Shown here piece by piece: positions 1 through 64,000 of a DNA stretch of 64,000 nucleotides. The position numbers and the translations under genes were made by a program. Every line of letters begins with the position of its first letter. Within the stretch, counting starts at the first letter, position 1. Under the pieces are notes generated by a model. That model worked only from the letters and a program-made list of their open reading frames with translations, was not told the origin of the DNA and did not search any database. Origin of the DNA: Rufibacter latericius (lineage in GTDB: Bacteria; Bacteroidota; Bacteroidia; Cytophagales; Hymenobacteraceae); assembly GCF_003721515.1 (NCBI RefSeq), contig NZ_RJJD01000023.1, positions 55,735 to 119,734 on the forward strand, read 5' to 3'.

Positions 1-118
1 TAACACCAACAACGGAGGCGGGGCAGCACCTCGCCCTATAAGGGTTGTTTTGAGGCTGTCGCCTCACTGAAGTTGCAAACTTCAGATCAAGGTAGGTCCA
101 AGTCACAGACTTGAACCA
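1..118. repeat. Tandem mini-hairpin (REP-like) cluster
   Basis: Four small hairpins follow one another within about 100 bases: arms 17-23/29-35 (one G-T pair), 51-56/61-66 (perfect, TGTC loop), 67-74/78-85 (perfect 8 bp, 3-base loop) and 99-104/108-113 (perfect 6 bp, 3-base loop). The first bases (accaacaacg) match one arm of a hairpin seen complete at 24740-24763 and 56062-56085, so the window probably opens inside a copy. It lies downstream of the receptor gene that ends at 232. I see no transposase beside it. Confidence 0.7.
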
Positions 119-231
119 TGGAAAAAGGATCAGCAGAAGCAATCATCCCCCACCCCTACAAGGGGACTTGAAAAGCCTGCTAACCTTTCCTAAACAAAGC
201 TTAAATTCAAAATAAGCCTTGGCAAATCTCT

Positions 232-2745
232 TTATCCTTTCCTTTTTCCTTCCCCCGTCAACTTCTCCAATTCCTTCCCGCGTTTAAACTCCATTTTCCC
301 GAAACGGTAGTTAAAACTCACCCGCACAATGCGGTTGTAGTTATTGCTGAGGTTGTAATTGTTGGAATTGGCGTTGTTGAAGGTCGTCCGGATGGAATTG
401 TTGCTGAACAGGAAGTTCTCCACGTTGACGCTAATACCCGCTTTGCGCTGCCAGAACTCTTTGCGCAAACCAAGGCTGTAAGAGTAATTGTACGTGCTTC
501 GGCTTTGCAAGGAGAGGCGGGGCGAGGTGAAGGAACCGGCGGTCTGCACGCTGAAATCGTTCACGAACCGGTAAGAGGCGTTGCCGCTCAGGTTGTACAT
601 AAACCCCGACCGATGGATGGCGTTCTGGCCCACAAAGCTGCGGAGGTCATTGTAGAACAGGTTCAGGTTAAGGCCGATTTGCCCTTTCTGCTTGAACCGC
701 GTGGTGGCCGAGAGGCTGGTGCCGTACGTAGCGTTTTCGCCCAGATTTCGGAAAGTGGTGTGTAACGTGTCGTTGTTTGGGGAGATAGGGAACTGGTACT
801 GCGAGATGTCATTATTGGTTTGCCGCCAGTACATAGAGGCGTTGAAACTGGTGGATTTCAGAAGCCAGCTGTAGTTCAGTTCAGTGTTGTGGGTGAGCTC
901 GGCTTCCAGATTCGGGTTTCCGTAGCGGATGTTGAGTTGGTTGCTCTCGTTGCGGTACGGGTTCAGTTGGTTCATGCCCGGCCGCTGGATGCGGGTGGAG
1001 TAGCTCAGCCGCAGGCGCTGGTCGTTCTTAAACCGTTTCATCACCATGAGGTTGGGCATGAAGTTGTGGAACGGTTTTGCAAGGTTGGTCTCTATCTGGC
1101 CGGTGGCCAAATCACCGGAAACAAAGGTGTATTCATAGCGGCCCCCAACCCTGAACGTATAGGTTTTCTGTAACCGCAGGGTGTACGAGAAGTAAGACGA
1201 ATACACATCCTGCGCGTAATGAAATTGGTTAGAGCGAGCCGGGTCCTGTGCCAGCGGTACCAAGGGAGTTTTGGTGAACAGGAAATCATAGTCGCTCCCG
1301 GCATCGCGAAGCACCGCTTTCAGGCCTACTTCAAAATTCCCCAGTTTCTCCAGCGGATGGGCGTAATCGGCTTGGAAGGTGAGCTCACGGTTGGTGCCCA
1401 GGTTGCTGCTCTGTTCCAGGCGGGTAATGACATCCTCCCCGTTCTCCTCGGTGAGGGCATAATCACTTTCGCTGGTGTTGCGGTTGTAGATGGCGATGAG
1501 GTCCAGTTCCTGGTCCTTGCGGCCGAAGCGCTTCTTGTAGTGCAGGTTGGTTTCAAACCCTTGGTTGCGGTTGAGGTTGTCAATGTCCCGGAAACGGAAG
1601 CCTTCTGGTTGCTCCTCGCCCGACGGGGTGAACTGCGACGTGGTGAGGGTTCGGTCACTCAGGTTGCGGGAACGGTTTACCCGTATGCTGGCACTCAGGT
1701 TGTTCTGTTCGTTAAAGTCATAGTCGCCGCCCAATTGGGTGAAAAGCGAGCGGCCGTTGTTCTCAAAGGCACTGCTTTGCCTGATCAGTTTGGTAGGTGA
1801 TTGAATCAGGTTCTCTTCCCGGAAATACACCTGGTCTGACTCTGAATCGCCGAGGCGGTCATTGAAGTTTCCGCCCATGCTGGCGCGAAGGCCAAGTTTG
1901 TTTTTGCGCAGGTTCAGGTTGGAGTTGAGGTTGTTCGTGCGATTTCCGGCGGTGGCGGTCACCTGGCCCGTCATGCCTTCCATGGTGCTTTGCTTGGTGA
2001 TGATGTTGATGACCCCAGCGGTACCTTCAGAGTCGTACTTGGCCGAGGGGCTCGTAATCACTTCCACCGACTTGATCATGTCCGCAGGGATTTGTTGCAG
2101 GGCCTCGGCCAGGTTATCAGCGAGCAGGGTAGAGGGCTTGCCGTTGATCAGGACCTTAATCTTGGTGCTGCCGCGCATTTCCACGTTGCCGTCTATGTCC
2201 ACGGCTAAGGAAGGTACTTTCTTTAGAACATCGGCGGCAGTTCCGCCAATATTGGTGATGTCGTTTTCGGCATTGTACACCAAGCCATCATCGGTTTCCT
2301 GGATCAGGTTTTTCTCGCCGGTCACTACTACTTCCTCCAAGGCCTTGCTGTCAGACTCCAGTGGAATCTGGCCCACCTGCAGGGAAGCAGTTCCCTCTGG
2401 CACTGTGATAGAATGGCGTTTGGTTTTGTATCCTATGAAGGAGATAACCAGATCATAGGTGCCAGGCGCAACCTGGGGTAAGGTGAATTTCCCCTGAGCG
2501 TCACAGGGCGCACCGGTCAGGGTATAGCCGCCTTTGTCTTGCAGGGCTACCGTTGCAAAGTCTACAGGGGCTTTGGAGACCGCGTCTATCACCGTTCCAG
2601 TGACCGAAACGCCCGTGGTTTGCCACAGAATAATCTCTGTTGTCAAAGGTGCAGCTTTCAAGGGAATACCGCCCAAGGCAGAACCCATCCACAGGAAGAG
2701 GATTCCTGCTACCTTCAGAAAAGAAAGCTGTTTTACGTTAGCCAT
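232..2745 (-). CDS. Outer membrane beta-barrel / TonB-dependent receptor family protein
   Basis: This 837-residue protein looks like a TonB-dependent outer membrane protein of the CarboxypepD_reg-like plus plug plus beta-barrel type. A signal peptide is followed by a carboxypeptidase-regulatory-like domain (about residues 45-130, VTGTVIDAVSKAPVDFATV). Next comes a plug (about 145-260) with the run LNG/INGKPS and ITSPSAKYDSEGTAGVINI, typical of this family. The rest is a long aromatic-rich barrel. The start was moved from 2775 to the ATG at 2745 because the residues after it (MANVKQLSFLKVAG) give a clean signal peptide. The ligand is unknown. No SusD partner is adjacent, so it is a solitary receptor, unlike the pair at 40979-45379. 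The barrel does not end in the usual aromatic residue, but this subfamily often carries a charged tail. Confidence 0.88.
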   Translation of the reverse strand: MANVKQLSFLKVAGILFLWMGSALGGIPLKAAPLTTEIILWQTTGVSVTGTVIDAVSKAPVDFATVALQDKGGYTLTGAPCDAQGKFTLPQVAPGTYDLVISFIGYKTKRHSITVPEGTASLQVGQIPLESDSKALEEVVVTGEKNLIQETDDGLVYNAENDITNIGGTAADVLKKVPSLAVDIDGNVEMRGSTKIKVLINGKPSTLLADNLAEALQQIPADMIKSVEVITSPSAKYDSEGTAGVINIITKQSTMEGMTGQVTATAGNRTNNLNSNLNLRKNKLGLRASMGGNFNDRLGDSESDQVYFREENLIQSPTKLIRQSSAFENNGRSLFTQLGGDYDFNEQNNLSASIRVNRSRNLSDRTLTTSQFTPSGEEQPEGFRFRDIDNLNRNQGFETNLHYKKRFGRKDQELDLIAIYNRNTSESDYALTEENGEDVITRLEQSSNLGTNRELTFQADYAHPLEKLGNFEVGLKAVLRDAGSDYDFLFTKTPLVPLAQDPARSNQFHYAQDVYSSYFSYTLRLQKTYTFRVGGRYEYTFVSGDLATGQIETNLAKPFHNFMPNLMVMKRFKNDQRLRLSYSTRIQRPGMNQLNPYRNESNQLNIRYGNPNLEAELTHNTELNYSWLLKSTSFNASMYWRQTNNDISQYQFPISPNNDTLHTTFRNLGENATYGTSLSATTRFKQKGQIGLNLNLFYNDLRSFVGQNAIHRSGFMYNLSGNASYRFVNDFSVQTAGSFTSPRLSLQSRSTYNYSYSLGLRKEFWQRKAGISVNVENFLFSNNSIRTTFNNANSNNYNLSNNYNRIVRVSFNYRFGKMEFKRGKELEKLTGEGKRKG

Positions 2746-3061
2746 ACAGACAAGATCCGCCAAGGGTGTGCACAATCAAAGGTGAGGCCCCTGGGCAGAA
2801 GTCGCGGTATACACGTTCTTCCACCTTAATAAAGGGCGGTTCTTTGACAAAGGCACTCCCTAAAAGTTTAATGCCTGACGAGGGTAAATCTTTTAAGGCC
2901 ATTTTAATGAAAACAGCCCCAAATCAATTCCCTGGAAAAGGCCCGTATTTAGGTTGGGTTTTAGGTTAGAATTGCCAGAGCTTTTGAGGTGAATTACTTT
3001 ACCCTGTAACTGGATGTAAGGATTTTCAGTACCTTCAAAGCCATAACTAACAATATTTGCC

Positions 3062-3352
3062 GTGCCACAATACCTAATCACCGCCTTAGATTACACCGAT
3101 GCCCAAGCCCTGGACCGCCGGATGGCCACCCGCCCCGCTCACCTGGAGATGGCGAAGCAACTGAAAGCCTCCGGCAACTTCATCTTAGGAGGCGCCATGC
3201 TCAGCCCCGAGGAGAAGATGATCGGGTCTACGCTGGTCCTGGAGTTTGAAAACGATGCCGCCCTGCAGCAGTGGATGGACCAGGAGCCGTATCTGCTTCA
3301 GAAAGTGTGGGAAAAAGTAGACATCAAACCATTCAGAGTAGCCAACCTTTAG
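3062..3352 (+). CDS. YciI family protein
   Basis: This 96-residue protein matches the YciI-like fold (ferredoxin-like alpha/beta, dimeric, function in most members unsettled). Visible family marks are the N-terminal strand PQYLITALDYTDAQAL, a His in RPAHLEMAKQL, the GGAMLSPEEKMIGS segment and a C-terminal VDIKPFRVANL strand. The start is GTG, since the family strand begins at once after it and no ATG lies upstream in frame. A TATTTG run ends two bases before this GTG, so the transcript may have almost no leader. The gene stands alone between the receptor and the ABC ATPase, and converges on the latter through a long hairpin. Confidence 0.85.
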   Translation: MPQYLITALDYTDAQALDRRMATRPAHLEMAKQLKASGNFILGGAMLSPEEKMIGSTLVLEFENDAALQQWMDQEPYLLQKVWEKVDIKPFRVANL

Positions 3353-3428
3353 CCGTTTCCCTCAGGCATTCTTTGCTTGATGCGGAAGCTTTAGACTTTT
3401 AAAAATTCTTTGCGAAACGTTTCTGATG

Positions 3429-3471
3429 AGGCGTTCTGGGCCTGTTTTACCAAAACAGGTCCAGAACGCCT
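3429..3471. terminator. Bidirectional terminator hairpin between convergent genes
   Basis: Arms 3429-3448 and 3452-3471 pair over 20 bp with one G-T pair and a 3-base loop, followed by a T-rich tail on the plus strand. The apex (cctgtttt/aaaacagg) belongs to the recurrent core described in the findings. Confidence 0.8.
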
Positions 3472-3528
3472 TTTGCTTTTTTGGTTCAATTGTGATTAGG
3501 CATTCAGATTAGGTAGAAGAAAGCCATT

Positions 3529-4512
3529 TCACAGAAGCCAGACTTTTTCGGGAGGAAGGGAAACGTGGACGGTATCTCCCTGGGAGAACTTGCCCAGCCC
3601 GATTCTTACCAGGATGTCTCCGGAGGGCAGCAGCACCTGCAGTTCATAATGGCTCCCGTAGAAGGTTGCCTTTTTCACTTCGCCGGCAACGGTATTCTGC
3701 CCGTCACTTTCCAGGTGAAAGCTCTCTGGCCGCACCATCACCGATTTGCCGTTCAGGTTAGTCTCGGCCCATCCGGGGAAGCTCTGCAGCAGAGCCGGGG
3801 AAAGTAGGTTGTATTTCCCGAACAGTCCTGCCACGTACTCATTGGCGGGTTGGTGGTAAATCTGCTCTGGTAAACCTTGCTGCACCAGGTTCCCTTCCTT
3901 CATTACCAGAATCTGATCGGCCCAGGAAAGGCTGTCCATCGGGTCGTGGGAGATGAGCAGGCAGGTGATTTCCAGGTGTTCGCTGATGTCTTGGATGATG
4001 GTTTTAAGCAGGCTTTTATGGACGGTGTCCAGGTTTGAGAAGGGCTCATCCAGCAACAGCAGTTTAGGGGAAGTTAGGAGCAGCCGGGCCAAAGCAATCC
4101 GCTGGCGCTCGCCGCCTGACAATTGATCTGTGCGGCGCTTGAGCAGGTGATTGATGTGGCAAACGGAATAGAGCGCATCGGCTTCTTCCTGTGGGAGGGT
4201 GTTGGCGTACCGCAGTACCTGTTCTACCCGCAGAAACTCGGGCAGTTCATACTGCTGGGAAAGGTACGCGATACCGGGGTGTCCGGCTACCAGTTTTTCG
4301 GCGGGCCCTTTCACCCGCTCGTCCTCAAAGTTGACGGTACCGGCATCGGGCTGGATTAATCCGGCGATGATTTTCAATAAAGTACTCTTGCCCGATCCCG
4401 TTTCGCCGGCAATGGCAATCTTCTGGAACTCCTGTTGGGTGAAGCTGATGTCCTGCAGAATGGGTTCTTTCTCTCCCTGTTTGGATATTCCGGCTACTTG
4501 TAAAAATGTCAT
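3529..4512 (-). CDS. ABC transporter ATP-binding protein with TOBE-like C-terminal domain
   Basis: This 327-residue ATPase has Walker A GETGSGKST, Q-loop region YLSQQYELPE, signature LSGGERQRIALAR, Walker B LLLLDEPFSN and H-loop LISHDP. It has a C-terminal extension of about 110 residues (SVMVRPESFHLE onward) resembling the TOBE domain of importer ATPases of the PotA/CysA/FbpC type. That extension suggests a role in importing an ion or small solute, but no permease or binding protein lies beside it, so its partner must be encoded elsewhere. The start was placed at 4512 (MTFLQVAGISKQ) rather than 4542, since ABC domains begin at that strand. It converges with the YciI gene. Confidence 0.85.
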   Translation of the reverse strand: MTFLQVAGISKQGEKEPILQDISFTQQEFQKIAIAGETGSGKSTLLKIIAGLIQPDAGTVNFEDERVKGPAEKLVAGHPGIAYLSQQYELPEFLRVEQVLRYANTLPQEEADALYSVCHINHLLKRRTDQLSGGERQRIALARLLLTSPKLLLLDEPFSNLDTVHKSLLKTIIQDISEHLEITCLLISHDPMDSLSWADQILVMKEGNLVQQGLPEQIYHQPANEYVAGLFGKYNLLSPALLQSFPGWAETNLNGKSVMVRPESFHLESDGQNTVAGEVKKATFYGSHYELQVLLPSGDILVRIGLGKFSQGDTVHVSLPPEKVWLL

Positions 4513-4708
4513 GGGCTGAAAACGAAGGCCAACCACACCCATACCTTTCTAAGGCGTACTCGGGTAAAAGGTTCTCCTCCGCATTAATAATCCCCGAAAG
4601 TAGGCAAATCATCAGGAATTCCGATTAACTCGGGGTTTGTTCGGCCTCTTTTAGAGTGATGGTAGGGAAGAAGGGGCTAATTATCTGACACGTTGGTGGT
4701 TTTCACTT

Positions 4709-5059
4709 TCAGTTAATCTTGATAACGAAAGCCTTTAATTCGGCCATCTTTCCATCGCGAAAACGCCAGACGTCACAATAGGAGTAGTCAGCCATCTTTC
4801 CATCACCGTCTTTTAAGCTGATTGTGCCGAGGACTGTAACAAAATCACTTTCAGCGATTAGGGTTTCCACCATAAACTTAGGTGGCTCAACGTATGCCGT
4901 GGCCATGTACTGTCTAACGGCTTCCTTTCCTCGCAGGATCTGTTCACCTACAAAAGTCCATTCTGTGTCGTCGGTACAGAAAGACAGAAATCCTTCATTG
5001 TCCCCTTTAGTAATAGCTTCGTTTGCCTTTATTAGAATTGCTTTATTATCCTCTACCAT
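4709..5059 (-). CDS. SnoaL-like / nuclear transport factor 2-fold protein
   Basis: This 116-residue protein has the length and sequence pattern of a SnoaL-like cone-shaped alpha+beta barrel: an N-terminal helix pair (NKAILIKANEAITKGDNEGFLSFCTDDTEWTFVG), a middle helix after RGKEAVRQYM, then strands ending in DVWRFRDGKMAELKAFVIKIN. Members bind small hydrophobic ligands or act as isomerases. No catalytic pair can be assigned here. It is a single gene, with the AT-rich WD40-like gene upstream on the same strand but separated by about 270 bases. The substrate is unknown. Confidence 0.8.
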   Translation of the reverse strand: MVEDNKAILIKANEAITKGDNEGFLSFCTDDTEWTFVGEQILRGKEAVRQYMATAYVEPPKFMVETLIAESDFVTVLGTISLKDGDGKMADYSYCDVWRFRDGKMAELKAFVIKIN

Positions 5060-5332
5060 AAATATCCTATTTTATATTCTAGTTAATGCTATTAGTAGGG
5101 TAAAATGATTTTCTAAACGATTTAAGCCGCTCTTATAAGCCCTTATTAGGGTTTATTTAAATGTTAATTTGGGAGATGATTACAAGATGTTGCTCAACGG
5201 TATCATGTATGAAACGGGGTTGGGTTTCAAAGGATTATCCTGTCCTGTGTGGCCAACAGTATTGTGGAAAGTAAAATTAAAATACCTAAAGAATCCCAGC
5301 TATGTTTTATACACTTTGTTATGCAATAGGCT

Positions 5333-6448
5333 TTACTCACTTTTCCAAATAATTACTTTCCCATTATCATCACCTGTAATAATGAATTGTCCACTAGGCG
5401 AGAACCCGATACTATTAATTTTACTGAACAATCGGATCTTTTCCCCTCGAAATGTCATCATCTCATTCCTGTCTTTACCGAAAGTTGAAAGCAGGCCTCC
5501 ATTTTCATTTATAATACGAACAAGCCCATCAACTCCAAGCAATGCAAGTTTGTCATTTGAGCGAGTACCGGTTATTGTGTAAAAATTATTTAAATCGAGT
5601 TCCTTTGAATGGGATGTTGCCAAATTGTAAAGCTTTTCCTGCCTACTGTCATTATTATAATTGAAATGAAAATAGATTGCTGACTTAAATGGGATGCTGG
5701 AATATCTCTCGTATCCCTTGATTATTTGCGCACTGCTATCTCTGATATTGAGGATAATGTTTGGTTCAATGAAAATCGTAGAATCGGTAGCAAAGTAGAT
5801 TTTAGTGTCCTTCTTGTTGTTGAGTATTTTAAAAGAGCTCTGAATTTCGTGATTCTGATTCCACGTCTTGAGGATATTAAACTTGTCAATAGATGCGATT
5901 GTCTTTTTGTCGGGTGAAACTGAAATTGACTGTACCAGTTCAATATGTGATATTTCCTTACTTACCTGAGGTGCTTCCAAATCTTTCTTTATGTTCATTT
6001 CAGGAAATGTAGATTTAATAGAACCAATAGCATTGCGAACACCTGTGACATTTTTCTCAAAAGAAATATTTACAAAATCTTGAACTAGCCTTCTATCTAT
6101 GAATTCATATTCTATTTTTCCTAAGCTGTTTAAGCATTTTATTGCATATCGATATATATCCTTATTATTCATTTCTGTAACCCCAACTAACAGCGAATTA
6201 GAATTTGGGATAAACGATATGGAATTTATTTTTCCTTCGGCTATCTTGTAACTGTAAATGATTTTACCAGTATAGTCCCAAACGTTAACTGACCTGTCAT
6301 AACTACTAGTAGCAAAAAGAGAATCCGTTGTAGCTATTGAAATTATTTTGTCTTTATGCCTATTCTTTAATTCATGTTTTTTAAAGTCCTGCCCATGAGT
6401 ATAAGAACAGGTAAAAAGCATCATCAATAGTACTAATATTCTACTCAT
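5333..6448 (-). CDS. WD40 repeat-like exported protein, AT-rich
   Basis: This 371-residue protein starts with a signal peptide (MSRILVLLMMLFTCSYTHGQ) and carries WD40-like blades. The clearest are near the start (HKDKIISIATTDSLFATSSYDRSVNVWDYTG) and at the end (INSIGFSPSGQFIITGDDNGKVIIW), with degenerate blades between. A complete propeller would need about seven blades, so the middle blades are too diverged to count by eye. The gene and its flanks (about 5060-6490) are clearly richer in A and T, with many ATA, AAT and AGA codons, than the genes on both sides, which suggests recent acquisition. Function is probably protein binding in the periplasm or at the surface. No partner is visible. Confidence 0.75.
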   Translation of the reverse strand: MSRILVLLMMLFTCSYTHGQDFKKHELKNRHKDKIISIATTDSLFATSSYDRSVNVWDYTGKIIYSYKIAEGKINSISFIPNSNSLLVGVTEMNNKDIYRYAIKCLNSLGKIEYEFIDRRLVQDFVNISFEKNVTGVRNAIGSIKSTFPEMNIKKDLEAPQVSKEISHIELVQSISVSPDKKTIASIDKFNILKTWNQNHEIQSSFKILNNKKDTKIYFATDSTIFIEPNIILNIRDSSAQIIKGYERYSSIPFKSAIYFHFNYNNDSRQEKLYNLATSHSKELDLNNFYTITGTRSNDKLALLGVDGLVRIINENGGLLSTFGKDRNEMMTFRGEKIRLFSKINSIGFSPSGQFIITGDDNGKVIIWKSE

Positions 6449-6489
6449 CTTTTTTTGAGCTTTTGCATAACTACTGTGTATAAAGAATA

Positions 6490-7089
6490 CTACCGGCTAT
6501 CAGATTGATATTTAAAATTACCTTGGTAAGAAGCCTCCGAGGAAACAGGGGTTAATTGGAGTTCTTCGGCGTGGGGTTGCAGGGCCTGTATGATGAAATC
6601 AATATGGGCACCTAAGTCTACCTGGAGCAGCTCAGCTCCTAATCTTACCTCGCCGCGATCAACGGAGGCGGCAAAGCTAGCCTGTTTAAGTTTCTTCAGC
6701 ACCGATTTGGCTTCCAGACCAGACAGGCGTTGCGGACGTACCTGGGCGCAGGCGACCACAAACCCGGTAATTTCATCGCAGCCCAACAGTGCTTTATCCA
6801 GGAGGCTATTATGCGGGACACCCCAGTGGCTGTAGTGGCCCGAGATGGCGTGGGCCATTTCTTCTTCGCCTCGTTCGCGCAGCAGTTCCACTACAACGTG
6901 CGGGTGTCGGTCTGGAAAGGCTTCGTAATCGGCGTCATGGAGGAGGCCGGTGTTGCCCCAGAGTTCCGGGTCTTGGTTCAGTTTGTGGGCATAGGCGCGC
7001 ATCACCAGCTCAACGGTGCGGGCGTGGCGTAATAGGCTTTCGCTTTTAGTATATTGGTGTAGTATCTGGGAAGCTTCTTCTCTGGTCAT
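6490..7089 (-). CDS. HD domain-containing protein (putative hydrolase)
   Basis: The product of 199 residues has the HD pattern: a helix with H-A-R-T-V-E near residue 22, the HD pair in GLLHDADYEAFPDRHPH, a following His (SGHYSHWG) and a late Asp (LLGCDEITGFV). Such proteins are metal-dependent phosphohydrolases, often acting on nucleotides; this one belongs with the small stand-alone HD proteins commonly labelled hydrolase. The open frame extends to 7281, but the ATG at 7089 is preferred, because the extra N-terminal residues come from an intergenic palindrome (7153-7201) and have no family resemblance. Substrate unknown. Confidence 0.82.
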   Translation of the reverse strand: MTREEASQILHQYTKSESLLRHARTVELVMRAYAHKLNQDPELWGNTGLLHDADYEAFPDRHPHVVVELLRERGEEEMAHAISGHYSHWGVPHNSLLDKALLGCDEITGFVVACAQVRPQRLSGLEAKSVLKKLKQASFAASVDRGEVRLGAELLQVDLGAHIDFIIQALQPHAEELQLTPVSSEASYQGNFKYQSDSR

Positions 7090-7371
7090 AAAACTTAGAT
7101 TTAAACCAGTAAGATAGGCTCCCTGCCGCAGATGCACAAGCCACCAATTGGGGCTTCGCGGTTTTACTTGCCTTTTCCGGAAAACAGCCCCGAAGCAGGG
7201 CTTTAATGGGGGAGTAGGTAGGTGTACCGCCGTACCCGGGGAGGCTACGCAAAGAAAAGGGTAGAAGAAGAAAGCGATCAAAGGGATGGGAAGGCCTTAG
7301 TTTGGGGTGGAGTGACAGACCTCAGGCAAGGCACTTATTTTTTTACTCTTGTTCAGGAAGTTCTGCTTCTG

Positions 7372-7599
7372 CTAATGGTGGTGGTGGTGATCATCGTCTT
7401 CTGGTTTATGCCGCAGGTTCTGGATAGACCCGAAAACAAAGAGTACTCCCCAGCAAACATACAGGTAATTAAAAGACTCCACTTCTTTGCCCCACAGGTG
7501 CAGCAGGAAATGCGCTAATCCCGACATCAGGATTCCGGTGACGGCAATGAACTGGAAGGAGTTCATTGCTTTGGGATTATAGATCTTAAACCATTCCAT
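7372..7599 (-). CDS. Small membrane protein with natural His tail
   Basis: This 75-residue protein has two predicted membrane helices (about residues 15-35, FIAVTGILMSGLAHFLLHL, and 43-60, FNYLYVCWGVLFVFGSI) and a hydrophilic C-terminus ending in D-D-D followed by five His. The acidic and His-rich tail could bind a divalent metal, but that is inference. I do not recognise a named family. The start ATG fits, as the first residues (MEWFKIYNPKAMN) are followed directly by the first helix. The gene stands alone, next to the HD-domain gene on the same strand with 280 bases between. Confidence 0.65.
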   Translation of the reverse strand: MEWFKIYNPKAMNSFQFIAVTGILMSGLAHFLLHLWGKEVESFNYLYVCWGVLFVFGSIQNLRHKPEDDDHHHHH

Positions 7600-8218
7600 A
7601 GGCTGCGTGTTTTGCCGTTCTAACTGAATTGTCAGAGAGAACGGGTAATGTATTCCTGTATATACGTATAAATGCGCCTAAAGCGATAACTGACTAGGAG
7701 TCTTCACCAGCCTAAAAGCACTTTCAGAGTCTTTGGGCCGGAGAAGAATCCTTTATTGGCAGCCTGCCGCATAAGAAAAAAGCATTTCCGCAACGGAACT
7801 GCAACTGACCTGAAGGCTTCCGTCCGTCTATTTTTTGCAAAGGTAGGGGTTTTGTTCTGCACATTCGGGTTAGTTAAACGGCAGATCCTCTTTGGGGCTG
7901 TTTTTGGAAAATCAAGGGTAAAACGGCTGCTTTGATATGGACACCTATTCGTTAAGTTAGGAACATGGAGAGGTGCATTTACTACCTTGAAGAATGTCGG
8001 CTTACTTAGCAAGGTTAACTACGTCTTAACACGGGTATTTTACCATTTCTACAAAGCATATCATCGTTGAGGCCATTTCCTTTTGCTGTTTTTTATATGG
8101 AGAAGCTTTGGGCCTACTTTTAAGAAAACGCCATGAGAGCAAAAATCCTAAATTATATAATTAACATAATATTAAAGATAATTGGCAAGCATTCAAAGAG
8201 CCCTCCTGATCATAAAGC
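7600..8218. other. Gene-poor stretch
   Basis: I see no convincing gene here. The open frame on the minus strand at 7704-8012 has no domain, and part of it is formed by an intergenic palindrome (about 7890-7930). A degenerate copy of the recurrent palindrome also lies near 8105-8135. Confidence 0.5.
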
Positions 8219-8270
8219 CTCCTACAACAGAAGAGGACCCCATTACCGAGGTCCTCTTCTGTTGTAGGAG
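8219..8270 (-). terminator. Perfect 21-bp hairpin after the 8282-8680 gene
   Basis: Arms 8219-8239 and 8250-8270 are perfectly complementary over 21 bp with a 10-base loop. They sit 12 bases after the stop of the minus-strand gene, so a terminator or 3' stabiliser for it is likely. The U-tract is weak. Confidence 0.7.
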
Positions 8271-8281
8271 ATATAAGTAAA

Positions 8282-8680
8282 TTATCGTTTTTTCTTTGAC
8301 TTGGGGGATACCTGTTGAACCAGAGACAGAAAGTTTCCCTCGGGCTTCAACTTGAATTCGGCGTAAGCTTCCAACTGGCGGTTAGAGAGAATCCTGAAAA
8401 GCTTGGTTTCAAACTCCTCATCAATTTCCCGCAGCGCCGTCTCCAGGCTGGAAGGATCATTGTCGTAAGTTCTGCTGGCTTGGGCAGCTTTCTGCAGGCG
8501 CTCCTGGTTCAGGTTGCGTACCTGAATAAAATCCACCTCATTCAAACCCATCTCTTGTACCATCCTTCTGCTGATGGAAACGGATGTCTTCTCAACGGCA
8601 TCATTCTTCGGAGCTTCCTGGGCCGATGCCGAAAAGGCTAGGGCTAAAAATAAGCAGGTGCTAAACAAAATGGTTTTCAT
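8282..8680 (-). CDS. Exported hypothetical protein
   Basis: This 132-residue protein has a clear Sec signal peptide (MKTILFSTCLFLALAFSASAQ). The mature part is short, charged and mostly helical (VQEMGLNEVDFIQVRNLNQERLQKAAQASR, LREIDEEFETKLFRILSNRQLEAYAEF) and ends in a very basic tail (KSKKKR). The helical pattern with LNEVDFIQVRNLN and LSNRQLEAY resembles Spy/LTxxQ-like periplasmic proteins in general form, but the motif itself is not present, so I leave the function open. It is a single gene closed by a perfect hairpin. Confidence 0.72.
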   Translation of the reverse strand: MKTILFSTCLFLALAFSASAQEAPKNDAVEKTSVSISRRMVQEMGLNEVDFIQVRNLNQERLQKAAQASRTYDNDPSSLETALREIDEEFETKLFRILSNRQLEAYAEFKLKPEGNFLSLVQQVSPKSKKKR

Positions 8681-9126
8681 GGGTTTCCAAAATTGAGGTA
8701 AGAAGCGTCTTTTAAATTGGAGTCATTCTTGTAAATGTCTAATCGGGTTGTTTGTAGTAGGTACGAGTGAATCTTAGGGGAGTTTTATGAAAACAGCCTT
8801 TGTGAGATGAAAACGTTTGAAAATAAAGTAATTACAATAAAAAAATGCAATAATGAAAAATGCTAATGCAGTAGATATGAATCCTGTAATCTGAAAAATA
8901 TTATATATCTTAAGTAGAATGTTTGTGTAAAGTGATAGAATGACTCTAAAGGCTTGGGGGATGCCGAAACAGGAGGAGACTTAGGAGCAGAGAAAGTGCC
9001 TGGGGTGTAAGAAGGCAGAAGAAACATCTCGCTTGAGAAAAGTGCCTTTCTTACCCCAGGAAAGCAGGGCCAAGAATATGAATAAGATAAGGCAAGTTGG
9101 CCAAAAAACCAAGGTGCCTTAAAAAG
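8681..9126. other. Gene-free stretch upstream of the 8282-8680 gene
   Basis: It contains an AT-rich segment (about 8800-8940), likely to hold the promoter of the minus-strand gene ending at 8282. I find no open frame or structure that I can support. Confidence 0.4.
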
Positions 9127-9179
9127 AAAATGCCCGTTTTGCGCTCCTTTTTAGAAAGGAAGGGCAAAACGGGCATTTT
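9127..9179. terminator. Terminator hairpin of the PorP/adhesin operon
   Basis: The arms aaaatgcccgttttgc... and its complement pair from 9127 to 9179, with a short apical mismatch region and an AGAAA-type loop. It lies 22 bases after the stop of the PorP/SprF gene. Confidence 0.75.
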
Positions 9180-9200
9180 GAAAGTGAGTAGAGCTTTATG

Positions 9201-10220
9201 TTACCAGAGCCACTCAGGGCATAGCATGCGGGCTTTGTTTCTGAGTTTAATCCCCACAATCAGCTCATGGCTTCCGGCGCTGGCGCTGTTCAGGCCAGAG
9301 GTCGTCAGGTCGTAGGAGTAACCTACATCCAACACGTGGTTCACGTTCATGCCTGCCAAGGCAGCCACGGCGTCCCCGTGCCGGTAAGACATGCCTGCCC
9401 AGACGCGGTTGGCGTACATGGCCTTAAAGTTCACATCCACCGACAACGGACTTGGGCTCGCATATTTCAGCATCACTGAAGGGTCAATGGTGAAATCGTA
9501 CCTGATCCTGATGCGGTAGCCTCCGGTCATGAAGAAATGGGGCTGTAGTTTCTGCTGGGGTCCCATGCTTCCTTCTTTGTTCGCCACCACGGTGGTAAGT
9601 AGCTGGGCGGCCGATGCCCCTACGTAGAAATTGTCTGAGTAAATCCAGGTGCCCAGGCCCAGGTCGAAGTTGGTTTTGCCCATCATGCCCGGCCGGATCG
9701 TTGGGTCGTTCTCATTCAACAGATGCAGCTCGTTCGTGTTCAGGCGGGTCTGAATCATGCCCCCGGCCAAACCCACTGACATATTAATGCGGCGGGTAAT
9801 GGGGTGGTGGTAGGCATAGGTCACATTCAGGTTGGTGGTGCTCAGCGGACCGGTTCTGTCTACCTGCGCCATCGCCCCAAACCCGTGGTGTGGCCGCGAC
9901 TTGTGGTACTTGGTAGAACGCGGGTTCTTTGACGGGAGCCTGGGGATAAACCCTTTGCCTGCGCCAGGCCCCACAGGGGCGTTCCGGTCACTCATCCCAA
10001 AGGAGGAGTGTCCGCTGATGTAGTACGTCACCGGCGCGCCGTCCACGCCCACCCACTGGCGGCGAGTACCCATCCGGACATCGGTGTAACTTTCAATCCC
10101 CGAAAGGGCGGGGTTCAGCAGGAAGTTGTTGAACAGGTACTGGCTGTACTGTGCTTTCTGCTGGGCCATGGCCGGAGAAAACATCCCCAAAAATAAGAGA
10201 ATAGTGGCAAGCTTCTTCAT
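9201..10220 (-). CDS. PorP/SprF family type IX secretion system membrane protein
   Basis: This 339-residue protein starts with a signal peptide (MKKLATILLFLGMFSPAMAQ) and goes straight into the family hallmark: QQKAQYSQYLFNNFLLNPALSGIESYTDVRMGTRRQW. The remainder is an amphipathic beta-barrel pattern (FGAMAQVDRTGPLSTTNLNVTYAYHHPI, VDVNFKAMYANRVWAGMSYRHGDAVAALAGMNV). PorP/SprF proteins are outer membrane partners of the type IX secretion system, usually encoded directly after a large SprB-like secreted protein that they help export or anchor. That is exactly the arrangement here: the start lies six bases after the stop of the giant gene, so the two are co-transcribed. Confidence 0.93.
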   Translation of the reverse strand: MKKLATILLFLGMFSPAMAQQKAQYSQYLFNNFLLNPALSGIESYTDVRMGTRRQWVGVDGAPVTYYISGHSSFGMSDRNAPVGPGAGKGFIPRLPSKNPRSTKYHKSRPHHGFGAMAQVDRTGPLSTTNLNVTYAYHHPITRRINMSVGLAGGMIQTRLNTNELHLLNENDPTIRPGMMGKTNFDLGLGTWIYSDNFYVGASAAQLLTTVVANKEGSMGPQQKLQPHFFMTGGYRIRIRYDFTIDPSVMLKYASPSPLSVDVNFKAMYANRVWAGMSYRHGDAVAALAGMNVNHVLDVGYSYDLTTSGLNSASAGSHELIVGIKLRNKARMLCPEWLW

Positions 10221-10226
10221 ATGGGC

Positions 10227-13200
10227 TTACTTGATAATGGTGACGTTTCCGGTGATAGGACTCTCTTTCCCGCCCAGGCGGATGATGTAATAATAGGTGG
10301 CAGCAGGCAGCGGCTGTCCGTTCATGCGGCCTTCCCACGCTTGTTGGTAACCTCTTGACTCAAACACCTTGTTGCCCCAGCGGTTGAACACTTCCACTTG
10401 GCAGTCTGGGTAGCTTTTTAGGTTAGGGAGATCCCACACATCGTTGATACCGTCGCCGTTCGGGGTGAAGCCGTTAGGTACTTCAATAGGCTGCAACACA
10501 TTGATCGTTACCTGGTCTGAAGAAGTACAGCCGTCCTGCGTGGTCACCGTCACAGTGTAGGTGGTAGTCACGGTTGGCTTTGCCACCGGATTAGGAATCT
10601 GGCTGTTATTCAGACCTGTGGCCGGAGACCAGCGGTACGTCAAGCCACCCGTTGCTTCCAGCGTAGCGAAGTTGCCCAGCACGATGTTCTGGTCTGGACC
10701 GGCATTAGCGGTTGGCGCCGGAATGTTCACTTTCACCGGAATGCGTACACTGGCGCAGTTCTGCGTCACTGACCGCACGTAAAACGTGGTAGTCTCTTTC
10801 AATACCAGAGTGGTGAAAGACAAGCCGGAGCCCAGCATTCTTCCGCCTTCGGGTTGGTCAAACCATTCCACCACGGTACCAGTGATAGCTGGAACGGCGG
10901 TTAAGGTGGCGGTAAAGCCGGCGCAAATAGAGGCTTCCTGCACGCTTGGCGGCTGCGGAGCCGTCACCGTTACCTGAATTGCGTTGCTGACATTATCAGC
11001 ACAGCTACCTGAAACCACTTTTCTGCGGAACCACGTGGTGCGCTGTAAAGCCCCCGGCAAGTAGTTCTGCTCGGTGCTGTTCCCGAAAGCGGTGCCAAAC
11101 CCGGAGGTAGGACCGCTGGTGCTGCTTTCCCAAACGTATGCATAGGTACCGCTTCCGCCGGTTGGCAAGGTCCCGCTCAAAAGGGCAGGGGCGGTGTTGA
11201 TACAAATTGTTTGGTTTGTAGAGATGGTGTTTCTGGTTACTGCTGAGAAAACCGTCACCTTCACCACATTAGACACCAGCGTGATGGTGCCAGAGCTAAC
11301 TTTTCTTCTGAACCAGGTAGTCTGGGTCAAAGCAGGTGAGTTATAGTTTTTAGTAGTGGAAGTACCGCTGGCCGTCACGAACCCTGAAATTGGTCCGCTG
11401 GTGCTCATCTCCCAGACATAGCTGAAGGTTCCGTCGCCGCCAATCGGGTCAGTGCCTGACAAGGTCATAGGAGCGGTGCCGGTGCAGATGTTCTGATCCT
11501 CGTAAATGGTGTTCTGCGAGATCTCCGCGTTAACGGTCACTTTCACCACGTTGCTGATTACCAGGCATCCGCCAGATTCTACCACTCGTCTGAACCAGGT
11601 GGTTTGACTCAACGCTCCCGAAGCATAGGTTTTACTGGTTGCTCCAGAAATGGCGGTGAACGTCACTCCATCCTGGCTGCTTTCCCACTGGTAACGGTAG
11701 GTTTTGGTGCCTCCGGTTGGCGTGGTGCCGGTGAAAGCCGCCGGAACCGTGTTAATGAAGATCACCTGGTTGTCCTGGATGAAGTTGTTGATGATGGACT
11801 CACTCACGGTCACCTTGATAGGCGCACTTACCTGCGGCACGCACGTCCCTGATTTTACCACCCGTCTGAACCAAGTGGTCTGGAACATGATGCCCGGTGT
11901 GTAGTTCTCAGATTGGCTTGCTCCCTGGATGGTGTAGAAAGAAACGCCGTCGGTGCTGCTTTCCCACTGGTAAGTGTAAGTACCGGTTCCGCCCGTAGGC
12001 AAGGTGCCGGTGAGGGTAGTGGTGCCGGTGCCCGCGCACACTTCCTGTGCTCCGGAAAGCACATTGTTCGCGATTGGGTCTTGTACGGTCACTAAAACGG
12101 CAGTTCTTGGTCCGGCGCAGCCGCCGGTTAAAGCCTGCACATAGAAAGTAGTGCTTTGGGTGAGGGCGGCAGTGGTGAAGGAAGGTCCTCTGAAAAGAGC
12201 CGTTCCGCCGGTGTTTGCGGCAAACCACTCATACGTAATATCCGCCTTCGGATTGTTCACCCGGATGATGGATTTTTCTGAGTGGCAAACCGTAGCTGCA
12301 ATGGCTTCAGGTGCAGCCGGAAGAGGCGTAACCGTTACTTTTACTTCTACCCGGGCCGGGGCAAGACAACCGTTGGTGGTCAAGGCTTGGGCGTAATAAG
12401 AAGTATTGGCCTGCAACACCGGTGTGGTGAAAGTAGTCCCTTCGGCCAGTAGGTTGCCACCGGTAGCGGCATCAAACCACTGAATTTTTTGGTTTGTAGT
12501 AGACGGAACAGCTGTCAACGTAGCGGTGGCATTCTGGCACGTAGCTACGTCTTTAACAATAGGAGCCGAAGGCAATGGCAACACTGTCACTTTCACGGCG
12601 GAACTCACCAGTTGGCAACTTCCTGAGAAGGTGATTCTCCTGAACCAGGTGGTGCTGTGCAGGATGCCCGGGGCATACGTCTCGTTTGTAAAAACGCCAT
12701 CGGCTGAGGTGAAACCGGCAGTGGCGCTGGTCACGCTTTTCTCCCATTTGTAGGTATAAGTTCCGTTTCCGCCAGTGGCGGCAGGAGCCTGGATGATAGG
12801 AGAAGAAGTGTTGTCACACACAACCATATCAGGAGGCATGGCCACCTGGGTGAGAACAGGAGTCACGTCTACTTTGATGGCGTTGGTAATCTCCTCGCAA
12901 GGACCCATGCTCACTTTGCGGCGGAACCAGGTAGGCTGGGTTAAGGCAGCAGGAGCGTAGTTCTGGTTTGTGCGGGTGCCAGCGGCAGGGGCAAAGTTCA
13001 CCCCGTCTACGCTGCTTTCCCAGGTATATACCGGAGTATCGTTTCCGCCAGCCGGTTTAGAGCCAATCAACTGGGAAGGAACACTGCCGGAGCAAACCAC
13101 TTGGTTTCCAGTGATGGAGTTGTTCGTAATGGCTGGTAGTACCGTCACTTTCACTTCGGTACGGGTCTCAGAACAGTTCCCAATGGCTCTGCTTTGCACG

Positions 13201-15407
13201 AAATAGGTGGCATTGGCAGTAAGGGCGGGGGTAGTAAAGCTGTCACCGGTGAAGAAAGGCGTGCCGCCGGTGGCGCTGGTATACCACTCATAGGGTCCGC
13301 CCGGCGCGGTGGCTGTCAGGGTAGCGGTGCCGCCGCTGCAGATAGTAGCGTTGGCTACGGTTGGAGGAAACGAAAACGTATTGATGGTCACCAATACTGC
13401 CGGAGAGGCCTGGGAACATCCGTCAATCGTCACTTTCCGGCGGAACCAGGTGTTGACCATCAAATTACCCGACACATACGACTGGCCGGTGTTTGCACCG
13501 TCTGCGGCTTTGAAGCCTGCGGTCGCGCTGGTAGTACTCATTTCCCACAAATAGGTAGGTGCGCCGCCGTTTCCGCCCGCCGGAACGGAGCCGGTGAAGG
13601 TGGTGGTTTGTCCGTAGCAAACTACCTGAGGATCCACGGTGAAAAGGTTGTTCGTGATTACTGGAACCACCGTAACCTGTACCGGTTCTGAGATATTGGT
13701 ACAGCTACCGGAGGTAACCACGCGACGGAACCAGGTGGTTTGGGTAAGGGCGCCTGGAGCATAGGTGGCAGAGGTGCTGGAGCCAGCGGCTTTCTTGAAC
13801 TCGGTGCCTTCGGTTCTGCTTTCCCACACATAAGTATAGGTGCCAGATCCGCCTTTAGGCGCGGTTCCGTTCAAGGTAGCGGCTGTTTCACCCAGGCATA
13901 GGGTCTGCGGGGCGCTGATGGTATTCTCAGTAACCAAAGGCTGAACCGTCACTTTCACCGCTTTGCGGGTAGCCGAGAAACAGCCTTGCGGAGAAAGGGT
14001 GGAAACGTAATAGGTAGTGGTGGCAGTCAAGGCCGGAGTGGTAAAACTAGGTCCGGTAGCTAAAGTGTCGGTGCTGGTGGCGGTGGCAAACCAGTACACC
14101 TTGCCCGCAGAAGTGCTGGCGTTCAACGTAGCTCTGCTTCCGAAACAGGCCAATACATCTGGGGCGGTAGGAACGGCTGGCAGCGGCGCTACCGTCACGG
14201 TCACAGGAGTACGGGTGGGGTTAAAGCAACCCCCGCTGTTCAAAGCAGCCTCTACATAATAAGTGGTGGTGGCTTTCAGAACAGGGGTAGTAAACGTGGC
14301 GCCAGTGGCTAACGGAGTAGTGGCAGTAGCCGAGGCGTACCATTTAAAAAGAGGCGCGTCTCCTTCGGCTTTCAAGGTGGCGGTGGTTCCATTACAAATG
14401 GTGACCGGCAAAGCCGAAGGTGCCAAGGGTACATCCTGAACCACTACGTTTTTGATGATAGAGTCACCCAAACAGGTGGTGCTGGTGCCCGATGGGGTCA
14501 CCGCTAACGTGATTTTATAAGTACCTTTCTCCTTGAAGAGAATAGATGGACTCACCGACGAGGCATTGGTGGCGTTGGTGAACTCCCAGCCCACACTAGG
14601 GCTGATGCTCCAAAGCCGGCGGTACCCGCTGGTGTTTCCTCCAATGTTGTTTCCGTTGAATCCACCGGTGGTTTGGTCGTTCAGTTTTACTACCTGGCCC
14701 GGGCAAAAAGGGCTTTCCGGAGTCATGCTGAAGGCCGGAATGGGTTTGGTGGAAATGATGATCCCGCTTACCTCGGCTTGTTTAGGAATACAGCCATACG
14801 CCACCGCGTACATGGTGAACCCTTTGGTTTTTCCCTGTGAAGATTTGGTGAACGCGTGGGTGATGGTAGCCGGAATAGTGGCCTGGGTAAAGCGGAGGGT
14901 GTCAGTGCCGTCGTCAAACCAGATGGCGTAGGTGGTGTTGGGGGCATTGCTCTGGGTACCGGTAATCCCGAAGGTAAAGGCCGCCGGAGCGCACTCAGAA
15001 GTGTTGTTAGGGCTTTGGATACCTATACCCGGGGTACTGCCATTAAAAACAGAGTACGTTCTGCTGTCAGAGCAGCCGTTCTGGCTTGTGATGGTGTACT
15101 TCAGGGTGAAACTGCCCTGGGTTTTGTACGTGTGGCTGGCCGAATTGAAATTTGCCGGGTACGTGTTAGAGGTGCCGTCTCCCCACTCAATGGTGTAGTC
15201 CTTGTTTTTGGAGGACGTGGTGGAGATGTTCGCTACCACCAACGTGTACTCAGTAGACCCACCTACCGACGAACAACGGGTGAAGTTTTCCTCATTGGCA
15301 TCGGCCAGGGAAACATCGGGTTTGTCAGGGCAGTTCTGAGCATAGGAGGCAAAGCTCAACAGGAACAGGATGCCCAATGATTGAAAGAACTTTTGTAAAG
15401 GCGACAT
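10227..15407 (-). CDS. Giant modular surface protein with gliding-motility C-terminal domain
   Basis: The product has 1726 residues: signal peptide (MSPLQKFFQSLGILFLLSFASYAQ), then two or three PKD-like domains (about 25-330, e.g. YTIEWGDGTSNTYPANFNSASHTY). After these come about 14 Ig-like modules of 80-95 residues in two types. Type A (six copies) carries WF/WY...FTTPxLxxTTTYYV. Type B (eight copies) carries VWESS...LTQTTWFRR. They run in the order A A B B A B B A A B B B B A. A last PKD-like segment (TANAGPDQNIVLGNFATLEATGGLTYRWSP) leads to the gliding-motility-associated C-terminal domain at 1643-1726 (VPNGFTPNGDGINDVW ... VFNRWGNKVF), the sorting signal for type IX secretion. It is likely a cell-surface adhesin or motility adhesin of the SprB class. 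The PorP/SprF gene follows in the same operon. Confidence 0.93.
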   Translation of the reverse strand: MSPLQKFFQSLGILFLLSFASYAQNCPDKPDVSLADANEENFTRCSSVGGSTEYTLVVANISTTSSKNKDYTIEWGDGTSNTYPANFNSASHTYKTQGSFTLKYTITSQNGCSDSRTYSVFNGSTPGIGIQSPNNTSECAPAAFTFGITGTQSNAPNTTYAIWFDDGTDTLRFTQATIPATITHAFTKSSQGKTKGFTMYAVAYGCIPKQAEVSGIIISTKPIPAFSMTPESPFCPGQVVKLNDQTTGGFNGNNIGGNTSGYRRLWSISPSVGWEFTNATNASSVSPSILFKEKGTYKITLAVTPSGTSTTCLGDSIIKNVVVQDVPLAPSALPVTICNGTTATLKAEGDAPLFKWYASATATTPLATGATFTTPVLKATTTYYVEAALNSGGCFNPTRTPVTVTVAPLPAVPTAPDVLACFGSRATLNASTSAGKVYWFATATSTDTLATGPSFTTPALTATTTYYVSTLSPQGCFSATRKAVKVTVQPLVTENTISAPQTLCLGETAATLNGTAPKGGSGTYTYVWESRTEGTEFKKAAGSSTSATYAPGALTQTTWFRRVVTSGSCTNISEPVQVTVVPVITNNLFTVDPQVVCYGQTTTFTGSVPAGGNGGAPTYLWEMSTTSATAGFKAADGANTGQSYVSGNLMVNTWFRRKVTIDGCSQASPAVLVTINTFSFPPTVANATICSGGTATLTATAPGGPYEWYTSATGGTPFFTGDSFTTPALTANATYFVQSRAIGNCSETRTEVKVTVLPAITNNSITGNQVVCSGSVPSQLIGSKPAGGNDTPVYTWESSVDGVNFAPAAGTRTNQNYAPAALTQPTWFRRKVSMGPCEEITNAIKVDVTPVLTQVAMPPDMVVCDNTSSPIIQAPAATGGNGTYTYKWEKSVTSATAGFTSADGVFTNETYAPGILHSTTWFRRITFSGSCQLVSSAVKVTVLPLPSAPIVKDVATCQNATATLTAVPSTTNQKIQWFDAATGGNLLAEGTTFTTPVLQANTSYYAQALTTNGCLAPARVEVKVTVTPLPAAPEAIAATVCHSEKSIIRVNNPKADITYEWFAANTGGTALFRGPSFTTAALTQSTTFYVQALTGGCAGPRTAVLVTVQDPIANNVLSGAQEVCAGTGTTTLTGTLPTGGTGTYTYQWESSTDGVSFYTIQGASQSENYTPGIMFQTTWFRRVVKSGTCVPQVSAPIKVTVSESIINNFIQDNQVIFINTVPAAFTGTTPTGGTKTYRYQWESSQDGVTFTAISGATSKTYASGALSQTTWFRRVVESGGCLVISNVVKVTVNAEISQNTIYEDQNICTGTAPMTLSGTDPIGGDGTFSYVWEMSTSGPISGFVTASGTSTTKNYNSPALTQTTWFRRKVSSGTITLVSNVVKVTVFSAVTRNTISTNQTICINTAPALLSGTLPTGGSGTYAYVWESSTSGPTSGFGTAFGNSTEQNYLPGALQRTTWFRRKVVSGSCADNVSNAIQVTVTAPQPPSVQEASICAGFTATLTAVPAITGTVVEWFDQPEGGRMLGSGLSFTTLVLKETTTFYVRSVTQNCASVRIPVKVNIPAPTANAGPDQNIVLGNFATLEATGGLTYRWSPATGLNNSQIPNPVAKPTVTTTYTVTVTTQDGCTSSDQVTINVLQPIEVPNGFTPNGDGINDVWDLPNLKSYPDCQVEVFNRWGNKVFESRGYQQAWEGRMNGQPLPAATYYYIIRLGGKESPITGNVTIIK

Positions 15408-16582
15408 GGTGCCGGAAAAGAAAAAGTTGGTTACAAGAAGAAGGAAGAAAATGCAAACGCAGGCGCCTTCCCAGATGGGCAGGTAGCGGGCATTTGCTCA
15501 ATCGGGTGGTTAGGCCTGAGGGTATGTCTGGCCAATAACTACCGAAGAGAAATTCTCTGGAAAACCAATGTTTCTTTTTTGAAGTTGTTTCCTGCTAGTT
15601 GAAGAGAAGAAGGAAAAGGAAGGGGAGTATTTTCTTTTCATATATAGTGTTTTTGAATTGTACTAAAGAAATTAATTAAGCTTTGATTCCAGCCGATTCT
15701 CTCTTATGTTAAGGTGAAAAAGTGATGTTATAAATAGGCTTTCGAGAGCGGCAACAACCTTATTGTAACCTTTAGTTCAATAATTTCGTTAAAGGTACAA
15801 TTTTTATGAATTTATAGTAAATATCAATTTTCTTATAAATTCGTAGGAGATAACTTAGGATGTATTTTTAATTGCTAAATTGACGATGTTTTCCGCCGAA
15901 GATGTTGGCGGGGTGCCTTGGAAAAGCAACTGGAGATTGGGGAGAAAATAGCCGGGATTGGCCCTTGCCGAAAATCATTCGGCTTAGAAAAGGAAAGGTT
16001 CATCCGGTAAAACGGGGTATTAACCGAATACCACTGGCAGGTAGAAAAATACCTATTACCTTTGACACAGTTAAAACAACAAAGACAGTTTGTTGCTCAC
16101 AACATAGAAGATATAAAGGGGCGGCGGAACACTTCTGCTTGCAGAGGCGTCAAAAGTTCTGGTGCTTATTGGGGGATATGCTACAGATACCCATGACATT
16201 GAGCCGCCTGCCCCTTCTTTTTCAGCCTCTTCTTCTTTTGGGAAGGAGAGGCTTTTTTATTTATTCCCTTTTCAGAAGAAATCCTGTGAGTCTCGCTCAG
16301 CTTTCGTGCGCACAGGTCTCGGGGCAAGGAAACAGTGGGTTGTTTGGGTTTCCGGCCCTCATCCGTTTTTACCTTGGTTTCTTAAAAACGTACCCAAACC
16401 CCTTCTATTGTCTTTCTTTCTCTGATAAGCCTGTTTTTAAGGTGTTTTGCGGAAAACTGGCGGAAAGAACCTCTATCAAAAATATTAGATTACCGCTATG
16501 AGAGCCCGGCAGGAGGAAAGCGGCAGGCTGCCCCGGTCCCGAAGCTTTTTCGTATCTTTGGTAAAAAAGGAGTAGCGATCAC
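15408..16582. other. Long intergenic region between divergent units
   Basis: About 1.2 kb separates the adhesin gene from the gene at 16583. The segment 15640-15870 is AT-rich and probably holds the adhesin promoter. The open frame at 15902-16501 has no domain, is rich in intergenic-palindrome sequence near 16435-16465 and is not supported as a gene. Confidence 0.5.
16553..16560 (+). promoter_or_regulatory. TAnnTTTG promoter -7 box
   Basis: The octamer TATCTTTG matches the Bacteroidota sigma-A -7 consensus TAnnTTTG. It lies 22 bases before the ATG at 16583, with a GGAG run in between. A -33 TTG is not clear. Confidence 0.6.
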
Positions 16583-17215
16583 ATGAAGCAGCATATCACC
16601 GAAAACGAGAGAGAAGTCATCAAGCTTATCACCTTCTTTAAAAAGCGTGGGGAGCGTTTGGCTGCGGAGGGCACCCTTACCCAGGAGCATGAGGAGTTGA
16701 ATGCCGCCTGTGAGCGCCTCACTGAGAAAATCTACAGCCACGCCGATTTCCGGCAGCAGGTGCTGGACAAGCACGAAACCCTCAAGGGGATCATTGAAGA
16801 CCACGCCCAATGCCCTACCTGCGGGAAAGCTGACCTGCTTAAAAAGACCGGCGTGGCCACCAACGAACTGGGCTGGAAATCGAACCGATACAAATGCCGC
16901 CGCTGCAACATTGAGTTCACCTGGAACCGGCCCAACAATCCCTGGGACATGATCCCGTTTCTGGAGGTCTGCCTGCAGGAACTGGACAATAACATTACCT
17001 CTGAAGGAGTAGAGGAGGAACTGCGCGAACGCGCCCGCGAAGCCCGCGAGCACATGGCCATCAGCCTGGAACAGCTCCGCACCGCCATCCACTCCGCCGA
17101 TAATGAGAAACACCAGATGGAAGAGCAGGACAAGGAAATGGCCCGCATGCTGCACGAGTTCAAGAAATACCTCATGATTGAGAAAATCAAGATGGAGCCC
17201 TTCAGTGAAAACTAG
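16583..17215 (+). CDS. Zinc-ribbon and coiled-coil hypothetical protein
   Basis: This 210-residue soluble protein has an N-terminal helical part (residues 1-75), then a zinc ribbon made of CPTCG (about residue 77) and CRRC (about residue 105, YKCRRCNIEFTW). A long charged helical tail follows (EELRERAREAREHMAISLEQLRTAIHSADNEKHQMEEQDKEMARMLHEF) that should form a coiled coil. This layout suggests a nucleic-acid or protein binding scaffold, but I do not recognise a characterised family. It is preceded by a good -7 box and closed by a hairpin, so it is a monocistronic gene. Confidence 0.78.
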   Translation: MKQHITENEREVIKLITFFKKRGERLAAEGTLTQEHEELNAACERLTEKIYSHADFRQQVLDKHETLKGIIEDHAQCPTCGKADLLKKTGVATNELGWKSNRYKCRRCNIEFTWNRPNNPWDMIPFLEVCLQELDNNITSEGVEEELRERAREAREHMAISLEQLRTAIHSADNEKHQMEEQDKEMARMLHEFKKYLMIEKIKMEPFSEN

Positions 17216-17237
17216 AACACAGTTGAAGTATTTTTGG

Positions 17238-17287
17238 GAATCCCGCTTTGGGGCTGTTTTCATAAAAACGGCCCCAAAGCGGGATTC
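17238..17287 (+). terminator. Terminator hairpin with the recurrent apical core
   Basis: Arms gaatcccgctttggggctgttt (from 17238) and its complement (ending 17287) pair over about 22 bp with one G-T pair and a four-base loop (cata). Confidence 0.8.
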
Positions 17288-17377
17288 TTCATTATTTGGT
17301 AACAAACATTTTTGGTTGGGTGCGTACAAATACCATAGAAGCGGCCGCTGTGGCTGTTTTCTTTACTGCCCAAACCT

Positions 17378-17644
17378 ATGCCTATCGAGAACGATAACAT
17401 CACCAATTCTGACGAGAGCAAGCGCTTGCCAGATGAAAACCCTACCCCCTTCAAGGGAGCCAAGACGGAGTATGACGAAGCGGCCAAGCCAGACCTGGGC
17501 GGCTCCCGCCTACAGGCTATTGAAGCCGACTTCCTGGACCAGGAGCCCGAAGGCAGATTTTCTGAGGGAAACGTGGCCGCCGAGGACGAGGAAGATACCA
17601 CCAACCTGGACGGAAGCAACGCCAATAACCTGCGCACAAAATAA
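17378..17644 (+). CDS. Small acidic hypothetical protein
   Basis: This 88-residue protein is highly acidic and hydrophilic, with no membrane segment and few hydrophobic residues. It is probably disordered apart from a possible short helix (SRLQAIEADFLDQEPEG). Both ends are clean: it starts after an intergenic gap of 90 bases and ends 15 bases before a strong hairpin, which supports a real transcript. I do not recognise the family. The neighbour at 17760 is also disordered, and both could belong to stress-tolerance functions, but that is a guess. Confidence 0.6.
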   Translation: MPIENDNITNSDESKRLPDENPTPFKGAKTEYDEAAKPDLGGSRLQAIEADFLDQEPEGRFSEGNVAAEDEEDTTNLDGSNANNLRTK

Positions 17645-17659
17645 CGGGTTTCCTTGAGG

Positions 17660-17710
17660 GCCTTGCGGTTTTGAGCCTGCTTTCAGAAAGCGGCCTTAAA
17701 ACCGCAAGGC
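17660..17710 (+). terminator. Terminator hairpin
   Basis: Arms 17660-17683 and 17687-17710 pair over about 24 bp with a three-base loop (cag), followed by CTTTCTT. The apex again contains a gcctgcttt/aaagcggc core. Confidence 0.8.
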
Positions 17711-17759
17711 CTTTCTTGTCGTTAAGAGAAGCTGTTTGTTACACCAAAAGTCTAACACC

Positions 17760-18746
17760 ATGAACAGAAACCAGAGACCAGATGACCACGGTCGTCACCA
17801 TTCAGATAACCGGCGTGCCGATGAAGACCAATACCGCGGTGCCTACCGCCAGGACCGGGACCATGGCCGGGAATACGAAAACCTAGACCGACGGAACAAC
17901 TTTAACGACCGCGACATCAGCAACGATTACCGTAGCGGCCAGTACCAGGGTTCCAACGAAGATTTCCGCCGCGAGCGGGATCGTGAGTTGCCGCGTGACT
18001 ATGGCCGCGACCCTAACCGCCGCGGTGAGCGTTTCGATAACATGGGTGCCCATGAAGACAACAACGGGTTGGAACACTCTACCCGCAACTTCGGGAACAT
18101 GGGCAGCTACGGCGGAGCCCAGGGCTTTGGCTCTTCCAGGGGCGGGTCGCACAACCAGAGCTCAGGAGATGGTTCCCGCTGGAGCAGTGGCCACGGCCGT
18201 GAAGAAGACCGCCACGTGAACCGTCAGGTGTATGGCGCGTACCGCGACCACAACAGCTTTGCCCCCGGCGAACGCGAGCAATATGACGGCTCAGGCCGGG
18301 CGGGAAGCCGCGGCGCTGACAACACCAGAGGCTGGGAGCCCGCTGACCGGGCAGGTACCAGAGGCCGCAACATCGGAACCAATGACATTTCCCGCCGCGA
18401 CGATGACAGCCGTTACGAGATCTATGACGATGCCCAGTCGCACTATACCCGGGGCGAATATGAGCGGGGTCGTCAGTTAGGCAATCTGAGCAGCGGCTTC
18501 GACCGCAGAACCCGCGCCGAGGGCGGTGCCAACTTTGATTACAACCAGCCGCATCGGGAACACCACAACCAGCAGGGCGAAGGCGCCAGAAGTGAAAACT
18601 ACGGAAACATGGCCGGCTCCCTAAGTTGGGGCAATGACCGTGATTATCGCTCAGAAGAAGGGCAGAACCGCCGCTTTGACCCGAGTACCGGGCACGTGAG
18701 AGGCCAGGGAACACAACCCCCTTCCCGCGAGGACTTCAGCTGGTAA
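17760..18746 (+). CDS. Intrinsically disordered Arg/Asp/Asn/Gly-rich protein
   Basis: This 328-residue protein is almost free of hydrophobic residues and dominated by R, D, G, N, E, H, Q, S and Y, with frequent RD, NDRD, DYR, GRG and YGR clusters. It has no signal peptide and no membrane segment. The start was set at 17760 (MNRNQRPDDHG), since the composition begins there. Such polyampholyte sequences in bacteria are found in hydrophilin-like or desiccation proteins and in RNA-binding phase-separating proteins. No experimental family can be named from the sequence. The gene has its own terminator on each side. Confidence 0.72.
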   Translation: MNRNQRPDDHGRHHSDNRRADEDQYRGAYRQDRDHGREYENLDRRNNFNDRDISNDYRSGQYQGSNEDFRRERDRELPRDYGRDPNRRGERFDNMGAHEDNNGLEHSTRNFGNMGSYGGAQGFGSSRGGSHNQSSGDGSRWSSGHGREEDRHVNRQVYGAYRDHNSFAPGEREQYDGSGRAGSRGADNTRGWEPADRAGTRGRNIGTNDISRRDDDSRYEIYDDAQSHYTRGEYERGRQLGNLSSGFDRRTRAEGGANFDYNQPHREHHNQQGEGARSENYGNMAGSLSWGNDRDYRSEEGQNRRFDPSTGHVRGQGTQPPSREDFSW

Positions 18747-18780
18747 AAAGGTTGAGCATACTTTGAATATACATAAAGAG

Positions 18781-18808
18781 CGGCTGCCCAAAAGGTAGCC
18801 GTTTTTTT
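18781..18808 (+). terminator. Rho-independent terminator
   Basis: Stem cggctgcc/ggtagccg (one G-T pair) with an AAAA-type loop is followed by seven T. It sits 35 bases after the stop at 18746. Confidence 0.85.
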
Positions 18809-18986
18809 ATGCTCAGAGAAGTAATTTGGCTGTTTGCCTGTTTTAGGTTCCTTTTCCTAAAACCAGCTTGTAAGCAGAGTTTCGGTAAACTTTCATCTGC
18901 CTCTGCATTTATGAAGAATTGGCTCTAATCTCATCGTTTTTAAATGAGGGGCTGTCCTTTTGGTTGCCCAGAAAAGTCTTCTGCCC

Positions 18987-19015
18987 CAAGGGCAACTACA
19001 AGGGTTTACCCTTGC
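18987..19015 (+). repeat. Dispersed repeat copy
   Basis: The segment caagggcaactacaaggg... is a diverged copy of the element at 56106-56134 and 58769-58794 (caagggcaaccacaaggg...). Confidence 0.5.
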
Positions 19016-19134
19016 TTTTCAGAAAGGAGACCCAAAGCGGGATGGTCTCGGAACAGAACTTGTGATAATCTCTCAGAAAGGAGTGCGTTCTAAGGACGTA
19101 GGCTCTACCTTTGCACCTGAAAATAAATTCCTAT

Positions 19135-19560
19135 ATGAAGACTTCGTGGCTTCCAGTGCTTTCTTTGATGACCTGGTGCTCGGCCTGCGTGCCGTCGCCT
19201 GAGAAGAAGGTGGAGGTATTGCAACAGGAGGTGTTGGCGCTCCATGACTCGGCTATGGCCAAAATGGGGGTGCTGTACTCCCGCCGGAAAGAATTGACCT
19301 ACCTCAAAGATTCAGTGGTGGTGCAGGATTCATCGGCTCAAAAAAGCCTTCGTGGTGGTATCTCTGACCTGGTGCGTGCCGATGAGCGCATGATGCAGTG
19401 GATGCGGGCGTACCGTTCTCCCGAGGGCAAAGCCCCGCAGGAAGCCCTTGATTACCTGCAGCAGGAGAAAATCAAAATAGAGGAGGTGCGCCAGGCTATT
19501 GCCCAGAGTCTGCAGGCCGCTGATTCCCTGAATTCCCTTTACCGAACCCAATCGAAATGA
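19135..19560 (+). CDS. Putative lipoprotein, first gene of a SCO/cytochrome operon
   Basis: This 141-residue protein starts MKTSWLPVLSLMTWCSAC; the Cys residues at 15 and 18 of this N-terminus fit a lipoprotein signal. The mature part is helical and charged (KVEVLQQEVLALHDSAMAKMGVLYSRRKELTYLK, ALDYLQQEKIKIEEVRQAIAQSLQ), resembling the periplasmic coiled-coil proteins encoded next to SCO genes in Bacteroidota. The start at 19135 was chosen over 19111 since only it gives a signal. Its stop TGA overlaps the next ATG (ATGA), so it is translationally coupled to the SCO-family gene. Confidence 0.75.
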   Translation: MKTSWLPVLSLMTWCSACVPSPEKKVEVLQQEVLALHDSAMAKMGVLYSRRKELTYLKDSVVVQDSSAQKSLRGGISDLVRADERMMQWMRAYRSPEGKAPQEALDYLQQEKIKIEEVRQAIAQSLQAADSLNSLYRTQSK

Positions 19561-20204
19561 AGAATACTTTATTAAGTCTCTGTGTGGGCGTGGCGCTGGC
19601 AACGGCGTGTACTTCGGCACCAGGGGAGAAAGAATTGCCAATACTGGGGCCACGCGAACCCCAGGTCACTACCGTAGATGGAAAACCGTCTATTGACACG
19701 CTCTATCATTCCATCCCAGATTTTGCTTTTCTGGACCAGGACAGCCAAATGGTGACCCAGCAGACAGTGGCCGGTAAAATCTACGTAGCCGATTTCTTTT
19801 TCACCTCGTGTCCGTCTATCTGCCCCAAAATGAAAAGCCAGATGCTACGGGTGTACGAGAAGTACAAAGACAACCCAAAAGTGGCTTTGCTGTCTCATTC
19901 CATTGACCCCACGCATGACACCGTAGCCGTGCTCCGCGACTACGCCGAGCGCTTGGGAGTGAACAGTAAAACCTGGCATTTCCTGACGGGCAACCGCGAC
20001 ACCATCTTAGACATGGCCCAGAAGCATTATTTTACCAGTGCCATGGTAGACAACGCCGTGCCCGGTGGATTTGAGCACAGCGGCGCCTTTTTGCTGGTAG
20101 ACGAGCAGCGCCGTTTACGCGGACACTACGATGGCACCAATGCCCAGGATGTAGATAAGCTCCTGCAGGACATGGACGTGTTACTGGCCGCAAAGAAGAA
20201 GTAA
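19557..20204 (+). CDS. SCO family protein (copper delivery / thiol redox)
   Basis: This 215-residue lipoprotein (lipobox LATAC, Cys18) has a thioredoxin fold with the SCO copper motif CPSIC (Cys85, Cys89) and the third ligand His174 in GFEHSGAFLLVD. SCO/SenC proteins act in the periplasm on the CuA site of cytochrome c oxidase, handing over copper or keeping the cysteines reduced. The context fits: it overlaps the upstream lipoprotein gene by four bases and is followed after four bases by a cytochrome c lipoprotein. This is probably a respiratory maturation or electron transfer operon. No oxidase subunits are in the window. Confidence 0.92.
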   Translation: MKNTLLSLCVGVALATACTSAPGEKELPILGPREPQVTTVDGKPSIDTLYHSIPDFAFLDQDSQMVTQQTVAGKIYVADFFFTSCPSICPKMKSQMLRVYEKYKDNPKVALLSHSIDPTHDTVAVLRDYAERLGVNSKTWHFLTGNRDTILDMAQKHYFTSAMVDNAVPGGFEHSGAFLLVDEQRRLRGHYDGTNAQDVDKLLQDMDVLLAAKKK

Positions 20205-20208
20205 GGGT

Positions 20209-20610
20209 ATGTCTTCTCTTGTTAAGAAGCTCTTTTTTTTGCTCTGGATGGGAGTTGCGCTTTCGGGCTGTTTTACGGAAAGAGGGGATGAAGGGGAGTT
20301 GCTCTACGGCCGGCATTGCGCCAGTTGCCACCTGGAAAACGGCGAGGGGCTCAGGGGGGTGATTCCACCTTTGGTCAACTCAGACTACTCAGAGAAAAAC
20401 CGCGATATACTGGCTTGTCTCCTGCGGCAGGGAATCAAAGGGCCGATCACGGTGAATGGGCGCGAGTACAACCAAGCCATGCCCGGCAACCCCAACCTGT
20501 CTGAGGCCGACCTCACCAACATTATTAATTATCTGCAGAAAGAGTTTAAATCTCCAAGCCGGCGGGTGTCATTTGGAGAAATAAGGGAGCAAGTGAAAAA
20601 CTGTCCCTGA
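20209..20610 (+). CDS. Cytochrome c lipoprotein
   Basis: This 133-residue protein has a lipobox (ALSGC, Cys21), the haem c site CASCH (Cys37, Cys40, His41) and a likely axial Met91 in EYNQAMPGNPNLSEADLTNIINYLQ, the usual C-terminal pattern of class I cytochromes c. It should be a small monohaem electron carrier anchored in the membrane facing the periplasm. It lies four bases after the SCO gene, so it is the last gene of the operon, closed by the hairpin at 20631-20664. Confidence 0.92.
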   Translation: MSSLVKKLFFLLWMGVALSGCFTERGDEGELLYGRHCASCHLENGEGLRGVIPPLVNSDYSEKNRDILACLLRQGIKGPITVNGREYNQAMPGNPNLSEADLTNIINYLQKEFKSPSRRVSFGEIREQVKNCP

Positions 20611-20630
20611 TACAGGAGAGAAGATTAAAG

Positions 20631-20664
20631 CAAAAGAGCAGCTGGTTTACCGGCTGCTCTTTTG
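20631..20664. terminator. Bidirectional terminator between convergent genes
   Basis: Arms caaaagagcagc.../...gctgctcttttg pair over about 16 bp with a short loop. The A-rich left flank and T-rich right flank suit termination from both sides (cytochrome c gene and the minus-strand lipoprotein). Confidence 0.8.
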
Positions 20665-20701
20665 CTTTATAAGAAATCTGTAAAGAAACTAGGCAGAATG
20701 C

Positions 20702-21160
20702 TTAGCGGGAGGTAGTGCCACCTCCGGTTGTGCCGCCAGTAGTTCCAGTAGTTCCGGTGGTGCCACCTGTAGTTCCAGTGGTGCCTGTTGTGGTTCCGGT
20801 AGTGCCGGTTGTTCCTGTGGTACCAGTAGTGCCCGTAGTTCCGGTGGTACCTGTTGTTCCAGTTGTACCGGTAGTGCCAGTAGTACCCGTTGTTCCGGTT
20901 GTGCCACCTGTAGTACCGGTAGTTCCGGTTGTGCCAGTGGTGCCGGTAGTACCTGTGGTAGTTCCGGTAGTGGTGCCCATGGTGTCTGATCCCATATCAG
21001 TAGTGGTGCTGGTGCCATCGTCCATGGTGCCGCTGTCTACTGTGGTGTTGTCAGTTGTTGTGCCATTGGCCTGATCTTCTTTGCTGCCACCACACGATGA
21101 GAATGCTATCATGGCCGCAAGAGCGCAAGCAGCGCCCCAATTTAATCCGTTAATTTTCAT
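20702..21160 (-). CDS. Gly-Thr-Thr repeat lipoprotein
   Basis: This 152-residue protein has a lipobox (AFSSC, Cys23) followed by an acidic Thr/Asp stretch. More than half of the protein is then a run of about two dozen GTT tripeptides, some GTTT or GGTT. The underlying DNA is a 9-base tandem array, but the third codon positions vary freely (gtt, gta, gtg, gtc-like changes), so the peptide pattern rather than the DNA has been kept. The run could be a flexible or O-glycosylated linker holding the lipid anchor away from the membrane, but there is no folded domain after it. Function unknown. Confidence 0.75.
   Translation of the reverse strand: MKINGLNWGAACALAAMIAFSSCGGSKEDQANGTTTDNTTVDSGTMDDGTSTTTDMGSDTMGTTTGTTTGTTGTTGTTGTTGTTGGTTGTTGTTGTTGTTGTTGTTGTTGTTGTTGTTGTTGTTTGTTGTTGGTTGTTGTTGGTTGGGTTSR
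20715..20985. repeat. 9-base tandem repeat array coding GTT tripeptides
   Basis: Plus-strand units vary around gtnccngtn; the length is a multiple of three, so gain or loss of units keeps the frame of the lipoprotein. Confidence 0.8.
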
Positions 21161-21406
21161 AGCTAAAGTGAAAGGTTAAGGTTGAATATTGTTCACATGA
21201 CTCTTCCTACGTGATTGCAATTTATTTAGTCTCACTCCGTTGGAAATATTCTTATAAAGTTTAGAAAAATACGTATTTACCCGTATGGAGGCCTTCGGGA
21301 AAACCCGTAGGCGGTGTAGTCTCTCCTTTGCTTTGTAGAAAACCGAAGACGTTTAAATAGCAGAAATCCTAAGCTCCCCTTCAGAAGTAACCTTGAATCT
21401 TATAAA

Positions 21407-21457
21407 CTAATAATTTTAGTATTATTTGTGATTGAGGTGAAAAGCTAATAATTTTAG
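21407..21457 (+). promoter_or_regulatory. 13-bp direct repeat ahead of the radical SAM gene
   Basis: The 13-mer ctaataattttag occurs at 21407-21419 and again at 21445-21457, 38 bases apart; the second copy ends two bases before the ATG and is flanked to read GCTAA-n5-TTAGC. It may be a regulator site or a translation control element. Confidence 0.4.
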
Positions 21458-21459
21458 CT

Positions 21460-22563
21460 ATGGAAAAAGACAGTTCAATAGGTGGAAAAGGAGCCCGGCC
21501 TTTCCAGGATCAGGGTCTTGCCAAAGGCCGAGGGGCCCAGTATAACCCCACCAATCCCTACCTGAAAAACGAGTATGTGGTAGAGCATCAAGAAGGGTTG
21601 GATGAACCTTGGGAGCGGCAAACCGCTACTCAGTTTTTCAAGGAGTTTCCCAAAACCATCGTGAATGAAATCACCTCGCCCGACCTTGGGTTGAGCTATT
21701 CCATGAACCCTTACCAAGGGTGCGAGCACGGCTGCATCTATTGTTATGCCCGCAATACCCACGCCTATTGGGGCCTTGGGGCCGGGCTGGATTTTGAGCA
21801 GAAGATCATCGTCAAAGAGAACGCCCCCGAAGTTTTGCAGGCCCAATTGGAGCACCCCAAATGGGAGGTTCGCCCCATTATGTTGGCCGGCAACACCGAC
21901 TGTTATCAGCCCATCGAAGCCAAAAAGAAGATCACCCGCCGCCTGCTGGAAGTGCTCCTGCAGTACCGCCACCCGGTAAGTCTCATCACCAAGAATGCCC
22001 TCATTTTACGGGACCTTGATTTACTCACGGAGCTCCACAGCCGCCGCTTGTTACACGTGAATATCTCCATCACCACCCTGGACGAAGACCTCCGGCAGAA
22101 GCTGGAACCCCGCACTTCTACTGGGGCAAAACGGTTGCAGGTGGTCAAGAGTTTGTCAGAGGCGGGCCTCCCGGTGAACGTCATGGTAGCCCCCATTATC
22201 CCCGGTTTAAACGACCACGAAGTGCCCGCCATCTTGGAAGCTTCTGCGGCGGCGGGTGCCTTGTCGGCGGCCTATACCATCGTGCGGTTGAACGGAGCCG
22301 TAGGGGAAACCTTTGAGGATTGGGTCCATAAAGCGTACCCAGATCGGGCCAGTAAAGTGCTGAATCAGATCAAATCCTGCCATGGCGGAACCCTTAATGA
22401 TAGCCAATTCGGGAGGAGAATGGCAGGGGAGGGGAGATGGGCCGAGACCATTAAAGCGCTTTTCAAGGTCTCCCTGAACAAGCATTTCAAGGGCAGGAGC
22501 ATGCCTCCTTATGACATGACGGCCTTCACTCCCCGGGGCGGAAAGCAGCTCAACCTTTTCTAG
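21460..22563 (+). CDS. PA0069-type radical SAM protein (SPL-like)
   Basis: This 367-residue protein has the radical SAM cluster Cys88-x3-Cys92-x2-Cys95 (CEHGCIYCYARN) in the context SMNPYQGCEHGCIYCYARNTH, which marks the PA0069/Rv2578c subgroup related to spore photoproduct lyase. The core TIM-barrel strands follow (NTDCYQPIEAKKKITRRLLEVLLQ; SLITKNALILRDLDLL; HVNISITTLDEDLRQKLEPRT). The cluster binds SAM to generate a 5'-deoxyadenosyl radical. The reaction of this subgroup is not established; DNA repair has been proposed from the SPL likeness. It stands alone with a repeated 13-mer directly upstream. Confidence 0.9.
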   Translation: MEKDSSIGGKGARPFQDQGLAKGRGAQYNPTNPYLKNEYVVEHQEGLDEPWERQTATQFFKEFPKTIVNEITSPDLGLSYSMNPYQGCEHGCIYCYARNTHAYWGLGAGLDFEQKIIVKENAPEVLQAQLEHPKWEVRPIMLAGNTDCYQPIEAKKKITRRLLEVLLQYRHPVSLITKNALILRDLDLLTELHSRRLLHVNISITTLDEDLRQKLEPRTSTGAKRLQVVKSLSEAGLPVNVMVAPIIPGLNDHEVPAILEASAAAGALSAAYTIVRLNGAVGETFEDWVHKAYPDRASKVLNQIKSCHGGTLNDSQFGRRMAGEGRWAETIKALFKVSLNKHFKGRSMPPYDMTAFTPRGGKQLNLF

Positions 22564-23118
22564 TTCCTTTTTAATATCTGTCTTTGTCGTTTATGACTTC
22601 CTCCCGAACAAGATGTGCACTTTATGCTTAAAGCATTACTTTGGGAAAGTGTGCCTAAAATACTGGTAAACAAATTTAGTGTGGTGTAGGTGTGACAGCC
22701 TGTCAGTGTGTGGTAAAAGGCCAGAAAGCCCAAATTATCTGAATTTAGCCTAGTACTCAGGGGAAGGGAGGGAATGCTGTTCTTCTAGATCTGCCTCTTA
22801 TTAGCAAAGCTGCCCAAAAGGCCACTCGTTTACCTGGTTCCCAAGCCACCTTTTGGGTAAAATGGATGTTCCACGGTTTATGTGGCGAGTGAGATGGCGC
22901 AGGATATGTAAATAAAAACCAGGTTCTTCGAAGGTCTTATCTGTATTGTGGGTTGAAGTAGGGCTGAAAGAGCCTGTGGGAAAGAATATCTGGGGGTGGG
23001 AAAGAAATTCAGGTATGATACGTTACACTAGGTGAACGTGTTACGGGTGACACTTTTCAGGGTTGTTCAAAATTGGTTCTTTCTGAATATAACTATTTCT
23101 AAAAAGGGAGGGTCTTTG
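22564..23118. other. Gene-free stretch
   Basis: No supported open frame. The only structure I see is a 9-bp inverted repeat, cccaaaagg (22813-22821) and ccttttggg (22849-22857), of unknown meaning. Confidence 0.4.
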
Positions 23119-23126
23119 TATCTTTA
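23119..23126 (+). promoter_or_regulatory. -7-like box abutting a start codon
   Basis: TATCTTTA matches TAnnTTTG in seven of eight positions and ends three bases before the ATG at 23130. Transcription starting about seven bases downstream would give a leaderless mRNA or use a later GTG at 23160. Confidence 0.4.
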
Positions 23127-23129
23127 GGC

Positions 23130-24299
23130 ATGGGGAATACCCTTACTCAAGCAGGTAAAGTGGCAGGGAAGAAAATCAGGAGAAGCTTCTTGTTTAAACT
23201 CATTGTGTTTTTGAACATCGGCGCCGCGGTCCTGTTGATCCTTTCCCATGTGGCCTCTTACATCAGCCCTAGTAGTCTCTGGGTGGCTAGCCTGGTGGCC
23301 CTGGCATATCCGGGGTTGCTCCTCCTCAACCTGCTCTTTATTCTGTACTGGCTTCTGGTGAAAAGCAGGGCTTTGTTCATTTCCCTTTTCGCCCTATTGG
23401 TGGGCTTCGATAACCTCCGAAACCAGATCCAATTGAACCTGTTTCAGACTGAAGTTCCGGCCAACGCCCAGAGGCTGCGGGTGCTCAGTTTCAACGCCCG
23501 GTTGTTTGACCTCTATGAGTGGACGGGGAACCCCAAAACCCGGGACAAGATCTTCAAGATGGTGCAGGACCAAGAGCCCGATATCCTTTGCTTCCAGGAG
23601 TTCTATACCTCTTCTAAAACTGGCCGAAATAACCTGGACACGTTGCTGCTCCTGCAGAAAGCGAAAAACCACCATGTGGCCTATACCGAGACCCTGCGCA
23701 ACAGCGATCACTGGGGTATTGCCACCTTCAGCACGTACCCGGTGGTGGGCCGGGGGAACATCCTTTTTCACGAAGCCACTAACAACCTCTGCATTTTCAC
23801 CGACCTTAAAATAGGAGAGGACACCGTGCGAGTGTACAACGTCCATTTCCAGTCGAACCGGTTTAAGCGGGAAGACTATGAGTTCCTGGGCAACCCCAAT
23901 GCCAAGCCCTCTAATGACGAGAAGTTGACCGCTTCCCGCAACATCATCCGGCGGCTGCAGGTAGGGGCCGTAAAGCGCGCGCAACAGGTGAAAGTAGTGG
24001 CTGAGCACATCTCCGCCTCTCCCTTTCCGGTCATCGTCTGCGGCGACTTCAATGATCCTCCGGCTTCGTTCACGTATAATAAAATTAGCAAGGGTTTGGA
24101 AGATGCCTTCGGGGAAAGTGGCTGGGGCTTGGGCAATACCTACAACGGGTTGTTCTCCGTTCTTCGCATCGATTATCTGCTTCATGATCCGCGCATGGTA
24201 GGCACCGGCTACAAAACCATCCGCCAGAACCTCTCCGATCACTACCCCATCGTGAGTGATTTATGGTTGAAGAAGGAGCGGGCTCCTGGGAAGGAATAG
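23130..24299 (+). CDS. Endonuclease/exonuclease/phosphatase family membrane protein
   Basis: This 389-residue protein has an N-terminal membrane part of two to three helices (FKLIVFLNIGAAVLLILSHV, LWVASLVALAYPGLLLLNLLFILYWLL) and then the EEP fold. Family motifs are LRVLSFNARLF (metal Asn), EPDILCFQE (metal Glu), HWGIATFSTYPV, VRVYNVHFQS, VIVCGDFND (catalytic Asp/Asn) and LSDHYPIVSDL (catalytic Asp-His). Such proteins in Bacteroidota act as phosphodiesterases or nucleases at the periplasmic face; the substrate may be a phospholipid head group or nucleic acid. If the -7-like box is real, the start could instead be the GTG at 23160, which would drop ten residues before the membrane part. Confidence 0.88.
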   Translation: MGNTLTQAGKVAGKKIRRSFLFKLIVFLNIGAAVLLILSHVASYISPSSLWVASLVALAYPGLLLLNLLFILYWLLVKSRALFISLFALLVGFDNLRNQIQLNLFQTEVPANAQRLRVLSFNARLFDLYEWTGNPKTRDKIFKMVQDQEPDILCFQEFYTSSKTGRNNLDTLLLLQKAKNHHVAYTETLRNSDHWGIATFSTYPVVGRGNILFHEATNNLCIFTDLKIGEDTVRVYNVHFQSNRFKREDYEFLGNPNAKPSNDEKLTASRNIIRRLQVGAVKRAQQVKVVAEHISASPFPVIVCGDFNDPPASFTYNKISKGLEDAFGESGWGLGNTYNGLFSVLRIDYLLHDPRMVGTGYKTIRQNLSDHYPIVSDLWLKKERAPGKE

Positions 24300-24739
24300 T
24301 ATATTCCTGGGGAATTGCCGTTTACGGAATTTAATATTTTGCCTTTTAGATTCTTTTTGGAATACAATTGAGGAGAGGAAGGGTTTGGTGCTTTTCTTCT
24401 TTCGTTCTCCTTTTCAAGCAGGATGCTTCCGGAAATATTTCGGTCTGTAGGTAATTGCTTCTTCAGTGCGGAAGTTACTTCCAAGAGAATGTCTTTTCTG
24501 GTAGTTGATGCAGTTCTCACCATCGACTAGAATAGCGTTTCTAAACTGGAGGTCTTCCCTTGTAGGGGGAGGGGGAGGGCTCTTCTGCCAGCCGGGGTGT
24601 TCCCATTCATATTGACCTTGTAGAGAAAAGGCACCGACTTGTCTCCTGCGTGTCCTTTGCAATTAACAGTCATTTTCTGAAACGGTACCAAAGGGGCGCA
24701 CCCACATTTCCCTTTCCTCTCTCCCTAACCCATAACGCC

Positions 24740-24763
24740 GTTGTTGGTGTTCTCACCAACGAC
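24740..24763. repeat. Dispersed hairpin element
   Basis: Arms gttgttggtg and caccaacgac (10 bp, one G-T pair) with loop ttct; the same sequence occurs at 56062-56085 and, in reverse, at the left end of the window. Confidence 0.75.
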
Positions 24764-25010
24764 CATAACTGCGTTTTCATTTAGCCTTTACCTTTTACCT
24801 TCCATTTCTTTCCAACCAAGCCTCAGGGCTGCAGTTACGCCCTGCCCACGTTTGTCAGGTTGATCCTTGATGCTCAACTTAACCAAAAGAATCAAGAAGA
24901 AAAGAAACTTGCTGACGCCCAGACAGTCTTTTCTTCACCTCTTCGTACCACCCCGCTGAGGCCCTCTGTTTCATAGTTGACGTAGGCCATTGCCGTTGGA
25001 AAAGCTATTG

Positions 25011-25066
25011 CTTACAGGTAAATAGGAGCAGGGTACGCAAGCGCCCAGCTCCTATTTAGCTGTAAG
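25011..25066. repeat. Long structured inverted repeat
   Basis: Arms 25011-25029 and 25048-25066 pair over 19 bp with one mismatch. The 18-base loop itself contains CGC-AA-GCG, so a nearly continuous hairpin forms. No gene ends beside it, so it could be a small structured RNA or a mobile palindromic element. Confidence 0.6.
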
Positions 25067-25494
25067 AGAAGTAATGGTGTTTGAGCCGTTATAAAGGCCT
25101 TCTAAGCTTCGCAGGAACAAGAATTCTTCACTGCTTTAAGGGTGAGCTTTAAATCCTGAGATGCAGATGCACTGGGAGTTTAAGGTTTTTTCTTCAAAGA
25201 GGATTTAAAACACTTTATCTAAGCACGATCATATGGCTCAGTTGAGAGGAGTAAAGCTTAGGCTTGACATCCTAAACAGCAACTTACAAGTATGTACAGC
25301 CGACTTTCAAGTGAGAAATTTTTTTTAGGGAGAACCCTTAAGCTACCCTTGAGGCAAGGTGCCACCTACGTAGGCTGTTTTAAGGCCGTTTTTGGAGAAG
25401 AGAGCATAAAACAGGCAATCCCCTGACTTAACTGAAACAGTTGTTTAAAGCGGTTCGAAACAGCCTTGCAGGGGTACAAGGCGGGTGCTGATTC

Positions 25495-26487
25495 TTATAA
25501 GGCGTGCTTCTCGTTTTCGCTGACGTTGGCGAGGGTCCACTCTACGCGGGAGACGAATTCGTGTTCGCGGACGTGGCAGTCAGATTTGGTGCAGAGGCGG
25601 CAACTGGCGGGCGGAAGGCAGGGGTCCAGGTGCACGAAGAGTTCTACCACATCGCCCATTTCGTCGGAGATCATGTCCTGGAGCATTTCCACTTCTTTGT
25701 GGGCTTCCTGCAGGTTGAAATACCAGGGTAAGGTCAGGTGGCTGTCTATGTGCAGTTGGCTGCCGTACTTGATTACGCGCATGTTATGGAGGTCAATCCA
25801 GTTCTCGCGGCGGCGTTGGTTCAGGACGGTAATAATGCGTTCCATGAGCTCATGGTCGGCCTCGTCCATGACGCCAGAGATGGAATTGCGCACGATGCCG
25901 TAGCCGGTGTAGGTGATGAATGACCCGAAGATGATGGCCACCACGGAGTCCAGCCACAGAATCTGCGTGAAATAGATGCAACCCAGGCCAATCACCAGAC
26001 CCAGACTGGAGTAGGCATCTGAGAGCAGGTGTTTGCCATTGGCGATGATGGTAAGGGAATGGTGGTCGGTGCCTCTCCTGATGAGGTAACGCCCCGCCAG
26101 GAAATTGACCAGTCCGGTGGCCAAGGTCAGGAAGATACCCACGTCCATTTTGTGGATAGGCTGGGGGTACAGCAGGTTGTACACCGACTTGAAGATGATT
26201 GCCACGCCCGCCAGGGAAATAAGGGAACCCTCCAGGCCCGAGGAAATGAATTCTATTTTGCCGTGGCCATAGGGGTGGTCTTTGTCTTTGGGTTTGGCCG
26301 CCAGGTAAACACTGTACAGGGCCACACCCCCGGTCACAAAATTAATGATAGACTCCAGGGCATCGGTGAGGATGGCGTTGGAATTGGTAAGGAAAAAAGC
26401 CCCAAACTTTACACTGAGCAGCACCAAAGCCAGCACTAGCATAAGAGCCATGACGCGAATAGAATCCGCCGATGAGGTGGAAGGCAT
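25495..26487 (-). CDS. Cation diffusion facilitator transporter with Cys-rich C-terminus
   Basis: This 330-residue protein has the CDF layout: about six membrane helices (residues 10-195) and a cytoplasmic C-terminal domain. Metal site A appears as NAILTDALES in helix 2 and ANGKHLLSDAYSS in helix 5 (His-x3-Asp). The segment DHPYGHGKIEF between helices 2 and 3 is typical of the family. These proteins export Zn2+, Fe2+, Mn2+ or similar ions by proton antiport. The C-terminus is unusual: HLDPCLPPASCRLCTKSDCHVREHEF, with four Cys and three His in a short stretch, which could sense or buffer a soft metal. It is a single gene. Confidence 0.9.
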   Translation of the reverse strand: MPSTSSADSIRVMALMLVLALVLLSVKFGAFFLTNSNAILTDALESIINFVTGGVALYSVYLAAKPKDKDHPYGHGKIEFISSGLEGSLISLAGVAIIFKSVYNLLYPQPIHKMDVGIFLTLATGLVNFLAGRYLIRRGTDHHSLTIIANGKHLLSDAYSSLGLVIGLGCIYFTQILWLDSVVAIIFGSFITYTGYGIVRNSISGVMDEADHELMERIITVLNQRRRENWIDLHNMRVIKYGSQLHIDSHLTLPWYFNLQEAHKEVEMLQDMISDEMGDVVELFVHLDPCLPPASCRLCTKSDCHVREHEFVSRVEWTLANVSENEKHAL

Positions 26488-26649
26488 AGCATTGCGGGTT
26501 AAAGATACTTTCGCCTTTCAAACGAGTAGAGAGGTAAAAGGGGGTGCAAAAGTACGGCTTTTTTTAACCCGCCGAAAATAATATACAGAAAGAACTGCTA
26601 CCCAATGGAACATAGGGTAGACCAGAAAGGAAGAGCTGCTTAGAAAAGT

Positions 26650-26736
26650 TTACCCGAAGAGCAGGGTCAGGGCCCAAGAGATCAGAGAGGCAAGCAGACC
26701 CAAAAAGAAAAACAGAAAACCCAAAATTGGTTGCAT
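26650..26736 (-). CDS. Unannotated 28-residue membrane peptide
   Basis: The frame encodes 28 residues beginning MQPILGF and forming a single hydrophobic helix (FLFFFLGLLASLISWALTLL). What makes it credible is the promoter just upstream: TAACTTTA (26758-26765 on the minus strand) with TTTG 20 bases further, and no other gene between. A transcript would start about 15-20 bases before the ATG. Function unknown; single-helix peptides of this size often modulate transporters, and the cation efflux gene begins 163 bases downstream on the same strand. It could also be a chance frame. Confidence 0.45.
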   Translation of the reverse strand: MQPILGFLFFFLGLLASLISWALTLLFG

Positions 26737-26757
26737 AAGCAGGAGCATTAACTGAAG

Positions 26758-26789
26758 TAAAGTTAATTATTTAAAATTAATGCAACAAA
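26758..26789 (-). promoter_or_regulatory. Bacteroidota-type promoter
   Basis: -33 TTTG (26786-26789) and -7 TAACTTTA (26758-26765), spacing 20, in an AT-rich stretch, reading leftward into the 28-residue frame and the cation efflux gene. Confidence 0.6.
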
Positions 26790-26888
26790 TACATGGGAGG
26801 ATTCATATAAGTCTATTGTGGGTCACTTGGGAAAGCTATAATTTAGCTGTCTGTACATGAATTGAAATTAACGTTTGGTGAGACTTTT

Positions 26889-27080
26889 ATGAACTCCTCT
26901 GTGAAAAAGGCGGTACCCGGTAAACCAATTGAAAAGTTATTGAAAAACAGTCTGCTCCTGCAAGCAGATCCTACCAGTATAAATGATTCGTTGGCCCGGT
27001 TACAGGACTTGCGCCAAAAATACATACAGACCCCTGTAGCCGGTAAAAACGTGCTTAAGTTGCCTGCCTTGAAAAAATAA
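26889..27080 (+). CDS. Small basic hypothetical protein
   Basis: The frame from the ATG at 26889 gives 63 residues: basic, helical in the middle (IEKLLKNSLLLQADPTSINDSLARLQDLRQKYIQ) and no membrane segment. An in-frame ATG at 26862 adds nine residues, but GGTGAG lies a better distance before 26889. A terminator with a six-T tail follows at 27130, which supports a transcript. I recognise no family, so this remains a likely but unproven gene. Confidence 0.45.
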   Translation: MNSSVKKAVPGKPIEKLLKNSLLLQADPTSINDSLARLQDLRQKYIQTPVAGKNVLKLPALKK

Positions 27081-27129
27081 ACTTTCTTTCCACAGAAGGT
27101 TCCCCATTTTATTCTAAGTCTTTACCTCA

Positions 27130-27160
27130 GGCTTTGCTGTTCAACGGCAAGGCCTTTTTT
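27130..27160 (+). terminator. Rho-independent terminator
   Basis: Stem ggctttgc/gcaaggcc (one G-T pair), loop of eight bases, then TTTTTT. Confidence 0.8.
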
Positions 27161-27335
27161 GCTTGTTGAGAAGAGTGGGCGGGCAAATGTACAGGAGTGG
27201 GAAATGCCCGTTATATAATGCATTTTTAGGCAGGGAAAAGGGTTTCAGCACGGAGTCCTTACTAGGAACGAAGCCAAGCCACCTTCCCTAGATTTCTGTT
27301 ATCCCCATCAATCATTCAATCAATCAAGGAAAATG

Positions 27336-27401
27336 AAAACGGGCACTTTCGTTTTAGGGGCTCTTTTTGAAAAGAAGCCTTTAAACGAAAGTGCCCGTTT
27401 T
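27336..27401 (-). terminator. Very long terminator hairpin of the response regulator gene
   Basis: The arms aaaacgggcactttcgtttt... and complement reach from 27336 to 27401 (about 20 bp perfect base, then an imperfect apex with aggggctctttt/aaaagaagcct). Confidence 0.8.
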
Positions 27402-27417
27402 GAGGGGTGTGCTGGCC

Positions 27418-28068
27418 TTAGTCTATCAATCCTTCCTGGATGGCATACTTGATGAGCGTGGCGGTGTTACGGGCCTTGGTTTTCTCAATCAGGTGCTGCC
27501 GATGCGATTCAATGGTCCGTTTGCTGGCGAAGAGTTTGTCAGCGATCTCTGCGTTGGTGTAGCCCTCGGCAATGAGTTTCAGGACCTCCATCTCGCGTTT
27601 GGAGAGTTCCGGATTGTTTTTGGAACCGGCGCTTTGGGTAGCCCCCTCGGGGTTGTTGGCTTTGTTGAGTAGGTTAAGGGCTACCTCAGAGGAGATAAAG
27701 GAGTTGTCATTGGCCACGGTCTTAATGGCGTGTACCAGTTCATCACGGCCAGCCGTCTTCAAGACGTAGCCCATAGCCCCGGCAGAGCGAACTTTGTGCA
27801 CGTAGCTTTCTTGGTCCAGCATGGTCAGAATCAGCACCTTTACGTTGGGGTACTTTTGTTGCAGGTGTTGCAGGGTTTCAAAACCATCCATCACAGGCAT
27901 GTTCAAGTCTAGCATGATCACGTCAGGGGTGGTTGTTTCCAATAGGTCCAAAAGTTGTTGTCCGTTCTCTGCTTCCCCAATGATTTGAATGGTTCTTTCA
28001 GATTTCAGTAAAGACTTCAACCCATCTCTGATCAATGTATGATCATCTACTAGAATTACTTTTATCAT
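27418..28068 (-). CDS. NarL/FixJ-type (LuxR) response regulator
   Basis: This 216-residue protein has a receiver domain with the phospho-acceptor Asp54 (DVIMLDLNMPVMDG), acidic pocket DD (ILVDDH), the conserved Thr/Lys in VLILTMLDQESYVHK, and a C-terminal LuxR helix-turn-helix (LSKREMEVLKLIAEGYTNAEIADKLFASKRTIESHRQHLIEK). It binds DNA as a dimer after phosphorylation. The likely partner is the NarX-type histidine kinase at 29503-32586, which is on the same strand with two STAS genes on the opposite strand between. Confidence 0.93.
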   Translation of the reverse strand: MIKVILVDDHTLIRDGLKSLLKSERTIQIIGEAENGQQLLDLLETTTPDVIMLDLNMPVMDGFETLQHLQQKYPNVKVLILTMLDQESYVHKVRSAGAMGYVLKTAGRDELVHAIKTVANDNSFISSEVALNLLNKANNPEGATQSAGSKNNPELSKREMEVLKLIAEGYTNAEIADKLFASKRTIESHRQHLIEKTKARNTATLIKYAIQEGLID

Positions 28069-28298
28069 CGCTTGCTATGGTTAAAGACTGAAAGGGTAAA
28101 TAAATCAAGAAATTCTTATTAAATCTAATTTCTGGGAGGATTCAATTGGCTACCTTATCAAAGTATAGTATTAGTACGGATAATACTTTATAGGGTACTA
28201 TGGATAGCCCGTATTGTTTCAGTTTTTTACAAAACTCCGTATTTATACTCAATTAGAAATGGGGTATTAATGACCTTTCTTTGGGAATTGCACCTGCC

Positions 28299-28306
28299 TA
28301 AATTTG
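28299..28306 (+). promoter_or_regulatory. -7 box of the STAS genes
   Basis: TAAATTTG is an exact TAnnTTTG match 57 bases before the ATG at 28363. The -33 element is not obvious. Confidence 0.5.
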
Positions 28307-28362
28307 GTAAGTTTTGCCTCTAATAGGTTCTCTTACATAAGAATAGGGCTAAATAAAAGCCA

Positions 28363-28719
28363 ATGGAAATCTCTACCCAAATAACGAGTGCCGGATTATT
28401 GGTTTTTCTCAAGGGAGCATTGGATAGTCTTGCAGAGGAAAAGGCAAAGCTTCAGTTAAAGGCTCTGTTTCAGTTCAATAGAAAATACCTGTTCCTTGAT
28501 TTCTCTGGCGTGACCGAGGTGACACCTACCGGGTTACGCAACCTCCTTCCTTATGTGCAACAGGTGCAGCAGCAAAAAAAGGAGCTTATTCTCTTTAATA
28601 TACAGGAGAATATGCATGCCTTAATAACGTCCTCTGGTTTTGACTCCTTGGTGAAAGTAGTAGATTCTTTAGATTCTGCAATTAAGTATGTAGACAGGAA
28701 AAAGGGAGGTGGCAATTAA
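28363..28719 (+). CDS. STAS domain protein lacking the usual phospho-Ser
   Basis: This 118-residue protein is a single STAS domain, the fold of anti-sigma-factor antagonists (RsbV/SpoIIAA). The strand-helix core YLFLDFSGVTEVTPTGLRNLLPYVQQ aligns to the phosphorylation loop, where most family members have D-S-S-G. Here the run is T-P-T-G, so proline takes the place of the phospho-serine, with Thr on either side. If so, it would not be switched by a kinase in the usual way. A second STAS gene follows 55 bases later. Confidence 0.82.
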   Translation: MEISTQITSAGLLVFLKGALDSLAEEKAKLQLKALFQFNRKYLFLDFSGVTEVTPTGLRNLLPYVQQVQQQKKELILFNIQENMHALITSSGFDSLVKVVDSLDSAIKYVDRKKGGGN

Positions 28720-28774
28720 CATAAATTTAATCTGCATTATTGGAAATAATTTACTTACTTTATAAAAAAAGACC

Positions 28775-29110
28775 ATGAACATAACCATAGAAGAAGAAAC
28801 TTATGCTTATATTCTGCGTCTGAGTGGAGAACTAGATGCCTCTACCTGTTTGGAGGTAGATAATGAAATAGAACGGGCTCTGGGTAAATCTATTGAGCAG
28901 TTATGGATTGACTGCGAGGACCTAAGCTACATCTCTTCCGCTGGCCTGGGCGTTCTTATTTCCCATTTGGGTACCTTAGAAGAACGGAATATCAACCTGG
29001 TGCTGTACGGAATGAGCGCCCATGTGCGGAACGTGTTTGAGCTGTTAGGCCTTCACCTGATCATGAACATAGTTCCCTCCAAAAAAGAAGCCATTCTGCA
29101 GGAAAAATAG
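28775..29110 (+). CDS. STAS domain anti-sigma factor antagonist
   Basis: This 111-residue single-domain STAS protein has the canonical features: an N-terminal strand pair (ETYAYILRLSGELDASTC), LWIDCEDLSYISSAGLGVLISHL with the serine of the SSAG loop in place for phosphorylation, and the last helix (MSAHVRNVFELLGLHLIMNIVP). Such proteins release a sigma or target from an HPK-like anti-sigma kinase when unphosphorylated. Neither an RsbW kinase nor an RsbU phosphatase is in the window. It is co-oriented with the STAS gene upstream and probably co-transcribed. Confidence 0.88.
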   Translation: MNITIEEETYAYILRLSGELDASTCLEVDNEIERALGKSIEQLWIDCEDLSYISSAGLGVLISHLGTLEERNINLVLYGMSAHVRNVFELLGLHLIMNIVPSKKEAILQEK

Positions 29111-29431
29111 TCCTTTTTAAATAAGTCCTTACCAAAACAGAGTAGGTTAACGGTTTGGATTTCCTGCTAAAATAGCATCTTTGAAGTTCTCCCCCTCAGA
29201 AAGAATAAGCCGGCCGGTTGCCTTTTGCTGCCCGCCTCAGAACCCTCCTAAAGAAAACGCACCAGAGACAATCCCCCTCTGTTTGGGTTTCCTACTTGCT
29301 CCTACAAACATTTTCGTGTAGTAAAACCAGGGCTGCCCTTGTGGCATTCTGGCTGATAACCCTTTCATGGGGTGGTTTTCTGAACGGGAATTCCTGCCAG
29401 GTAGAGCCCTGTTCCTTGTGATTCAGACAAA

Positions 29432-29489
29432 AAGAGCGTGGCGTTTAGGGGCTGTTTCTTAAGAAACAGCCCCTAAACGCCACGCTCTT
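29432..29489. terminator. 58-base perfect palindrome between convergent genes
   Basis: The two 29-base arms (29432-29460, 29461-29489) are exactly complementary with no loop. It terminates the STAS genes and the histidine kinase from either side and contains the ggggctgttt core. Confidence 0.85.
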
Positions 29490-29502
29490 CTATTCCAATA
29501 CC

Positions 29503-32500
29503 TTAATGCGGAATGTCAATGGTAATGCAGGTGCCTTCACCGGGGGCGGAGTCAATGGAGATGGTGCCCTGTAGGAGCTTTACCCGGTTCCGGATGGTGG
29601 TGATCCCCATTCCCTTTGAAACCATTTTTTCAGACCAGGTCTGGGGCATGCCTTTGCCATTGTCCTGCACGCGCACGCGTACCGCTGAGCCCTTGTCAAC
29701 CACCTGCACCAAAGCCTCGGTGGCTTCGGCGTGTTTCATAACGTTGTTGAGCAGTTCCTGCACAAACCGGAACAGGTGGGTCTCCAGGCCATAGTCGGTG
29801 GGGCGGTCAAAACCCGTGATGACGCACTGTACGCAGAAGGCGGGGGTAGATAGGCGGGTGGCCATGTCGCGCAGGGCATATTTGAGCCCGAAATCCACCA
29901 GGGCCCTGGGAATAAGCTCATGGGCCAGGGTGCGGGTTTCCTTGATGGCCTCTTCCAGAAAGCCCGTGACTTTTTTAAGCCGTTGCTTTTCCTCACCCAG
30001 GTCAACTGATTCCAGTTCCTCCAGGTTCAGTTTGGCGGCGTACAGAAGCTGGGCCAGGCTATTGTGAAGGGCCTCGGCAATGCGCTTGCGTTCTTCGTTC
30101 TGGGTGGTGAGAATAGCATCCATCACGGCCTTTTGCTGGGTTAGCCGATTCTGGGTTTCCTCTTTTTGGCGTTCCTTCTGGGTGGTAGTGTCCCGCACAA
30201 ACCCCAGGATGCCTGTTACTTCGCGGGCAGCATTGTACAGCGGCGATAAGGTAATTTCAAAGGATCGCTCCTGGGGCAGGAAGGGGAGGTTGGTAAGGGT
30301 AACCTGCTCTCCGTTTAGTACCTGGCTCAGCCGTTTCTGTAACTTTGACTTCGCTCTGATAGGTAAAATGGAAAAGATGGGCTCGCCTATGACTTGCTTG
30401 CGGTTAATGCTGGTGATCTGCTCAATGGCCCGGTTCCAGACGTTGATCTGCAGGTCCTGGTTGATGGCCATGATGCCGTGCAGGTGGGTTTCCAGCAGGT
30501 TCTCAGAAAACTCTTTTTCCAGCATCAGCTGGTTTTGGGCCTCTTTTAGGTTAGTGACGTCAAAAGCGAAGGAAATGGCAGATTTGCTCTGCTGGTCAAA
30601 GAACCCGTAATGGCGCAGGTACACCTCCCGGCCCTGGTGAACAAAGGGGACGGTAACCGTGTCGGGGTGACCTTTCAAGACATCCGCCAGAAAATCTTTC
30701 AGGGCCGGGAAGGTCTCAAAGAAGTTTTTCCCGGTGAGTTCATCGTCCTCTTTGCCTATTTTCCTCAGGCCTTTGCCCTTGCTCTCCAGAATGGTGCCGA
30801 GCTGGTCTACCATGGTTAATATCAGAGGCAAATGCTCCAGAAGTTGGTCTAACAGCATTTTCTGGTGCTGCGCCATGGCTTCGGCCTGCTTTTGTTCAGT
30901 GATGTCAAGGCAGAAGCCAATGGCCTCGCTGGTTTGGGGGTCCTGGAAGAGGTACACCTGCTTATGCACCTCCTCGCCGTCTACCTCAAACCTGATCTGG
31001 CTGGTGATTTTATGCCCTTCCAGAGCCTTCCTAATCTGGCGGTCTAACTCGGGGAGAACGGCGGCAAAGGTGTTGCCAATGAGTGAGGCGTGGTCATGCT
31101 GCCGATGGGGGGTTAAGTGCGCCCCCTTTGATTCCAGCACCCGGCCATCTTTGCCTACGCGCCAAAGGGTCACCGGCAGGTTGTGCAGAATGGCGGTAAC
31201 GGTTTCATGTAGTTGCAGGAGTTCCTGTTCTGAGCGCAGGCGCTGGGTGATGTCCTGAGCGATACCCACCAACTGGATGGGTCTGCCGGAGGTGCCGCGT
31301 TTGAAAATAGTCTCCCTGAACAGGATGTCACGCCAGGTACCGTCTTTGGCTTTGATGCGCACCTGTGATTTCAAAAAATGGCCGTCTTTCACCTCGCTGA
31401 ACCGGTTGGCCCGGTCTTGGAGCAGGTGCGCATCTTCTGGGTGGTAGAGGGTGTCCAGTAACTCACGGGGGTGGCCTTTGATGTCAGCAGGGGTGTAGCC
31501 CAGGAAAGCGAGAAAGTCACGGTTGTTGTACACGTTGCGGCCCAGAATCAGGTCTTCTACGTAGAGGAAATCAGGCATGGCCTCAGCGGTTTTCTTGATG
31601 AGGAGCTGGCTTTCCTGTAATTTCTCATTGGCAATGCGCTGCTGGGTGACGTCTTCAAAAGTAAGCACAAAGCCATCATCTAGTTTCACGGCCACGCAGT
31701 TAAGCCACCGTTCGGTCTTGTTTTCTATAAAATGGGCCGTAAACGTAGCGGGTTGTCCATTCTCCACTACATGAACGAACGTGAAAAAGTGGCCGTCTGT
31801 AAGAAAACTGGGCAGCAGCTCGGTGAGGCGATGGCGGCGCAACTGTTCCAGGGTATGGTCCAGGAACAGCTCAGCGGTTCTATTGAGCAACACCCACTCA
31901 AAGTCAATGAGGGTGCCGTTGCTGTCGCGCACGGCCCTGAATACCTGAATGGCGTTAAGCGAAGAGTTGATAATGGTAGAAAGCAGCGCCTCTTTACTGA
32001 CCAGTTCAAGGTGCGCCGTTTTGCGTTCGGTGACGTCTATAAAGGCAATGCGGCACTGGTCGGTGTCATTCTCGCGGCGCAGCAGCATGCCTTCCAGTTG
32101 GGCATAGAAAACGGTACCTTCATGGGAGACCACCTGCAACTCAACGGTTTGGGTTCTGTCTGAGAGAAGCACCCTTTTGAAGAAACCGTAAAAGGCATCA
32201 AGGCTCTCAGTGTGCACAAACTGGCTGAAGCGGCGGGCAATCAGCTCCTTTTTGGTAGAGGCCAGCAGTTCCACTCCTTTAGCGTTGGCCTCTTCAATGA
32301 CACCGTGTTCATCAAGGGTCACGTAGCCGAACGGCGAGTGCTGGTATAAGTCAAGGTACTTGGCCCGGGCTATTTCCAGTTCCTGGGTGGCCAGTTGGAG
32401 CTGGTGATTCTGCATCTCCAGCTCTGTCTGGTGTATTTGGAGCTCCTGTATAAGCAGGCGCACCTCATGGGGCGTCATTTTCTGAACGTCAGTGACACTC

Positions 32501-32586
32501 ACAGGCTTTTGTAATTTCTCTGCCCGTTGCCGCAGCAGGGAGAAATCATGGGCCATTCCAATCGGGCTACTCTTCTCGTCACTCAT
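29503..32586 (-). CDS. Multi-PAS sensor histidine kinase (NarX-type)
   Basis: This 1027-residue soluble kinase has an N-terminal helical linker, about six PAS/PAC domains, and a C-terminal kinase core. The PAS domains are visible at SPFGYVTLDEHGVIEEANAKG, the FEWVLLNRTAELFL segment, DFLYVEDLILGRNVYNN, LPVTLWRVGKDGRVLESKG, LPLILTMVDQLGTILESKG and LHGIMAINQDLQINVWN. The DHp motif ERKRIAEALHNSLAQLLYAAK holds the phospho-His (HisKA_3-like, with Asn in place of the usual Asp after His), and the ATPase boxes are NNVMKHA and DNGKGMPQ. There is no membrane segment, so it senses something in the cytoplasm. It is probably paired with the NarL-type regulator at 27418-28068. Confidence 0.92.
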   Translation of the reverse strand: MSDEKSSPIGMAHDFSLLRQRAEKLQKPVSVTDVQKMTPHEVRLLIQELQIHQTELEMQNHQLQLATQELEIARAKYLDLYQHSPFGYVTLDEHGVIEEANAKGVELLASTKKELIARRFSQFVHTESLDAFYGFFKRVLLSDRTQTVELQVVSHEGTVFYAQLEGMLLRRENDTDQCRIAFIDVTERKTAHLELVSKEALLSTIINSSLNAIQVFRAVRDSNGTLIDFEWVLLNRTAELFLDHTLEQLRRHRLTELLPSFLTDGHFFTFVHVVENGQPATFTAHFIENKTERWLNCVAVKLDDGFVLTFEDVTQQRIANEKLQESQLLIKKTAEAMPDFLYVEDLILGRNVYNNRDFLAFLGYTPADIKGHPRELLDTLYHPEDAHLLQDRANRFSEVKDGHFLKSQVRIKAKDGTWRDILFRETIFKRGTSGRPIQLVGIAQDITQRLRSEQELLQLHETVTAILHNLPVTLWRVGKDGRVLESKGAHLTPHRQHDHASLIGNTFAAVLPELDRQIRKALEGHKITSQIRFEVDGEEVHKQVYLFQDPQTSEAIGFCLDITEQKQAEAMAQHQKMLLDQLLEHLPLILTMVDQLGTILESKGKGLRKIGKEDDELTGKNFFETFPALKDFLADVLKGHPDTVTVPFVHQGREVYLRHYGFFDQQSKSAISFAFDVTNLKEAQNQLMLEKEFSENLLETHLHGIMAINQDLQINVWNRAIEQITSINRKQVIGEPIFSILPIRAKSKLQKRLSQVLNGEQVTLTNLPFLPQERSFEITLSPLYNAAREVTGILGFVRDTTTQKERQKEETQNRLTQQKAVMDAILTTQNEERKRIAEALHNSLAQLLYAAKLNLEELESVDLGEEKQRLKKVTGFLEEAIKETRTLAHELIPRALVDFGLKYALRDMATRLSTPAFCVQCVITGFDRPTDYGLETHLFRFVQELLNNVMKHAEATEALVQVVDKGSAVRVRVQDNGKGMPQTWSEKMVSKGMGITTIRNRVKLLQGTISIDSAPGEGTCITIDIPH

Positions 32587-32631
32587 ATGCCAATCAATTC
32601 AGTGTCAAAGGAAGGGGGCTTGATAAAGTTG

Positions 32632-33861
32632 TTATTTCTCAAACACTTCCATGGCCAGCAGTACCTTAAACGGTTTATTTTCTGTTTGTTCTACCCGCCG
32701 GGTGTTTAGAATCATTCTGCGGTACCCAATCACGGGAAACTCGTGCTCCAGCGCTACGTTCTTTATTTCCGCTTCGTTTGTCATGAGCTGGGTCATAAGC
32801 TTTCGTAGCTCTGGAATGTCCCACTGGCCGTTGCCCAGGTGGTAGAGCCACTGGCCCTTTAACAGCTCTGGAATAAGCTGGAACGTTTGGGCAAAGGCAT
32901 TGCTGGCGCATTCTACCCGCAGTTGCCCGTCCAGTACTAGCAGCGGTTGCTGAATAATGTCTATGATGTTGGCGGCGTACAGGCTGGTGGCGGCTACGCT
33001 GGCCTCCAGGTTTTTGAAATTGGTGATGTTGGTGAACGTAACCACCGCGCCGTCTATGAAGTTGTCTGCCGTACGGTAGGGGAGCACCCGCATAGAGTAC
33101 CAGTGCTGCTCATCTTTGGTTTGCAGGTGCACTTCTTTGCTGCGCAGGCGGTCCAAGACTTCTTTAATGTCCTCTTCTATGTTCTGGTATTTGAGGTTAG
33201 AGGCAATGTGCGTGATGGAGCGCCCTACGTCTGACCTGATGACGTTGAAAATCTGGGTGGCCTGCGGCGTAAAGTTTTTGATGTTGAGCTGGTTGTCCAG
33301 GAAGATGGTGGCTATCTCGGTGCTGTCCAACAGGTTCTTCATGTCATTGTTGGAATTGGTCAGCTCCTCGGTTTTGATCTGGTACTGGAGGTTGATGGTC
33401 ATAAGTTCCTCGTTCAGAGACTGCGTCTCCTCTTTGTTGGTCATGGCCTCCTCGTTGGTGCTTTGTAATTCCTCGTTCGCAGACTGCAGTTCTTCATTGG
33501 TAGACTTGAGCTCTTCCAGTGACGAGTTCATTTCTTCAATGGTGTTCTGCAGGCGCTGTTTGGTGTAGAGCAGCTCTTTCTCCAGTTCGGCAATGCGGGC
33601 ATCTTTCAAAGAAGCTTCATCGGCAGAGTCTTTGCGGCCTTTACGGGGTTTAGGTGCAGGCATGTCCTCCAGGGTAACCATGAGCATGCCCCTAATGGGA
33701 TCTGCCTCCTGCAAAGGAGTAACCGTGAGTTTCACGTGCTGGATGCCAAGGTCGGTTTTCACGGCTATGTTTTCGGCGGAAACCTTTTCTCCCAGCACTG
33801 CTGCCCGGTTTACCAGGTTGTTCATTTCAAAGGTGAGCCCTTCGCGGGCCATGTTAAACAC
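32632..33861 (-). pseudogene. 3' fragment of CheB-CheR-PAS hybrid (after frameshift)
   Basis: The 409 residues downstream of a frameshift encode the linker and PAS part of the hybrid: a long coiled coil (EEMNSSLEELKSTNEELQSANEELQSTNEEAMTNKEETQSLNEEL), then two PAS domains (IATIFLDNQLNIKNFTPQATQIF and PLLVLDGQLRVECASNAFAQTF). In the other frame, the residues before 33861 continue the same protein without a break: reading back to about 33958 gives YLIVNTKGEIFYVHGRTGKYLEP, a normal PAS strand. The fragment could be translated from the ATG at 33861 if the break is real. Confidence 0.75.
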
Positions 33862-35618
33862 ATTGAGCGTGGCCTGGCCTTGGGCGGGTTCCAGGTATTT
33901 GCCGGTGCGCCCGTGTACGTAGAAAATTTCTCCTTTTGTGTTGACAATAAGGTAGGAGGGGCAAATTGTTGCAACATGACCCGTTGCACCACCCGGCTCA
34001 AACTGGATTCTCTCTTCACAAAGGCCTGGGGCTCTGGGTTAGGTTTCACGGATTCAATGGATTTAAAAGTGAACGGGAATTCTGTAAGGCGGCCCACCGG
34101 AAGGATGGTTTCATCGCGCCTAGAAATTTTCCATTTGGTGTCAAGGGTGGTAAATAAATCCGGGAAGCCAGATTGGGTCTCTGAGGAACCTAAGAACAGT
34201 AGCCCGTTGGGGTTAAGCGCGTAGTGGAAAACCGGAAACAGCTTTTTCTGCAGTTCAGCGGAAAGATAGATGAGCAGGTTACGGCAGGTGAGCAGGTCCA
34301 GCTTGGTGAAAGGCGCGTCACGGTTAATGTTGTGCACGGCAAACACCACCTTCTCGCGTAGTTCTTTCTTGATGTAGTACTGGTTGTCTATTTTAATGAA
34401 AAACCGGTTCAGGCGCTCCGGAGAGACATCGGCGGTGATGTTTTCCTGGTAACAGGCGGCACGGGCCCGTTCAATGGCTTCGGGGTCAATGTCTGAGGCA
34501 AAAACCTGTATGGTCAGGTTCTTGCCCAATTTCTCCATGCCCTCCTGCAGGAGCATGGCAATGGAGTAAGCCTCCTCGCCGGTGGAGCAACCCGCCACCC
34601 AGGCCCGTACGATATCGCCGTCTAGCTTGTGGCGCAGCATCTCGGGCAGGTATTTCTCCTGAAGCAGGGCAAAGGCCTCTGCATCTCTGAAGAACTTGGT
34701 CACGCCAATGAGCAACTCCTTGAAGAGCTGTTCCACTTCCAGCGGATTTTCCTGCAGTAACTGTACGTACTCAGAGAATTGAGTGAGCTGGTGGCTGGTC
34801 ATGCGCCGCTCAATGCGCCGGAAAATAGTATTGCGCTTATACAGCGAGAAGTCATGCCCGGTTTTGCTGCGGATAAGCTCAAAGATCTTCTGCAGCATTT
34901 GGGTAGACTTGTGCGCCTCTATCATGTTCTTGGTCTTGATAGGCGGCATCTTGGCATAGGCTACCAGTTTTTGGGGCATTTCTTCCACGGGAAGTACATA
35001 GTCCACAAACTCGGTCTTGATGGCATTGCGGGGCATGGAGTCAAACCGGGCGGTGTTGGGGTCTTGCACCATCACCATGCCAAAGTTTTCCATGATCATC
35101 TTCACGCCCAGCGTTCCGTCTGCCCCCATGCCCGAGAGAATGGCGCCAATGGCGTGCTCGCGGCGGTTCACGGCCAAGCTCTGGAAAAAGTAGTCTATAG
35201 GCATGCGCTGGCCGTTGGGCTGCTCTGGCTCTATCAACCTGAAGTGGCCCCTTTCCAGCGCGGTTTCCTGGTGCGAAGGCACTACGTACACGTGCTCCGG
35301 TTCTACTTTCAAACCGTCTGTAATCTCCAGCACGGGCAATGACGTGTACCGCTTGATGATTTCGGTCATCATGCCTTTCTGGGTAGGGTCAAGGTGGGGC
35401 ACCACCACGTAGGCCATGCCCGTGCCAGAAGGCAGGTGTTGGAAGAACGCCTCAAACCCCTCCAGTGATCCGGCAGAGCCGCCCAAGGCCACAATCTGGA
35501 AATCGTGGCTCGGGGTGTCCATCGGAATTATTTCTTTGTGAAACTCCTTCAGCCGGATGTCTTGCGCAGCAGCGGGCCGTGAAAAGGGCGAAGGGTTTTC
35601 TGTTTCTGTTCTTTCCAT
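33822..35618 (-). pseudogene. 5' part of CheB-CheR-PAS hybrid, frameshifted near 33958
   Basis: Starting at 35618 (MERTETENPS), this part has a CheB methylesterase (GGSAGS, VVPHLDPTQ, GMGADGT, matching catalytic Ser, His, Asp), then CheR methyltransferase (KTGHDFSLYKRNTIFRRIERRM, VAGCSTGEEAYSIAMLL, FASDIDPEAIERARA, LLTCRNLLIYL). After QFAPP the reading slips: the next residues in the frame are meaningless to the stop, but the +1 frame resumes the expected sequence. One base is missing in CCCCTCC near 33956-33962. The intact protein would have about 995 residues. It either is a true pseudogene or an assembly error. Confidence 0.8.
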
Positions 35619-35939
35619 AAAGTTTGTACGTAAAAGGAAGCGCCTGGTCTTTAGCCCCATAGGGTCTGCACAACATCAACAACGCCTTGGAGGCGGGCAT
35701 AGACCTGTAGCTGGCCTTTCCTTCTTTTTCCAAGGTACAACAAATCCCTTGCTCCTTTTCTACAACTAGTACTTGTTTGGGTGAGAAACCGCATTAATAC
35801 GGAAGCACCCCAGGCGTTTTATTCCTGATTTTTGGAAAGTGGGGCCAAAACAAATCTGCAGCTTGGTTGTTTTCTCCCGTTTGCACGTAAGCATAGAAAC
35901 AGGTTGCCTGTATTAACCAACCCAGCTAACCCAACGAAC

Positions 35940-36983
35940 ATGAAACTACCGCATCATGATATCATAGTGATTGGCACCTCGGCAGGGGGAATGGCCGTTC
36001 TCTGTGAATTAATGGACCAACTTCCGCAGGATCTGCCCGCCTCCATTTTTATAGTGCAACACCTGGCCAGAAACTCCAACTCCAACGTGCTGGTGGAGCG
36101 CCTGAACAAGACCTCTAAACTCATCTGCCAGGTGGCCGCGCACGAGCAAACCATTGAAAACGGAAACGTCTACTTTGTGCCCCAAGACCACCACCTGCTG
36201 CTGCAGAAAGGCCGCATGCTGGTGACCAAAGGTCCGCGCGAGAACCTGTTCAGGCCCGCCATTGATCCTTTGTTCCGGTCGGCGGCCGCGGCCTATGGTC
36301 CCCGCGTGATTGGCATTGTGCTCACCGGCATGCTGCAAGACGGCACCGTGGGCATGGAGATGATCAAGCGCAGCGGTGGCATCACCATTGTGCAGAAACC
36401 CGAGGAAGCCGAGTACCCAGACATGCCCCTGAGCGTGCTCAATGAGATAGAAGTAGACTATGTGGTCAACGTAGCCGAGATGGGGCAATTGCTGGAGGAA
36501 CTGGTGTTTGTGCCCTCCTCCCCAGATGCGGAGGCCCCCGAGGATATTGTCTATGAAGCCAACATTGCCGAGCGCCTCATGCTGGACTCCGGCGAAATTG
36601 AAAATACCGAGCTGATGGGGTCACGATCCCATTTCTCCTGTCCATCCTGCGGAGGCGCGTTGTGGGAGGTGAGCAAAGGCAATGTCACCCATTACCGGTG
36701 CCATGTGGGGCACGCCTTTACCCCCGAGGCCTACCTGAACGCCAACGTAGAGTCTATTGAAGAGACCCTCTGGATTGCCCTGCGCATGCTGGAGGAACGC
36801 CGCACCATGCTCAGCGCCATGGCCGACCAGGACCGCCGCAAAGGCCATAACTACTGGTCAGAAGCCCAGGAAGAACGCGCCAACGAATTAAAGCAGCATA
36901 TTTCCCGCATCCGGCATTTGCTCATGACCAACGCCAACGCCCGGCACCGGCATGACGGCCCAGACGAGAAAGAAGTAGGCTGA
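35940..36983 (+). CDS. Stand-alone CheB-type methylesterase with zinc-ribbon tail
   Basis: This 347-residue protein lacks a receiver domain and starts directly with the CheB catalytic domain: Ser14 (IGTSAGG), His41 (IVQHLARN) and Asp134 (GMLQDGT). The C-terminal extension has CPSCGG (about 258) and YRCHVGHAF, a likely zinc ribbon, followed by a long helix (ESIEETLWIALRMLEERRTMLSAMADQD). CheB of this sort is common in non-motile Bacteroidota beside CheB-CheR-PAS kinases, where it probably demethylates a regulatory protein rather than a chemoreceptor. Start chosen at 35940, since upstream residues have no resemblance. It is divergent from the hybrid gene. Confidence 0.9.
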   Translation: MKLPHHDIIVIGTSAGGMAVLCELMDQLPQDLPASIFIVQHLARNSNSNVLVERLNKTSKLICQVAAHEQTIENGNVYFVPQDHHLLLQKGRMLVTKGPRENLFRPAIDPLFRSAAAAYGPRVIGIVLTGMLQDGTVGMEMIKRSGGITIVQKPEEAEYPDMPLSVLNEIEVDYVVNVAEMGQLLEELVFVPSSPDAEAPEDIVYEANIAERLMLDSGEIENTELMGSRSHFSCPSCGGALWEVSKGNVTHYRCHVGHAFTPEAYLNANVESIEETLWIALRMLEERRTMLSAMADQDRRKGHNYWSEAQEERANELKQHISRIRHLLMTNANARHRHDGPDEKEVG

Positions 36984-37295
36984 TTTGAGGGCCTTTTCAG
37001 AAAACCAGGCCTAAAAGACCGGCTTCAAGCTTCTTTTCTTCTTTTCCAATGGCCTTGTAAACGGGCTTTCCAGGTTTATGGAACTGGCTTTTCTTCCATT
37101 CAAAAGGGAGGAGCGGTGCTAATCTGGTCGGGGTTTAAACTGCTATAACTCAGTTGAAACTGAAGAGAATTCAGGATTTTGGCTTGTTTTCGGGGTGGTT
37201 TCTAGAAGATATGGGGTAAATAACATAAACATTACCGTATTTATACAACCCTGCCAAATGATTTCCGTTGAATTAGGGGAACAAGGAGGACAGGT

Positions 37296-37592
37296 ATGAA
37301 AAAGGAAGAGAAGGTTCTGAAAGTGATCTATAAATTAGTACAAGGAGACAGTTCGCCGGTGCATTTGCCCGTTTCACCGGTGGCGGTAAGTGAAACCGCT
37401 GACATGGCCATTGACCAGGTGCAAGCCTGCTGCAAAACCCTGGAAACCCACGGGTACCTGATGAGCAGCAAAGGCCCTCGGGAACGTACGTATTATTACA
37501 TCACCAAAGCCGGGTTGTCTGAAGCCGTGAACCCCACGTTACCCCTGTACGTTAGTTCATCTTCTACCCCCCAGAACAGGACAAGAGCTTAA
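37296..37592 (+). CDS. Small winged-helix-like protein
   Basis: This 98-residue protein reads as a single winged helix-turn-helix: helices KEEKVLKVIYKLVQ and MAIDQVQACCKTLETHGYL, followed by a wing (SKGPRERTYYYITKAGLSEAV). That pattern (helix, QVQACCKTLE, GYL, wing strands) is that of MarR/PadR-type DNA-binding domains without a dimerisation helix. It has a flexible Ser/Thr/Pro tail. I cannot name its targets. A strong hairpin follows at 37621, and the gene stands alone. Confidence 0.72.
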   Translation: MKKEEKVLKVIYKLVQGDSSPVHLPVSPVAVSETADMAIDQVQACCKTLETHGYLMSSKGPRERTYYYITKAGLSEAVNPTLPLYVSSSSTPQNRTRA

Positions 37593-37620
37593 CTCAATAC
37601 GATATATCCTGAGCAAGGAA

Positions 37621-37672
37621 AAGCTTCGGTATTAAGGGCGTTTTTACAAAAACACCCTTAATACCGAAGCTT
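37621..37672 (+). terminator. 25-bp terminator hairpin
   Basis: Arms 37621-37645 and 37648-37672 pair over 25 bp with one mismatch and a two-base loop, followed by TTTTTT. Confidence 0.85.
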
Positions 37673-37775
37673 TTTTATGGGCCCTTTTGTCCGTGATTTC
37701 CTTCTGGTCTCCCTTTCCTGAAAACAGCTTAAAACCGCTTCAGTCCTCTTTTTCTATTCAGGAGAGAAGGGGTAA

Positions 37776-37827
37776 GCCCCAGCGCTTTCAGGCTGGTTTT
37801 TGAAAAACAGCCTGAAAGCGCTGGGGC
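37776..37827 (-). terminator. Terminator hairpin of the asparaginase gene
   Basis: The arms gccccagcgctttcaggctg and complement, plus a T/A tract apex, span 37776-37827, 60 bases after the stop of the minus-strand gene. Confidence 0.75.
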
Positions 37828-37887
37828 TCGATTTTCTGGTTTTATCTTACCGTAAGAGGAAGGGGAGGTACAGCAAAGGTCTGGGCT

Positions 37888-38823
37888 CTATTCTTTTTCC
37901 CAGTTGCCGTCCTCGTCTCTCCAGATGGCCAGGTAAGTGGGGTCGTTGTTTCTCTTGCAGGCCCTGAACATGAGACTGGTTTCAAAGCTGAACTCCACGT
38001 TGCCCTCTGGGTCCATGGCAATAAAATTTCGGTCGCCCTCAATTCGGTCTTTGTACACCTCCATGGCTTCTTTGGCGGCCTCTTTCAGCGACAGATTCTT
38101 ATATTTCATCAGCGCATAGACCTCATGGGCCACGTTGGCCCGCATGATGCCTTCGCCGTCTCCGGTGCAGGAAACAGCCACTACCTCGTTGTTGGCGTAG
38201 GTACCGGAACCAATGATAGGAGAGTCGCCTACCCGGCCGGGGTACTGGTTTTCCAAACCGCCGGTAGAGGTGGCAGCGGCCAGGTTGCCGTCCATGTCCA
38301 GAGCCACAGCGCCTACTGTGTCTTTCAACAGCTCATCTTTTTCTTTCTTTTTCGCCTTCTTCAGGGACTTTATCTTTTCCTCGGTTTTGAAATAGTCATC
38401 GCCTTTCATCTCCAGTTCCTGTTCCCGGGCGAACTCCTCGGCGCCCACACTGGTGAGCAACACGTGTTTGGAGCGTTCCATAATGGTTTTAGCCAAGGTA
38501 ATAGGGTGTTTCACATGTTTAACCCCAGACACTGCCCCGGCCTGCATATTTTTCCCGTCCATGATGGAGGCATCAAACTCAATGCTCTCGTCTTTGGCCA
38601 GGCTTCCGCCACGGCCCGCGTTGAAAAGTTGGTTATTTTCCATGCTTCTTACGGCGGCTTCTACTGCGTCCACCGCGCTTCCACCGGCTTCCAGCACGTG
38701 CCATCCGGCCATCAGGGCATTGTCAAGCCCTTGCCGGTAAGCGGCCTCTTTTGCTTCGCCAATGTCTTCGCGGCTTTGGTTTTCAGCGCCTCCATGAATT
38801 GCAATCACCCAATTTTTCTTCAT
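37888..38823 (-). CDS. Isoaspartyl peptidase / L-asparaginase (Ntn hydrolase)
   Basis: This 311-residue protein is a type 2 asparaginase/isoaspartyl peptidase, an N-terminal nucleophile hydrolase that cleaves itself before a Thr. The autoprocessing site is KDT169VGAVALD; the substrate and oxyanion residues are in TSTGGLENQYPGRVGDSPIIGSGTY. The alpha part starts WVIAIHGGAEN with the Gly-rich GGSAVDAVEAAV segment. It degrades isoaspartyl dipeptides released from protein turnover, and also asparagine. There is a Lys-rich linker (KIKSLKKAKKKEKDELLKD) before the cleavage site, common in the family. No signal peptide, so it acts in the cytoplasm. Single gene. Confidence 0.92.
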   Translation of the reverse strand: MKKNWVIAIHGGAENQSREDIGEAKEAAYRQGLDNALMAGWHVLEAGGSAVDAVEAAVRSMENNQLFNAGRGGSLAKDESIEFDASIMDGKNMQAGAVSGVKHVKHPITLAKTIMERSKHVLLTSVGAEEFAREQELEMKGDDYFKTEEKIKSLKKAKKKEKDELLKDTVGAVALDMDGNLAAATSTGGLENQYPGRVGDSPIIGSGTYANNEVVAVSCTGDGEGIMRANVAHEVYALMKYKNLSLKEAAKEAMEVYKDRIEGDRNFIAMDPEGNVEFSFETSLMFRACKRNNDPTYLAIWRDEDGNWEKE

Positions 38824-39395
38824 AACGGTAGTGTCTTATCGGTTTTATTAAGTTCAGGCCCTACAACCTGGCTGTTTGGATGTACGGGAAGGATAGACCT
38901 CGGTTGGCCTGATAAATACTGAAATAAAACTGATGTTTTACGGATACAAGCCCGCCCCTTGGGCTTTGCCGCAGGTTAGGGTATGCCACTTTTCTAAACC
39001 GCCTCTCCGAATGCTTTTATTTCTAACTTCTTACCCGTTGGAAAGAAGAGCAGTAGAAAAATCCCGTGTTTTAACCTGTGATTTCCCGTGTTTGTTCAGG
39101 CACTTTTAGGGGGCAGTTAAGCGTATGACAAGAACAGGTGCCATCCCTGCAGGATCTATCCCTTTGATGGGATTGGATTTAGTAGGGTCGCCAAAGAGCA
39201 TTAAAAAATAGGGGTATGGTTTTACATCCAAAACTTAAAAAGGCCTGGCGAAGGATTGCTGGGGCAGCAAAGCTATTGAAACAACACCGGTACTGGTGCT
39301 TTCATGCCGGGAATACCCGCCGTATGCGAAAAAGGCTCCGGGCTGCCGCTTAATCTACTTAGAAAGGAAAGAGAACCTATTTAAAGGGCTGTTTT
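38824..39395. other. Gene-free stretch
   Basis: No open frame is supported. It contains small imperfect hairpins (e.g. aagccc...gggctt at 38949) and a candidate promoter area for the STAS-like gene. Confidence 0.4.
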
Positions 39396-39740
39396 ATGCA
39401 AAAAATTATAACAGAGAAGATTGGTGAGAAAGTGGTGATCCTGCTGCAGGAAGACCTGGATGCTTCTGACCTCCGGTTAACCAGATGGTTGCAAAACGCC
39501 GGTTCCGCTAGCCAGGAATTCCATCTCTGGATAGACTGCTCCAGCCTGGAGTGCATTAAATCTAAAGGTGTCTGCCACTTCATCAATCAATTGCTTTTGC
39601 TCAAGAACCAGCACGTACACATCACTCTTTTGAATTTGGGTACCCACTATCGGCAGATGTTAGAACTGCTGGGGGTAAATTCCTTTTTCAAAGAAGTACC
39701 AGATTTTGAAGAAGCCTACCATTTGGTTCAGGCCTCTTAA
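39396..39740 (+). CDS. STAS-like domain protein
   Basis: This 114-residue protein has the STAS order: opening strands (IITEKIGEKVVILLQEDLDASDLRLT), core LWIDCSSLECIKSKGVCHFINQLLLL, and a final helix (GTHYRQMLELLGVNSFFKEVPDFEEA). The phosphorylation loop reads I-K-S-K-G instead of I-D-S-S-G, so a Ser is present, but the acid before it is replaced by Lys. It is the third STAS-type protein in 12 kb and probably belongs to the same partner-switching network as the pair at 28363-29110. Confidence 0.75.
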   Translation: MQKIITEKIGEKVVILLQEDLDASDLRLTRWLQNAGSASQEFHLWIDCSSLECIKSKGVCHFINQLLLLKNQHVHITLLNLGTHYRQMLELLGVNSFFKEVPDFEEAYHLVQAS

Positions 39741-39842
39741 ATGCCTTGTAAGTTCAAGGGCCTTCAGAGCAGGGGTGCACGATGCCTACCGTTTTAGAGG
39801 TGATTTACAGAAAACGAGATAGATACGGAGGGTAAGAACAGC

Positions 39843-40178
39843 ATGGGCCTTGAGCAATTCAAAGACCTGAAAGAGGCGCTGACCTTTTTACAAGAGCAAG
39901 GGTATTCCCAGTCATTTAGTTGCTGCCCGGAAGGGTGGCAAAGCCCCGAAACCAAAGAAGTGTTCTCGCCCGAGGACCTTCAGGTAGAGATGTGCCAACG
40001 GTTTCAGGTTTACCTGGGTGCCCACCACCTGGCGGTTCTGTACGTGGTAAAAGCACCCAACGGAACCAAAGGTGTCATCATTGACAACTGCACCACCTAC
40101 GGAGATGCCCTATTTGGTGAGTTTCTGTTGCGCATGAAACTCCACAAGACCGTTCGTTCCTCCCAACAGCCTAAGTAA
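39843..40178 (+). CDS. Small conserved Bacteroidota protein
   Basis: This 111-residue soluble alpha/beta protein (LKEALTFLQEQGYSQSFSCCPEGWQSPETKEVFSPEDLQVEMCQRFQVYL ... AVLYVVKAPNGTKGVIIDNCTTYGD) belongs to a small family that many databases label phosphoribosylpyrophosphate synthetase-like; that label has no basis in the sequence, which is far too short for such an enzyme and lacks its PRPP loop. The function is unknown. It lies 100 bases after the STAS-like gene. Confidence 0.7.
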   Translation: MGLEQFKDLKEALTFLQEQGYSQSFSCCPEGWQSPETKEVFSPEDLQVEMCQRFQVYLGAHHLAVLYVVKAPNGTKGVIIDNCTTYGDALFGEFLLRMKLHKTVRSSQQPK

Positions 40179-40400
40179 GCCAACAGATAACCTGGTCCCG
40201 CTTGGATATACCCAAACCCTTTCCATTTACCAGGCTTCTTTAATAAAGCAATAAAGCGCCTAACAAGCACAGAATTTTTTCGATAAAAACAGAATGGAAT
40301 TATTGTCAGAAGAAAGGCTTCTGTGGGTTTAATGATTTGCATTATACGAATTCTAAGTAAGTGCCAGGGGAAACTTGGAAAAATTATTTTTATAAAAAGG

Positions 40401-40432
40401 TTGTTTTTGTAAAACTTGTGCCCTTACCTTTA
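40401..40432 (+). promoter_or_regulatory. Promoter of the SAM-riboswitch/SusCD transcript
   Basis: TTG at 40401-40403, 21-base spacer, then TACCTTTA at 40425-40432 (seven of eight to TAnnTTTG). It precedes the aptamer by 18 bases. Confidence 0.6.
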
Positions 40433-40449
40433 GGGCATCTTTATTGGAG

Positions 40450-40552
40450 ATTTATAAAGAAGAGGCGAGAGAGCAGGCTCCAAGACCCTCTAGCAACCTT
40501 CGGCCCGGCCGAAAAGGTGCTAACACCTGCCCATTTGTTGGGAACTATAAAT
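40450..40552 (+). promoter_or_regulatory. SAM-I (S-box) riboswitch
   Basis: The conserved core of the S-box aptamer is visible: AGAGGCGAGAGAGC, GGCTCCAAGACCCTCTAGCAACC and AAAAGGTGCTAACACCTGCC. A 7-bp closing helix P1 (atttata 40450-40456 with tataaat 40546-40552) frames it, and a GC-rich P3-like loop lies between. The aptamer ends nine bases before the start of a 30-residue Cys-ending frame, so there is no space for a classical terminator. It likely controls translation of that leader frame. Downstream structural genes are SusC and SusD. Confidence 0.87.
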
Positions 40553-40560
40553 AATTGACC

Positions 40561-40653
40561 ATGCAACCACAGATTTTGCAACCTCGCTTGACCTCTGACA
40601 GCCATCCTGCCTCCCGGCAGTTCCTGCACATGCAGGCTTGTTGTTGCTGTTAG
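40561..40653 (+). CDS. Leader peptide 1 (ends in four Cys)
   Basis: This 30-residue frame begins MQPQILQPRL and ends in HMQACCCC followed by TAG. It starts nine bases after the riboswitch P1 helix, in the same -gaccATG- context as the leader before the M14 peptidase. The coding strand is rich in C and poor in G. It has no signal peptide or fold. I read it as an attenuator leader whose translation speed reports charged Cys-tRNA, in the manner of cysteine-ended leader frames described in mycobacteria. A hairpin with stem tcacc/ggtga lies at 40692-40705. Confidence 0.7.
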   Translation: MQPQILQPRLTSDSHPASRQFLHMQACCCC

Positions 40654-40746
40654 AGCTGGCGCCACCTCCTTCTTTCCTGGCGTAACCTTGGTCACCTTTC
40701 GGTGAGGCACGCCTATGTATTCCTGTTTCTTAACACAATTACCCCT

Positions 40747-40872
40747 ATGAACCATTCTTTACCTTCCTCTTCCCCGGAAGACCATGCTCTCACCGGAGCA
40801 TTTTACTTGTCTTCCGCTGCTGCTCTAACCAGAAACACTGTGCCTGCCTGCACCCGAATGTGCTGTTGTTGA
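40747..40872 (+). CDS. Leader peptide 2 (ends ...ACTRMCCC)
   Basis: This 41-residue frame begins MNHSLPSSSP and ends PACTRMCCC followed by TGA, 106 bases before the SusC start. Like leader 1, it is rich in C and poor in G in its first half, and its last seven codons carry four cysteines plus a Met. That three independent short frames in the two riboswitch leaders end alike makes chance unlikely. It could be a second attenuator stage. Confidence 0.65.
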   Translation: MNHSLPSSSPEDHALTGAFYLSSAAALTRNTVPACTRMCCC

Positions 40873-40978
40873 TACAGGTTTCTCTAGGGCTAAAACCATA
40901 GTTTCCTTTCTGTCTTGAAATCACCGGTATCGTCCTGAGGCCGGGTAGAAATAATCTTGTCTTTATTATTTTATAAAA

Positions 40979-43900
40979 ATGAAAACGTATACAAGTAGTA
41001 CTCTAAAAAGTCTAGTAAGTCTAGGGGTATTATTAGCAATATTGCTGACCCATGCTGCTTTTGCCCAGGCGCAGACCGTTACCGGGCAGGTAACGGGTGC
41101 CAAAGGCAATGAAGCCCTGGCGGGCGTAAGCGTGGTCCTGAAAGGCACTACCAGCGGTACCTTCACCAACGCCGAGGGGCGCTTCTCCATCCCAGTCAAA
41201 TCCGGCCAGACACTGGTGTTTTCCAGTATCGGGTATACTTCTCTAGAGGCTGTGGTGAATGGAAGCACCGTGAACGTGACCTTGAAAGAAGACACCAAAA
41301 GCCTGGAAGAAATTGTGGTGGTAGGCTACGGAACGCAGTCGCAGCGGGCGGTTTCCAGCTCGGTGAGCACCGTGAACGTGGAAGACCTGCGGGGCTTACC
41401 GGTTACTTCCCCAGACCAATTGATCCAGGGGAAAGCGGCCGGGGTGCAGATTTCCTCAGCCAGCGGTGCGCCGGGCGGTGGTATCAGCGTGAGTGTGCGC
41501 GGGGCTACTTCCATTAACGCCAGCAATTCTCCTTTATATGTGATTGACGGAGTGTTCATCAACAACCAGTCGCTGAGCAACCTGGGCCTGGGCGGACAGA
41601 CCTTCAACCCGCTGGCGGATTTGAACCCGGCGGATATTGAAAGCATCCAGGTACTGAAAGATGCCAATGCCACGGCTATTTACGGGTCAAGGGGAGCCAA
41701 CGGTGTGGTATTGATCACCACTAAGCGCGGCAAACTGAACGCGGGCTCCAAGATTAGTTTCCAGACCTACTTCGGTTGGGCCAAGGCGCCTAAGCTCTAC
41801 GAAACCGTGAACGCTCAGCAGGAGGCCGAACTCATCAACGAGGCGTTCCTGAACGATGGCGGCGCTTTCGCTTCCCGTCCGTTTCGTCCCAAAGCCGAGG
41901 GTGGCCGCGGTTTGCCTGAGGAGCAGACCACATATTCCCGTATTCCGGATGTGTTCCAGACCGCCAAAACCCAGAGCTATGATTTGTCGGCTTCGGGTGG
42001 GTCAGACAAAAGCCGGTACTTTATTGGCGGCAGCTATTTCTCGCAGGAAGGGATTGTGAAACCGGCCCAGTTTGAGCGTTTCAGCGGTCGGTTTAACTTT
42101 GACCATAACCTTAGTGAGAAACTGACGGTGGGCATCAGTGCCTCGGGAGCGTACAGCCACCGCAACGTGAGCCGCAACGACAACAGCGCGCAGGGCGTGA
42201 TCAACTCTTCTTTGTACGTGCAGACGTTTTTGCCCGTGTTCAATGAGGACGGCAGCTACGCCCGCCACAGCATCTTTGACAACCACCTGGCGCTTATTGA
42301 GAACCTGAACATGCAGGGGCACAGCAACCGCCTCATCGGGAACCTGTACGCCGAGTACGAGATTCTGCCGGGCTTGTCATTTAAATCCAGCTGGAGCCTG
42401 GATTACAACAGTTACATTGACAAGGTCTACAACAACACCCAAATTAGCGTGGGCCTTCCCGCCGGGAACGGCAGCAACACCCAATCCAGCCTAGTGACAC
42501 TTATCAATGAGCAGGTCTTGACCTACAACAAAGCCCTTGGCGATGACCACCGTTTGAACCTGGTTTTGGGAAATACCCTCCAAAGCACCAAATACAACTT
42601 CCTGACGCTCTCAGGCCAGAAATTCCCGAGCGATAATTTCCAGGAAATCGCTTCTTCGTCCATCCAGACGGGCAGCACCAGTTCCAGCCAGAATGGCTTG
42701 GTGTCTTTCTTCGGGAGGGCGAGTTACACGTTCAGAGACAAGTACAGCCTGGATGGTAGCCTCCGCGCCGATGGTTCTTCTAAGTTCGCTGCGGGCAATA
42801 AATGGGGCTACTTCCCGTCGGTAGGGGCAGCCTGGATTATCTCAGAAGAGGCCTTCGCGAAAAGCCTGCCGTTTGACCAGATCAAGCTGCGCGCCAACAT
42901 CGGGTTGTCAGGTAACCAGAACGGCATCAGCGATTTCCCCTCGCAGAGTTTGTGGAGAGCCGGTAGAAACTACCAGAACAACCCAGGCATCAGCCCGAGC
43001 CAGTTGGGCAACCCCGATCTGACCTGGGAGACTACCCGCCAGTGGAACGTGGGTCTGGACTTGGCGTTCCTGCAGAACCGCATCAAAGTGGAGGCCAATT
43101 ACTACAGCAAATACACCAAAGACCTGTTGATTCAGGTGCCGGTGCCGTCCAAACTGGGCTACTCCAGCGTGTATGAGAACCTGGGCGAGGTGAGCAACAA
43201 AGGGGTGGAGCTGAGCATTTCCTCGGTGAACATCCAGAAAGATGATTTCCAGTGGTCCACGGACTTCAACATCGCCAGAAACAAGAACCGCATTGAGAAA
43301 CTGCCTACGCCTATCACCGCCCACTCCCGCGACTGGGTGCGGATGGAGCAAGGCAATTCGCTCTTCGCTTTCTGGGTGTATGACCAACTGTATGTAGACC
43401 CGCAGACCGGCGATGCCGTGTACGATGACGTGGACAAAAACGGCACCATCACCACCGCCGACCGCAAGATTCTGGGCAATGGCGCCCCGGATTTCTTCGG
43501 GAGCTTGAACAACACCGTGCGCTTCAAGCGGTTCGATTTAGGGGCCCTTTTGTATTTTCAGTCCGGAAACGACATCATCAACCTGAACCGTTTCTTTCTG
43601 GAGCACGGCGGTACCCAGAGCGGCATCACCTTCTTCCCGAACCAGCTGAACAGATGGCAAAAGCCCGGCGACATCACGGATGTGCCCCGTCTGACCAAGA
43701 AGGGCAACAACTACACCCTGCCCAGCAGCCGCTACTTGGAAGACGGTTCCTTCCTGCGCCTGCGCTCCATCACCCTGGGCTACAACGTGCCTACCGAGCT
43801 GGTGAACCGCTTCAAAATCTCCAACCTGCGCCTGTACGCCCTGGCCACCAACCTCTGGACGCTCACCAACTACAGCGGCCTTGACCCCGAGGTGAACGTA

Positions 43901-43990
43901 GCCGCGAACAACCAGAACGTGCTGGGCATTGACCACGCCGTGGTGCCGCAGCCCAGAAGTTTCCAAATAGGTGCCAATGTTACTTTCTAA
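40979..43990 (+). CDS. SusC/RagA-type TonB-dependent receptor
   Basis: This 1003-residue protein has a signal peptide (LLAILLTHAAFAQAQ), a CarboxypepD_reg-like domain (about 35-110, VTGQVTGAKGNEALAGVSVVLKGT), and the plug with the SusC hallmark LYVIDGVFI and IYGSRGANGVVLITTKRG. A 22-strand barrel ends in IGANVTF. SusC proteins import ligands with the help of a SusD lid and TonB energy; RagAB-like pairs import peptides. It follows a SAM riboswitch and two leader frames, so it probably imports a sulfur-bearing nutrient. SusD starts nine bases after its stop. Confidence 0.93.
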   Translation: MKTYTSSTLKSLVSLGVLLAILLTHAAFAQAQTVTGQVTGAKGNEALAGVSVVLKGTTSGTFTNAEGRFSIPVKSGQTLVFSSIGYTSLEAVVNGSTVNVTLKEDTKSLEEIVVVGYGTQSQRAVSSSVSTVNVEDLRGLPVTSPDQLIQGKAAGVQISSASGAPGGGISVSVRGATSINASNSPLYVIDGVFINNQSLSNLGLGGQTFNPLADLNPADIESIQVLKDANATAIYGSRGANGVVLITTKRGKLNAGSKISFQTYFGWAKAPKLYETVNAQQEAELINEAFLNDGGAFASRPFRPKAEGGRGLPEEQTTYSRIPDVFQTAKTQSYDLSASGGSDKSRYFIGGSYFSQEGIVKPAQFERFSGRFNFDHNLSEKLTVGISASGAYSHRNVSRNDNSAQGVINSSLYVQTFLPVFNEDGSYARHSIFDNHLALIENLNMQGHSNRLIGNLYAEYEILPGLSFKSSWSLDYNSYIDKVYNNTQISVGLPAGNGSNTQSSLVTLINEQVLTYNKALGDDHRLNLVLGNTLQSTKYNFLTLSGQKFPSDNFQEIASSSIQTGSTSSSQNGLVSFFGRASYTFRDKYSLDGSLRADGSSKFAAGNKWGYFPSVGAAWIISEEAFAKSLPFDQIKLRANIGLSGNQNGISDFPSQSLWRAGRNYQNNPGISPSQLGNPDLTWETTRQWNVGLDLAFLQNRIKVEANYYSKYTKDLLIQVPVPSKLGYSSVYENLGEVSNKGVELSISSVNIQKDDFQWSTDFNIARNKNRIEKLPTPITAHSRDWVRMEQGNSLFAFWVYDQLYVDPQTGDAVYDDVDKNGTITTADRKILGNGAPDFFGSLNNTVRFKRFDLGALLYFQSGNDIINLNRFFLEHGGTQSGITFFPNQLNRWQKPGDITDVPRLTKKGNNYTLPSSRYLEDGSFLRLRSITLGYNVPTELVNRFKISNLRLYALATNLWTLTNYSGLDPEVNVAANNQNVLGIDHAVVPQPRSFQIGANVTF

Positions 43991-43999
43991 AAAACAGCC

Positions 44000-45379
44000 A
44001 TGAAAACGATTCTTACTTCCTATAAAACCTTTGTCTTAGCCGCCGCCGTCCTCTTCTCTAGTTGCGATTTGCTGGAGCCGGATCCGGCCACCGAGGTCTT
44101 GTCTTCCACTGCCCTGGTAGATGCCCGTGGTGCCCAGGCTGCCTTACTTGGTACTTACAGCGAGCTCCAAAGCAACAGCTACTATGGCCTGGATTATCCG
44201 GCTTTGTCTTACCTGTCCTCAGACGAGGCAGAGTCCATCGGGTCCTTTGACTTCTACCGGCAGTTTGACCGCAACGGCATCCAGTCAGAGAACAGCTCTA
44301 TCCTGAGCACCTGGCGGCAGATTTACCGCGTGATCAACCTCGCCAACAACCTCATTGCCGATGTGCCGGCCATCCAGGACCCAGCCTTAACCGATAACCT
44401 CCGGAAAAGCATCCTAGCTGAAGCCCATTTCCTGCGCGGCTTGGCGTACTTTGACATCGCCCGGGCCTGGGGCGGCGCCCAGTTGGTTCTCACACCAACA
44501 GATTCTAAACTGGACGGACAAGGCATCGGGCGGTCCACCAAAGCCGAAACCTACGCCCAGGTGCTGTCAGACTTGAACCAAGCCGAGCAGTTTTTCACCG
44601 AGGTGGAGAACGGAGCCGTGGGAGCTTCCTACACTACACCCGCCCGTGCCTCCTTGCTGGCCGTCTGGGCCCTGAAAGCCCGCTTCTACCTCTACCAGGA
44701 AAACTGGACCGAGGCCGAGAACTACGCGACCAAGGTGATTGAAGTGAAAAAAGCCCAGCTGGTGTTCCCGTACGAGCAAACCATCCAGGGTCTGCTCACC
44801 CCGGAAAGCATCCTGGAACTGGCCTACACCACCGCCAACGGCAACAGCCACGCGTCTTATTGGCTGCCCAGCTCAAGCGGCGGTCGCCTGGAGTGGATTC
44901 CTGGCCAAACTATCACCAGCGAGTTGCGCAACCCAGCCGTGGGTGGAGCCCGTAGCATCCTCATCGGGACCTCCGGTGCCATTGTCTACGGCAAAAAATA
45001 CTTCCGGAACGGTACCAGCGATGACCCTGCATTCCTGCTGAGAATCTCCGAACAGTACCTCATTCGCGCTGAAGCCCGCGTGAAGAAAGCCGCTCCTGAC
45101 CTGGCAGGCGCCCTAGCCGATGTGAACGCCATACGGGAAAGAGCCCGCCTAGAGAAACTGACCTTGACTGATGCACCAGGGCTGTTGCTGGCCATAGAGC
45201 AGGAACGCAAACTGGAACTCGCCTTTGAAGGCCACCGCTGGTTTGACCTCATCCGCACCGGCCGCGCCCAAGCCGTGCTAGGCATCACGGACCCCAACAA
45301 GTTCCTGTACCCCATTCCTAATGCTGACATTGTCGCTGACCCAGACCTGGGACCGGAAGACCAGAACCCAGGATATTGA
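44000..45379 (+). CDS. SusD/RagB-type nutrient-binding lipoprotein
   Basis: This 459-residue lipoprotein (LFSSCDLLEPDP, lipobox Cys23) has the SusD layout of TPR-like helices (ALVDARGAQAALLGTYSELQS; HFLRGLAYFDIARAWGGAQLVLT; SLLAVWALKARFYLYQENWTEAENYATKVIEVK) and the typical C-terminal ending (LLAIEQERKLELAFEGHRWFDLIRTGRA). It acts on the cell surface as the lid and ligand-binding partner of the SusC at 40979. The pair forms one operon with a single terminator after it. Confidence 0.93.
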   Translation: MKTILTSYKTFVLAAAVLFSSCDLLEPDPATEVLSSTALVDARGAQAALLGTYSELQSNSYYGLDYPALSYLSSDEAESIGSFDFYRQFDRNGIQSENSSILSTWRQIYRVINLANNLIADVPAIQDPALTDNLRKSILAEAHFLRGLAYFDIARAWGGAQLVLTPTDSKLDGQGIGRSTKAETYAQVLSDLNQAEQFFTEVENGAVGASYTTPARASLLAVWALKARFYLYQENWTEAENYATKVIEVKKAQLVFPYEQTIQGLLTPESILELAYTTANGNSHASYWLPSSSGGRLEWIPGQTITSELRNPAVGGARSILIGTSGAIVYGKKYFRNGTSDDPAFLLRISEQYLIRAEARVKKAAPDLAGALADVNAIRERARLEKLTLTDAPGLLLAIEQERKLELAFEGHRWFDLIRTGRAQAVLGITDPNKFLYPIPNADIVADPDLGPEDQNPGY

Positions 45380-45402
45380 TTGTAATTCTTTCTTTGCTTG
45401 TG

Positions 45403-45438
45403 AAAAGGAGTGCCGCCCTGCGGTACTCCTTTTTTTTT
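45403..45438 (+). terminator. Rho-independent terminator of the SusCD operon
   Basis: Stem aaaaggagtgccgc/gcggtactcctttt (one G-T pair), three-base loop, followed by eight T. Confidence 0.88.
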
Positions 45439-45612
45439 ACGATGTTTTGGGACTGTTTTTAGGAAAAGGGGTTTAAAGCAGTGTTGTATTTGAGGGTTTG
45501 AACAATTAAAGGGGTAGACTTGGAGTAGGTTGGAGCTTTGGATTGATGTGTATTCTATTGATACCTTATTTGTGAGTAAATTGTGGTTGTATAATGATCT
45601 AACAAAAGCATA

Positions 45613-45846
45613 ATGATTAGATTAAAAGTTATAGAATGCAGTTTTACTACTGAGCATGGTTGGTTATTTAGTTTACAGGACGGTGAAGGTAAATGCCATT
45701 ATCTAATGGATAGTAGTTTTTACGCTGAACACAATCTTAAAGCACCAATTACAAGACATCACTTGGATTCACTTGACATTGGTCATTCCCTGCTTTCCGA
45801 ATCTACTATCATTGGAGGGTTGCACATTGTAACAACAGTAAAGTGA
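45613..45846 (+). CDS. Small hypothetical protein
   Basis: This 77-residue frame (MIRLKVIECSFTTEHGWLFSLQDGEGKCHYLMDSSFYAEH...) has a plausible soluble alternating strand pattern and several His and Cys, but I do not recognise it. The DNA is AT-rich compared with neighbours. A hairpin terminator lies at 46114. The gene is moderately likely. Confidence 0.5.
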   Translation: MIRLKVIECSFTTEHGWLFSLQDGEGKCHYLMDSSFYAEHNLKAPITRHHLDSLDIGHSLLSESTIIGGLHIVTTVK

Positions 45847-46113
45847 AAGTGCATTGCTCTTCCAGAGTTTCCTCTTGAAGAAAACTGCTGGGGAGTTCAA
45901 CTCCCGAAGAGCTGTACTTTTGTTTTTCGGCATTTTACTTCCTCGCGATTAAAAGACAAATGTGGTGATGCGTTTTGTGGTCATTTTCCCAAAAAGAGGC
46001 TCTAAACATCCTATTGCCACTTGATGATTTACCTACTTTGCCGACATGCTGATAGTCTTTTCTGAAGTTCTAGCGAGTTACCCGTACTTCCTTTCACAAT
46101 TAGAACAGCACAA
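45847..46113. other. Short gene-free stretch
   Basis: No supported feature before the terminator hairpin at 46114. Confidence 0.4.
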
Positions 46114-46147
46114 AAAAGCGGCTACCGAAGGGTAGCCGCTTTTAAAT
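46114..46147. terminator. Terminator hairpin
   Basis: Perfect stem aaaagcggctacc/ggtagccgctttt with loop gaag, followed by AAATAAA on the plus strand. Same basal sequence as the terminator at 18781. Confidence 0.75.
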
Positions 46148-46172
46148 AAATAATCCTGTAAGTATAACCCTG

Positions 46173-46263
46173 TTGTCATCCTAGAAGGATCTTGTGGGCA
46201 AGCTAGAAAGTCGTTTAGTTGACGCTATTGCCGTTCGCCACCAAGATCCTTACAGGATGACAA
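46173..46263. repeat. Imperfect 26-bp inverted repeat (MITE-like)
   Basis: Arms 46173-46198 and 46238-46263 pair over 26 positions with three or four mismatches; loop 39 bases. Arms contain gtcatcct and ggatcttg, a type of sequence often dispersed in Hymenobacteraceae genomes (from memory). A short related run (tgtcatgctgaagg) lies at 53536. Confidence 0.55.
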
Positions 46264-46312
46264 TAAAACAAAGTATATCTGTTTTGATGCCTTGTGCTTA
46301 ACAGGTCAGGCT

Positions 46313-48919
46313 CTATTCCTCTTCCTCTGCCCCAGCAGGTACACCACCAACGGTTTTAATAATGTTGCCAAAGAACAGGGCGTTGAAGAACAGGCGGTTG
46401 GTGCCGTACCAGCTTCCCCGGAAATTAGGGTTGTCAGCAAAAAGCACCACGGTGCCCTGGCCTTGGTTCTGCGCTAACAAGGAAGCGGAGTTGGCGATTT
46501 TCTTCAGGTTGGCTTTAGACACGTACCCACTTTGTAGCGGATTAGCGGTGTACTGGGCCACCGTTTCATACGAATTCTTGCTAGGAGCCAGGAATACGCT
46601 GCTGTTGCGGTACACGCTCAGTTTACGCGAGGTGTAGCCGAAGGCCAGCGGGTGGGTGATATCCAAGTCAGTCTCGTAAATAGAGCCGCCTACTGATTTG
46701 GCGCCTTCCAGTTCACGGGCGTTGACGTAGCCCTGGCGCACAGTTTTCGTGGCAGTATCAGCGGGAGAGATAAGGCGGGCATTGGCGATGCCTTGTTTGA
46801 TGGCCCACTCAGAGGCGGTTTTGAACGTAATCAAAGTGCCGCCTTCGGTCACCCAGCGCTTCAGCTTGTCCACGGTGTTTTTGTCCAGGCTATTGTAGGA
46901 TCCGCTCACCAGCACGATGGTGTTGTAACGGGCCAAAGGCAGGCGTGGGAAAGAGCTGAACTCGGCTTTGGTGATAGGCATCTTCAACTGCGAATCCAAC
47001 AGGAACCACACCTCTCCGGCCTCCGGGCCCATCACGCCGTTGCCTACCAGCATCAGCGCCTCGGGTTTGCGGATGGTCTGGATGTTGCTGCTGCCTAAGT
47101 CAATGCCTTTCGCGCTGAACCCGCTGTTCACTGAGGCGATGTTGATTTTGCGGTCCGCAACTACTTTCTGGATGGCTTTGTACAGTGAATCACCAGAGAT
47201 TTTCTGAGAAGCTACCGGAATGGTGATGGCACCCGGCAGATAGTCTTTGGCTCCGGCCGTTGTGTTAGCCGTGAAAGGTTTCAGAGCGGTTTGGGCGATT
47301 ACGCCCAAGGATTGCAGTTGGTACAGGGCACCGGCGGTGTTGTAATCGGTCCAGTCTAGCAGGTAGGCGTAGTTGCTTTTTGGAGGAGCAGTGGCGGTGA
47401 GAGCGGGGAGCGTAGCTACACGGCTTCCGCGGTTCACGGGTTTGGTCGCGCCCACGTGTGGCAGGCCATAAGCCAGGGCCAGGGTCCAGGTGGAGGCATC
47501 GTAGAACACGCTGTCGGGGAGATTGGTGTTCTTCGCGAAGATGGATTCTACCAGGCGGTACTGCGGTTGCTCGGTGGGCACTACAAAGGATTTCCCTTTC
47601 TCAAAGGCGGTGCCGTTGATGGTCTGGTTACCCGGCAGTTCATACACCTCAATTTTGTGGGCCAGAAGCAGTTCCGTGAAATTACGCAGGCGGGTGGCAT
47701 CGTGCTTCTCGCCGTACACGTAGGCTTTCACCGGGTTCTTACGGCCATCGGCGATGCCGGATTTATAGAACTCTCGCTGGTGTTTCAGGAAAGTTTCCCG
47801 ATTCTCCACGGCGCCTTTCACGGTAGCCAAACCGGTGCTCAGGTGGTTCCGGATCCCGAAGGCGAAGGTCAGCACGCCAGTGGAGTTCTCCTGGCGGTTG
47901 CCGCGGGAACTGGCTTGCTCAGTGGTGATGCCCACGCCACCCTGGAAATCAGGATAAGTGGAGCCGTAGCCGGGATAGATATTGTCGTACTGCTCTTTGG
48001 TGAAATACAGCGACCCGATCTCGTCCAGCGCGGCGGCGTGGTACTTGGCGATGATCACGTTTAGGTTGTCATAGGTGCTGCGGGGCACCAGATAGTTCTC
48101 AGAGCCGTAGGGTTTGCTGGGCTCAAAGTAGTAGGTGGAGTTGGTGCCCATCTCGTGGAAGTCGATGACTACGTTAGGCAGCCACTCATGGTAAAATTTC
48201 AGGCGGTTTTTACTTTCCACGTGCGCAATGGGTAGCCAGTCGCGGTTCAGGTCAAACCAGTAATGGTTGCCACGGCCGCCGGGCCACACCTCGTTGTGCT
48301 CCCAATCGGCGGGGTCAGCTACGGATGGGTCGCTCTGGTGCACGTTGATCCAGTTGGCGTGGCGGTCACGGCCATCGGGGTTATGAGCAGGGTCGAGCAA
48401 AATAACGGCCTCTTTCAACGCACGTTGCGTTTCCGGGTCTTGGTTGGCGGTGTAGTAGTAGGCGGTGAGGAGGGAGGCTTCCAGGCTGGAGGCCTCGTTG
48501 CCGTGCACGCTGTAGCCCAGGTTCACGAACACCGGCGCAGTGCCCAGGTTAGGCAGTGGTTTGGAAACATCGGCGAGTTGCAGGTGTTCTTTGCGGATGT
48601 CCTCCAGGCGGGTGTGGTTCTCAGGCGAGGTGATGATGGCCACCACCTGCGGCCGCAGTTCATAGGTAAACCCAATGGTCTGCACTTTCACTTTGTCTGA
48701 TAACCGGTCCAGTTCTTTGAGGTAAGCCACCGATTGCTCGTAGCGGCTGTGGCGTTCACCTATGCCGTAGCCCAGAAACTGCTCGGGCGTAGGAATGGCG
48801 GTGTCAAAATTCTTCGTCTTCGGGAAATAATAGCTGCTTTGCGCCAGGGCTGGAACGATGGTCAGAACCCAGGCGGCCAGGACCAGAAGTGGCCTGTAAG
48901 TACGTAAGGATGATTTCAT
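46313..48919 (-). CDS. M14 family zinc metallopeptidase (carboxypeptidase-like), exported
   Basis: This 868-residue protein has a signal peptide (MKSSLRTYRPLLVLAAWVLTIVPALAQ) and an M14 catalytic domain: zinc ligands His139 and Glu142 in GYSVHGNEAS, the third His255 in NVVIDFHEMGTN, and the substrate segment LLDPAHNPDGRDR. The C-terminal half has a ThuA/GATase-like segment (RLPLARYNTIVLVSGSYNSLDKNTVDKLKRWVTEGGTLITFKTA). It should cleave peptides or modified cell-wall peptides in the periplasm or at the surface. Its leader carries a SAM-I riboswitch and a Cys-ending frame (49200-49418), which links it to sulfur amino acid supply. Confidence 0.9.
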   Translation of the reverse strand: MKSSLRTYRPLLVLAAWVLTIVPALAQSSYYFPKTKNFDTAIPTPEQFLGYGIGERHSRYEQSVAYLKELDRLSDKVKVQTIGFTYELRPQVVAIITSPENHTRLEDIRKEHLQLADVSKPLPNLGTAPVFVNLGYSVHGNEASSLEASLLTAYYYTANQDPETQRALKEAVILLDPAHNPDGRDRHANWINVHQSDPSVADPADWEHNEVWPGGRGNHYWFDLNRDWLPIAHVESKNRLKFYHEWLPNVVIDFHEMGTNSTYYFEPSKPYGSENYLVPRSTYDNLNVIIAKYHAAALDEIGSLYFTKEQYDNIYPGYGSTYPDFQGGVGITTEQASSRGNRQENSTGVLTFAFGIRNHLSTGLATVKGAVENRETFLKHQREFYKSGIADGRKNPVKAYVYGEKHDATRLRNFTELLLAHKIEVYELPGNQTINGTAFEKGKSFVVPTEQPQYRLVESIFAKNTNLPDSVFYDASTWTLALAYGLPHVGATKPVNRGSRVATLPALTATAPPKSNYAYLLDWTDYNTAGALYQLQSLGVIAQTALKPFTANTTAGAKDYLPGAITIPVASQKISGDSLYKAIQKVVADRKINIASVNSGFSAKGIDLGSSNIQTIRKPEALMLVGNGVMGPEAGEVWFLLDSQLKMPITKAEFSSFPRLPLARYNTIVLVSGSYNSLDKNTVDKLKRWVTEGGTLITFKTASEWAIKQGIANARLISPADTATKTVRQGYVNARELEGAKSVGGSIYETDLDITHPLAFGYTSRKLSVYRNSSVFLAPSKNSYETVAQYTANPLQSGYVSKANLKKIANSASLLAQNQGQGTVVLFADNPNFRGSWYGTNRLFFNALFFGNIIKTVGGVPAGAEEEE

Positions 48920-49199
48920 GTTGTTTTAAAGGTGATTTTCAAAAAATGGGTTAAAAGCGTAGCGGTGAGGAAAGACATTTCCGCAACAGCAAAGGGAGAG
49001 GAAGCGGAAGAGCGCCGCCAGGGTAGAGGAGAGGCAGGCGTGCAAAGAGTGCGTCCAGGCAAAGGCCGGTTTCTTTGCCCTTGCCTCCGCAAGTGCCGTG
49101 TACATAAGGAATGAAACTGAAATTGAGTCTTAGAAAATAGAGCTGCGCTGCATCAGCGCAGGATGGTAGAAGCCCGGGAGCCCGGAAAATCTAAGGAAA

Positions 49200-49301
49200 C
49201 TAACAGTAACAACAAGAAGGCATACAGGCAGTGGAGTCGCCTGAAGCAGTAGAGAATGAAAGAAGATTTGCGCTGTAAAGGTTGTGGCTGCTGCTACTCA
49301 T
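49200..49301 (-). CDS. Leader peptide 3 (ends ...ACMPSCCYC)
   Basis: This 33-residue frame (starting MSSSSHNLYS) ends in TACMPSCCYC before TAG. It starts four bases after the riboswitch, in the same -gaccATG- context as leader 1. Downstream, before the M14 gene, lie two perfect hairpins (49143-49161, 8 bp; 49174-49185, 5 bp). The frame is 280 bases before the M14 start. I read it as a cysteine-responsive attenuator leader. Confidence 0.7.
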   Translation of the reverse strand: MSSSSHNLYSANLLSFSTASGDSTACMPSCCYC

Positions 49302-49304
49302 GGT

Positions 49305-49418
49305 CTGAAAACTTATATTTCCCATTTGGCTGGGCAGGAGTTAGCACCTTTTTAACTTAGTTAACGGTTGCTAGAGGTTCTCAGAGCCTGCTCTCTCCCC
49401 TCTTCGGTATAATTTCAG
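49305..49418 (-). promoter_or_regulatory. SAM-I (S-box) riboswitch
   Basis: On the minus strand: AAGAGGGGAGAGAGC, GGCTCTGAGAACCTCTAGCAACC, and AAAAAGGTGCTAACTCCTGCCC, the S-box conserved blocks in the right order, framed by a closing helix (ctgaaattata 49418-49408 region and tataagttttcag 49317-49305). It is nearly identical in its core to the SusC-leader aptamer, and is followed by a Cys-ending frame and the M14 peptidase gene. Confidence 0.87.
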
Positions 49419-49421
49419 GGG

Positions 49422-49454
49422 CTAAGGTAGAAAGCAGGTGGTTATATAGCAAAA
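49422..49454 (-). promoter_or_regulatory. Promoter of the M14 peptidase transcript
   Basis: -33 TTTTG (49450-49454) and -7 TACCTTAG (49422-49429) with a 20-base spacer, ending just before the aptamer. Confidence 0.6.
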
Positions 49455-49671
49455 GAAATATAGAATATTTGAAGTTTGCGGACCGATCAAGCAAAGGCTT
49501 GGTGAACAGCTGTTTTGGAGAGCGTTTATTAGCCCTTTCTGTAAAAAGAGGCAGAAAACCCCGGGGCTGATGCACCAAACCCCGTGGAAGTAAAGCAAAG
49601 GAAATCCCTTGTTAACTTATAAGAGATGCCTCCAGGAAGAAATGAATCCCCATGCTGGAACCAGGCTGGAT

Positions 49672-50154
49672 TTAGGTTAAAAATGTCATCTCGTTCCAAA
49701 GCCGGGTAAATTCCCGGGCATAGCCTGCCACTACTTGCGGGTCTGAGGTAACCAGCACGTTTTCGTGGTTGTAAAGTGCTGCGCTGCGGGTCCAGTTGTA
49801 GGAGCCGGTGAGGACCTGGGTATTATCCACGAGGACAAATTTATGGTGCATGTGGTTGGTAGTGTTGTCCACCTTTACTTTGATGCCCGCCTGGGCCAGT
49901 TGTCGGATGTCTGAGCCCTTATCAAACAGTTTCTCGTTGTCGGTGAGCAGCTGAATCTTGATGCCCTTGCGGTGCGCCGCCAGAATGGCCTGCGTGATGC
50001 GATCATCGGAAATGGTGAACACGCAGATTCTCAGGGACGATTTTGCGGCCCTTAGGCATTCCTGAATCGCGGATAAACAGTCTTCGCCGGGGCTGAAGTA
50101 GGCGGCGCTTTTTCCTTTGGGAGCACTCTTGAACAGAGAAAAAACAGATTTCAC
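49672..50154 (-). CDS. Small PLD-fold (HKD) protein
   Basis: This 160-residue protein has a single phospholipase D motif: H-x-K-x4-D in MHHKFVLVDNTQVLTGSYNWTRSA, preceded by FSPGEDCLSAIQECLRAAKSSLRICVFTISDDRITQAILAAHRKGIKIQLLTDNE. Its length and single HKD fit the Nuc/BfiI-like group, which act as dimers on DNA or RNA, or mitochondrial MitoPLD-like proteins. There is no signal peptide, so it acts in the cytoplasm. The partner or substrate cannot be told from context. Confidence 0.85.
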   Translation of the reverse strand: MKSVFSLFKSAPKGKSAAYFSPGEDCLSAIQECLRAAKSSLRICVFTISDDRITQAILAAHRKGIKIQLLTDNEKLFDKGSDIRQLAQAGIKVKVDNTTNHMHHKFVLVDNTQVLTGSYNWTRSAALYNHENVLVTSDPQVVAGYAREFTRLWNEMTFLT

Positions 50155-50559
50155 GCAGGATAGGGTTAGGGGTTCAGATGGGAAAGATACCCTTTTAGCG
50201 GCTATTGGGTTGCGTCCCTAAGAGAAAGCCTCCATTTAACCTTGTTTTAAAGCTGATTTTCAGAAAGAAGGCCAAAAGCCTGTGGGCGTACCGGACAGCC
50301 TGTGGGTTGTTTGGACCTGAAATCGGCTTGTAAAACCTGTGGTCGGCTTGATTTAAGGCTAAGTAACTGGTTGTTATATAGGGTTAAATCTATAAATGGA
50401 AAGTAGCTGAGAATGAAAGAGAAGTGAGCAGTTGCATCGGGAATGAGCCGAAAATTCAAGATTCCTGCATGAAACTCTTTCGTTTTTGTCTTTCTCCCGT
50501 GGCCGGAAATCATTAATTTTAACTTTATCCGTTAGATGATTGAAGCAAACCGATCTTAT
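50155..50559. other. Gene-free stretch
   Basis: No open frame is supported. A direct 10-mer repeat (agcctgtggg) occurs near 50277 and 50300, and a degenerate palindrome near 50245-50285. Confidence 0.4.
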
Positions 50560-51228
50560 ATGAAAGCTTTTTTCCTTTCCCTCTTTTTAAGTGTATTCGT
50601 GTTGATGACCGGTCAGGCCCAGACGCCTGCGCCCGCCAAAGACAGAACCAGATACACTTTGCAGCAACAATTCAGCGCCCTGAAGTTCAAGTCTTCCACG
50701 GAGATGAAATACAACCAGCCGCACAAGGTGGTGAAGCAAGCCAACCTGGATGCCTTCTTCAAGAATGTGCAGGACACCCTGCGGGCGCGGAAACAGAGCA
50801 TTAAGAACGCCGGAAAGGAGACAGCCGTGAAACTGGCCCAGACCCAAAAGGAACTCGCCGATCAGAAGTTGCAGGTGCAAGCCTTGCAGGAGGTGAACGC
50901 CCAAAAGGAAAAACAGATTCAGCAGGGCGCACATGACGTGGCTAGCCTGTCGGTGCTGGGCATTGACATGGACAAGCAGGTGTACGTGATTGTGAGTTTG
51001 GTGATTATTTTGGCGTTGGCAGCTATTGCGGCGGCGTTCGCCTTTATGTACAAAAACAGCAACCGCGTGACCGAAGAGAAAATAAGGGCCTACGATGAAC
51101 TCACCGAGGAATTCAAAACCCACAAACAACTGGCCCGCGAAAAAGAAATCAAACTGAAGCGCGAGCAGCAGTCTGAGGCCAACAAGGTGGAGGAACTGAA
51201 GCAGCAACTGGCCCAACTGAGACACTAA
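50560..51228 (+). CDS. Exported protein with coiled coil and one membrane helix
   Basis: From the ATG at 50560, 222 residues: signal peptide (MKAFFLSLFLSVFVLMTGQAQ), a periplasmic helical part with a long coiled coil (ARKQSIKNAGKETAVKLAQTQKELADQKLQVQALQEVNAQKEKQIQQ), a membrane helix near residues 144-165 (VYVIVSLVIILALAAIAAAFAF) and a cytoplasmic charged coil (REKEIKLKREQQSEANKVEELKQQLAQL). It may link envelope and cytoplasm. Family not recognised. The start was moved from 50536, since the signal begins at 50560. Confidence 0.78.
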   Translation: MKAFFLSLFLSVFVLMTGQAQTPAPAKDRTRYTLQQQFSALKFKSSTEMKYNQPHKVVKQANLDAFFKNVQDTLRARKQSIKNAGKETAVKLAQTQKELADQKLQVQALQEVNAQKEKQIQQGAHDVASLSVLGIDMDKQVYVIVSLVIILALAAIAAAFAFMYKNSNRVTEEKIRAYDELTEEFKTHKQLAREKEIKLKREQQSEANKVEELKQQLAQLRH

Positions 51229-51253
51229 GCAAAGCTGCAGCATAATTTGCGAT

Positions 51254-51301
51254 AGGCGCCGAAGCGCTTCGTTTAGAAAGAAACGGAGCGCTTCGGCGCC
51301 T
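51254..51301 (+). terminator. Terminator hairpin
   Basis: Arms 51254-51274 and 51281-51301 pair over 21 bp with one G-T pair and a six-base loop (agaaag), followed by TCTTCG. Confidence 0.78.
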
Positions 51302-51430
51302 TCTTCGTTTAGGGCCTCTTTTCCGTAAATCGGCCTGAAAACAGAATTTGATCGTCTTGCCTTGATTTCCGGCAATAACCCCTAAATTGTCCGGTCAATA
51401 AAGCGAAAAAAATTCCGTTTAGCACCTGAT

Positions 51431-52924
51431 ATGGATTTAACTGAACCACGAATCCCCGAGGCGCCGGCCTCTAAGGGACACCCTAAGCAGCTCTACATGC
51501 TCTTCTTCACCGAGATGTGGGAGCGCTTCTCTTTCTACGGCATGAAAGCCCTGCTGCTGGCTTACATGATCACTGAACTCAAATTTGATGAACCCAAAGG
51601 CTACGCCATCCTGGGCTCGTACGCGGCGCTGGTGTACACCATGCCCATGTTCGGGGGCATGATGAGTGACCGGTTTCTGGGTGGGCGCAAGGCCGTGATG
51701 TACGGCGGAATTCTCATGACCATCGGGCATTTGGTGTTGGCGGTGCCGCAGGACTGGAGTTTCTTCTACGGAATGGCTTTCATCATCTGCGGAAACGGTT
51801 TCTTCAAACCCAACATCTCCAGCCTGGTTGGCACCCTGTACTCAGACAATGATCCCCGCAAAGACAGCGGGTTCTCCATATTCTACATGGGCATTAACAT
51901 TGGCGCGGCCCTGGGCGGATTGCTTTGTGGGTACGTGGGGCAGCAGATAGACTGGCATTATGGCTTCGGGTTGGCCGGGCTGTTCATGATCCTGGGCTTG
52001 GTGGTGTTTGCCATAGGCAAGAAATCTTTGGGTGACCGGGGGCTTCCGCCTAATCCCGCCGATTTGAAGGCACCGGTGTTTGCGGGCATCAGCAAGGAAG
52101 TGGTGATTTACGTGGCTACCCTGGCGGTGATTCCGGTGATCGTGGCGCTTTTCAACCGCTATGAGATCATGGACTTCATTATGTTCGGGTTGGGGGCGCT
52201 TTCTATTCTGTACATCCTGTTCATTGCGTTTAAAATGGAGGCGGCAGCCCGGTTCAAGCTGTTTGCGGCTTTGGTGCTGATTGTGTTTTCGGCTTTGTTT
52301 TGGGCATTCTATGAGCAGAATGCCGGTTCTCTCAATCTCTTCGCCATGCGCAACGTGGACATGCACGTGGGCGGGGTAGAGCTTCCGGCCCTGGCCGTCA
52401 ATAACTTTTTGCCTCCGGCCTGGGTGGTGATCCTTAGCTTTTTCTTTGCTTGGTTGTGGCCAACCCTCAACCGCCGGGGCATTGAACCGAATACTCCTAC
52501 CAAGTTCGGGTTGTCGTTTGTGTTGGTAGGGTTGGGCTTCTACGTGTTCTACCTGGGGTGCGTCACTAGCCAGGGCAGCGGCCTCATTCCGTTGATCACT
52601 TTTGTTGCCGGGTACTTCTTCATTATCTGCGGGGAGATGTGTATTTCCCCCATCGGGTTATCCATGATCACCAAGTTGTCGCCCGCCCGCATCGTGGCCA
52701 TGATGATGGGAATCTGGTTTTTCGCCAGCGCGGTAGGGGAGTTCCTGGCCAGCAAAATCGGGGCTTTGATGAGCGTGCCCGAGAACGTGGTTGATAATCC
52801 GGTGCTTTCCTTGCCGTACTATGCCCAGATCCTGAACCAGATAGGGCTTTGGTCTTTGGGCATTGGCGTGGTGTTGATTCTGTTCAACCGGGTTATCCGG
52901 AGGTGGATGGGCGAGGTGCGGTAA
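51431..52924 (+). CDS. POT family (PTR2) proton-dependent peptide transporter
   Basis: This 497-residue protein has the POT signature at the N-terminus: FFTEMWERFSFYGMKALLLAYM (E-x-x-E-R-F-x-Y-Y type), and the second motif around FKPNISSLVGTLYSDNDPRKDSGFSIFYMGINIGA. About 13-14 membrane helices follow. POT transporters take up di- and tripeptides with protons. The neighbours include M14 and S9 peptidases and an isoaspartyl peptidase, so a peptide-degrading lifestyle is likely. The gene is monocistronic, with terminators before and after. Confidence 0.93.
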   Translation: MDLTEPRIPEAPASKGHPKQLYMLFFTEMWERFSFYGMKALLLAYMITELKFDEPKGYAILGSYAALVYTMPMFGGMMSDRFLGGRKAVMYGGILMTIGHLVLAVPQDWSFFYGMAFIICGNGFFKPNISSLVGTLYSDNDPRKDSGFSIFYMGINIGAALGGLLCGYVGQQIDWHYGFGLAGLFMILGLVVFAIGKKSLGDRGLPPNPADLKAPVFAGISKEVVIYVATLAVIPVIVALFNRYEIMDFIMFGLGALSILYILFIAFKMEAAARFKLFAALVLIVFSALFWAFYEQNAGSLNLFAMRNVDMHVGGVELPALAVNNFLPPAWVVILSFFFAWLWPTLNRRGIEPNTPTKFGLSFVLVGLGFYVFYLGCVTSQGSGLIPLITFVAGYFFIICGEMCISPIGLSMITKLSPARIVAMMMGIWFFASAVGEFLASKIGALMSVPENVVDNPVLSLPYYAQILNQIGLWSLGIGVVLILFNRVIRRWMGEVR

Positions 52925-52943
52925 GCCTTCAGCCAGTACCTGC

Positions 52944-52990
52944 AAAAGAACGGGAGCCGGGATATTTCCTGCTCCCGTTCTTTTTTTTAA
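52944..52990 (+). terminator. Rho-independent terminator
   Basis: Stem aaaagaacgggagc/gctcccgttctttt with a 13-base loop, followed by more T. Confidence 0.88.
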
Positions 52991-53022
52991 CTTACCGCTA
53001 CACACCTTAACCCGAACGAAAC

Positions 53023-53529
53023 ATGGAGTTAAACCAAAAGCTATTACGCCAGTTTGAGCAGGAGGCCGCCAACACCAGAAAGATGCTGGAACGGGTACCC
53101 GAAGAACACTTTGACTGGAAGCCGCACCCTAAAAGCATGTCTTTGAAAAGGCTGGCGGCGCATGTGGCCGAGTTGCCGGGACTGTTCATTGCCTCAGTGT
53201 TGAAGACGGACGAGTTGGATTTAAGTCCCGAGACTTATACCCCGTTTACCGGAACCACGCACCAGGAGTTAATGGCCCATTTTGAGGAAAACTACCAAAA
53301 AGCGGTAAAGGCCCTGAATGATACCAACGTGGTAGAGATTGGTAAAACCTGGACCCTACGCAGCAGCGGCCACGTCATAGCTTCCATGCCCAAGCAGGTC
53401 GTGATAAGGAACCTGGCCATGAACCACCTCATACACCATCGGGGGCAATTGAGTGTGTACCTGCGCCTGCTGGATGTTCCGGTGCCCGGCATGTACGGCC
53501 CCACCGCCGACGAGAAATTTGGAGGGTGA
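53023..53529 (+). CDS. DinB family protein
   Basis: This 168-residue four-helix protein has the DinB-like metal triad: a first His in MSLKRLAAHVAEL, and the pair at NHLIHHRGQLSVYLRLL. The typical length is 150-170. DinB proteins use a bound metal for thiol-transferase or hydrolase reactions; some use bacillithiol or mycothiol. The subgroup and substrate are unknown. It lies 99 bases downstream of the POT gene with a terminator between, so it has its own promoter. Confidence 0.88.
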   Translation: MELNQKLLRQFEQEAANTRKMLERVPEEHFDWKPHPKSMSLKRLAAHVAELPGLFIASVLKTDELDLSPETYTPFTGTTHQELMAHFEENYQKAVKALNDTNVVEIGKTWTLRSSGHVIASMPKQVVIRNLAMNHLIHHRGQLSVYLRLLDVPVPGMYGPTADEKFGG

Positions 53530-53559
53530 CCCCCTGTCATGCTGAAGGTAAATCAATGG

Positions 53560-53601
53560 GCTGCTTTGAGGGTGTTTTAGAAAAACCGGCCTCAAAGCAG
53601 C
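53560..53601 (+). terminator. Terminator hairpin with recurrent core
   Basis: Arms gctgctttgagggtgtttt and complement span 53560-53601 with a short agaa-type loop. It ends 28 bases before the start of the hydrolase gene. Confidence 0.75.
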
Positions 53602-53628
53602 TTTCTATGTGTTGAAACGTACTTGTCC

Positions 53629-54564
53629 ATGAAAAAACTGTTACTGTTGTGGTCCTTGGTGGGCCTTTCTATTACCGCCGCCAGTCAATCAAAACCGATG
53701 GAAATACCACTGTACGAAGGCAAGATCCCCAACGAGGTGCCCGGCCCCAACCAGGAGAAAAAGGAAGTGAACCAGGACCGGGTGGAGATTATTTCACAGG
53801 TGCGGCAGCCTACGCTTACCGCCTATTTACCGGCCAAAGAGAAAGCGAACGGCACTGCCGTGGTTATCTGCCCGGGCGGAGGCTACGGCATACTGGCCTC
53901 GGGGCACGAGGGGGCAGACGTGGCCCGCAAATTCGCGGCCAATGGGGTGGCGGCTTTCGTGCTGAAGTACCGCCTGCCAGATCCAGCCATCACCTCCCAG
54001 CCCGAGATCACGCCGTTGCAGGATGCCCAACAGGCCTTGTACCAGGTGCGCAAACGAGCCAAAGAGTACAACATCAATCCGCAGCGGGTGGGCATCATGG
54101 GCTTTTCGGCGGGCGGACACCTGGCCTCCACCGCCGGCACCCACTTCACCAGACCGCAGATTCCAAACACGGAAAACGTATCCCTTCGGCCCGATTTCCT
54201 GGTGTTGATTTACCCGGTCATCAGCAGTGATCCTGCCCTTTGGCACCAGGGCTCTTTTGAGCGGCTTTTGGGAAAAGAGGCTTCAAAAGAGAAACTGCAG
54301 GCTTATTCCAATGAGTTGCAGGTGACGGCCCAGACACCGCCCACGTTCCTGGTACATGCCTCAGACGATGGTGCGGTGTCCTCAGAGAACAGCATCGTGT
54401 TCTACCAGGCCCTGCTTAAGCACAAGGTTCCCGCTGAACTGCACATCTATCAGGGAGGCGGTCACGGGTTCGGGATGATCAACAATACCACCAAAGACCT
54501 TTGGTTTGACCGTTGCCTGAATTGGCTGGGCAGCAACCAGCTTTTGGCACCCGTGAAGAAGTAA
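53629..54564 (+). CDS. Alpha/beta hydrolase (BD-FAE/acetylxylan-esterase-like)
   Basis: From the ATG at 53629 (the alternative is TTG at 53623), 311 residues: signal peptide (MKKLLLLWSLVGLSITAASQ), oxyanion motif ICPGGGYGILA, nucleophile GFSAGGHLAST, acid in LVHASDDGAV, and His in GGGHGFGM. That combination is typical of the exported BD-FAE/Axe-type esterases that act on acylated sugars (acetyl or feruloyl) of plant polysaccharides. The enzyme acts in the periplasm or at the surface. No glycosidase accompanies it here. Confidence 0.9.
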   Translation: MKKLLLLWSLVGLSITAASQSKPMEIPLYEGKIPNEVPGPNQEKKEVNQDRVEIISQVRQPTLTAYLPAKEKANGTAVVICPGGGYGILASGHEGADVARKFAANGVAAFVLKYRLPDPAITSQPEITPLQDAQQALYQVRKRAKEYNINPQRVGIMGFSAGGHLASTAGTHFTRPQIPNTENVSLRPDFLVLIYPVISSDPALWHQGSFERLLGKEASKEKLQAYSNELQVTAQTPPTFLVHASDDGAVSSENSIVFYQALLKHKVPAELHIYQGGGHGFGMINNTTKDLWFDRCLNWLGSNQLLAPVKK

Positions 54565-54778
54565 GTTCGGGCTGGCAGGAATAGAAGGATAGTATTTCTT
54601 CGGATTATTCTATCTCCGTATAAGCCGAATGCGTATACAGAAAATAAATAGTTGTTTTGCCGGTTTTCTGAATGAAATCGTACCTGGAAAGCGTTACCTT
54701 TCTAAGATGTTATAGATTTTGATTGACGATTTTCCGTTGAGATGGCTCTGTAGCTTATTTTCAACCTAATTGTCCTTC

Positions 54779-55864
54779 ATGGCCACACCTAAATTCATTG
54801 CCCCTTCCACCACGTTTTACGCTGAGCTGAAACGCCGCACGAACGCCTACTTTGAGGAGATTGGAAGTCATCCTTCCGGGAACTATAAACTATACATCAA
54901 AGCCGCCGTGCTGCTTTCCAGCCTGGTGTTTCTGTACGTCCATTTAGTGTTTTTCACGCCGCCGGTTTGGCTGGCTCTGATAGAATGCGTTCTCATTGGC
55001 GGCGTTACCGCGGCCATTGGGTTTAACATCATGCACGATGGCGGCCACGGCAGTTTCAGCCGCAAGAAGTGGGTGAACGAACTCGCCGGCCTTACTCTGA
55101 ACGTTTTGGGCGCCAACATCCACATGTGGACCACCAAGCACAACATCATCCACCATACCTACACCAACATTGATGGCGTAGACGATGACCTGGATGCCAG
55201 ACCTTTCCTGCGCCTCTGTGAAAACCAGGAGCACCTGAAAATCCATAAATACCAGCATTACTACTTCTGGGGGGCGTATGCCATGCTTTATATTTACTGG
55301 ATCTTCTTCACCGATTACGCGAAGTACTTCACCCAGAAAGTAGGCGATATTCCCATTAAGAAAATGACGGGCAAAGACCATTTTTCCTTCTGGGGATTCA
55401 AGGTGATGCACTTTATTCTGTTTGTGGTGGTGCCTATTTACACCGTAGGTTTCTTGCCTTGGTTGGTAGGGTTCTTAGTATATGGCATGTTTACGGGCTT
55501 GGTGCTGAGCATTGTGTTCCAGTTGGCCCATACGGTGGAGTACGCGCATTTTCCAATGCCTACTGAGTCTACGAACCGCATTGAAGATGAGTGGGCCTTG
55601 CACCAACTGAAAACCACGGCTAATTTCGCAACCAAGAACAAGATAATTTCCTGGTTAACCGGTGGCCTGAACTTCCAGATTGAGCACCATTTGTTCCCCC
55701 GGATTTCGCACGTGCATTACCCGGCCATCAGCAAGATCATTAAAGAAGCCTGCGCCGAGTTTGGCGTCACCTACCACGAGTACCCAAAAACCAGAACGGC
55801 TATCATGTCTCACATTTCGCATCTGAAGCAACTGGCGCTTCAGCCCGTTTTGGTACAGCAATAA
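54779..55864 (+). CDS. Fatty acid (acyl-CoA/lipid) desaturase
   Basis: Translation from the ATG at 54779 (TTG at 54770 also in frame) gives 361 residues. The three His boxes are MHDGGHGSFS, TKHNIIHHTYTN and NFQIEHHLFPRISHVHYPAI, a front-end/delta-6-like pattern with Q-x-x-HH in the last box. Membrane helices flank them. It introduces double bonds into fatty acyl chains using oxygen and reduced ferredoxin or cytochrome b5-like electron donors. It probably controls membrane fluidity. Single gene with a strong terminator after it. Confidence 0.92.
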   Translation: MATPKFIAPSTTFYAELKRRTNAYFEEIGSHPSGNYKLYIKAAVLLSSLVFLYVHLVFFTPPVWLALIECVLIGGVTAAIGFNIMHDGGHGSFSRKKWVNELAGLTLNVLGANIHMWTTKHNIIHHTYTNIDGVDDDLDARPFLRLCENQEHLKIHKYQHYYFWGAYAMLYIYWIFFTDYAKYFTQKVGDIPIKKMTGKDHFSFWGFKVMHFILFVVVPIYTVGFLPWLVGFLVYGMFTGLVLSIVFQLAHTVEYAHFPMPTESTNRIEDEWALHQLKTTANFATKNKIISWLTGGLNFQIEHHLFPRISHVHYPAISKIIKEACAEFGVTYHEYPKTRTAIMSHISHLKQLALQPVLVQQ

Positions 55865-55907
55865 AACAATACGTAGGCTTGAGGGTTTACCTTTTAGCTG
55901 ACTGTTT

Positions 55908-55952
55908 AAAAGAAGAATCCCGCCCCGGTCTCCAGGGCGGGATTCTTCTTTT
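55908..55952. terminator. 18-bp terminator hairpin
   Basis: Arms aaaagaagaatcccgccc and complement are perfectly paired over 18 bp with a nine-base loop; T-tract on the plus strand. Confidence 0.85.
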
Positions 55953-56010
55953 AAGGCTGTTTTATGAAGAGTAGGCGCTAAACGGAATTAGAAACAATTA
56001 GATGATTTTA

Positions 56011-56134
56011 CGCATTCTGTCCCCTTCAAAGGGGACGGAATGCGTGGTTCTGATTGTGGACGTTGTTGGTGTTCTCACCAACAACCGAATCTGAAGTGGC
56101 AAGCACAAGGGCAACCACAAGGGATTGCCCCTAC
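56011..56134. repeat. Composite repeat cluster after the S9 peptidase gene
   Basis: Three dispersed elements in a row: a 15-16 bp hairpin (arms cgcattctgtcccctt/aaggggacggaatgcg, 56011-56044), the gttgttggtg/caccaacaac hairpin (56062-56085, perfect) and one arm of the caagggcaaccacaaggg... repeat (56106-56134). The composition parallels the cluster at 1-118. Confidence 0.75.
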
Positions 56135-56141
56135 TTTTCCA

Positions 56142-58322
56142 TTACTTAGCCTGCTGGTTCGTCTGCAGATACCGCTCAAAGAACTCATAGGTGCGCAGCA
56201 TCTGGTCGATGCGCTGGCGGTTGTTGCCGGCCCGGGTGATCTCGTGGGTAGCGCCCGGGTGACGGACGTACTCTACAGGACGGTTCAGGACTTTCAGGCT
56301 TTTGTAAAGCATCTCGCTCTGGATAACGCCGGTACGCAGGTCGTTCTCGCCGTGGAAGATGATGAGCGGCGTGGTGATGTTCTGCACATACGTCAGCGGC
56401 GACTCGCTTTGGATGAGGCCTTTGTGCGCTTCTTCCCACGGATAGCCACCGAAGTAATTAGGCACCAAACGCCACGCATTGCCCTCCCCGAAGAACGTGC
56501 TCAGGTCATACACACCGCGCTGCGAGCAGGCGGCTTTGAACCGTTTGTCATGGCCCAGAATCCAGGAAACCAGGTAACCGCCGTAGGAACCACCGGTAAT
56601 CGCCAGGCGGGAAGTGTCGGCCCAGCCTTGGGCAACAGTTTTATCAAGGGCGGTGAGTACGTCACTGGCCGGACCGGCGCCCCAGTCTTTGATGTTGGCG
56701 CGCATGAACTCCTCGCCGTAGCCGCCAGAGCCGCGGGGGTTGGCGTACACCACACCGTATCCGCGCGAAGCGAAGTACTGGTACTCATGCCACATGCTGT
56801 TTTCGCCGGGACCCCACATGGCGGTGGGGCCGCCGTGTATTTCCAAGAGCAGCGGGTATTTCTGGCCCTCCACAAAGTTGGTGGGTTTCATGACCCAGTA
56901 TTCCACGGTCTGGCCTTTGGCGTTGGTGAAGGTGTGTTTCTCGGGTTTGCTCAGTTTCTTTTGGCTTACCCATTCCTGGTTGAAAGTTGTCAGGCGTACC
57001 GGCTTTTTGGCATCGGGGGAAGCCGCGTAGAGTTCGTTGGGATTAGCCACCTCGGTGCTCACGTACACCAATTGGTTTTTCTTCACATCAAAAGAACCCA
57101 CGCCTTTGGTGATGTCAGTGAGCGGCTCAACTTTCCTTTTCTGGACATCGGCGCGGTTCAGCAGGATGCCACCGTTGGAAGGCGAGGTGAAATACACGTA
57201 CTTCTCGTTATCGCTCCAAACCAAATTGCTTTTGTTGCGGTCATAGGGAATGGTGATCAGATCCGTGGCTTTTCCGGTTACCGGCAAGATTCCCAAAGCC
57301 GGGATGTTTACCTGGTTGGAAGAACTGTACTGAAAAGCGATCCACTTGCCCGAAGGAGAAACCGTGCTGCCAGTGTACGAGGTGCCTTTCTTGCCCAGCA
57401 GTTGTTTCAGGCCGGAGCCATCGGTGTTTACCAGGTAAATGGCGTTTTCCTGCGAGCGGGTAGGGTTCTGGGTTTCGTCGGCATCGGCGTCAAAAATGAT
57501 CTGCTTGCCATTGGGCAGGAAACTTGCGTTAGAGCTGGACACAAAACCAGCGGTAAGGTCTTTGGGCGTGGCACCGGGCTTGGCGTCAATGAGGAAGATG
57601 TGCGACAGGTTTAGGTTAGACGAAGTGGTGGATTCTTCCTGGAACCGTAGCTGGTTAATCACCTTGGCTTTGTTGTCTTTCTCGTTCTGGTCCAGGTAGC
57701 CCCTGATCTCGGCCAGGGAACCGTCTGGGTTGGGTTTGGCGGGATTGGTGCGCAGATTTTCGTTCTGGAAGAAACCGGGTTTCTCATACGACCATTTAGG
57801 CAAGTCCCGGGCTGGGTTCAGGGTAGAATCAGAGAGCAATTCATTCAGGGCGATGCCCGAGGTAAAAAGCAGCTGCTGCCCGTTGGGGCTCCAAACCGGA
57901 TTTCCGGCACCGTACTTGAATTTGGTAAGTTGCACGGGCTCGCCGCCGGCAAAAGAAAGCAGAAAGATTTGCGGCTTGCTTTCTACCACGCGCACAAAGG
58001 CCAGTTGCTTCCCATCGGGGCTCCAGGCGGGCTGGGTGGCATTGCTGTTGCCGTAGGTGAGTTGGCGCGGAGCCTGGCTTCCATTAGCTGGCTGCAGGTG
58101 CAGTTGCGTGTTGTAGCGGAAGTCGCTTTTCTTTTCGGGGTCTGGCTCAATGGAAGTGACGGTGAACACCGCCTGCTTGCCATCGGGCGAAAGGGCCACC
58201 GCGCCTACCTGTTTGATTTTCAGGAGATCGGTGACCTGAACGAGGTTGTTTGATTGCTGCGCCTGCGCCCAGGAGAGACTTGCCCACAATAAAAGCAGGA
58301 AAGCCGCGAGTTGTTTGTTCAT
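56142..58322 (-). CDS. S9 family serine peptidase (prolyl oligopeptidase/acylaminoacyl-peptidase type), exported
   Basis: This 726-residue protein has a signal peptide (MNKQLAAFLLLLWASLSWAQA), a WD40/PD40-like propeller (LTYGNSNATQPAWSPDGKQLAFV, GAGNPVWSPNGQQLLFT, GSTVSPSGKWIAFQYS) and a C-terminal alpha/beta hydrolase domain with the catalytic triad Ser579 (GGSYGGYL), Asp661 (HGENDLRTG) and His693 (HPGATHEI). S9 enzymes cleave short peptides after Pro, or N-acylated residues. It acts in the periplasm and probably supplies di- and tripeptides to the POT transporter at 51431. Single gene; it ends beside the repeat cluster at 56011-56134. Confidence 0.93.
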   Translation of the reverse strand: MNKQLAAFLLLLWASLSWAQAQQSNNLVQVTDLLKIKQVGAVALSPDGKQAVFTVTSIEPDPEKKSDFRYNTQLHLQPANGSQAPRQLTYGNSNATQPAWSPDGKQLAFVRVVESKPQIFLLSFAGGEPVQLTKFKYGAGNPVWSPNGQQLLFTSGIALNELLSDSTLNPARDLPKWSYEKPGFFQNENLRTNPAKPNPDGSLAEIRGYLDQNEKDNKAKVINQLRFQEESTTSSNLNLSHIFLIDAKPGATPKDLTAGFVSSSNASFLPNGKQIIFDADADETQNPTRSQENAIYLVNTDGSGLKQLLGKKGTSYTGSTVSPSGKWIAFQYSSSNQVNIPALGILPVTGKATDLITIPYDRNKSNLVWSDNEKYVYFTSPSNGGILLNRADVQKRKVEPLTDITKGVGSFDVKKNQLVYVSTEVANPNELYAASPDAKKPVRLTTFNQEWVSQKKLSKPEKHTFTNAKGQTVEYWVMKPTNFVEGQKYPLLLEIHGGPTAMWGPGENSMWHEYQYFASRGYGVVYANPRGSGGYGEEFMRANIKDWGAGPASDVLTALDKTVAQGWADTSRLAITGGSYGGYLVSWILGHDKRFKAACSQRGVYDLSTFFGEGNAWRLVPNYFGGYPWEEAHKGLIQSESPLTYVQNITTPLIIFHGENDLRTGVIQSEMLYKSLKVLNRPVEYVRHPGATHEITRAGNNRQRIDQMLRTYEFFERYLQTNQQAK

Positions 58323-58720
58323 ATAGATAGAGAAAGGAATGGGAATAGCATTAAAACAGGTGAGTCACTGCCTTAAAGCTAAAAATTTATTCCTTCATGA
58401 ACGCAGGCTTTTTGCATGTACCAGCACAACCGAGGTTTTTCCTAATTGCGGCAAGCTGTTTTGAGGTTGATTTCCGGTTTTAAGGTGGTTTCTAACCTGT
58501 GCAGATTGAAGACCTGGAATTGACGGAACTCCTAACATAAGTGCCTACTGCCGGAAAACCAGAAAAGCTGCCTATTCCAATTCTTTTTACGATCCGGGTA
58601 ATTTCTGGAGAGGAGAATAACATTGACCGAAACTTCTTTTTTGATCTTTAATCTCAACTCACAGTATTTATAAAGGAGCTCCCTCAGCAAAGATGCAGAG
58701 TAGGTCGCTCCATAAACTTT

Positions 58721-58794
58721 GGTAGGGGCAATCCCTTGTGGTTGCCCTAACGGTTCTCAAACGCGTAAGGCAACCACAAGGGATTGCCCCTACC
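58721..58794. repeat. Perfect 26-bp inverted repeat of a dispersed element
   Basis: Arms 58721-58746 and 58769-58794 are exactly complementary over 26 bp with a 22-base loop, so the whole could form a long hairpin. The arms contain the repeat also seen at 56106-56134 and 18987-19015. No terminal duplication or gene is linked, but it sits just after the stop of the gene at 58814-59056. Confidence 0.7.
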
Positions 58795-58813
58795 TATCCA
58801 TTATAGTTTGGGG

Positions 58814-59056
58814 TTACCGTTCCTGGCTTATCTTTTTCACCAACTCTTCGTCTGAGGTTTCTTCCAGCCAGTTAGAGGGAAGTTCCAGCCGAACGGTTTG
58901 GGCCTGGCCGCTGGGCGTGCAGACAACGGTAACGGTGCCTTCCTCGGTTTCAGCGAGTTCAGTGGCTTTTTCGGCGGCATCGCCCTGCAAACCAGCGTAA
59001 GCCTGCACGCAGGTCCAGGTGAGGTTGTCTTGATCGGTTACTTCGCGTTGCGTCAT
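58814..59056 (-). CDS. Small acidic hypothetical protein
   Basis: This 80-residue protein has a helical acidic middle (LQGDAAEKATELAETEEGTVTVV) and a C-terminal helix (LEETSDEELVKKISQER). No signal or membrane segment. The family is unknown to me; the length and lack of repeats suggest a soluble regulator or chaperone-like protein. It lies upstream of the S9 gene on the same strand with a 490-base gap holding the long inverted repeat. Confidence 0.6.
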   Translation of the reverse strand: MTQREVTDQDNLTWTCVQAYAGLQGDAAEKATELAETEEGTVTVVCTPSGQAQTVRLELPSNWLEETSDEELVKKISQER

Positions 59057-59179
59057 TTCAATGAGGTGTTAAAAATGAAGGATAAGTTTGAGGTGTAACG
59101 GATTTCGCGGGGAAAGGGTAGGAAAAGCAGTTAACTCCTTTATCCTCTGAATCACTCATTCTCTCAATCATTCAATCCC

Positions 59180-59836
59180 TCAATCCATAAAAGAAAACGC
59201 CTGAATGTATCCTTTCATCTGTTCTAGAAACAGGTGCACGTGGTAGCCATCGGCTAGGGCGTGGTGCAGGGCGACGCTGATAGGCAGGGTGACTTTTGCA
59301 GGCGAAACGTCCATCTGTCCGAAGGCGATTTTAGGTACGCCCGCTTCCTGTGGGTTCACCGAATGCGCGTGTTCTATGCCTTTGGAGGGAAACCACGGCA
59401 AAGCGGTGAGGTGCAGCAGATCAGGACCCTGGTGCCCCACGAAAAGCTGATTGCCTGCCTGGGCGTTTTGGATGAGTTTTCGGGAATTCAGGCTGAAATC
59501 GCGCAGCGTAGGTTGGTAAGGGAGGCTCACAAACGAAATGGAGTGGTCGTGCCGAAGGACGGTGGTGGAAAGGTCAAGGCCTTCGTACAGCACTACTTTT
59601 TCATCTTCCAGGCGCAGCCGGAAACTCTCGGTGGCGCGGGCGGCTTCCAGGGTGACGTACAGGTACGCCAGAAACACTGACTCGTTATGTTGTTTGCAAT
59701 AGCGGTACAGCGGGGTAATGTCTACCTCGGTGTGCACGTTGAAGAAGGGTTGGGTAAAGGTCTTGAAGAACCGGAACTGCTCCTCACGGGCCCAGCCTTC
59801 TACCGGGAAAGATTGTTTAGTGTATTTCGAAGTCAT
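59180..59836 (-). CDS. Chloramphenicol-acetyltransferase-like acyltransferase
   Basis: From the ATG at 59836, 218 residues match the CAT family: trimeric CoA-dependent acyltransferase with the catalytic His in HHALADGYHV near the C-terminus (canonical HHAxxDG) and substrate-pocket segments (EEQFRFFKTFTQPFFNVHTEVDIT; FVSLPYQPTLRDFSLNSRKLIQNA). Whether it gives chloramphenicol resistance cannot be judged; many Bacteroidota have such CatB-unrelated paralogues of unknown substrate. The start codon lies inside the last codons of the Crp gene (overlap of 20 bases), so both are translated from one mRNA. Confidence 0.87.
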   Translation of the reverse strand: MTSKYTKQSFPVEGWAREEQFRFFKTFTQPFFNVHTEVDITPLYRYCKQHNESVFLAYLYVTLEAARATESFRLRLEDEKVVLYEGLDLSTTVLRHDHSISFVSLPYQPTLRDFSLNSRKLIQNAQAGNQLFVGHQGPDLLHLTALPWFPSKGIEHAHSVNPQEAGVPKIAFGQMDVSPAKVTLPISVALHHALADGYHVHLFLEQMKGYIQAFSFMD

Positions 59837-60491
59837 AGGTTTCAATTCTCTTTTCAATTTCTTTTCGGTCTGTCTGCACCACCAAGGAGCCTTTCACCTG
59901 TAACAGGGATTCTTCCTCCAGTTGGCGCAGCAAACGGTTCAGGTTGCGGGACGAGGTGCCCAGCAGTTCGGTGAGCAGGGGTTTGGAGATCTGTAGTTCA
60001 TTCAGCCGCGAAAGCTCCCGAAGCACAATCAGTAAGGTATAATACAGCCGGTTGGTGCTCTGGATGGAAGACTGCAGCGAGGTATTCAGCATTTTGGAAG
60101 CCATGGACCGGTGCATGAGCAGATTGAATTCCTGCTCTCGGGCCAATAACTCAAGGAACCTCTCGCTGCTGAGGTGGTAGAACCGGCAGGGGGTAAGCGT
60201 CTGCACGGTGCAGAAATAAGGCATCTGCATGAGCGCTTCCACATCGCCCTCCACCTCACCAGGGCCAAACACGCCCAAAGTGAACAGTTGGCCGGCTGCG
60301 GTAGTACGGGTTACCTTCACCAATCCTGACGTAAGAATGTACACGCCCTTGGGTGCGGTGCCTTGCTTCAAAAGTATTTCCTGGGTCTGTATCTGGACCT
60401 CTTTTAGATGGTACCGCTCCAACAGGGCCGCGTTCGTCTGAAGGAACACTGAGGTCTTGGTGCGGTACTCGGTATAGAAATGCTCTTCCAT
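59817..60491 (-). CDS. Crp/Fnr family transcriptional regulator
   Basis: This 224-residue protein has an N-terminal cyclic-nucleotide-binding-like barrel (about 35-125, GVYILTSGLVKVTRTTAAGQLFTLGVFGPGEVEGDVEAL) and a C-terminal helix-turn-helix (ISKPLLTELLGTSSRNLNRLLRQLEEESLLQVKG). It has the basic amino acids of the family but no Cys cluster of Fnr and no obvious cAMP contact RxSxS, so it may respond to another ligand. It is co-transcribed with the CAT-like acyltransferase, which it may control. Confidence 0.9.
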   Translation of the reverse strand: MEEHFYTEYRTKTSVFLQTNAALLERYHLKEVQIQTQEILLKQGTAPKGVYILTSGLVKVTRTTAAGQLFTLGVFGPGEVEGDVEALMQMPYFCTVQTLTPCRFYHLSSERFLELLAREQEFNLLMHRSMASKMLNTSLQSSIQSTNRLYYTLLIVLRELSRLNELQISKPLLTELLGTSSRNLNRLLRQLEEESLLQVKGSLVVQTDRKEIEKRIETYDFEIH

Positions 60492-60688
60492 GCCACAAAC
60501 TTACAGCCTTCTGGCAGGGCAGGAAAGGACATTTGTCTTTCTGGAATAATTCGGTTAAAATAAGGAAGAATAGATTCCTTTGTAAAAGTAAAAGGCCGGA
60601 ATAAAGCTATTCCGGCCCTAGAAGAAGAAGTTAGTTTTACCCCTGTTTTTGGGAAAAGGAGGCTAAAACGATATTGGAATAAAATGTT

Positions 60689-61465
60689 TTACTCGGCAAA
60701 AGGTTTGGCAGAGCAGGTGCCATCTCCATAGTTAAGCGTTGTTTTTTCGCCGGTGGTCATCTCAATCAGAATCTTGCCTTGGATGGGCCTGATGTTAGCC
60801 GGAGCCACACAGGACTTCTTCACCAAAGCAGGAGCCAGGAGGGAGGCTTCAAAAGCGCCGTTTTGTTTTAGGCAGCTGTATTCGGCTTCGTAGAGTTCCA
60901 CCACATCGTCTGAGGCATCTTGCGGGGTACCAGCACCTTCTTTCAGGTGAGTTACCCGGTTCAGGGAATAACGGAAACTACCTCCGGTGGCCGGAATTAC
61001 CTGGGCATTGCTGCTCACCATTCTGATGGCCGATGTTTTCCCGGGTACCTGAATCATCTGGAACGCAAAGGCCCCTTCCAACTTGGCGCCATTCACCTGG
61101 TAGTTATCCAGGTAAATAACCACTTCCAGGTTCGGCTGGTTTTTGGTGTACATGATGATGTTGCCGGTTCGGGTTTTTCCGTCCAGGCAGGGAGAGGCAC
61201 CCGAAAAGGTGAAAGTGGTTTCCAGTCCCTCGGTGGTGTTCTCATTCTGAACAGAGGAACAAGCCAGGAAATTGCTGCCATTAGGATGGATGCCGCGGGC
61301 CAGGAGTTCCATTTCGGTGGCAATCTGTTCTATCTGCAGCATAGACTGACCCCATTCATTGATAGTTTTGCCGGGTTGAGGCTGCTCAGCACCGTCTTCT
61401 GAACACGCGAAGGTGAAAAAGGCAAAAGCTAGGAGGTAGGCCAGGGTTTTAACAAGAGCTTTCAT
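60689..61465 (-). CDS. Hypothetical lipoprotein
   Basis: This 258-residue lipoprotein has a lipobox (FTFAC, Cys21) and is rich in beta-strand patterns (TTFTFSGASPCLDGKTRTGNIIMYTK; GSFRYSLNRVTHLK; IQGKILIEMTTGEKTTLNYGDGTC). It has six Cys, most likely in disulfides, and a motif DGTC near the C-terminus. The sequence resembles the DUF-type, beta-rich Bacteroidota surface lipoproteins whose function is not known. Single gene. Confidence 0.75.
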   Translation of the reverse strand: MKALVKTLAYLLAFAFFTFACSEDGAEQPQPGKTINEWGQSMLQIEQIATEMELLARGIHPNGSNFLACSSVQNENTTEGLETTFTFSGASPCLDGKTRTGNIIMYTKNQPNLEVVIYLDNYQVNGAKLEGAFAFQMIQVPGKTSAIRMVSSNAQVIPATGGSFRYSLNRVTHLKEGAGTPQDASDDVVELYEAEYSCLKQNGAFEASLLAPALVKKSCVAPANIRPIQGKILIEMTTGEKTTLNYGDGTCSAKPFAE

Positions 61466-61903
61466 ACACGTAAAGAATATAAGTGGTTGGTTTCAGGATA
61501 AAGACCGATGCCCATCTGTGGGGCGGTGGTCTGGTTTAAATTCCCCTAACTGACAGGAAGCTTGGAAGCTGCCCCTATGCACTTTCTCCTTTTCGGGCTG
61601 TAAGGCTGTTTTTCAGGAACCAAGCCGGAAATAGCCCTACTCAAAGAGAAGACTGATTCTTAGCCAGGAAAGCGTTGGCTCTGTTTTCTGCTTATTTGGA
61701 ATGGGTGTTCCTGAAGTACATGAAAAGGAATCCAGGGCTTGCCAGGCTACTTAGCCAACAGACAGTTCCTTTTTCTCTATACCTTCCATTGCCCCTGAAG
61801 CTTTTACCCGCATACCGTCCTCCTTGGAAGGGGGTATCAATCCTGTGGAGTATTAGGGACAAGGAAGGGTGTAAACCAGATTCAAGGGAGTACGCCTGTA
61901 AAC
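61466..61903. other. Gene-free stretch
   Basis: The open frame at 61675-61971 has no domain and runs through the terminator at 61904, so I reject it. A degenerate palindrome is at about 61602-61630. Confidence 0.5.
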
Positions 61904-61957
61904 AGAAAACCCGTTTAGGGGCTAGTTTACCTAAACCAGCCCCTAAACGGGTTTTCT
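61904..61957 (-). terminator. Terminator hairpin of the threonine aldolase gene
   Basis: Arms 61904-61929 and 61932-61957 pair over 26 bp with one mismatch and a two-base loop, apex ggggctagttta. Confidence 0.82.
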
Positions 61958-61973
61958 TTCTGCAACTATGAAG

Positions 61974-63014
61974 TTACTTTGCCTGCTCTGAAAGAGCAGT
62001 GGCATCTTGAATGAACTGGTCTACATATTCCTCGGGCGTAGCCCAGGATGTGATGATCCTGATAGCAGAATAGCCTTCCTGCATTTTCTTCCAGACAAAG
62101 AACCCGTACTTTTTAGAGAGCTCCTGAATCAAGGCATCTGGCAGGATAGGGAAGATCTGGTTTGTCTCAGACTGCGTCAAGAAGGTGAAGCCCAACGTCT
62201 GGAAATGCTGTGCGATGCGCTGGGCCAACGCATTGGCATGGTTGCCCAATTCAAACATGAGGTTGTTTTTCAGTAATTCGGCAAACTGAATCCCGAACAA
62301 CCTTCCCTTGGCCATGAGGGCGCCCCGCTGTTTGATGAAGTATTTGAAATCCTTCTGCAGGCTGGTATTCGCGATCACGATTGCCTCGCCGATGAGTCCG
62401 CCGCACTTGGTGGCTCCCAGGTAGAAAATGTCAGTTAACCGGGCGATGTCCGCTAAGGTAAGGTCGTTGCTCTTGGCGGTGAGGCCCATGGCCATGCGGG
62501 CACCGTCCATGTACAGCAACAGGTTATTCTGGTGGCAGAAAGCCGATAGTTCTTCCAGTTCCTGCTTTTTGTAGATGGTGCCTATTTCGGTGGAGTTGGA
62601 GATATAGACAATCCGGGGCTTAACAGTATGGTACTCCGGAAACTTATTCACGAGCGGCCGGATATCCTCGGGACGAAGTTTGCCGTCTGGCGTGGCTACC
62701 GTCTCTATTTTGTGTCCGGTGGCTTCAATAGCTCCGGCTTCGTGGTTGTTGATATGCCCCGTCTCCGCGGCAATTACCGATTCATACGATTTCAGGAAAG
62801 CGCTCAGCACAATCAGGTTCGCCAGGGTACCGCCGGCCACCAGATGCACCTCCACCTCGGGTTTCTGGCACAACTCCCTTATGGCCGCCACCGATTCCTG
62901 AGTGAATGCATCGTTTCCGTACCCGGGCTGTTGCGTGAGGTTTGACTCGGTTAACCGTTGCAGGATGTTGGGATGACAACCCTCGCTGTAGTCATTGGTG
63001 AAACTGTAAAGCAT
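61974..63014 (-). CDS. Low-specificity threonine aldolase-like PLP enzyme
   Basis: From the ATG at 63014, 346 residues show a fold-type I PLP enzyme of the beta-eliminating lyase family: GYGNDAFTQES (substrate side), HLVAGGTLANLIVLSAF, the Asp in LYMDGARMAMG, and the PLP Lys203 in LGATKCGGLIGEA. These enzymes split threonine or allo-threonine to glycine and acetaldehyde. The longer frame to 63116 adds residues without homology, and MLYSFTNDYSEG is the typical start. No other gene is close enough to suggest an operon. Confidence 0.9.
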   Translation of the reverse strand: MLYSFTNDYSEGCHPNILQRLTESNLTQQPGYGNDAFTQESVAAIRELCQKPEVEVHLVAGGTLANLIVLSAFLKSYESVIAAETGHINNHEAGAIEATGHKIETVATPDGKLRPEDIRPLVNKFPEYHTVKPRIVYISNSTEIGTIYKKQELEELSAFCHQNNLLLYMDGARMAMGLTAKSNDLTLADIARLTDIFYLGATKCGGLIGEAIVIANTSLQKDFKYFIKQRGALMAKGRLFGIQFAELLKNNLMFELGNHANALAQRIAQHFQTLGFTFLTQSETNQIFPILPDALIQELSKKYGFFVWKKMQEGYSAIRIITSWATPEEYVDQFIQDATALSEQAK

Positions 63015-63231
63015 GGTGGTTTGGTAAGGTGCTACGAAAAGCCCCAAAGATACTGGTGTAAGGCTATAAGGCCTATACCTACACCTTGCAATTTTGTTCC
63101 TCAGAGACCATTCCATTCATCCACCGAAACCCCAGCCAAAAACACTCTTTGGGAAGGATACACCCTAAAAGGGAAAAGATGCTAATCTTTTTAAGGAGCC
63201 TGGCCTACCGACCAAAAGGCAGGGGTGAATT

Positions 63232-64000
63232 TTAGAGTTTATAAACCTTCACCGAAGGTTTCGGTGAAGCCGCCAAGGTTTGCTTGAAGGAAGAAGCCAA
63301 AGAAAGGGCAAGCAGGGAGTAAGCTATAAAAACAAACTCTAAAGAGGATTCCCTGCCTATAAAAAAGGCCGCAGAGAGGAAAAGAGCCCACAAGAGCAAG
63401 GTGATTCGGGATGAAGGGGATGAGGCTTGTCTCCAAAGAACCATGGCTATGGCGAAGGATGTTAAAGCCATGAAAGCCCTGAAGAGCAGACCAAAGGTCA
63501 ACCCCGTTCCCCAAAAGAAGTAGTACTGAAAGACATTGCTCCCATAGAACGCAGAAATGCCCATGCTTAAAATAGCCAAGGCAAGGTAGATACTTCCCGA
63601 AATCGTTTTCAGGGTACCCTTATGGAAACAAAATAGAGCAACGGCAAACGCCAAAGCACTTGGAAACCAGTTCTCAAGAATGCCCGCCTCCGCATCCTTC
63701 GGGCCTTGGTCATAGGCAAGGACGGTTGCCAGAATCAGGCTTAGGGCACAAACCACTAGAAGAATAGCCCCAAGGAATTGCTTCCGCGAATAAGGCAGGG
63801 GTAGGAAAGCCCCCAAAACGGACCCTGTTTTCTTTTCGCCGGTTGTTCTTTGAGAACCAGACATATAAACGAATGTGGCCAACATAAAGCTCCAGGACCC
63901 GAATAGCTCTGTACCCTCCTCCAGCAGAAGTAAACCAATAGGCCGGTGCCACGATGCTGGGTTGGCGGCTTCCTCATAGGCCTTGATTTCAATGTATTCC
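63232..64000 (-). CDS. Integral membrane protein, 5' end beyond the window
   Basis: Reading back from 63885 (the first in-frame ATG) there is no stop up to the edge; the frame from 64000 translates as EYIEIKAYEEAANPASW ... LEEGTELFGSWSFMLATFVYMSG and continues as the rest of the protein. That upstream part includes LLLLEEGTELFGSWSFML, a motif common in bacterial membrane proteins, so the true start lies outside the window. The visible portion has about six further membrane helices (FLGAILLVVCALSLILATVL, ALAFAVALFCF, SIYLALAILSMGISAFY) and a basic tail. Family not recognised. Confidence 0.7.
   Translation of the reverse strand, partial: EYIEIKAYEEAANPASWHRPIGLLLLEEGTELFGSWSFMLATFVYMSGSQRTTGEKKTGSVLGAFLPLPYSRKQFLGAILLVVCALSLILATVLAYDQGPKDAEAGILENWFPSALAFAVALFCFHKGTLKTISGSIYLALAILSMGISAFYGSNVFQYYFFWGTGLTFGLLFRAFMALTSFAIAMVLWRQASSPSSRITLLLWALFLSAAFFIGRESSLEFVFIAYSLLALSLASSFKQTLAASPKPSVKVYKL

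What the first reader, a model, noticed from the sequence alone, without database searches (positions are those of the whole stretch)
40401..40978. SAM-I riboswitch followed by two tandem Cys-ending leader frames ahead of SusC/SusD
The transcript leader of a SusCD nutrient importer has, in order: a TAnnTTTG-type promoter, an S-box aptamer, a 30-residue frame ending ACCCC and a 41-residue frame ending ACTRMCCC. The first frame starts nine bases after aptamer helix P1, so the aptamer can only act on translation of the frame or on RNA below it. Two sensors for the same nutrient class (SAM and charged Cys-tRNA) thus seem to sit in series. Model (inference): with sulfur plentiful, P1 closes off the leader start, the C-rich, G-poor leader stays untranslated and Rho ends transcription; low Cys would stall ribosomes on the Cys codons and change exposure of the RNA. 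Cysteine-ended leader frames are known from mycobacteria; I know of no description together with a riboswitch in Bacteroidota SusCD leaders.
Basis: partly seen in the sequence, partly recalled or inferred. Interest (0 to 1): 0.9.

Follow-up and report, generated by a model that had tools for sequence, protein, structure and literature searches.

The report
SAM riboswitch gating poly-cysteine leader peptides
In many Bacteroidota, genes for acquiring or making sulfur amino acids start with an RNA switch for the methionine product SAM, followed a few bases later by a short coding frame that ends in a run of cysteine codons, an arrangement that looks like two sulfur sensors wired in series.

Summary
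The window (genus Rufibacter, inferred) has a full-scoring SAM-I aptamer at 40449-40553. An ATG 7 nt later opens a 30-codon frame ending ACCCC; a second, 41-codon frame ends RMCCC; SusC follows. A second SAM-I locus in the window (before an M14 peptidase) is built alike. In 158 fetched SAM-I loci, 52 of 86 ATG frames starting at the aptamer end in a Cys run, against 15 of 4881 background frames; 0 of 47 metH loci have one. In a frame-blind scan (stopped at 120 hits), 103 of 111 Cys runs lie in phase with the aptamer-adjacent ATG. The tandem pair before SusC recurs in 11 of 11 close orthologues of two genera although peptide bodies diverged. Indels in the metY frame come in threes. The parts also occur apart: aptamer alone at metH, poly-Cys leader alone at Rufibacter cysH (6 of 6). 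Best reading: SAM controls ribosome entry to the leader, and charged Cys-tRNA (probably Met-tRNA too) controls stalling at its end, an AND-type sulfur gate. The last step (Rho, terminator, RNA switch or translation) is unproven. My ten library searches returned no description of this combination. New variant of a known kind.

The parts
40401..40432 (+). Bacteroidota-type promoter candidate: TTG (40401-40403) and TACCTTTA (40425-40432)
   Evidence: Read; TAnnTTTG as sigma-A box is in PMC9723704 passages, the TTG element is recalled. One base off consensus.
40449..40553 (+). SAM-I riboswitch aptamer (RF00162)
   Evidence: 74.4 bits, gathering 44.4
40561..40653 (+). Leader frame 1, MQPQILQPRLTSDSHPASRQFLHMQACCCC*
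   Evidence: counterpart in 5 of 5 Rufibacter and 6 of 6 Pontibacter-like orthologues; no indels in the frame among the five Rufibacter
40639..40650 (+). Cys codons of frame 1, TGTTGTTGCTGT
40747..40872 (+). Leader frame 2, 41 aa, ends TRMCCC*
   Evidence: counterpart with 2-3 Cys in the last five residues in 11 of 11
40861..40869 (+). Cys codons of frame 2, TGCTGTTGT
40979..43990 (+). SusC/RagA TonB-linked outer membrane protein
   Evidence: TIGR04056, 888 bits; Pfam TonB barrel and plug
44000..45379 (+). SusD/RagB family lipoprotein
   Evidence: Pfam PF07980, PF14322
49310..49415 (-). Second SAM-I aptamer of the window
   Evidence: 77.3 bits
49200..49301 (-). Leader frame 1 of the second locus, MSSSSHNLYSANLLSFSTASGDSTACMPSCCYC*
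48926..49105 (-). Leader frame 2 of the second locus, MYTALAEA...LSLCCCGNV...*; Cys run inside the frame; ends 6 nt before the peptidase ATG
   Evidence: present in 5 of 5 Rufibacter loci, with LCCWG in one (L022) and a frameshift after the Cys run in one (L213)
46313..48919 (-). M14 zinc carboxypeptidase-family protein behind the second leader
   Evidence: PF00246

Best explanation
A two-stage sulfur gate. Stage 1: the SAM-I aptamer lies near the 5' end of the transcript; when SAM is bound, helix P1 closes a few nt (usually 6-12) upstream of the leader start codon and keeps ribosomes off the leader frame (inferred). Stage 2: when SAM is low a ribosome enters, crosses about 25-45 codons that are almost free of Cys, and meets a run of Cys codons (often with Met) at the end of the frame. 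With ample charged Cys-tRNA it finishes and leaves; with little it stalls on the run (inferred). A stalled ribosome parked at the end of the leader changes the fate of the RNA just below it, so that the gene is expressed. I think it most likely does so by shielding the C-rich, G-poor leader and spacer from Rho, as in tna of E. coli (recalled) but with codon starvation instead of peptide arrest. The gene would then be fully on only when both SAM and cysteine are short. In the SusC leader a second frame of the same kind repeats the test. Shown: architecture, conservation, phase, frame-preserving indels, gene associations, separability of the parts. Inferred: ligand binding, translation block, stalling, direction of the response, Rho.
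For: Position: in 52 Cys-run frames the start lies 1-15 nt after the aptamer, 47 of 52 at 6-12 nt and 28 at exactly 9 nt. Composition: in those 52 frames Cys is 31% of the last 15 residues and 0.5% of the body; Met 9.4% and 1.9%. In the 77 frames read from the 80 printed scan loci the stop follows directly on a Cys in 53. Translation: indels inside the metY frame are multiples of 3 in 8 of 8 pairwise cases, against 26 single-base indels among 44 in the spacer; the two SusC frames have none, the stretch between them has eight, five of one base. Substitutions are spread about evenly over codon positions, so the frame rather than the peptide is kept. Phase: 103 of 111 frame-blind hits. Gene logic: Cys-run ATG frames at metY 34 of 61, at metH 0 of 47, at PLP-enzyme loci 0 of 12, at other genes 18 of 38 (35, 0, 0 and 21 under a looser rule with GTG/TTG starts). 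cysH of Rufibacter has the Cys leader without aptamer, 6 of 6 genomes with a match among 8 searched. SusC: aptamer plus adjacent Cys-rich frame in the 23 top-ranking of 30 fetched relatives. Rho: spacer below the frame has C 24% and G 14%, C>G in 81 of 83 metY leaders, and I found no terminator conserved across genera.
Against: No expression, ribosome-profiling or binding data exist here. C>G skew is not specific: metH leaders without Cys frames show C 25%, G 18%. Terminator-like hairpins occur in 23 of 83 metY spacers and score about twice the shuffled mean (4.3 against 2.1), so intrinsic termination in part of the members is not excluded. Complementarity between the Cys run and the spacer is not clearly above a control from the frame body (mean z -0.84 against -0.64). 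Frame 2 of the M14 leader carries its Cys run inside the frame, one of its five copies is frame-shifted and one has Trp for the third Cys. The seven lowest-ranking SusC relatives (48-52% identity) do not have the pair: six have no RF00162 in the fetched stretch, one has it about 1.2 kb upstream. All 21 recognised metY loci from outside the window's class have SAM-I but no Cys frame. Loci are related by descent and were handed out best-scoring first, so counts are not independent or unbiased.
Confidence: 0.7

Rival explanations
1. Same two sensors, but the output is an RNA switch or translational control: the stalled ribosome changes pairing of the spacer hairpins, which hide or expose the start region of the main gene (as I recall for mycobacterial polycysteine leaders) or form an intrinsic terminator.
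For: Spacers fold better than block-shuffled controls (median z -1.5, 56 of 83 below -1) and hold more terminator-like hairpins than shuffles. Nine Pedobacter leaders keep three hairpins, the first holding the Cys codons and the third with 5 pairs changed on both sides. A Rufibacter metY alternative fold pairs the Cys run with the 5' arm of a spacer hairpin.
Against: Hairpins differ between genera and the Cys-run pairing is not general. The leader stop lies a median 127 nt above the metY start (range 35-286), far for direct masking.
Confidence: 0.3
2. The frames encode a functional Cys-rich peptide (metal or redox sensing, or a trans-acting product) made under SAM control.
For: Frames with 3-11 Cys could bind metal (inference). 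The cysH leader peptide is well conserved in six Rufibacter genomes, and M14 frame 2 is highly conserved.
Against: Bodies are about 35% (frame 1) and 33% (frame 2) identical between genera while SusC is 72-73% identical; substitutions fall about evenly on codon positions. Frame, length and Cys tail persist. The recognisable genes below are mostly of sulfur metabolism.
Confidence: 0.1
3. The TGY repeat is a nucleotide motif (structure or protein site); translation is incidental.
For: The run is nearly invariant in nucleotides within Rufibacter metY and SusC leaders.
Against: A frame-blind search finds the run in phase with the aptamer-adjacent ATG in 103 of 111 (for the first 74, 68 in phase, binomial tail 6e-26). 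TGT and TGC both occur widely, 266 and 197.
Confidence: 0.03
4. Two independent regulators that merely share a leader: the Cys frame acts alone, without AND logic with the aptamer.
For: Each part also occurs alone (metH; Rufibacter cysH).
Against: The aptamer sits at a nearly fixed short distance from the Cys frame start, so it can hardly act on the main gene without acting on the frame.
Confidence: 0.2

Closest known systems
Polycysteine-encoding leaderless short ORFs of mycobacteria (Canestrari et al. 2020, Mol Microbiol; not held in the library; title and a few sentences about it seen in PMC9094748 passages, and in the reference list of PMC13236596)
   Same: Short upstream frame with a Cys run, acting as cysteine-responsive attenuator
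   Different: Leaderless start, no riboswitch, Actinobacteria; here an aptamer precedes and the start is internal
Candidate Cys leader peptides of cys/cbs operons in Actinobacteria (PMC1262725, passages)
   Same: Runs of Cys codons near the stop; no conserved terminator; Rho suggested
   Different: No riboswitch mentioned; other phylum
B12 riboswitch-uORF relay of ppe2 in M. tuberculosis (PMC11260477, abstract, outline and discussion)
   Same: Riboswitch gates a short upstream frame whose translation decides expression below
   Different: No amino-acid codon run described in what I read; coupling by an AUGA overlap
Mbox-uORF-Rho leader of pe20 in M. tuberculosis (PMC12810186, abstract, outline and discussion)
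   Same: Riboswitch controls translation of a small frame, with Rho termination
   Different: uORF conserved as a protein, no codon-run sensor described in what I read; Mg2+ signal
uORFC-8-2 motif before cysS in Rhodobacterales (PMC8632094, passages)
   Same: Leader frame with tandem Cys codons
   Different: Intrinsic terminator, no riboswitch, Alphaproteobacteria
Tandem SAM-I plus AdoCbl riboswitches of Bacillus clausii metE (PMC2258182, passages)
   Same: Two signals combined in one leader, one of them SAM-I
   Different: Both sensors are aptamers that control transcription termination independently

Membership tests
SAM-I riboswitch (RF00162) | Aptamer sequence and structure above the curated score | tested here: met
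   74.4 and 77.3 bits against 44.4
SAM-I riboswitch (RF00162) | SAM binding | not testable with these tools
   needs in-line probing
SAM-I riboswitch (RF00162) | Recognised expression platform (terminator, or ribosome site in P1) | tested here: inconclusive
   Start codon of the leader frame 1-15 nt after the aptamer, mode 9; no terminator conserved across genera but terminator-like hairpins in 23 of 83 metY spacers. P1-embedded RBS known for SAM-I (PMC2258182 passage)
Leader-peptide (ribosome-mediated) attenuator | Short frame with a run of codons for the regulated nutrient | tested here: met
   52 of 86 aptamer-adjacent ATG frames; background 15 of 4881
Leader-peptide (ribosome-mediated) attenuator | Frame is translated | tested here: inconclusive
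   Frame-preserving indels and phase support it; no ribosome data
Leader-peptide (ribosome-mediated) attenuator | Mutually exclusive antiterminator and terminator | tested here: inconclusive
   Terminator-like hairpins in 23 of 83 spacers, score above shuffles; alternative folds suggested in Rufibacter metY
Leader-peptide (ribosome-mediated) attenuator | Response to charged Cys-tRNA | not testable with these tools
   needs starvation experiment
Mycobacterial polycysteine leaderless sORFs | Polycysteine tail near the stop | tested here: met
   53 of 77 frames end at Cys, the rest within 1-4 residues of it
Mycobacterial polycysteine leaderless sORFs | Leaderless start at the 5' end | tested here: not met
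   Frame starts behind a 105-nt aptamer; transcript start itself not mapped
Tandem riboswitch leader | Two ligand-binding aptamers | tested here: not met
   One RF00162 match per leader and no other Rfam family at gathering score in the window

The most novel reading that the evidence does not exclude
A class of composite sulfur regulators spread over several orders of Bacteroidota: a SAM riboswitch that does not regulate the gene directly but licenses a ribosome to act as a probe, which then reads the Cys (and Met) tRNA charge at the end of a disposable leader frame. Duplicating the leader frame, as before SusC in Rufibacter and Pontibacter, would sharpen or widen the response. Swapping parts (aptamer only, leader only, both, double leader) would tune each gene to SAM, to cysteine, or to their conjunction.
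Probability: 0.6. Interest if true: 0.87.

Novelty: new variant of a known kind. Interest (0 to 1): 0.8.

Why it matters
If true, it is a compact natural logic gate joining a metabolite aptamer to a tRNA-charge sensor, in a phylum where translation start and termination control are poorly understood. It would show how Bacteroidota separate demand for SAM from demand for cysteine, give a SusCD importer of unknown substrate a sulfur-nutrient function, and provide a directly testable system for riboswitch-gated translation-transcription coupling.

Tried and rejected
Chance and simple-repeat explanations: rejected by background, phase and conservation tests. Intrinsic terminator as general output: the scan of the window leader gave + strand terminator-like hits at 40418, 40623 and 40784; the first overlaps the promoter box, and the U-tract of the last is not conserved in alignment A3. 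General pairing of the Cys run with the spacer: not above control. The consensus fold of the five SusC leaders pairs the aptamer 5' strand with the SusC start region; none of these pairs has a both-sides change, so this says little. Thermoflexibacter L283 as an independent SusC example: dropped, because a TATATTTG promoter-like box lies between leader and receptor and SusC identity is 27% over 274 aa; L285 kept (73% over 967 aa). No plasmid record resembles the leader. In the own genome 117 TGYTGYTGYTRR places exist, 100 of them listed. Among the listed ones with a true stop I read 46 outside the SAM-I leaders: only cysH showed a convincing ATG leader; three others with ATG frames (L188, L189, L206) I judged chance. 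L006, a degraded SAM-I (28 bits) with a leader lacking Cys, was left out of the counts.

Four of the 120 record titles are not Bacteroidota (L220, L271, L299, L319). L220, L271 and L299 have no RF00162 and no such frame; L319 (Seinonella) has a true SAM-I before metY but no Cys leader, its TGY run lies inside the metY gene. Of 14 Bacteroidota scan loci re-checked with Rfam, 14 have RF00162; the other scan loci rest on the pattern, except L283, L285 and L293. Two of 13 cysH frames counted use TTG starts and may be chance; the looser rule used there has a background of 290 of 9884. Second frames with GTG or TTG starts were not looked for. Three cysH loci (L360-L362) were not run against Rfam; four of 34 SusC places were not fetched.

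Full report
WHAT IS THERE. The leader of a SusC/SusD pair (SusC TIGR04056, 888 bits; SusD PF07980) holds, in order, a promoter-like box, a SAM-I aptamer at 40449-40553 (74.4 bits), a 30-codon frame ending ACCCC (40561-40653) and a 41-codon frame ending RMCCC (40747-40872), then SusC at 40979. The window has a second such locus on the other strand: SAM-I 49310-49415 (77.3 bits), a 33-codon frame ending CMPSCCYC, a second frame containing LCCCG, and an M14 peptidase gene. The genome has five full-scoring SAM-I matches and one below the cut-off. Four of the five are followed directly by a Cys-ended frame: SusC, M14, a RimK-like ATP-grasp gene (below the NCBIfam cut-off) and metY. The fifth, before metH, is not.

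IDENTITY OF THE HOST. Not given. A same-genus genome (G002) has a contig of 1,524,489 bases, the length of a Rufibacter hautae record that carries the same M14 leader, so the genus is inferred to be Rufibacter, Hymenobacteraceae, Cytophagales. Genus g3 is inferred to be Pontibacter in the same way.

IS IT CHANCE? I searched RF00162 in 16 genus, 120 family, 194 order, 247 class and 247 phylum genomes (overlapping samples) and analysed 158 fetched loci, L006 left out. Loci are handed out best-scoring first, so this is not a random sample. Of the 158, 86 have an ATG within about 25 nt of the aptamer that opens a frame of 8-90 codons; 52 of the 86 end in a Cys run. Among 4881 other ATG frames of that size in the same loci 15 do. 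Among homopolymer runs of three or more in the 86 frames, 51 are Cys and the next residue, Leu, has 5. A frame-blind pattern scan of the named-genome collection (84,980 genomes) stopped at 120 stretches. An ATG lies near the aptamer in 111; the Cys run is in phase with it in 103, and in 101 the frame is also open. Titles include Pontibacter, Hymenobacter, Rufibacter, Chryseolinea, Marivirga, Thermoflexibacter, Pedobacter, Mucilaginibacter, Olivibacter, Membranihabitans and a Psychroflexus MAG. Looked-up orders are Cytophagales (Rufibacter, Thermoflexibacter), Sphingobacteriales (Mucilaginibacter), Saprospirales (Membranihabitans) and Flavobacteriales (Psychroflexus). In 14 of 14 Bacteroidota scan loci put to Rfam again the aptamer is confirmed, Membranihabitans and Psychroflexus among them. 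The four non-Bacteroidota hits lack the leader.

IS IT TRANSLATED? Three comparative signs. In 16 Rufibacter metY leaders (16 of 16 genomes; alignment A1) indels in the frame are of length 3, 6 or 12 in 8 of 8 pairwise cases, whereas the spacer shows 44 indels, 26 of one base. In five SusC leaders (A3) neither frame has an indel, while the stretch between them has eight. In the M14 leaders frame 1 has only 3-base indels (4 of 4), frame 2 one single-base indel. Substitutions are about even over codon positions: the peptide is not under clear selection, but the frame and the Cys codons are. In 52 frames Cys makes up 31% of the last 15 residues and 0.5% of the rest; Met 9.4% and 1.9%; Arg 9.6% and 3.1%. 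These are comparisons to one reference and not independent.

THE TANDEM FRAMES. A protein search for SusC in 120 family genomes gave 34 places in 29 genomes at E 1e-280 or better; 30 were fetched. The five Rufibacter (96-100% identity) and six Pontibacter-like (72-73%) orthologues all carry SAM-I and both frames: frame 1 of 30-32 codons, a gap of 88-102 nt, frame 2 of 41-44 codons, then 107-135 nt to the match start. The body peptides are about 35% (frame 1) and 33% (frame 2) identical between genera. The next twelve (52-55%, genus g6, unnamed) all have SAM-I and an aptamer-adjacent frame with a Cys/Met-rich tail, ten with GTG starts; no ATG second frame with a Cys run was found there. The last seven (48-52%, 958-1070 bits) lack the pair: six show no RF00162, L390 has one about 1.2 kb upstream; four of the seven have a poly-Cys ATG frame without aptamer. 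Pontibacter chinhatensis has the same tandem leader before a SusC 73% identical to the window's.

THE PARTS CAN BE SEPARATED. SAM-I without Cys frame: metH, 0 of 47; PLP-enzyme loci, 0 of 12; also the 21 recognised metY loci from outside the class. Cys leader without SAM-I: cysH (PAPS reductase, PF01507) of Rufibacter, 6 of 6 genomes with a match among 8 searched, peptide MVYSS[YH]I[KE]RMRFCCCS[SP]CCCC[CF], close behind a promoter-like box, with no Rfam match. Elsewhere in the family 13 of 14 scanned cysH loci have SAM-I. Both parts: metY 34 of 61, SusC, M14, sulfite reductase-like (NIR_SIR domains), OsmC-like, YfhL-type ferredoxin, NhaC-like (below cut-off) and cysH of Membranihabitans. This split fits a SAM/Met signal and a cysteine signal used singly or jointly.

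HOW IT MOST LIKELY WORKS. The aptamer is near the start of the RNA (start not mapped) and its P1 ends 1-15 nt (mode 9) before the frame start. Ligand-closed P1 should keep the 30S subunit off; this is inferred, but P1-embedded ribosome sites are known for SAM-I (PMC2258182, passage). A ribosome that enters at low SAM meets Cys codons only at the end, next to the stop. If charged Cys-tRNA is short it stalls there. For cysH and metY the useful sign is expression at low cysteine. The last step is open. For Rho: spacers with C 24%, G 14%, C>G in 81 of 83, no terminator conserved across genera, run placed next to the stop as in tna-type control (recalled). Against a specific Rho reading: metH leaders are also C-rich, and terminator-like hairpins are found in 23 of 83 metY spacers with a mean score twice that of shuffles. 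For an RNA switch: conserved spacer hairpins in Pedobacter with compensatory pairs and better-than-shuffled folding; against: no common design between genera and no general Cys-run pairing.

LITERATURE. Those for SAM riboswitch with leader peptide or short frame and cysteine, leader peptide with riboswitch in Bacteroidota and polycysteine-leader phrases listed no paper whose title or abstract start describes this combination; the two papers were not opened. PMC9723704 (passages) mentions leader peptide attenuation of amino acid operons in a flavobacterium; its supplements could not be read. Subscription papers are mostly not held, so prior description cannot be excluded.

VERDICT. Confirmed and wider than reported: a conserved two-part sulfur leader of Bacteroidota, a new variant that joins two known kinds. 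Function is inferred, with confidence 0.7 for SAM-gated, Cys-sensing leader control and about 0.4 for Rho as the output.

Noticed in passing
L386, L387, L389, L391, L392 (SusC relatives without SAM-I): An inverted repeat like GTCTAT..TCTATAGA stands directly before the leader in these SusC loci; L387, L389, L391 and L392 then have a poly-Cys ATG frame, so Cys leaders may also serve SusC paralogues alone.
   Followed up: partly
L386, L387, L389, L391, about 80-130 nt before SusC: Conserved stem with inner hairpin GCCTCTGGtcCAGGC; no Rfam match for L387, L389 and L391 even at E of 1. Possibly an undescribed RNA element.
   Followed up: no
L293 (Pontibacter indicus): SAM-I and both Cys frames are kept, but SusC and most of SusD are gone; what looks like a SusD C-terminal remnant ending VQNPGY follows.
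   Followed up: no
L368, L370, L371, L373, L285: A second SAM-I aptamer on the opposite strand lies about 270-315 nt upstream of the SusC aptamer: a divergent SAM-I pair in Pontibacter.
   Followed up: no
L006 (own genome C16:162804-162883): Degraded SAM-I (28 bits) followed by a frame resembling the L003 leader but without Cys codons; looks like a decayed copy of the leader.
   Followed up: no
Mucilaginibacter, genus g6 (unnamed) and Pontibacter leaders: Met codons stand among or before the Cys codons of the tail (CICMCCCC, CCMPMRRACC, MRMRMRSCCC), suggesting that Met-tRNA is read as well.
   Followed up: partly
L005 and other Rufibacter metY leaders, last 35 nt before metY: Conserved TTGTTCAATTTTTCAATTGTAACC hairpin-like stretch just before the metY start, of unknown role.
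   Followed up: no
window 45408-45439: By eye a strong hairpin followed by a run of T after SusD, an apparent intrinsic terminator; the scan did not list it.
   Followed up: no
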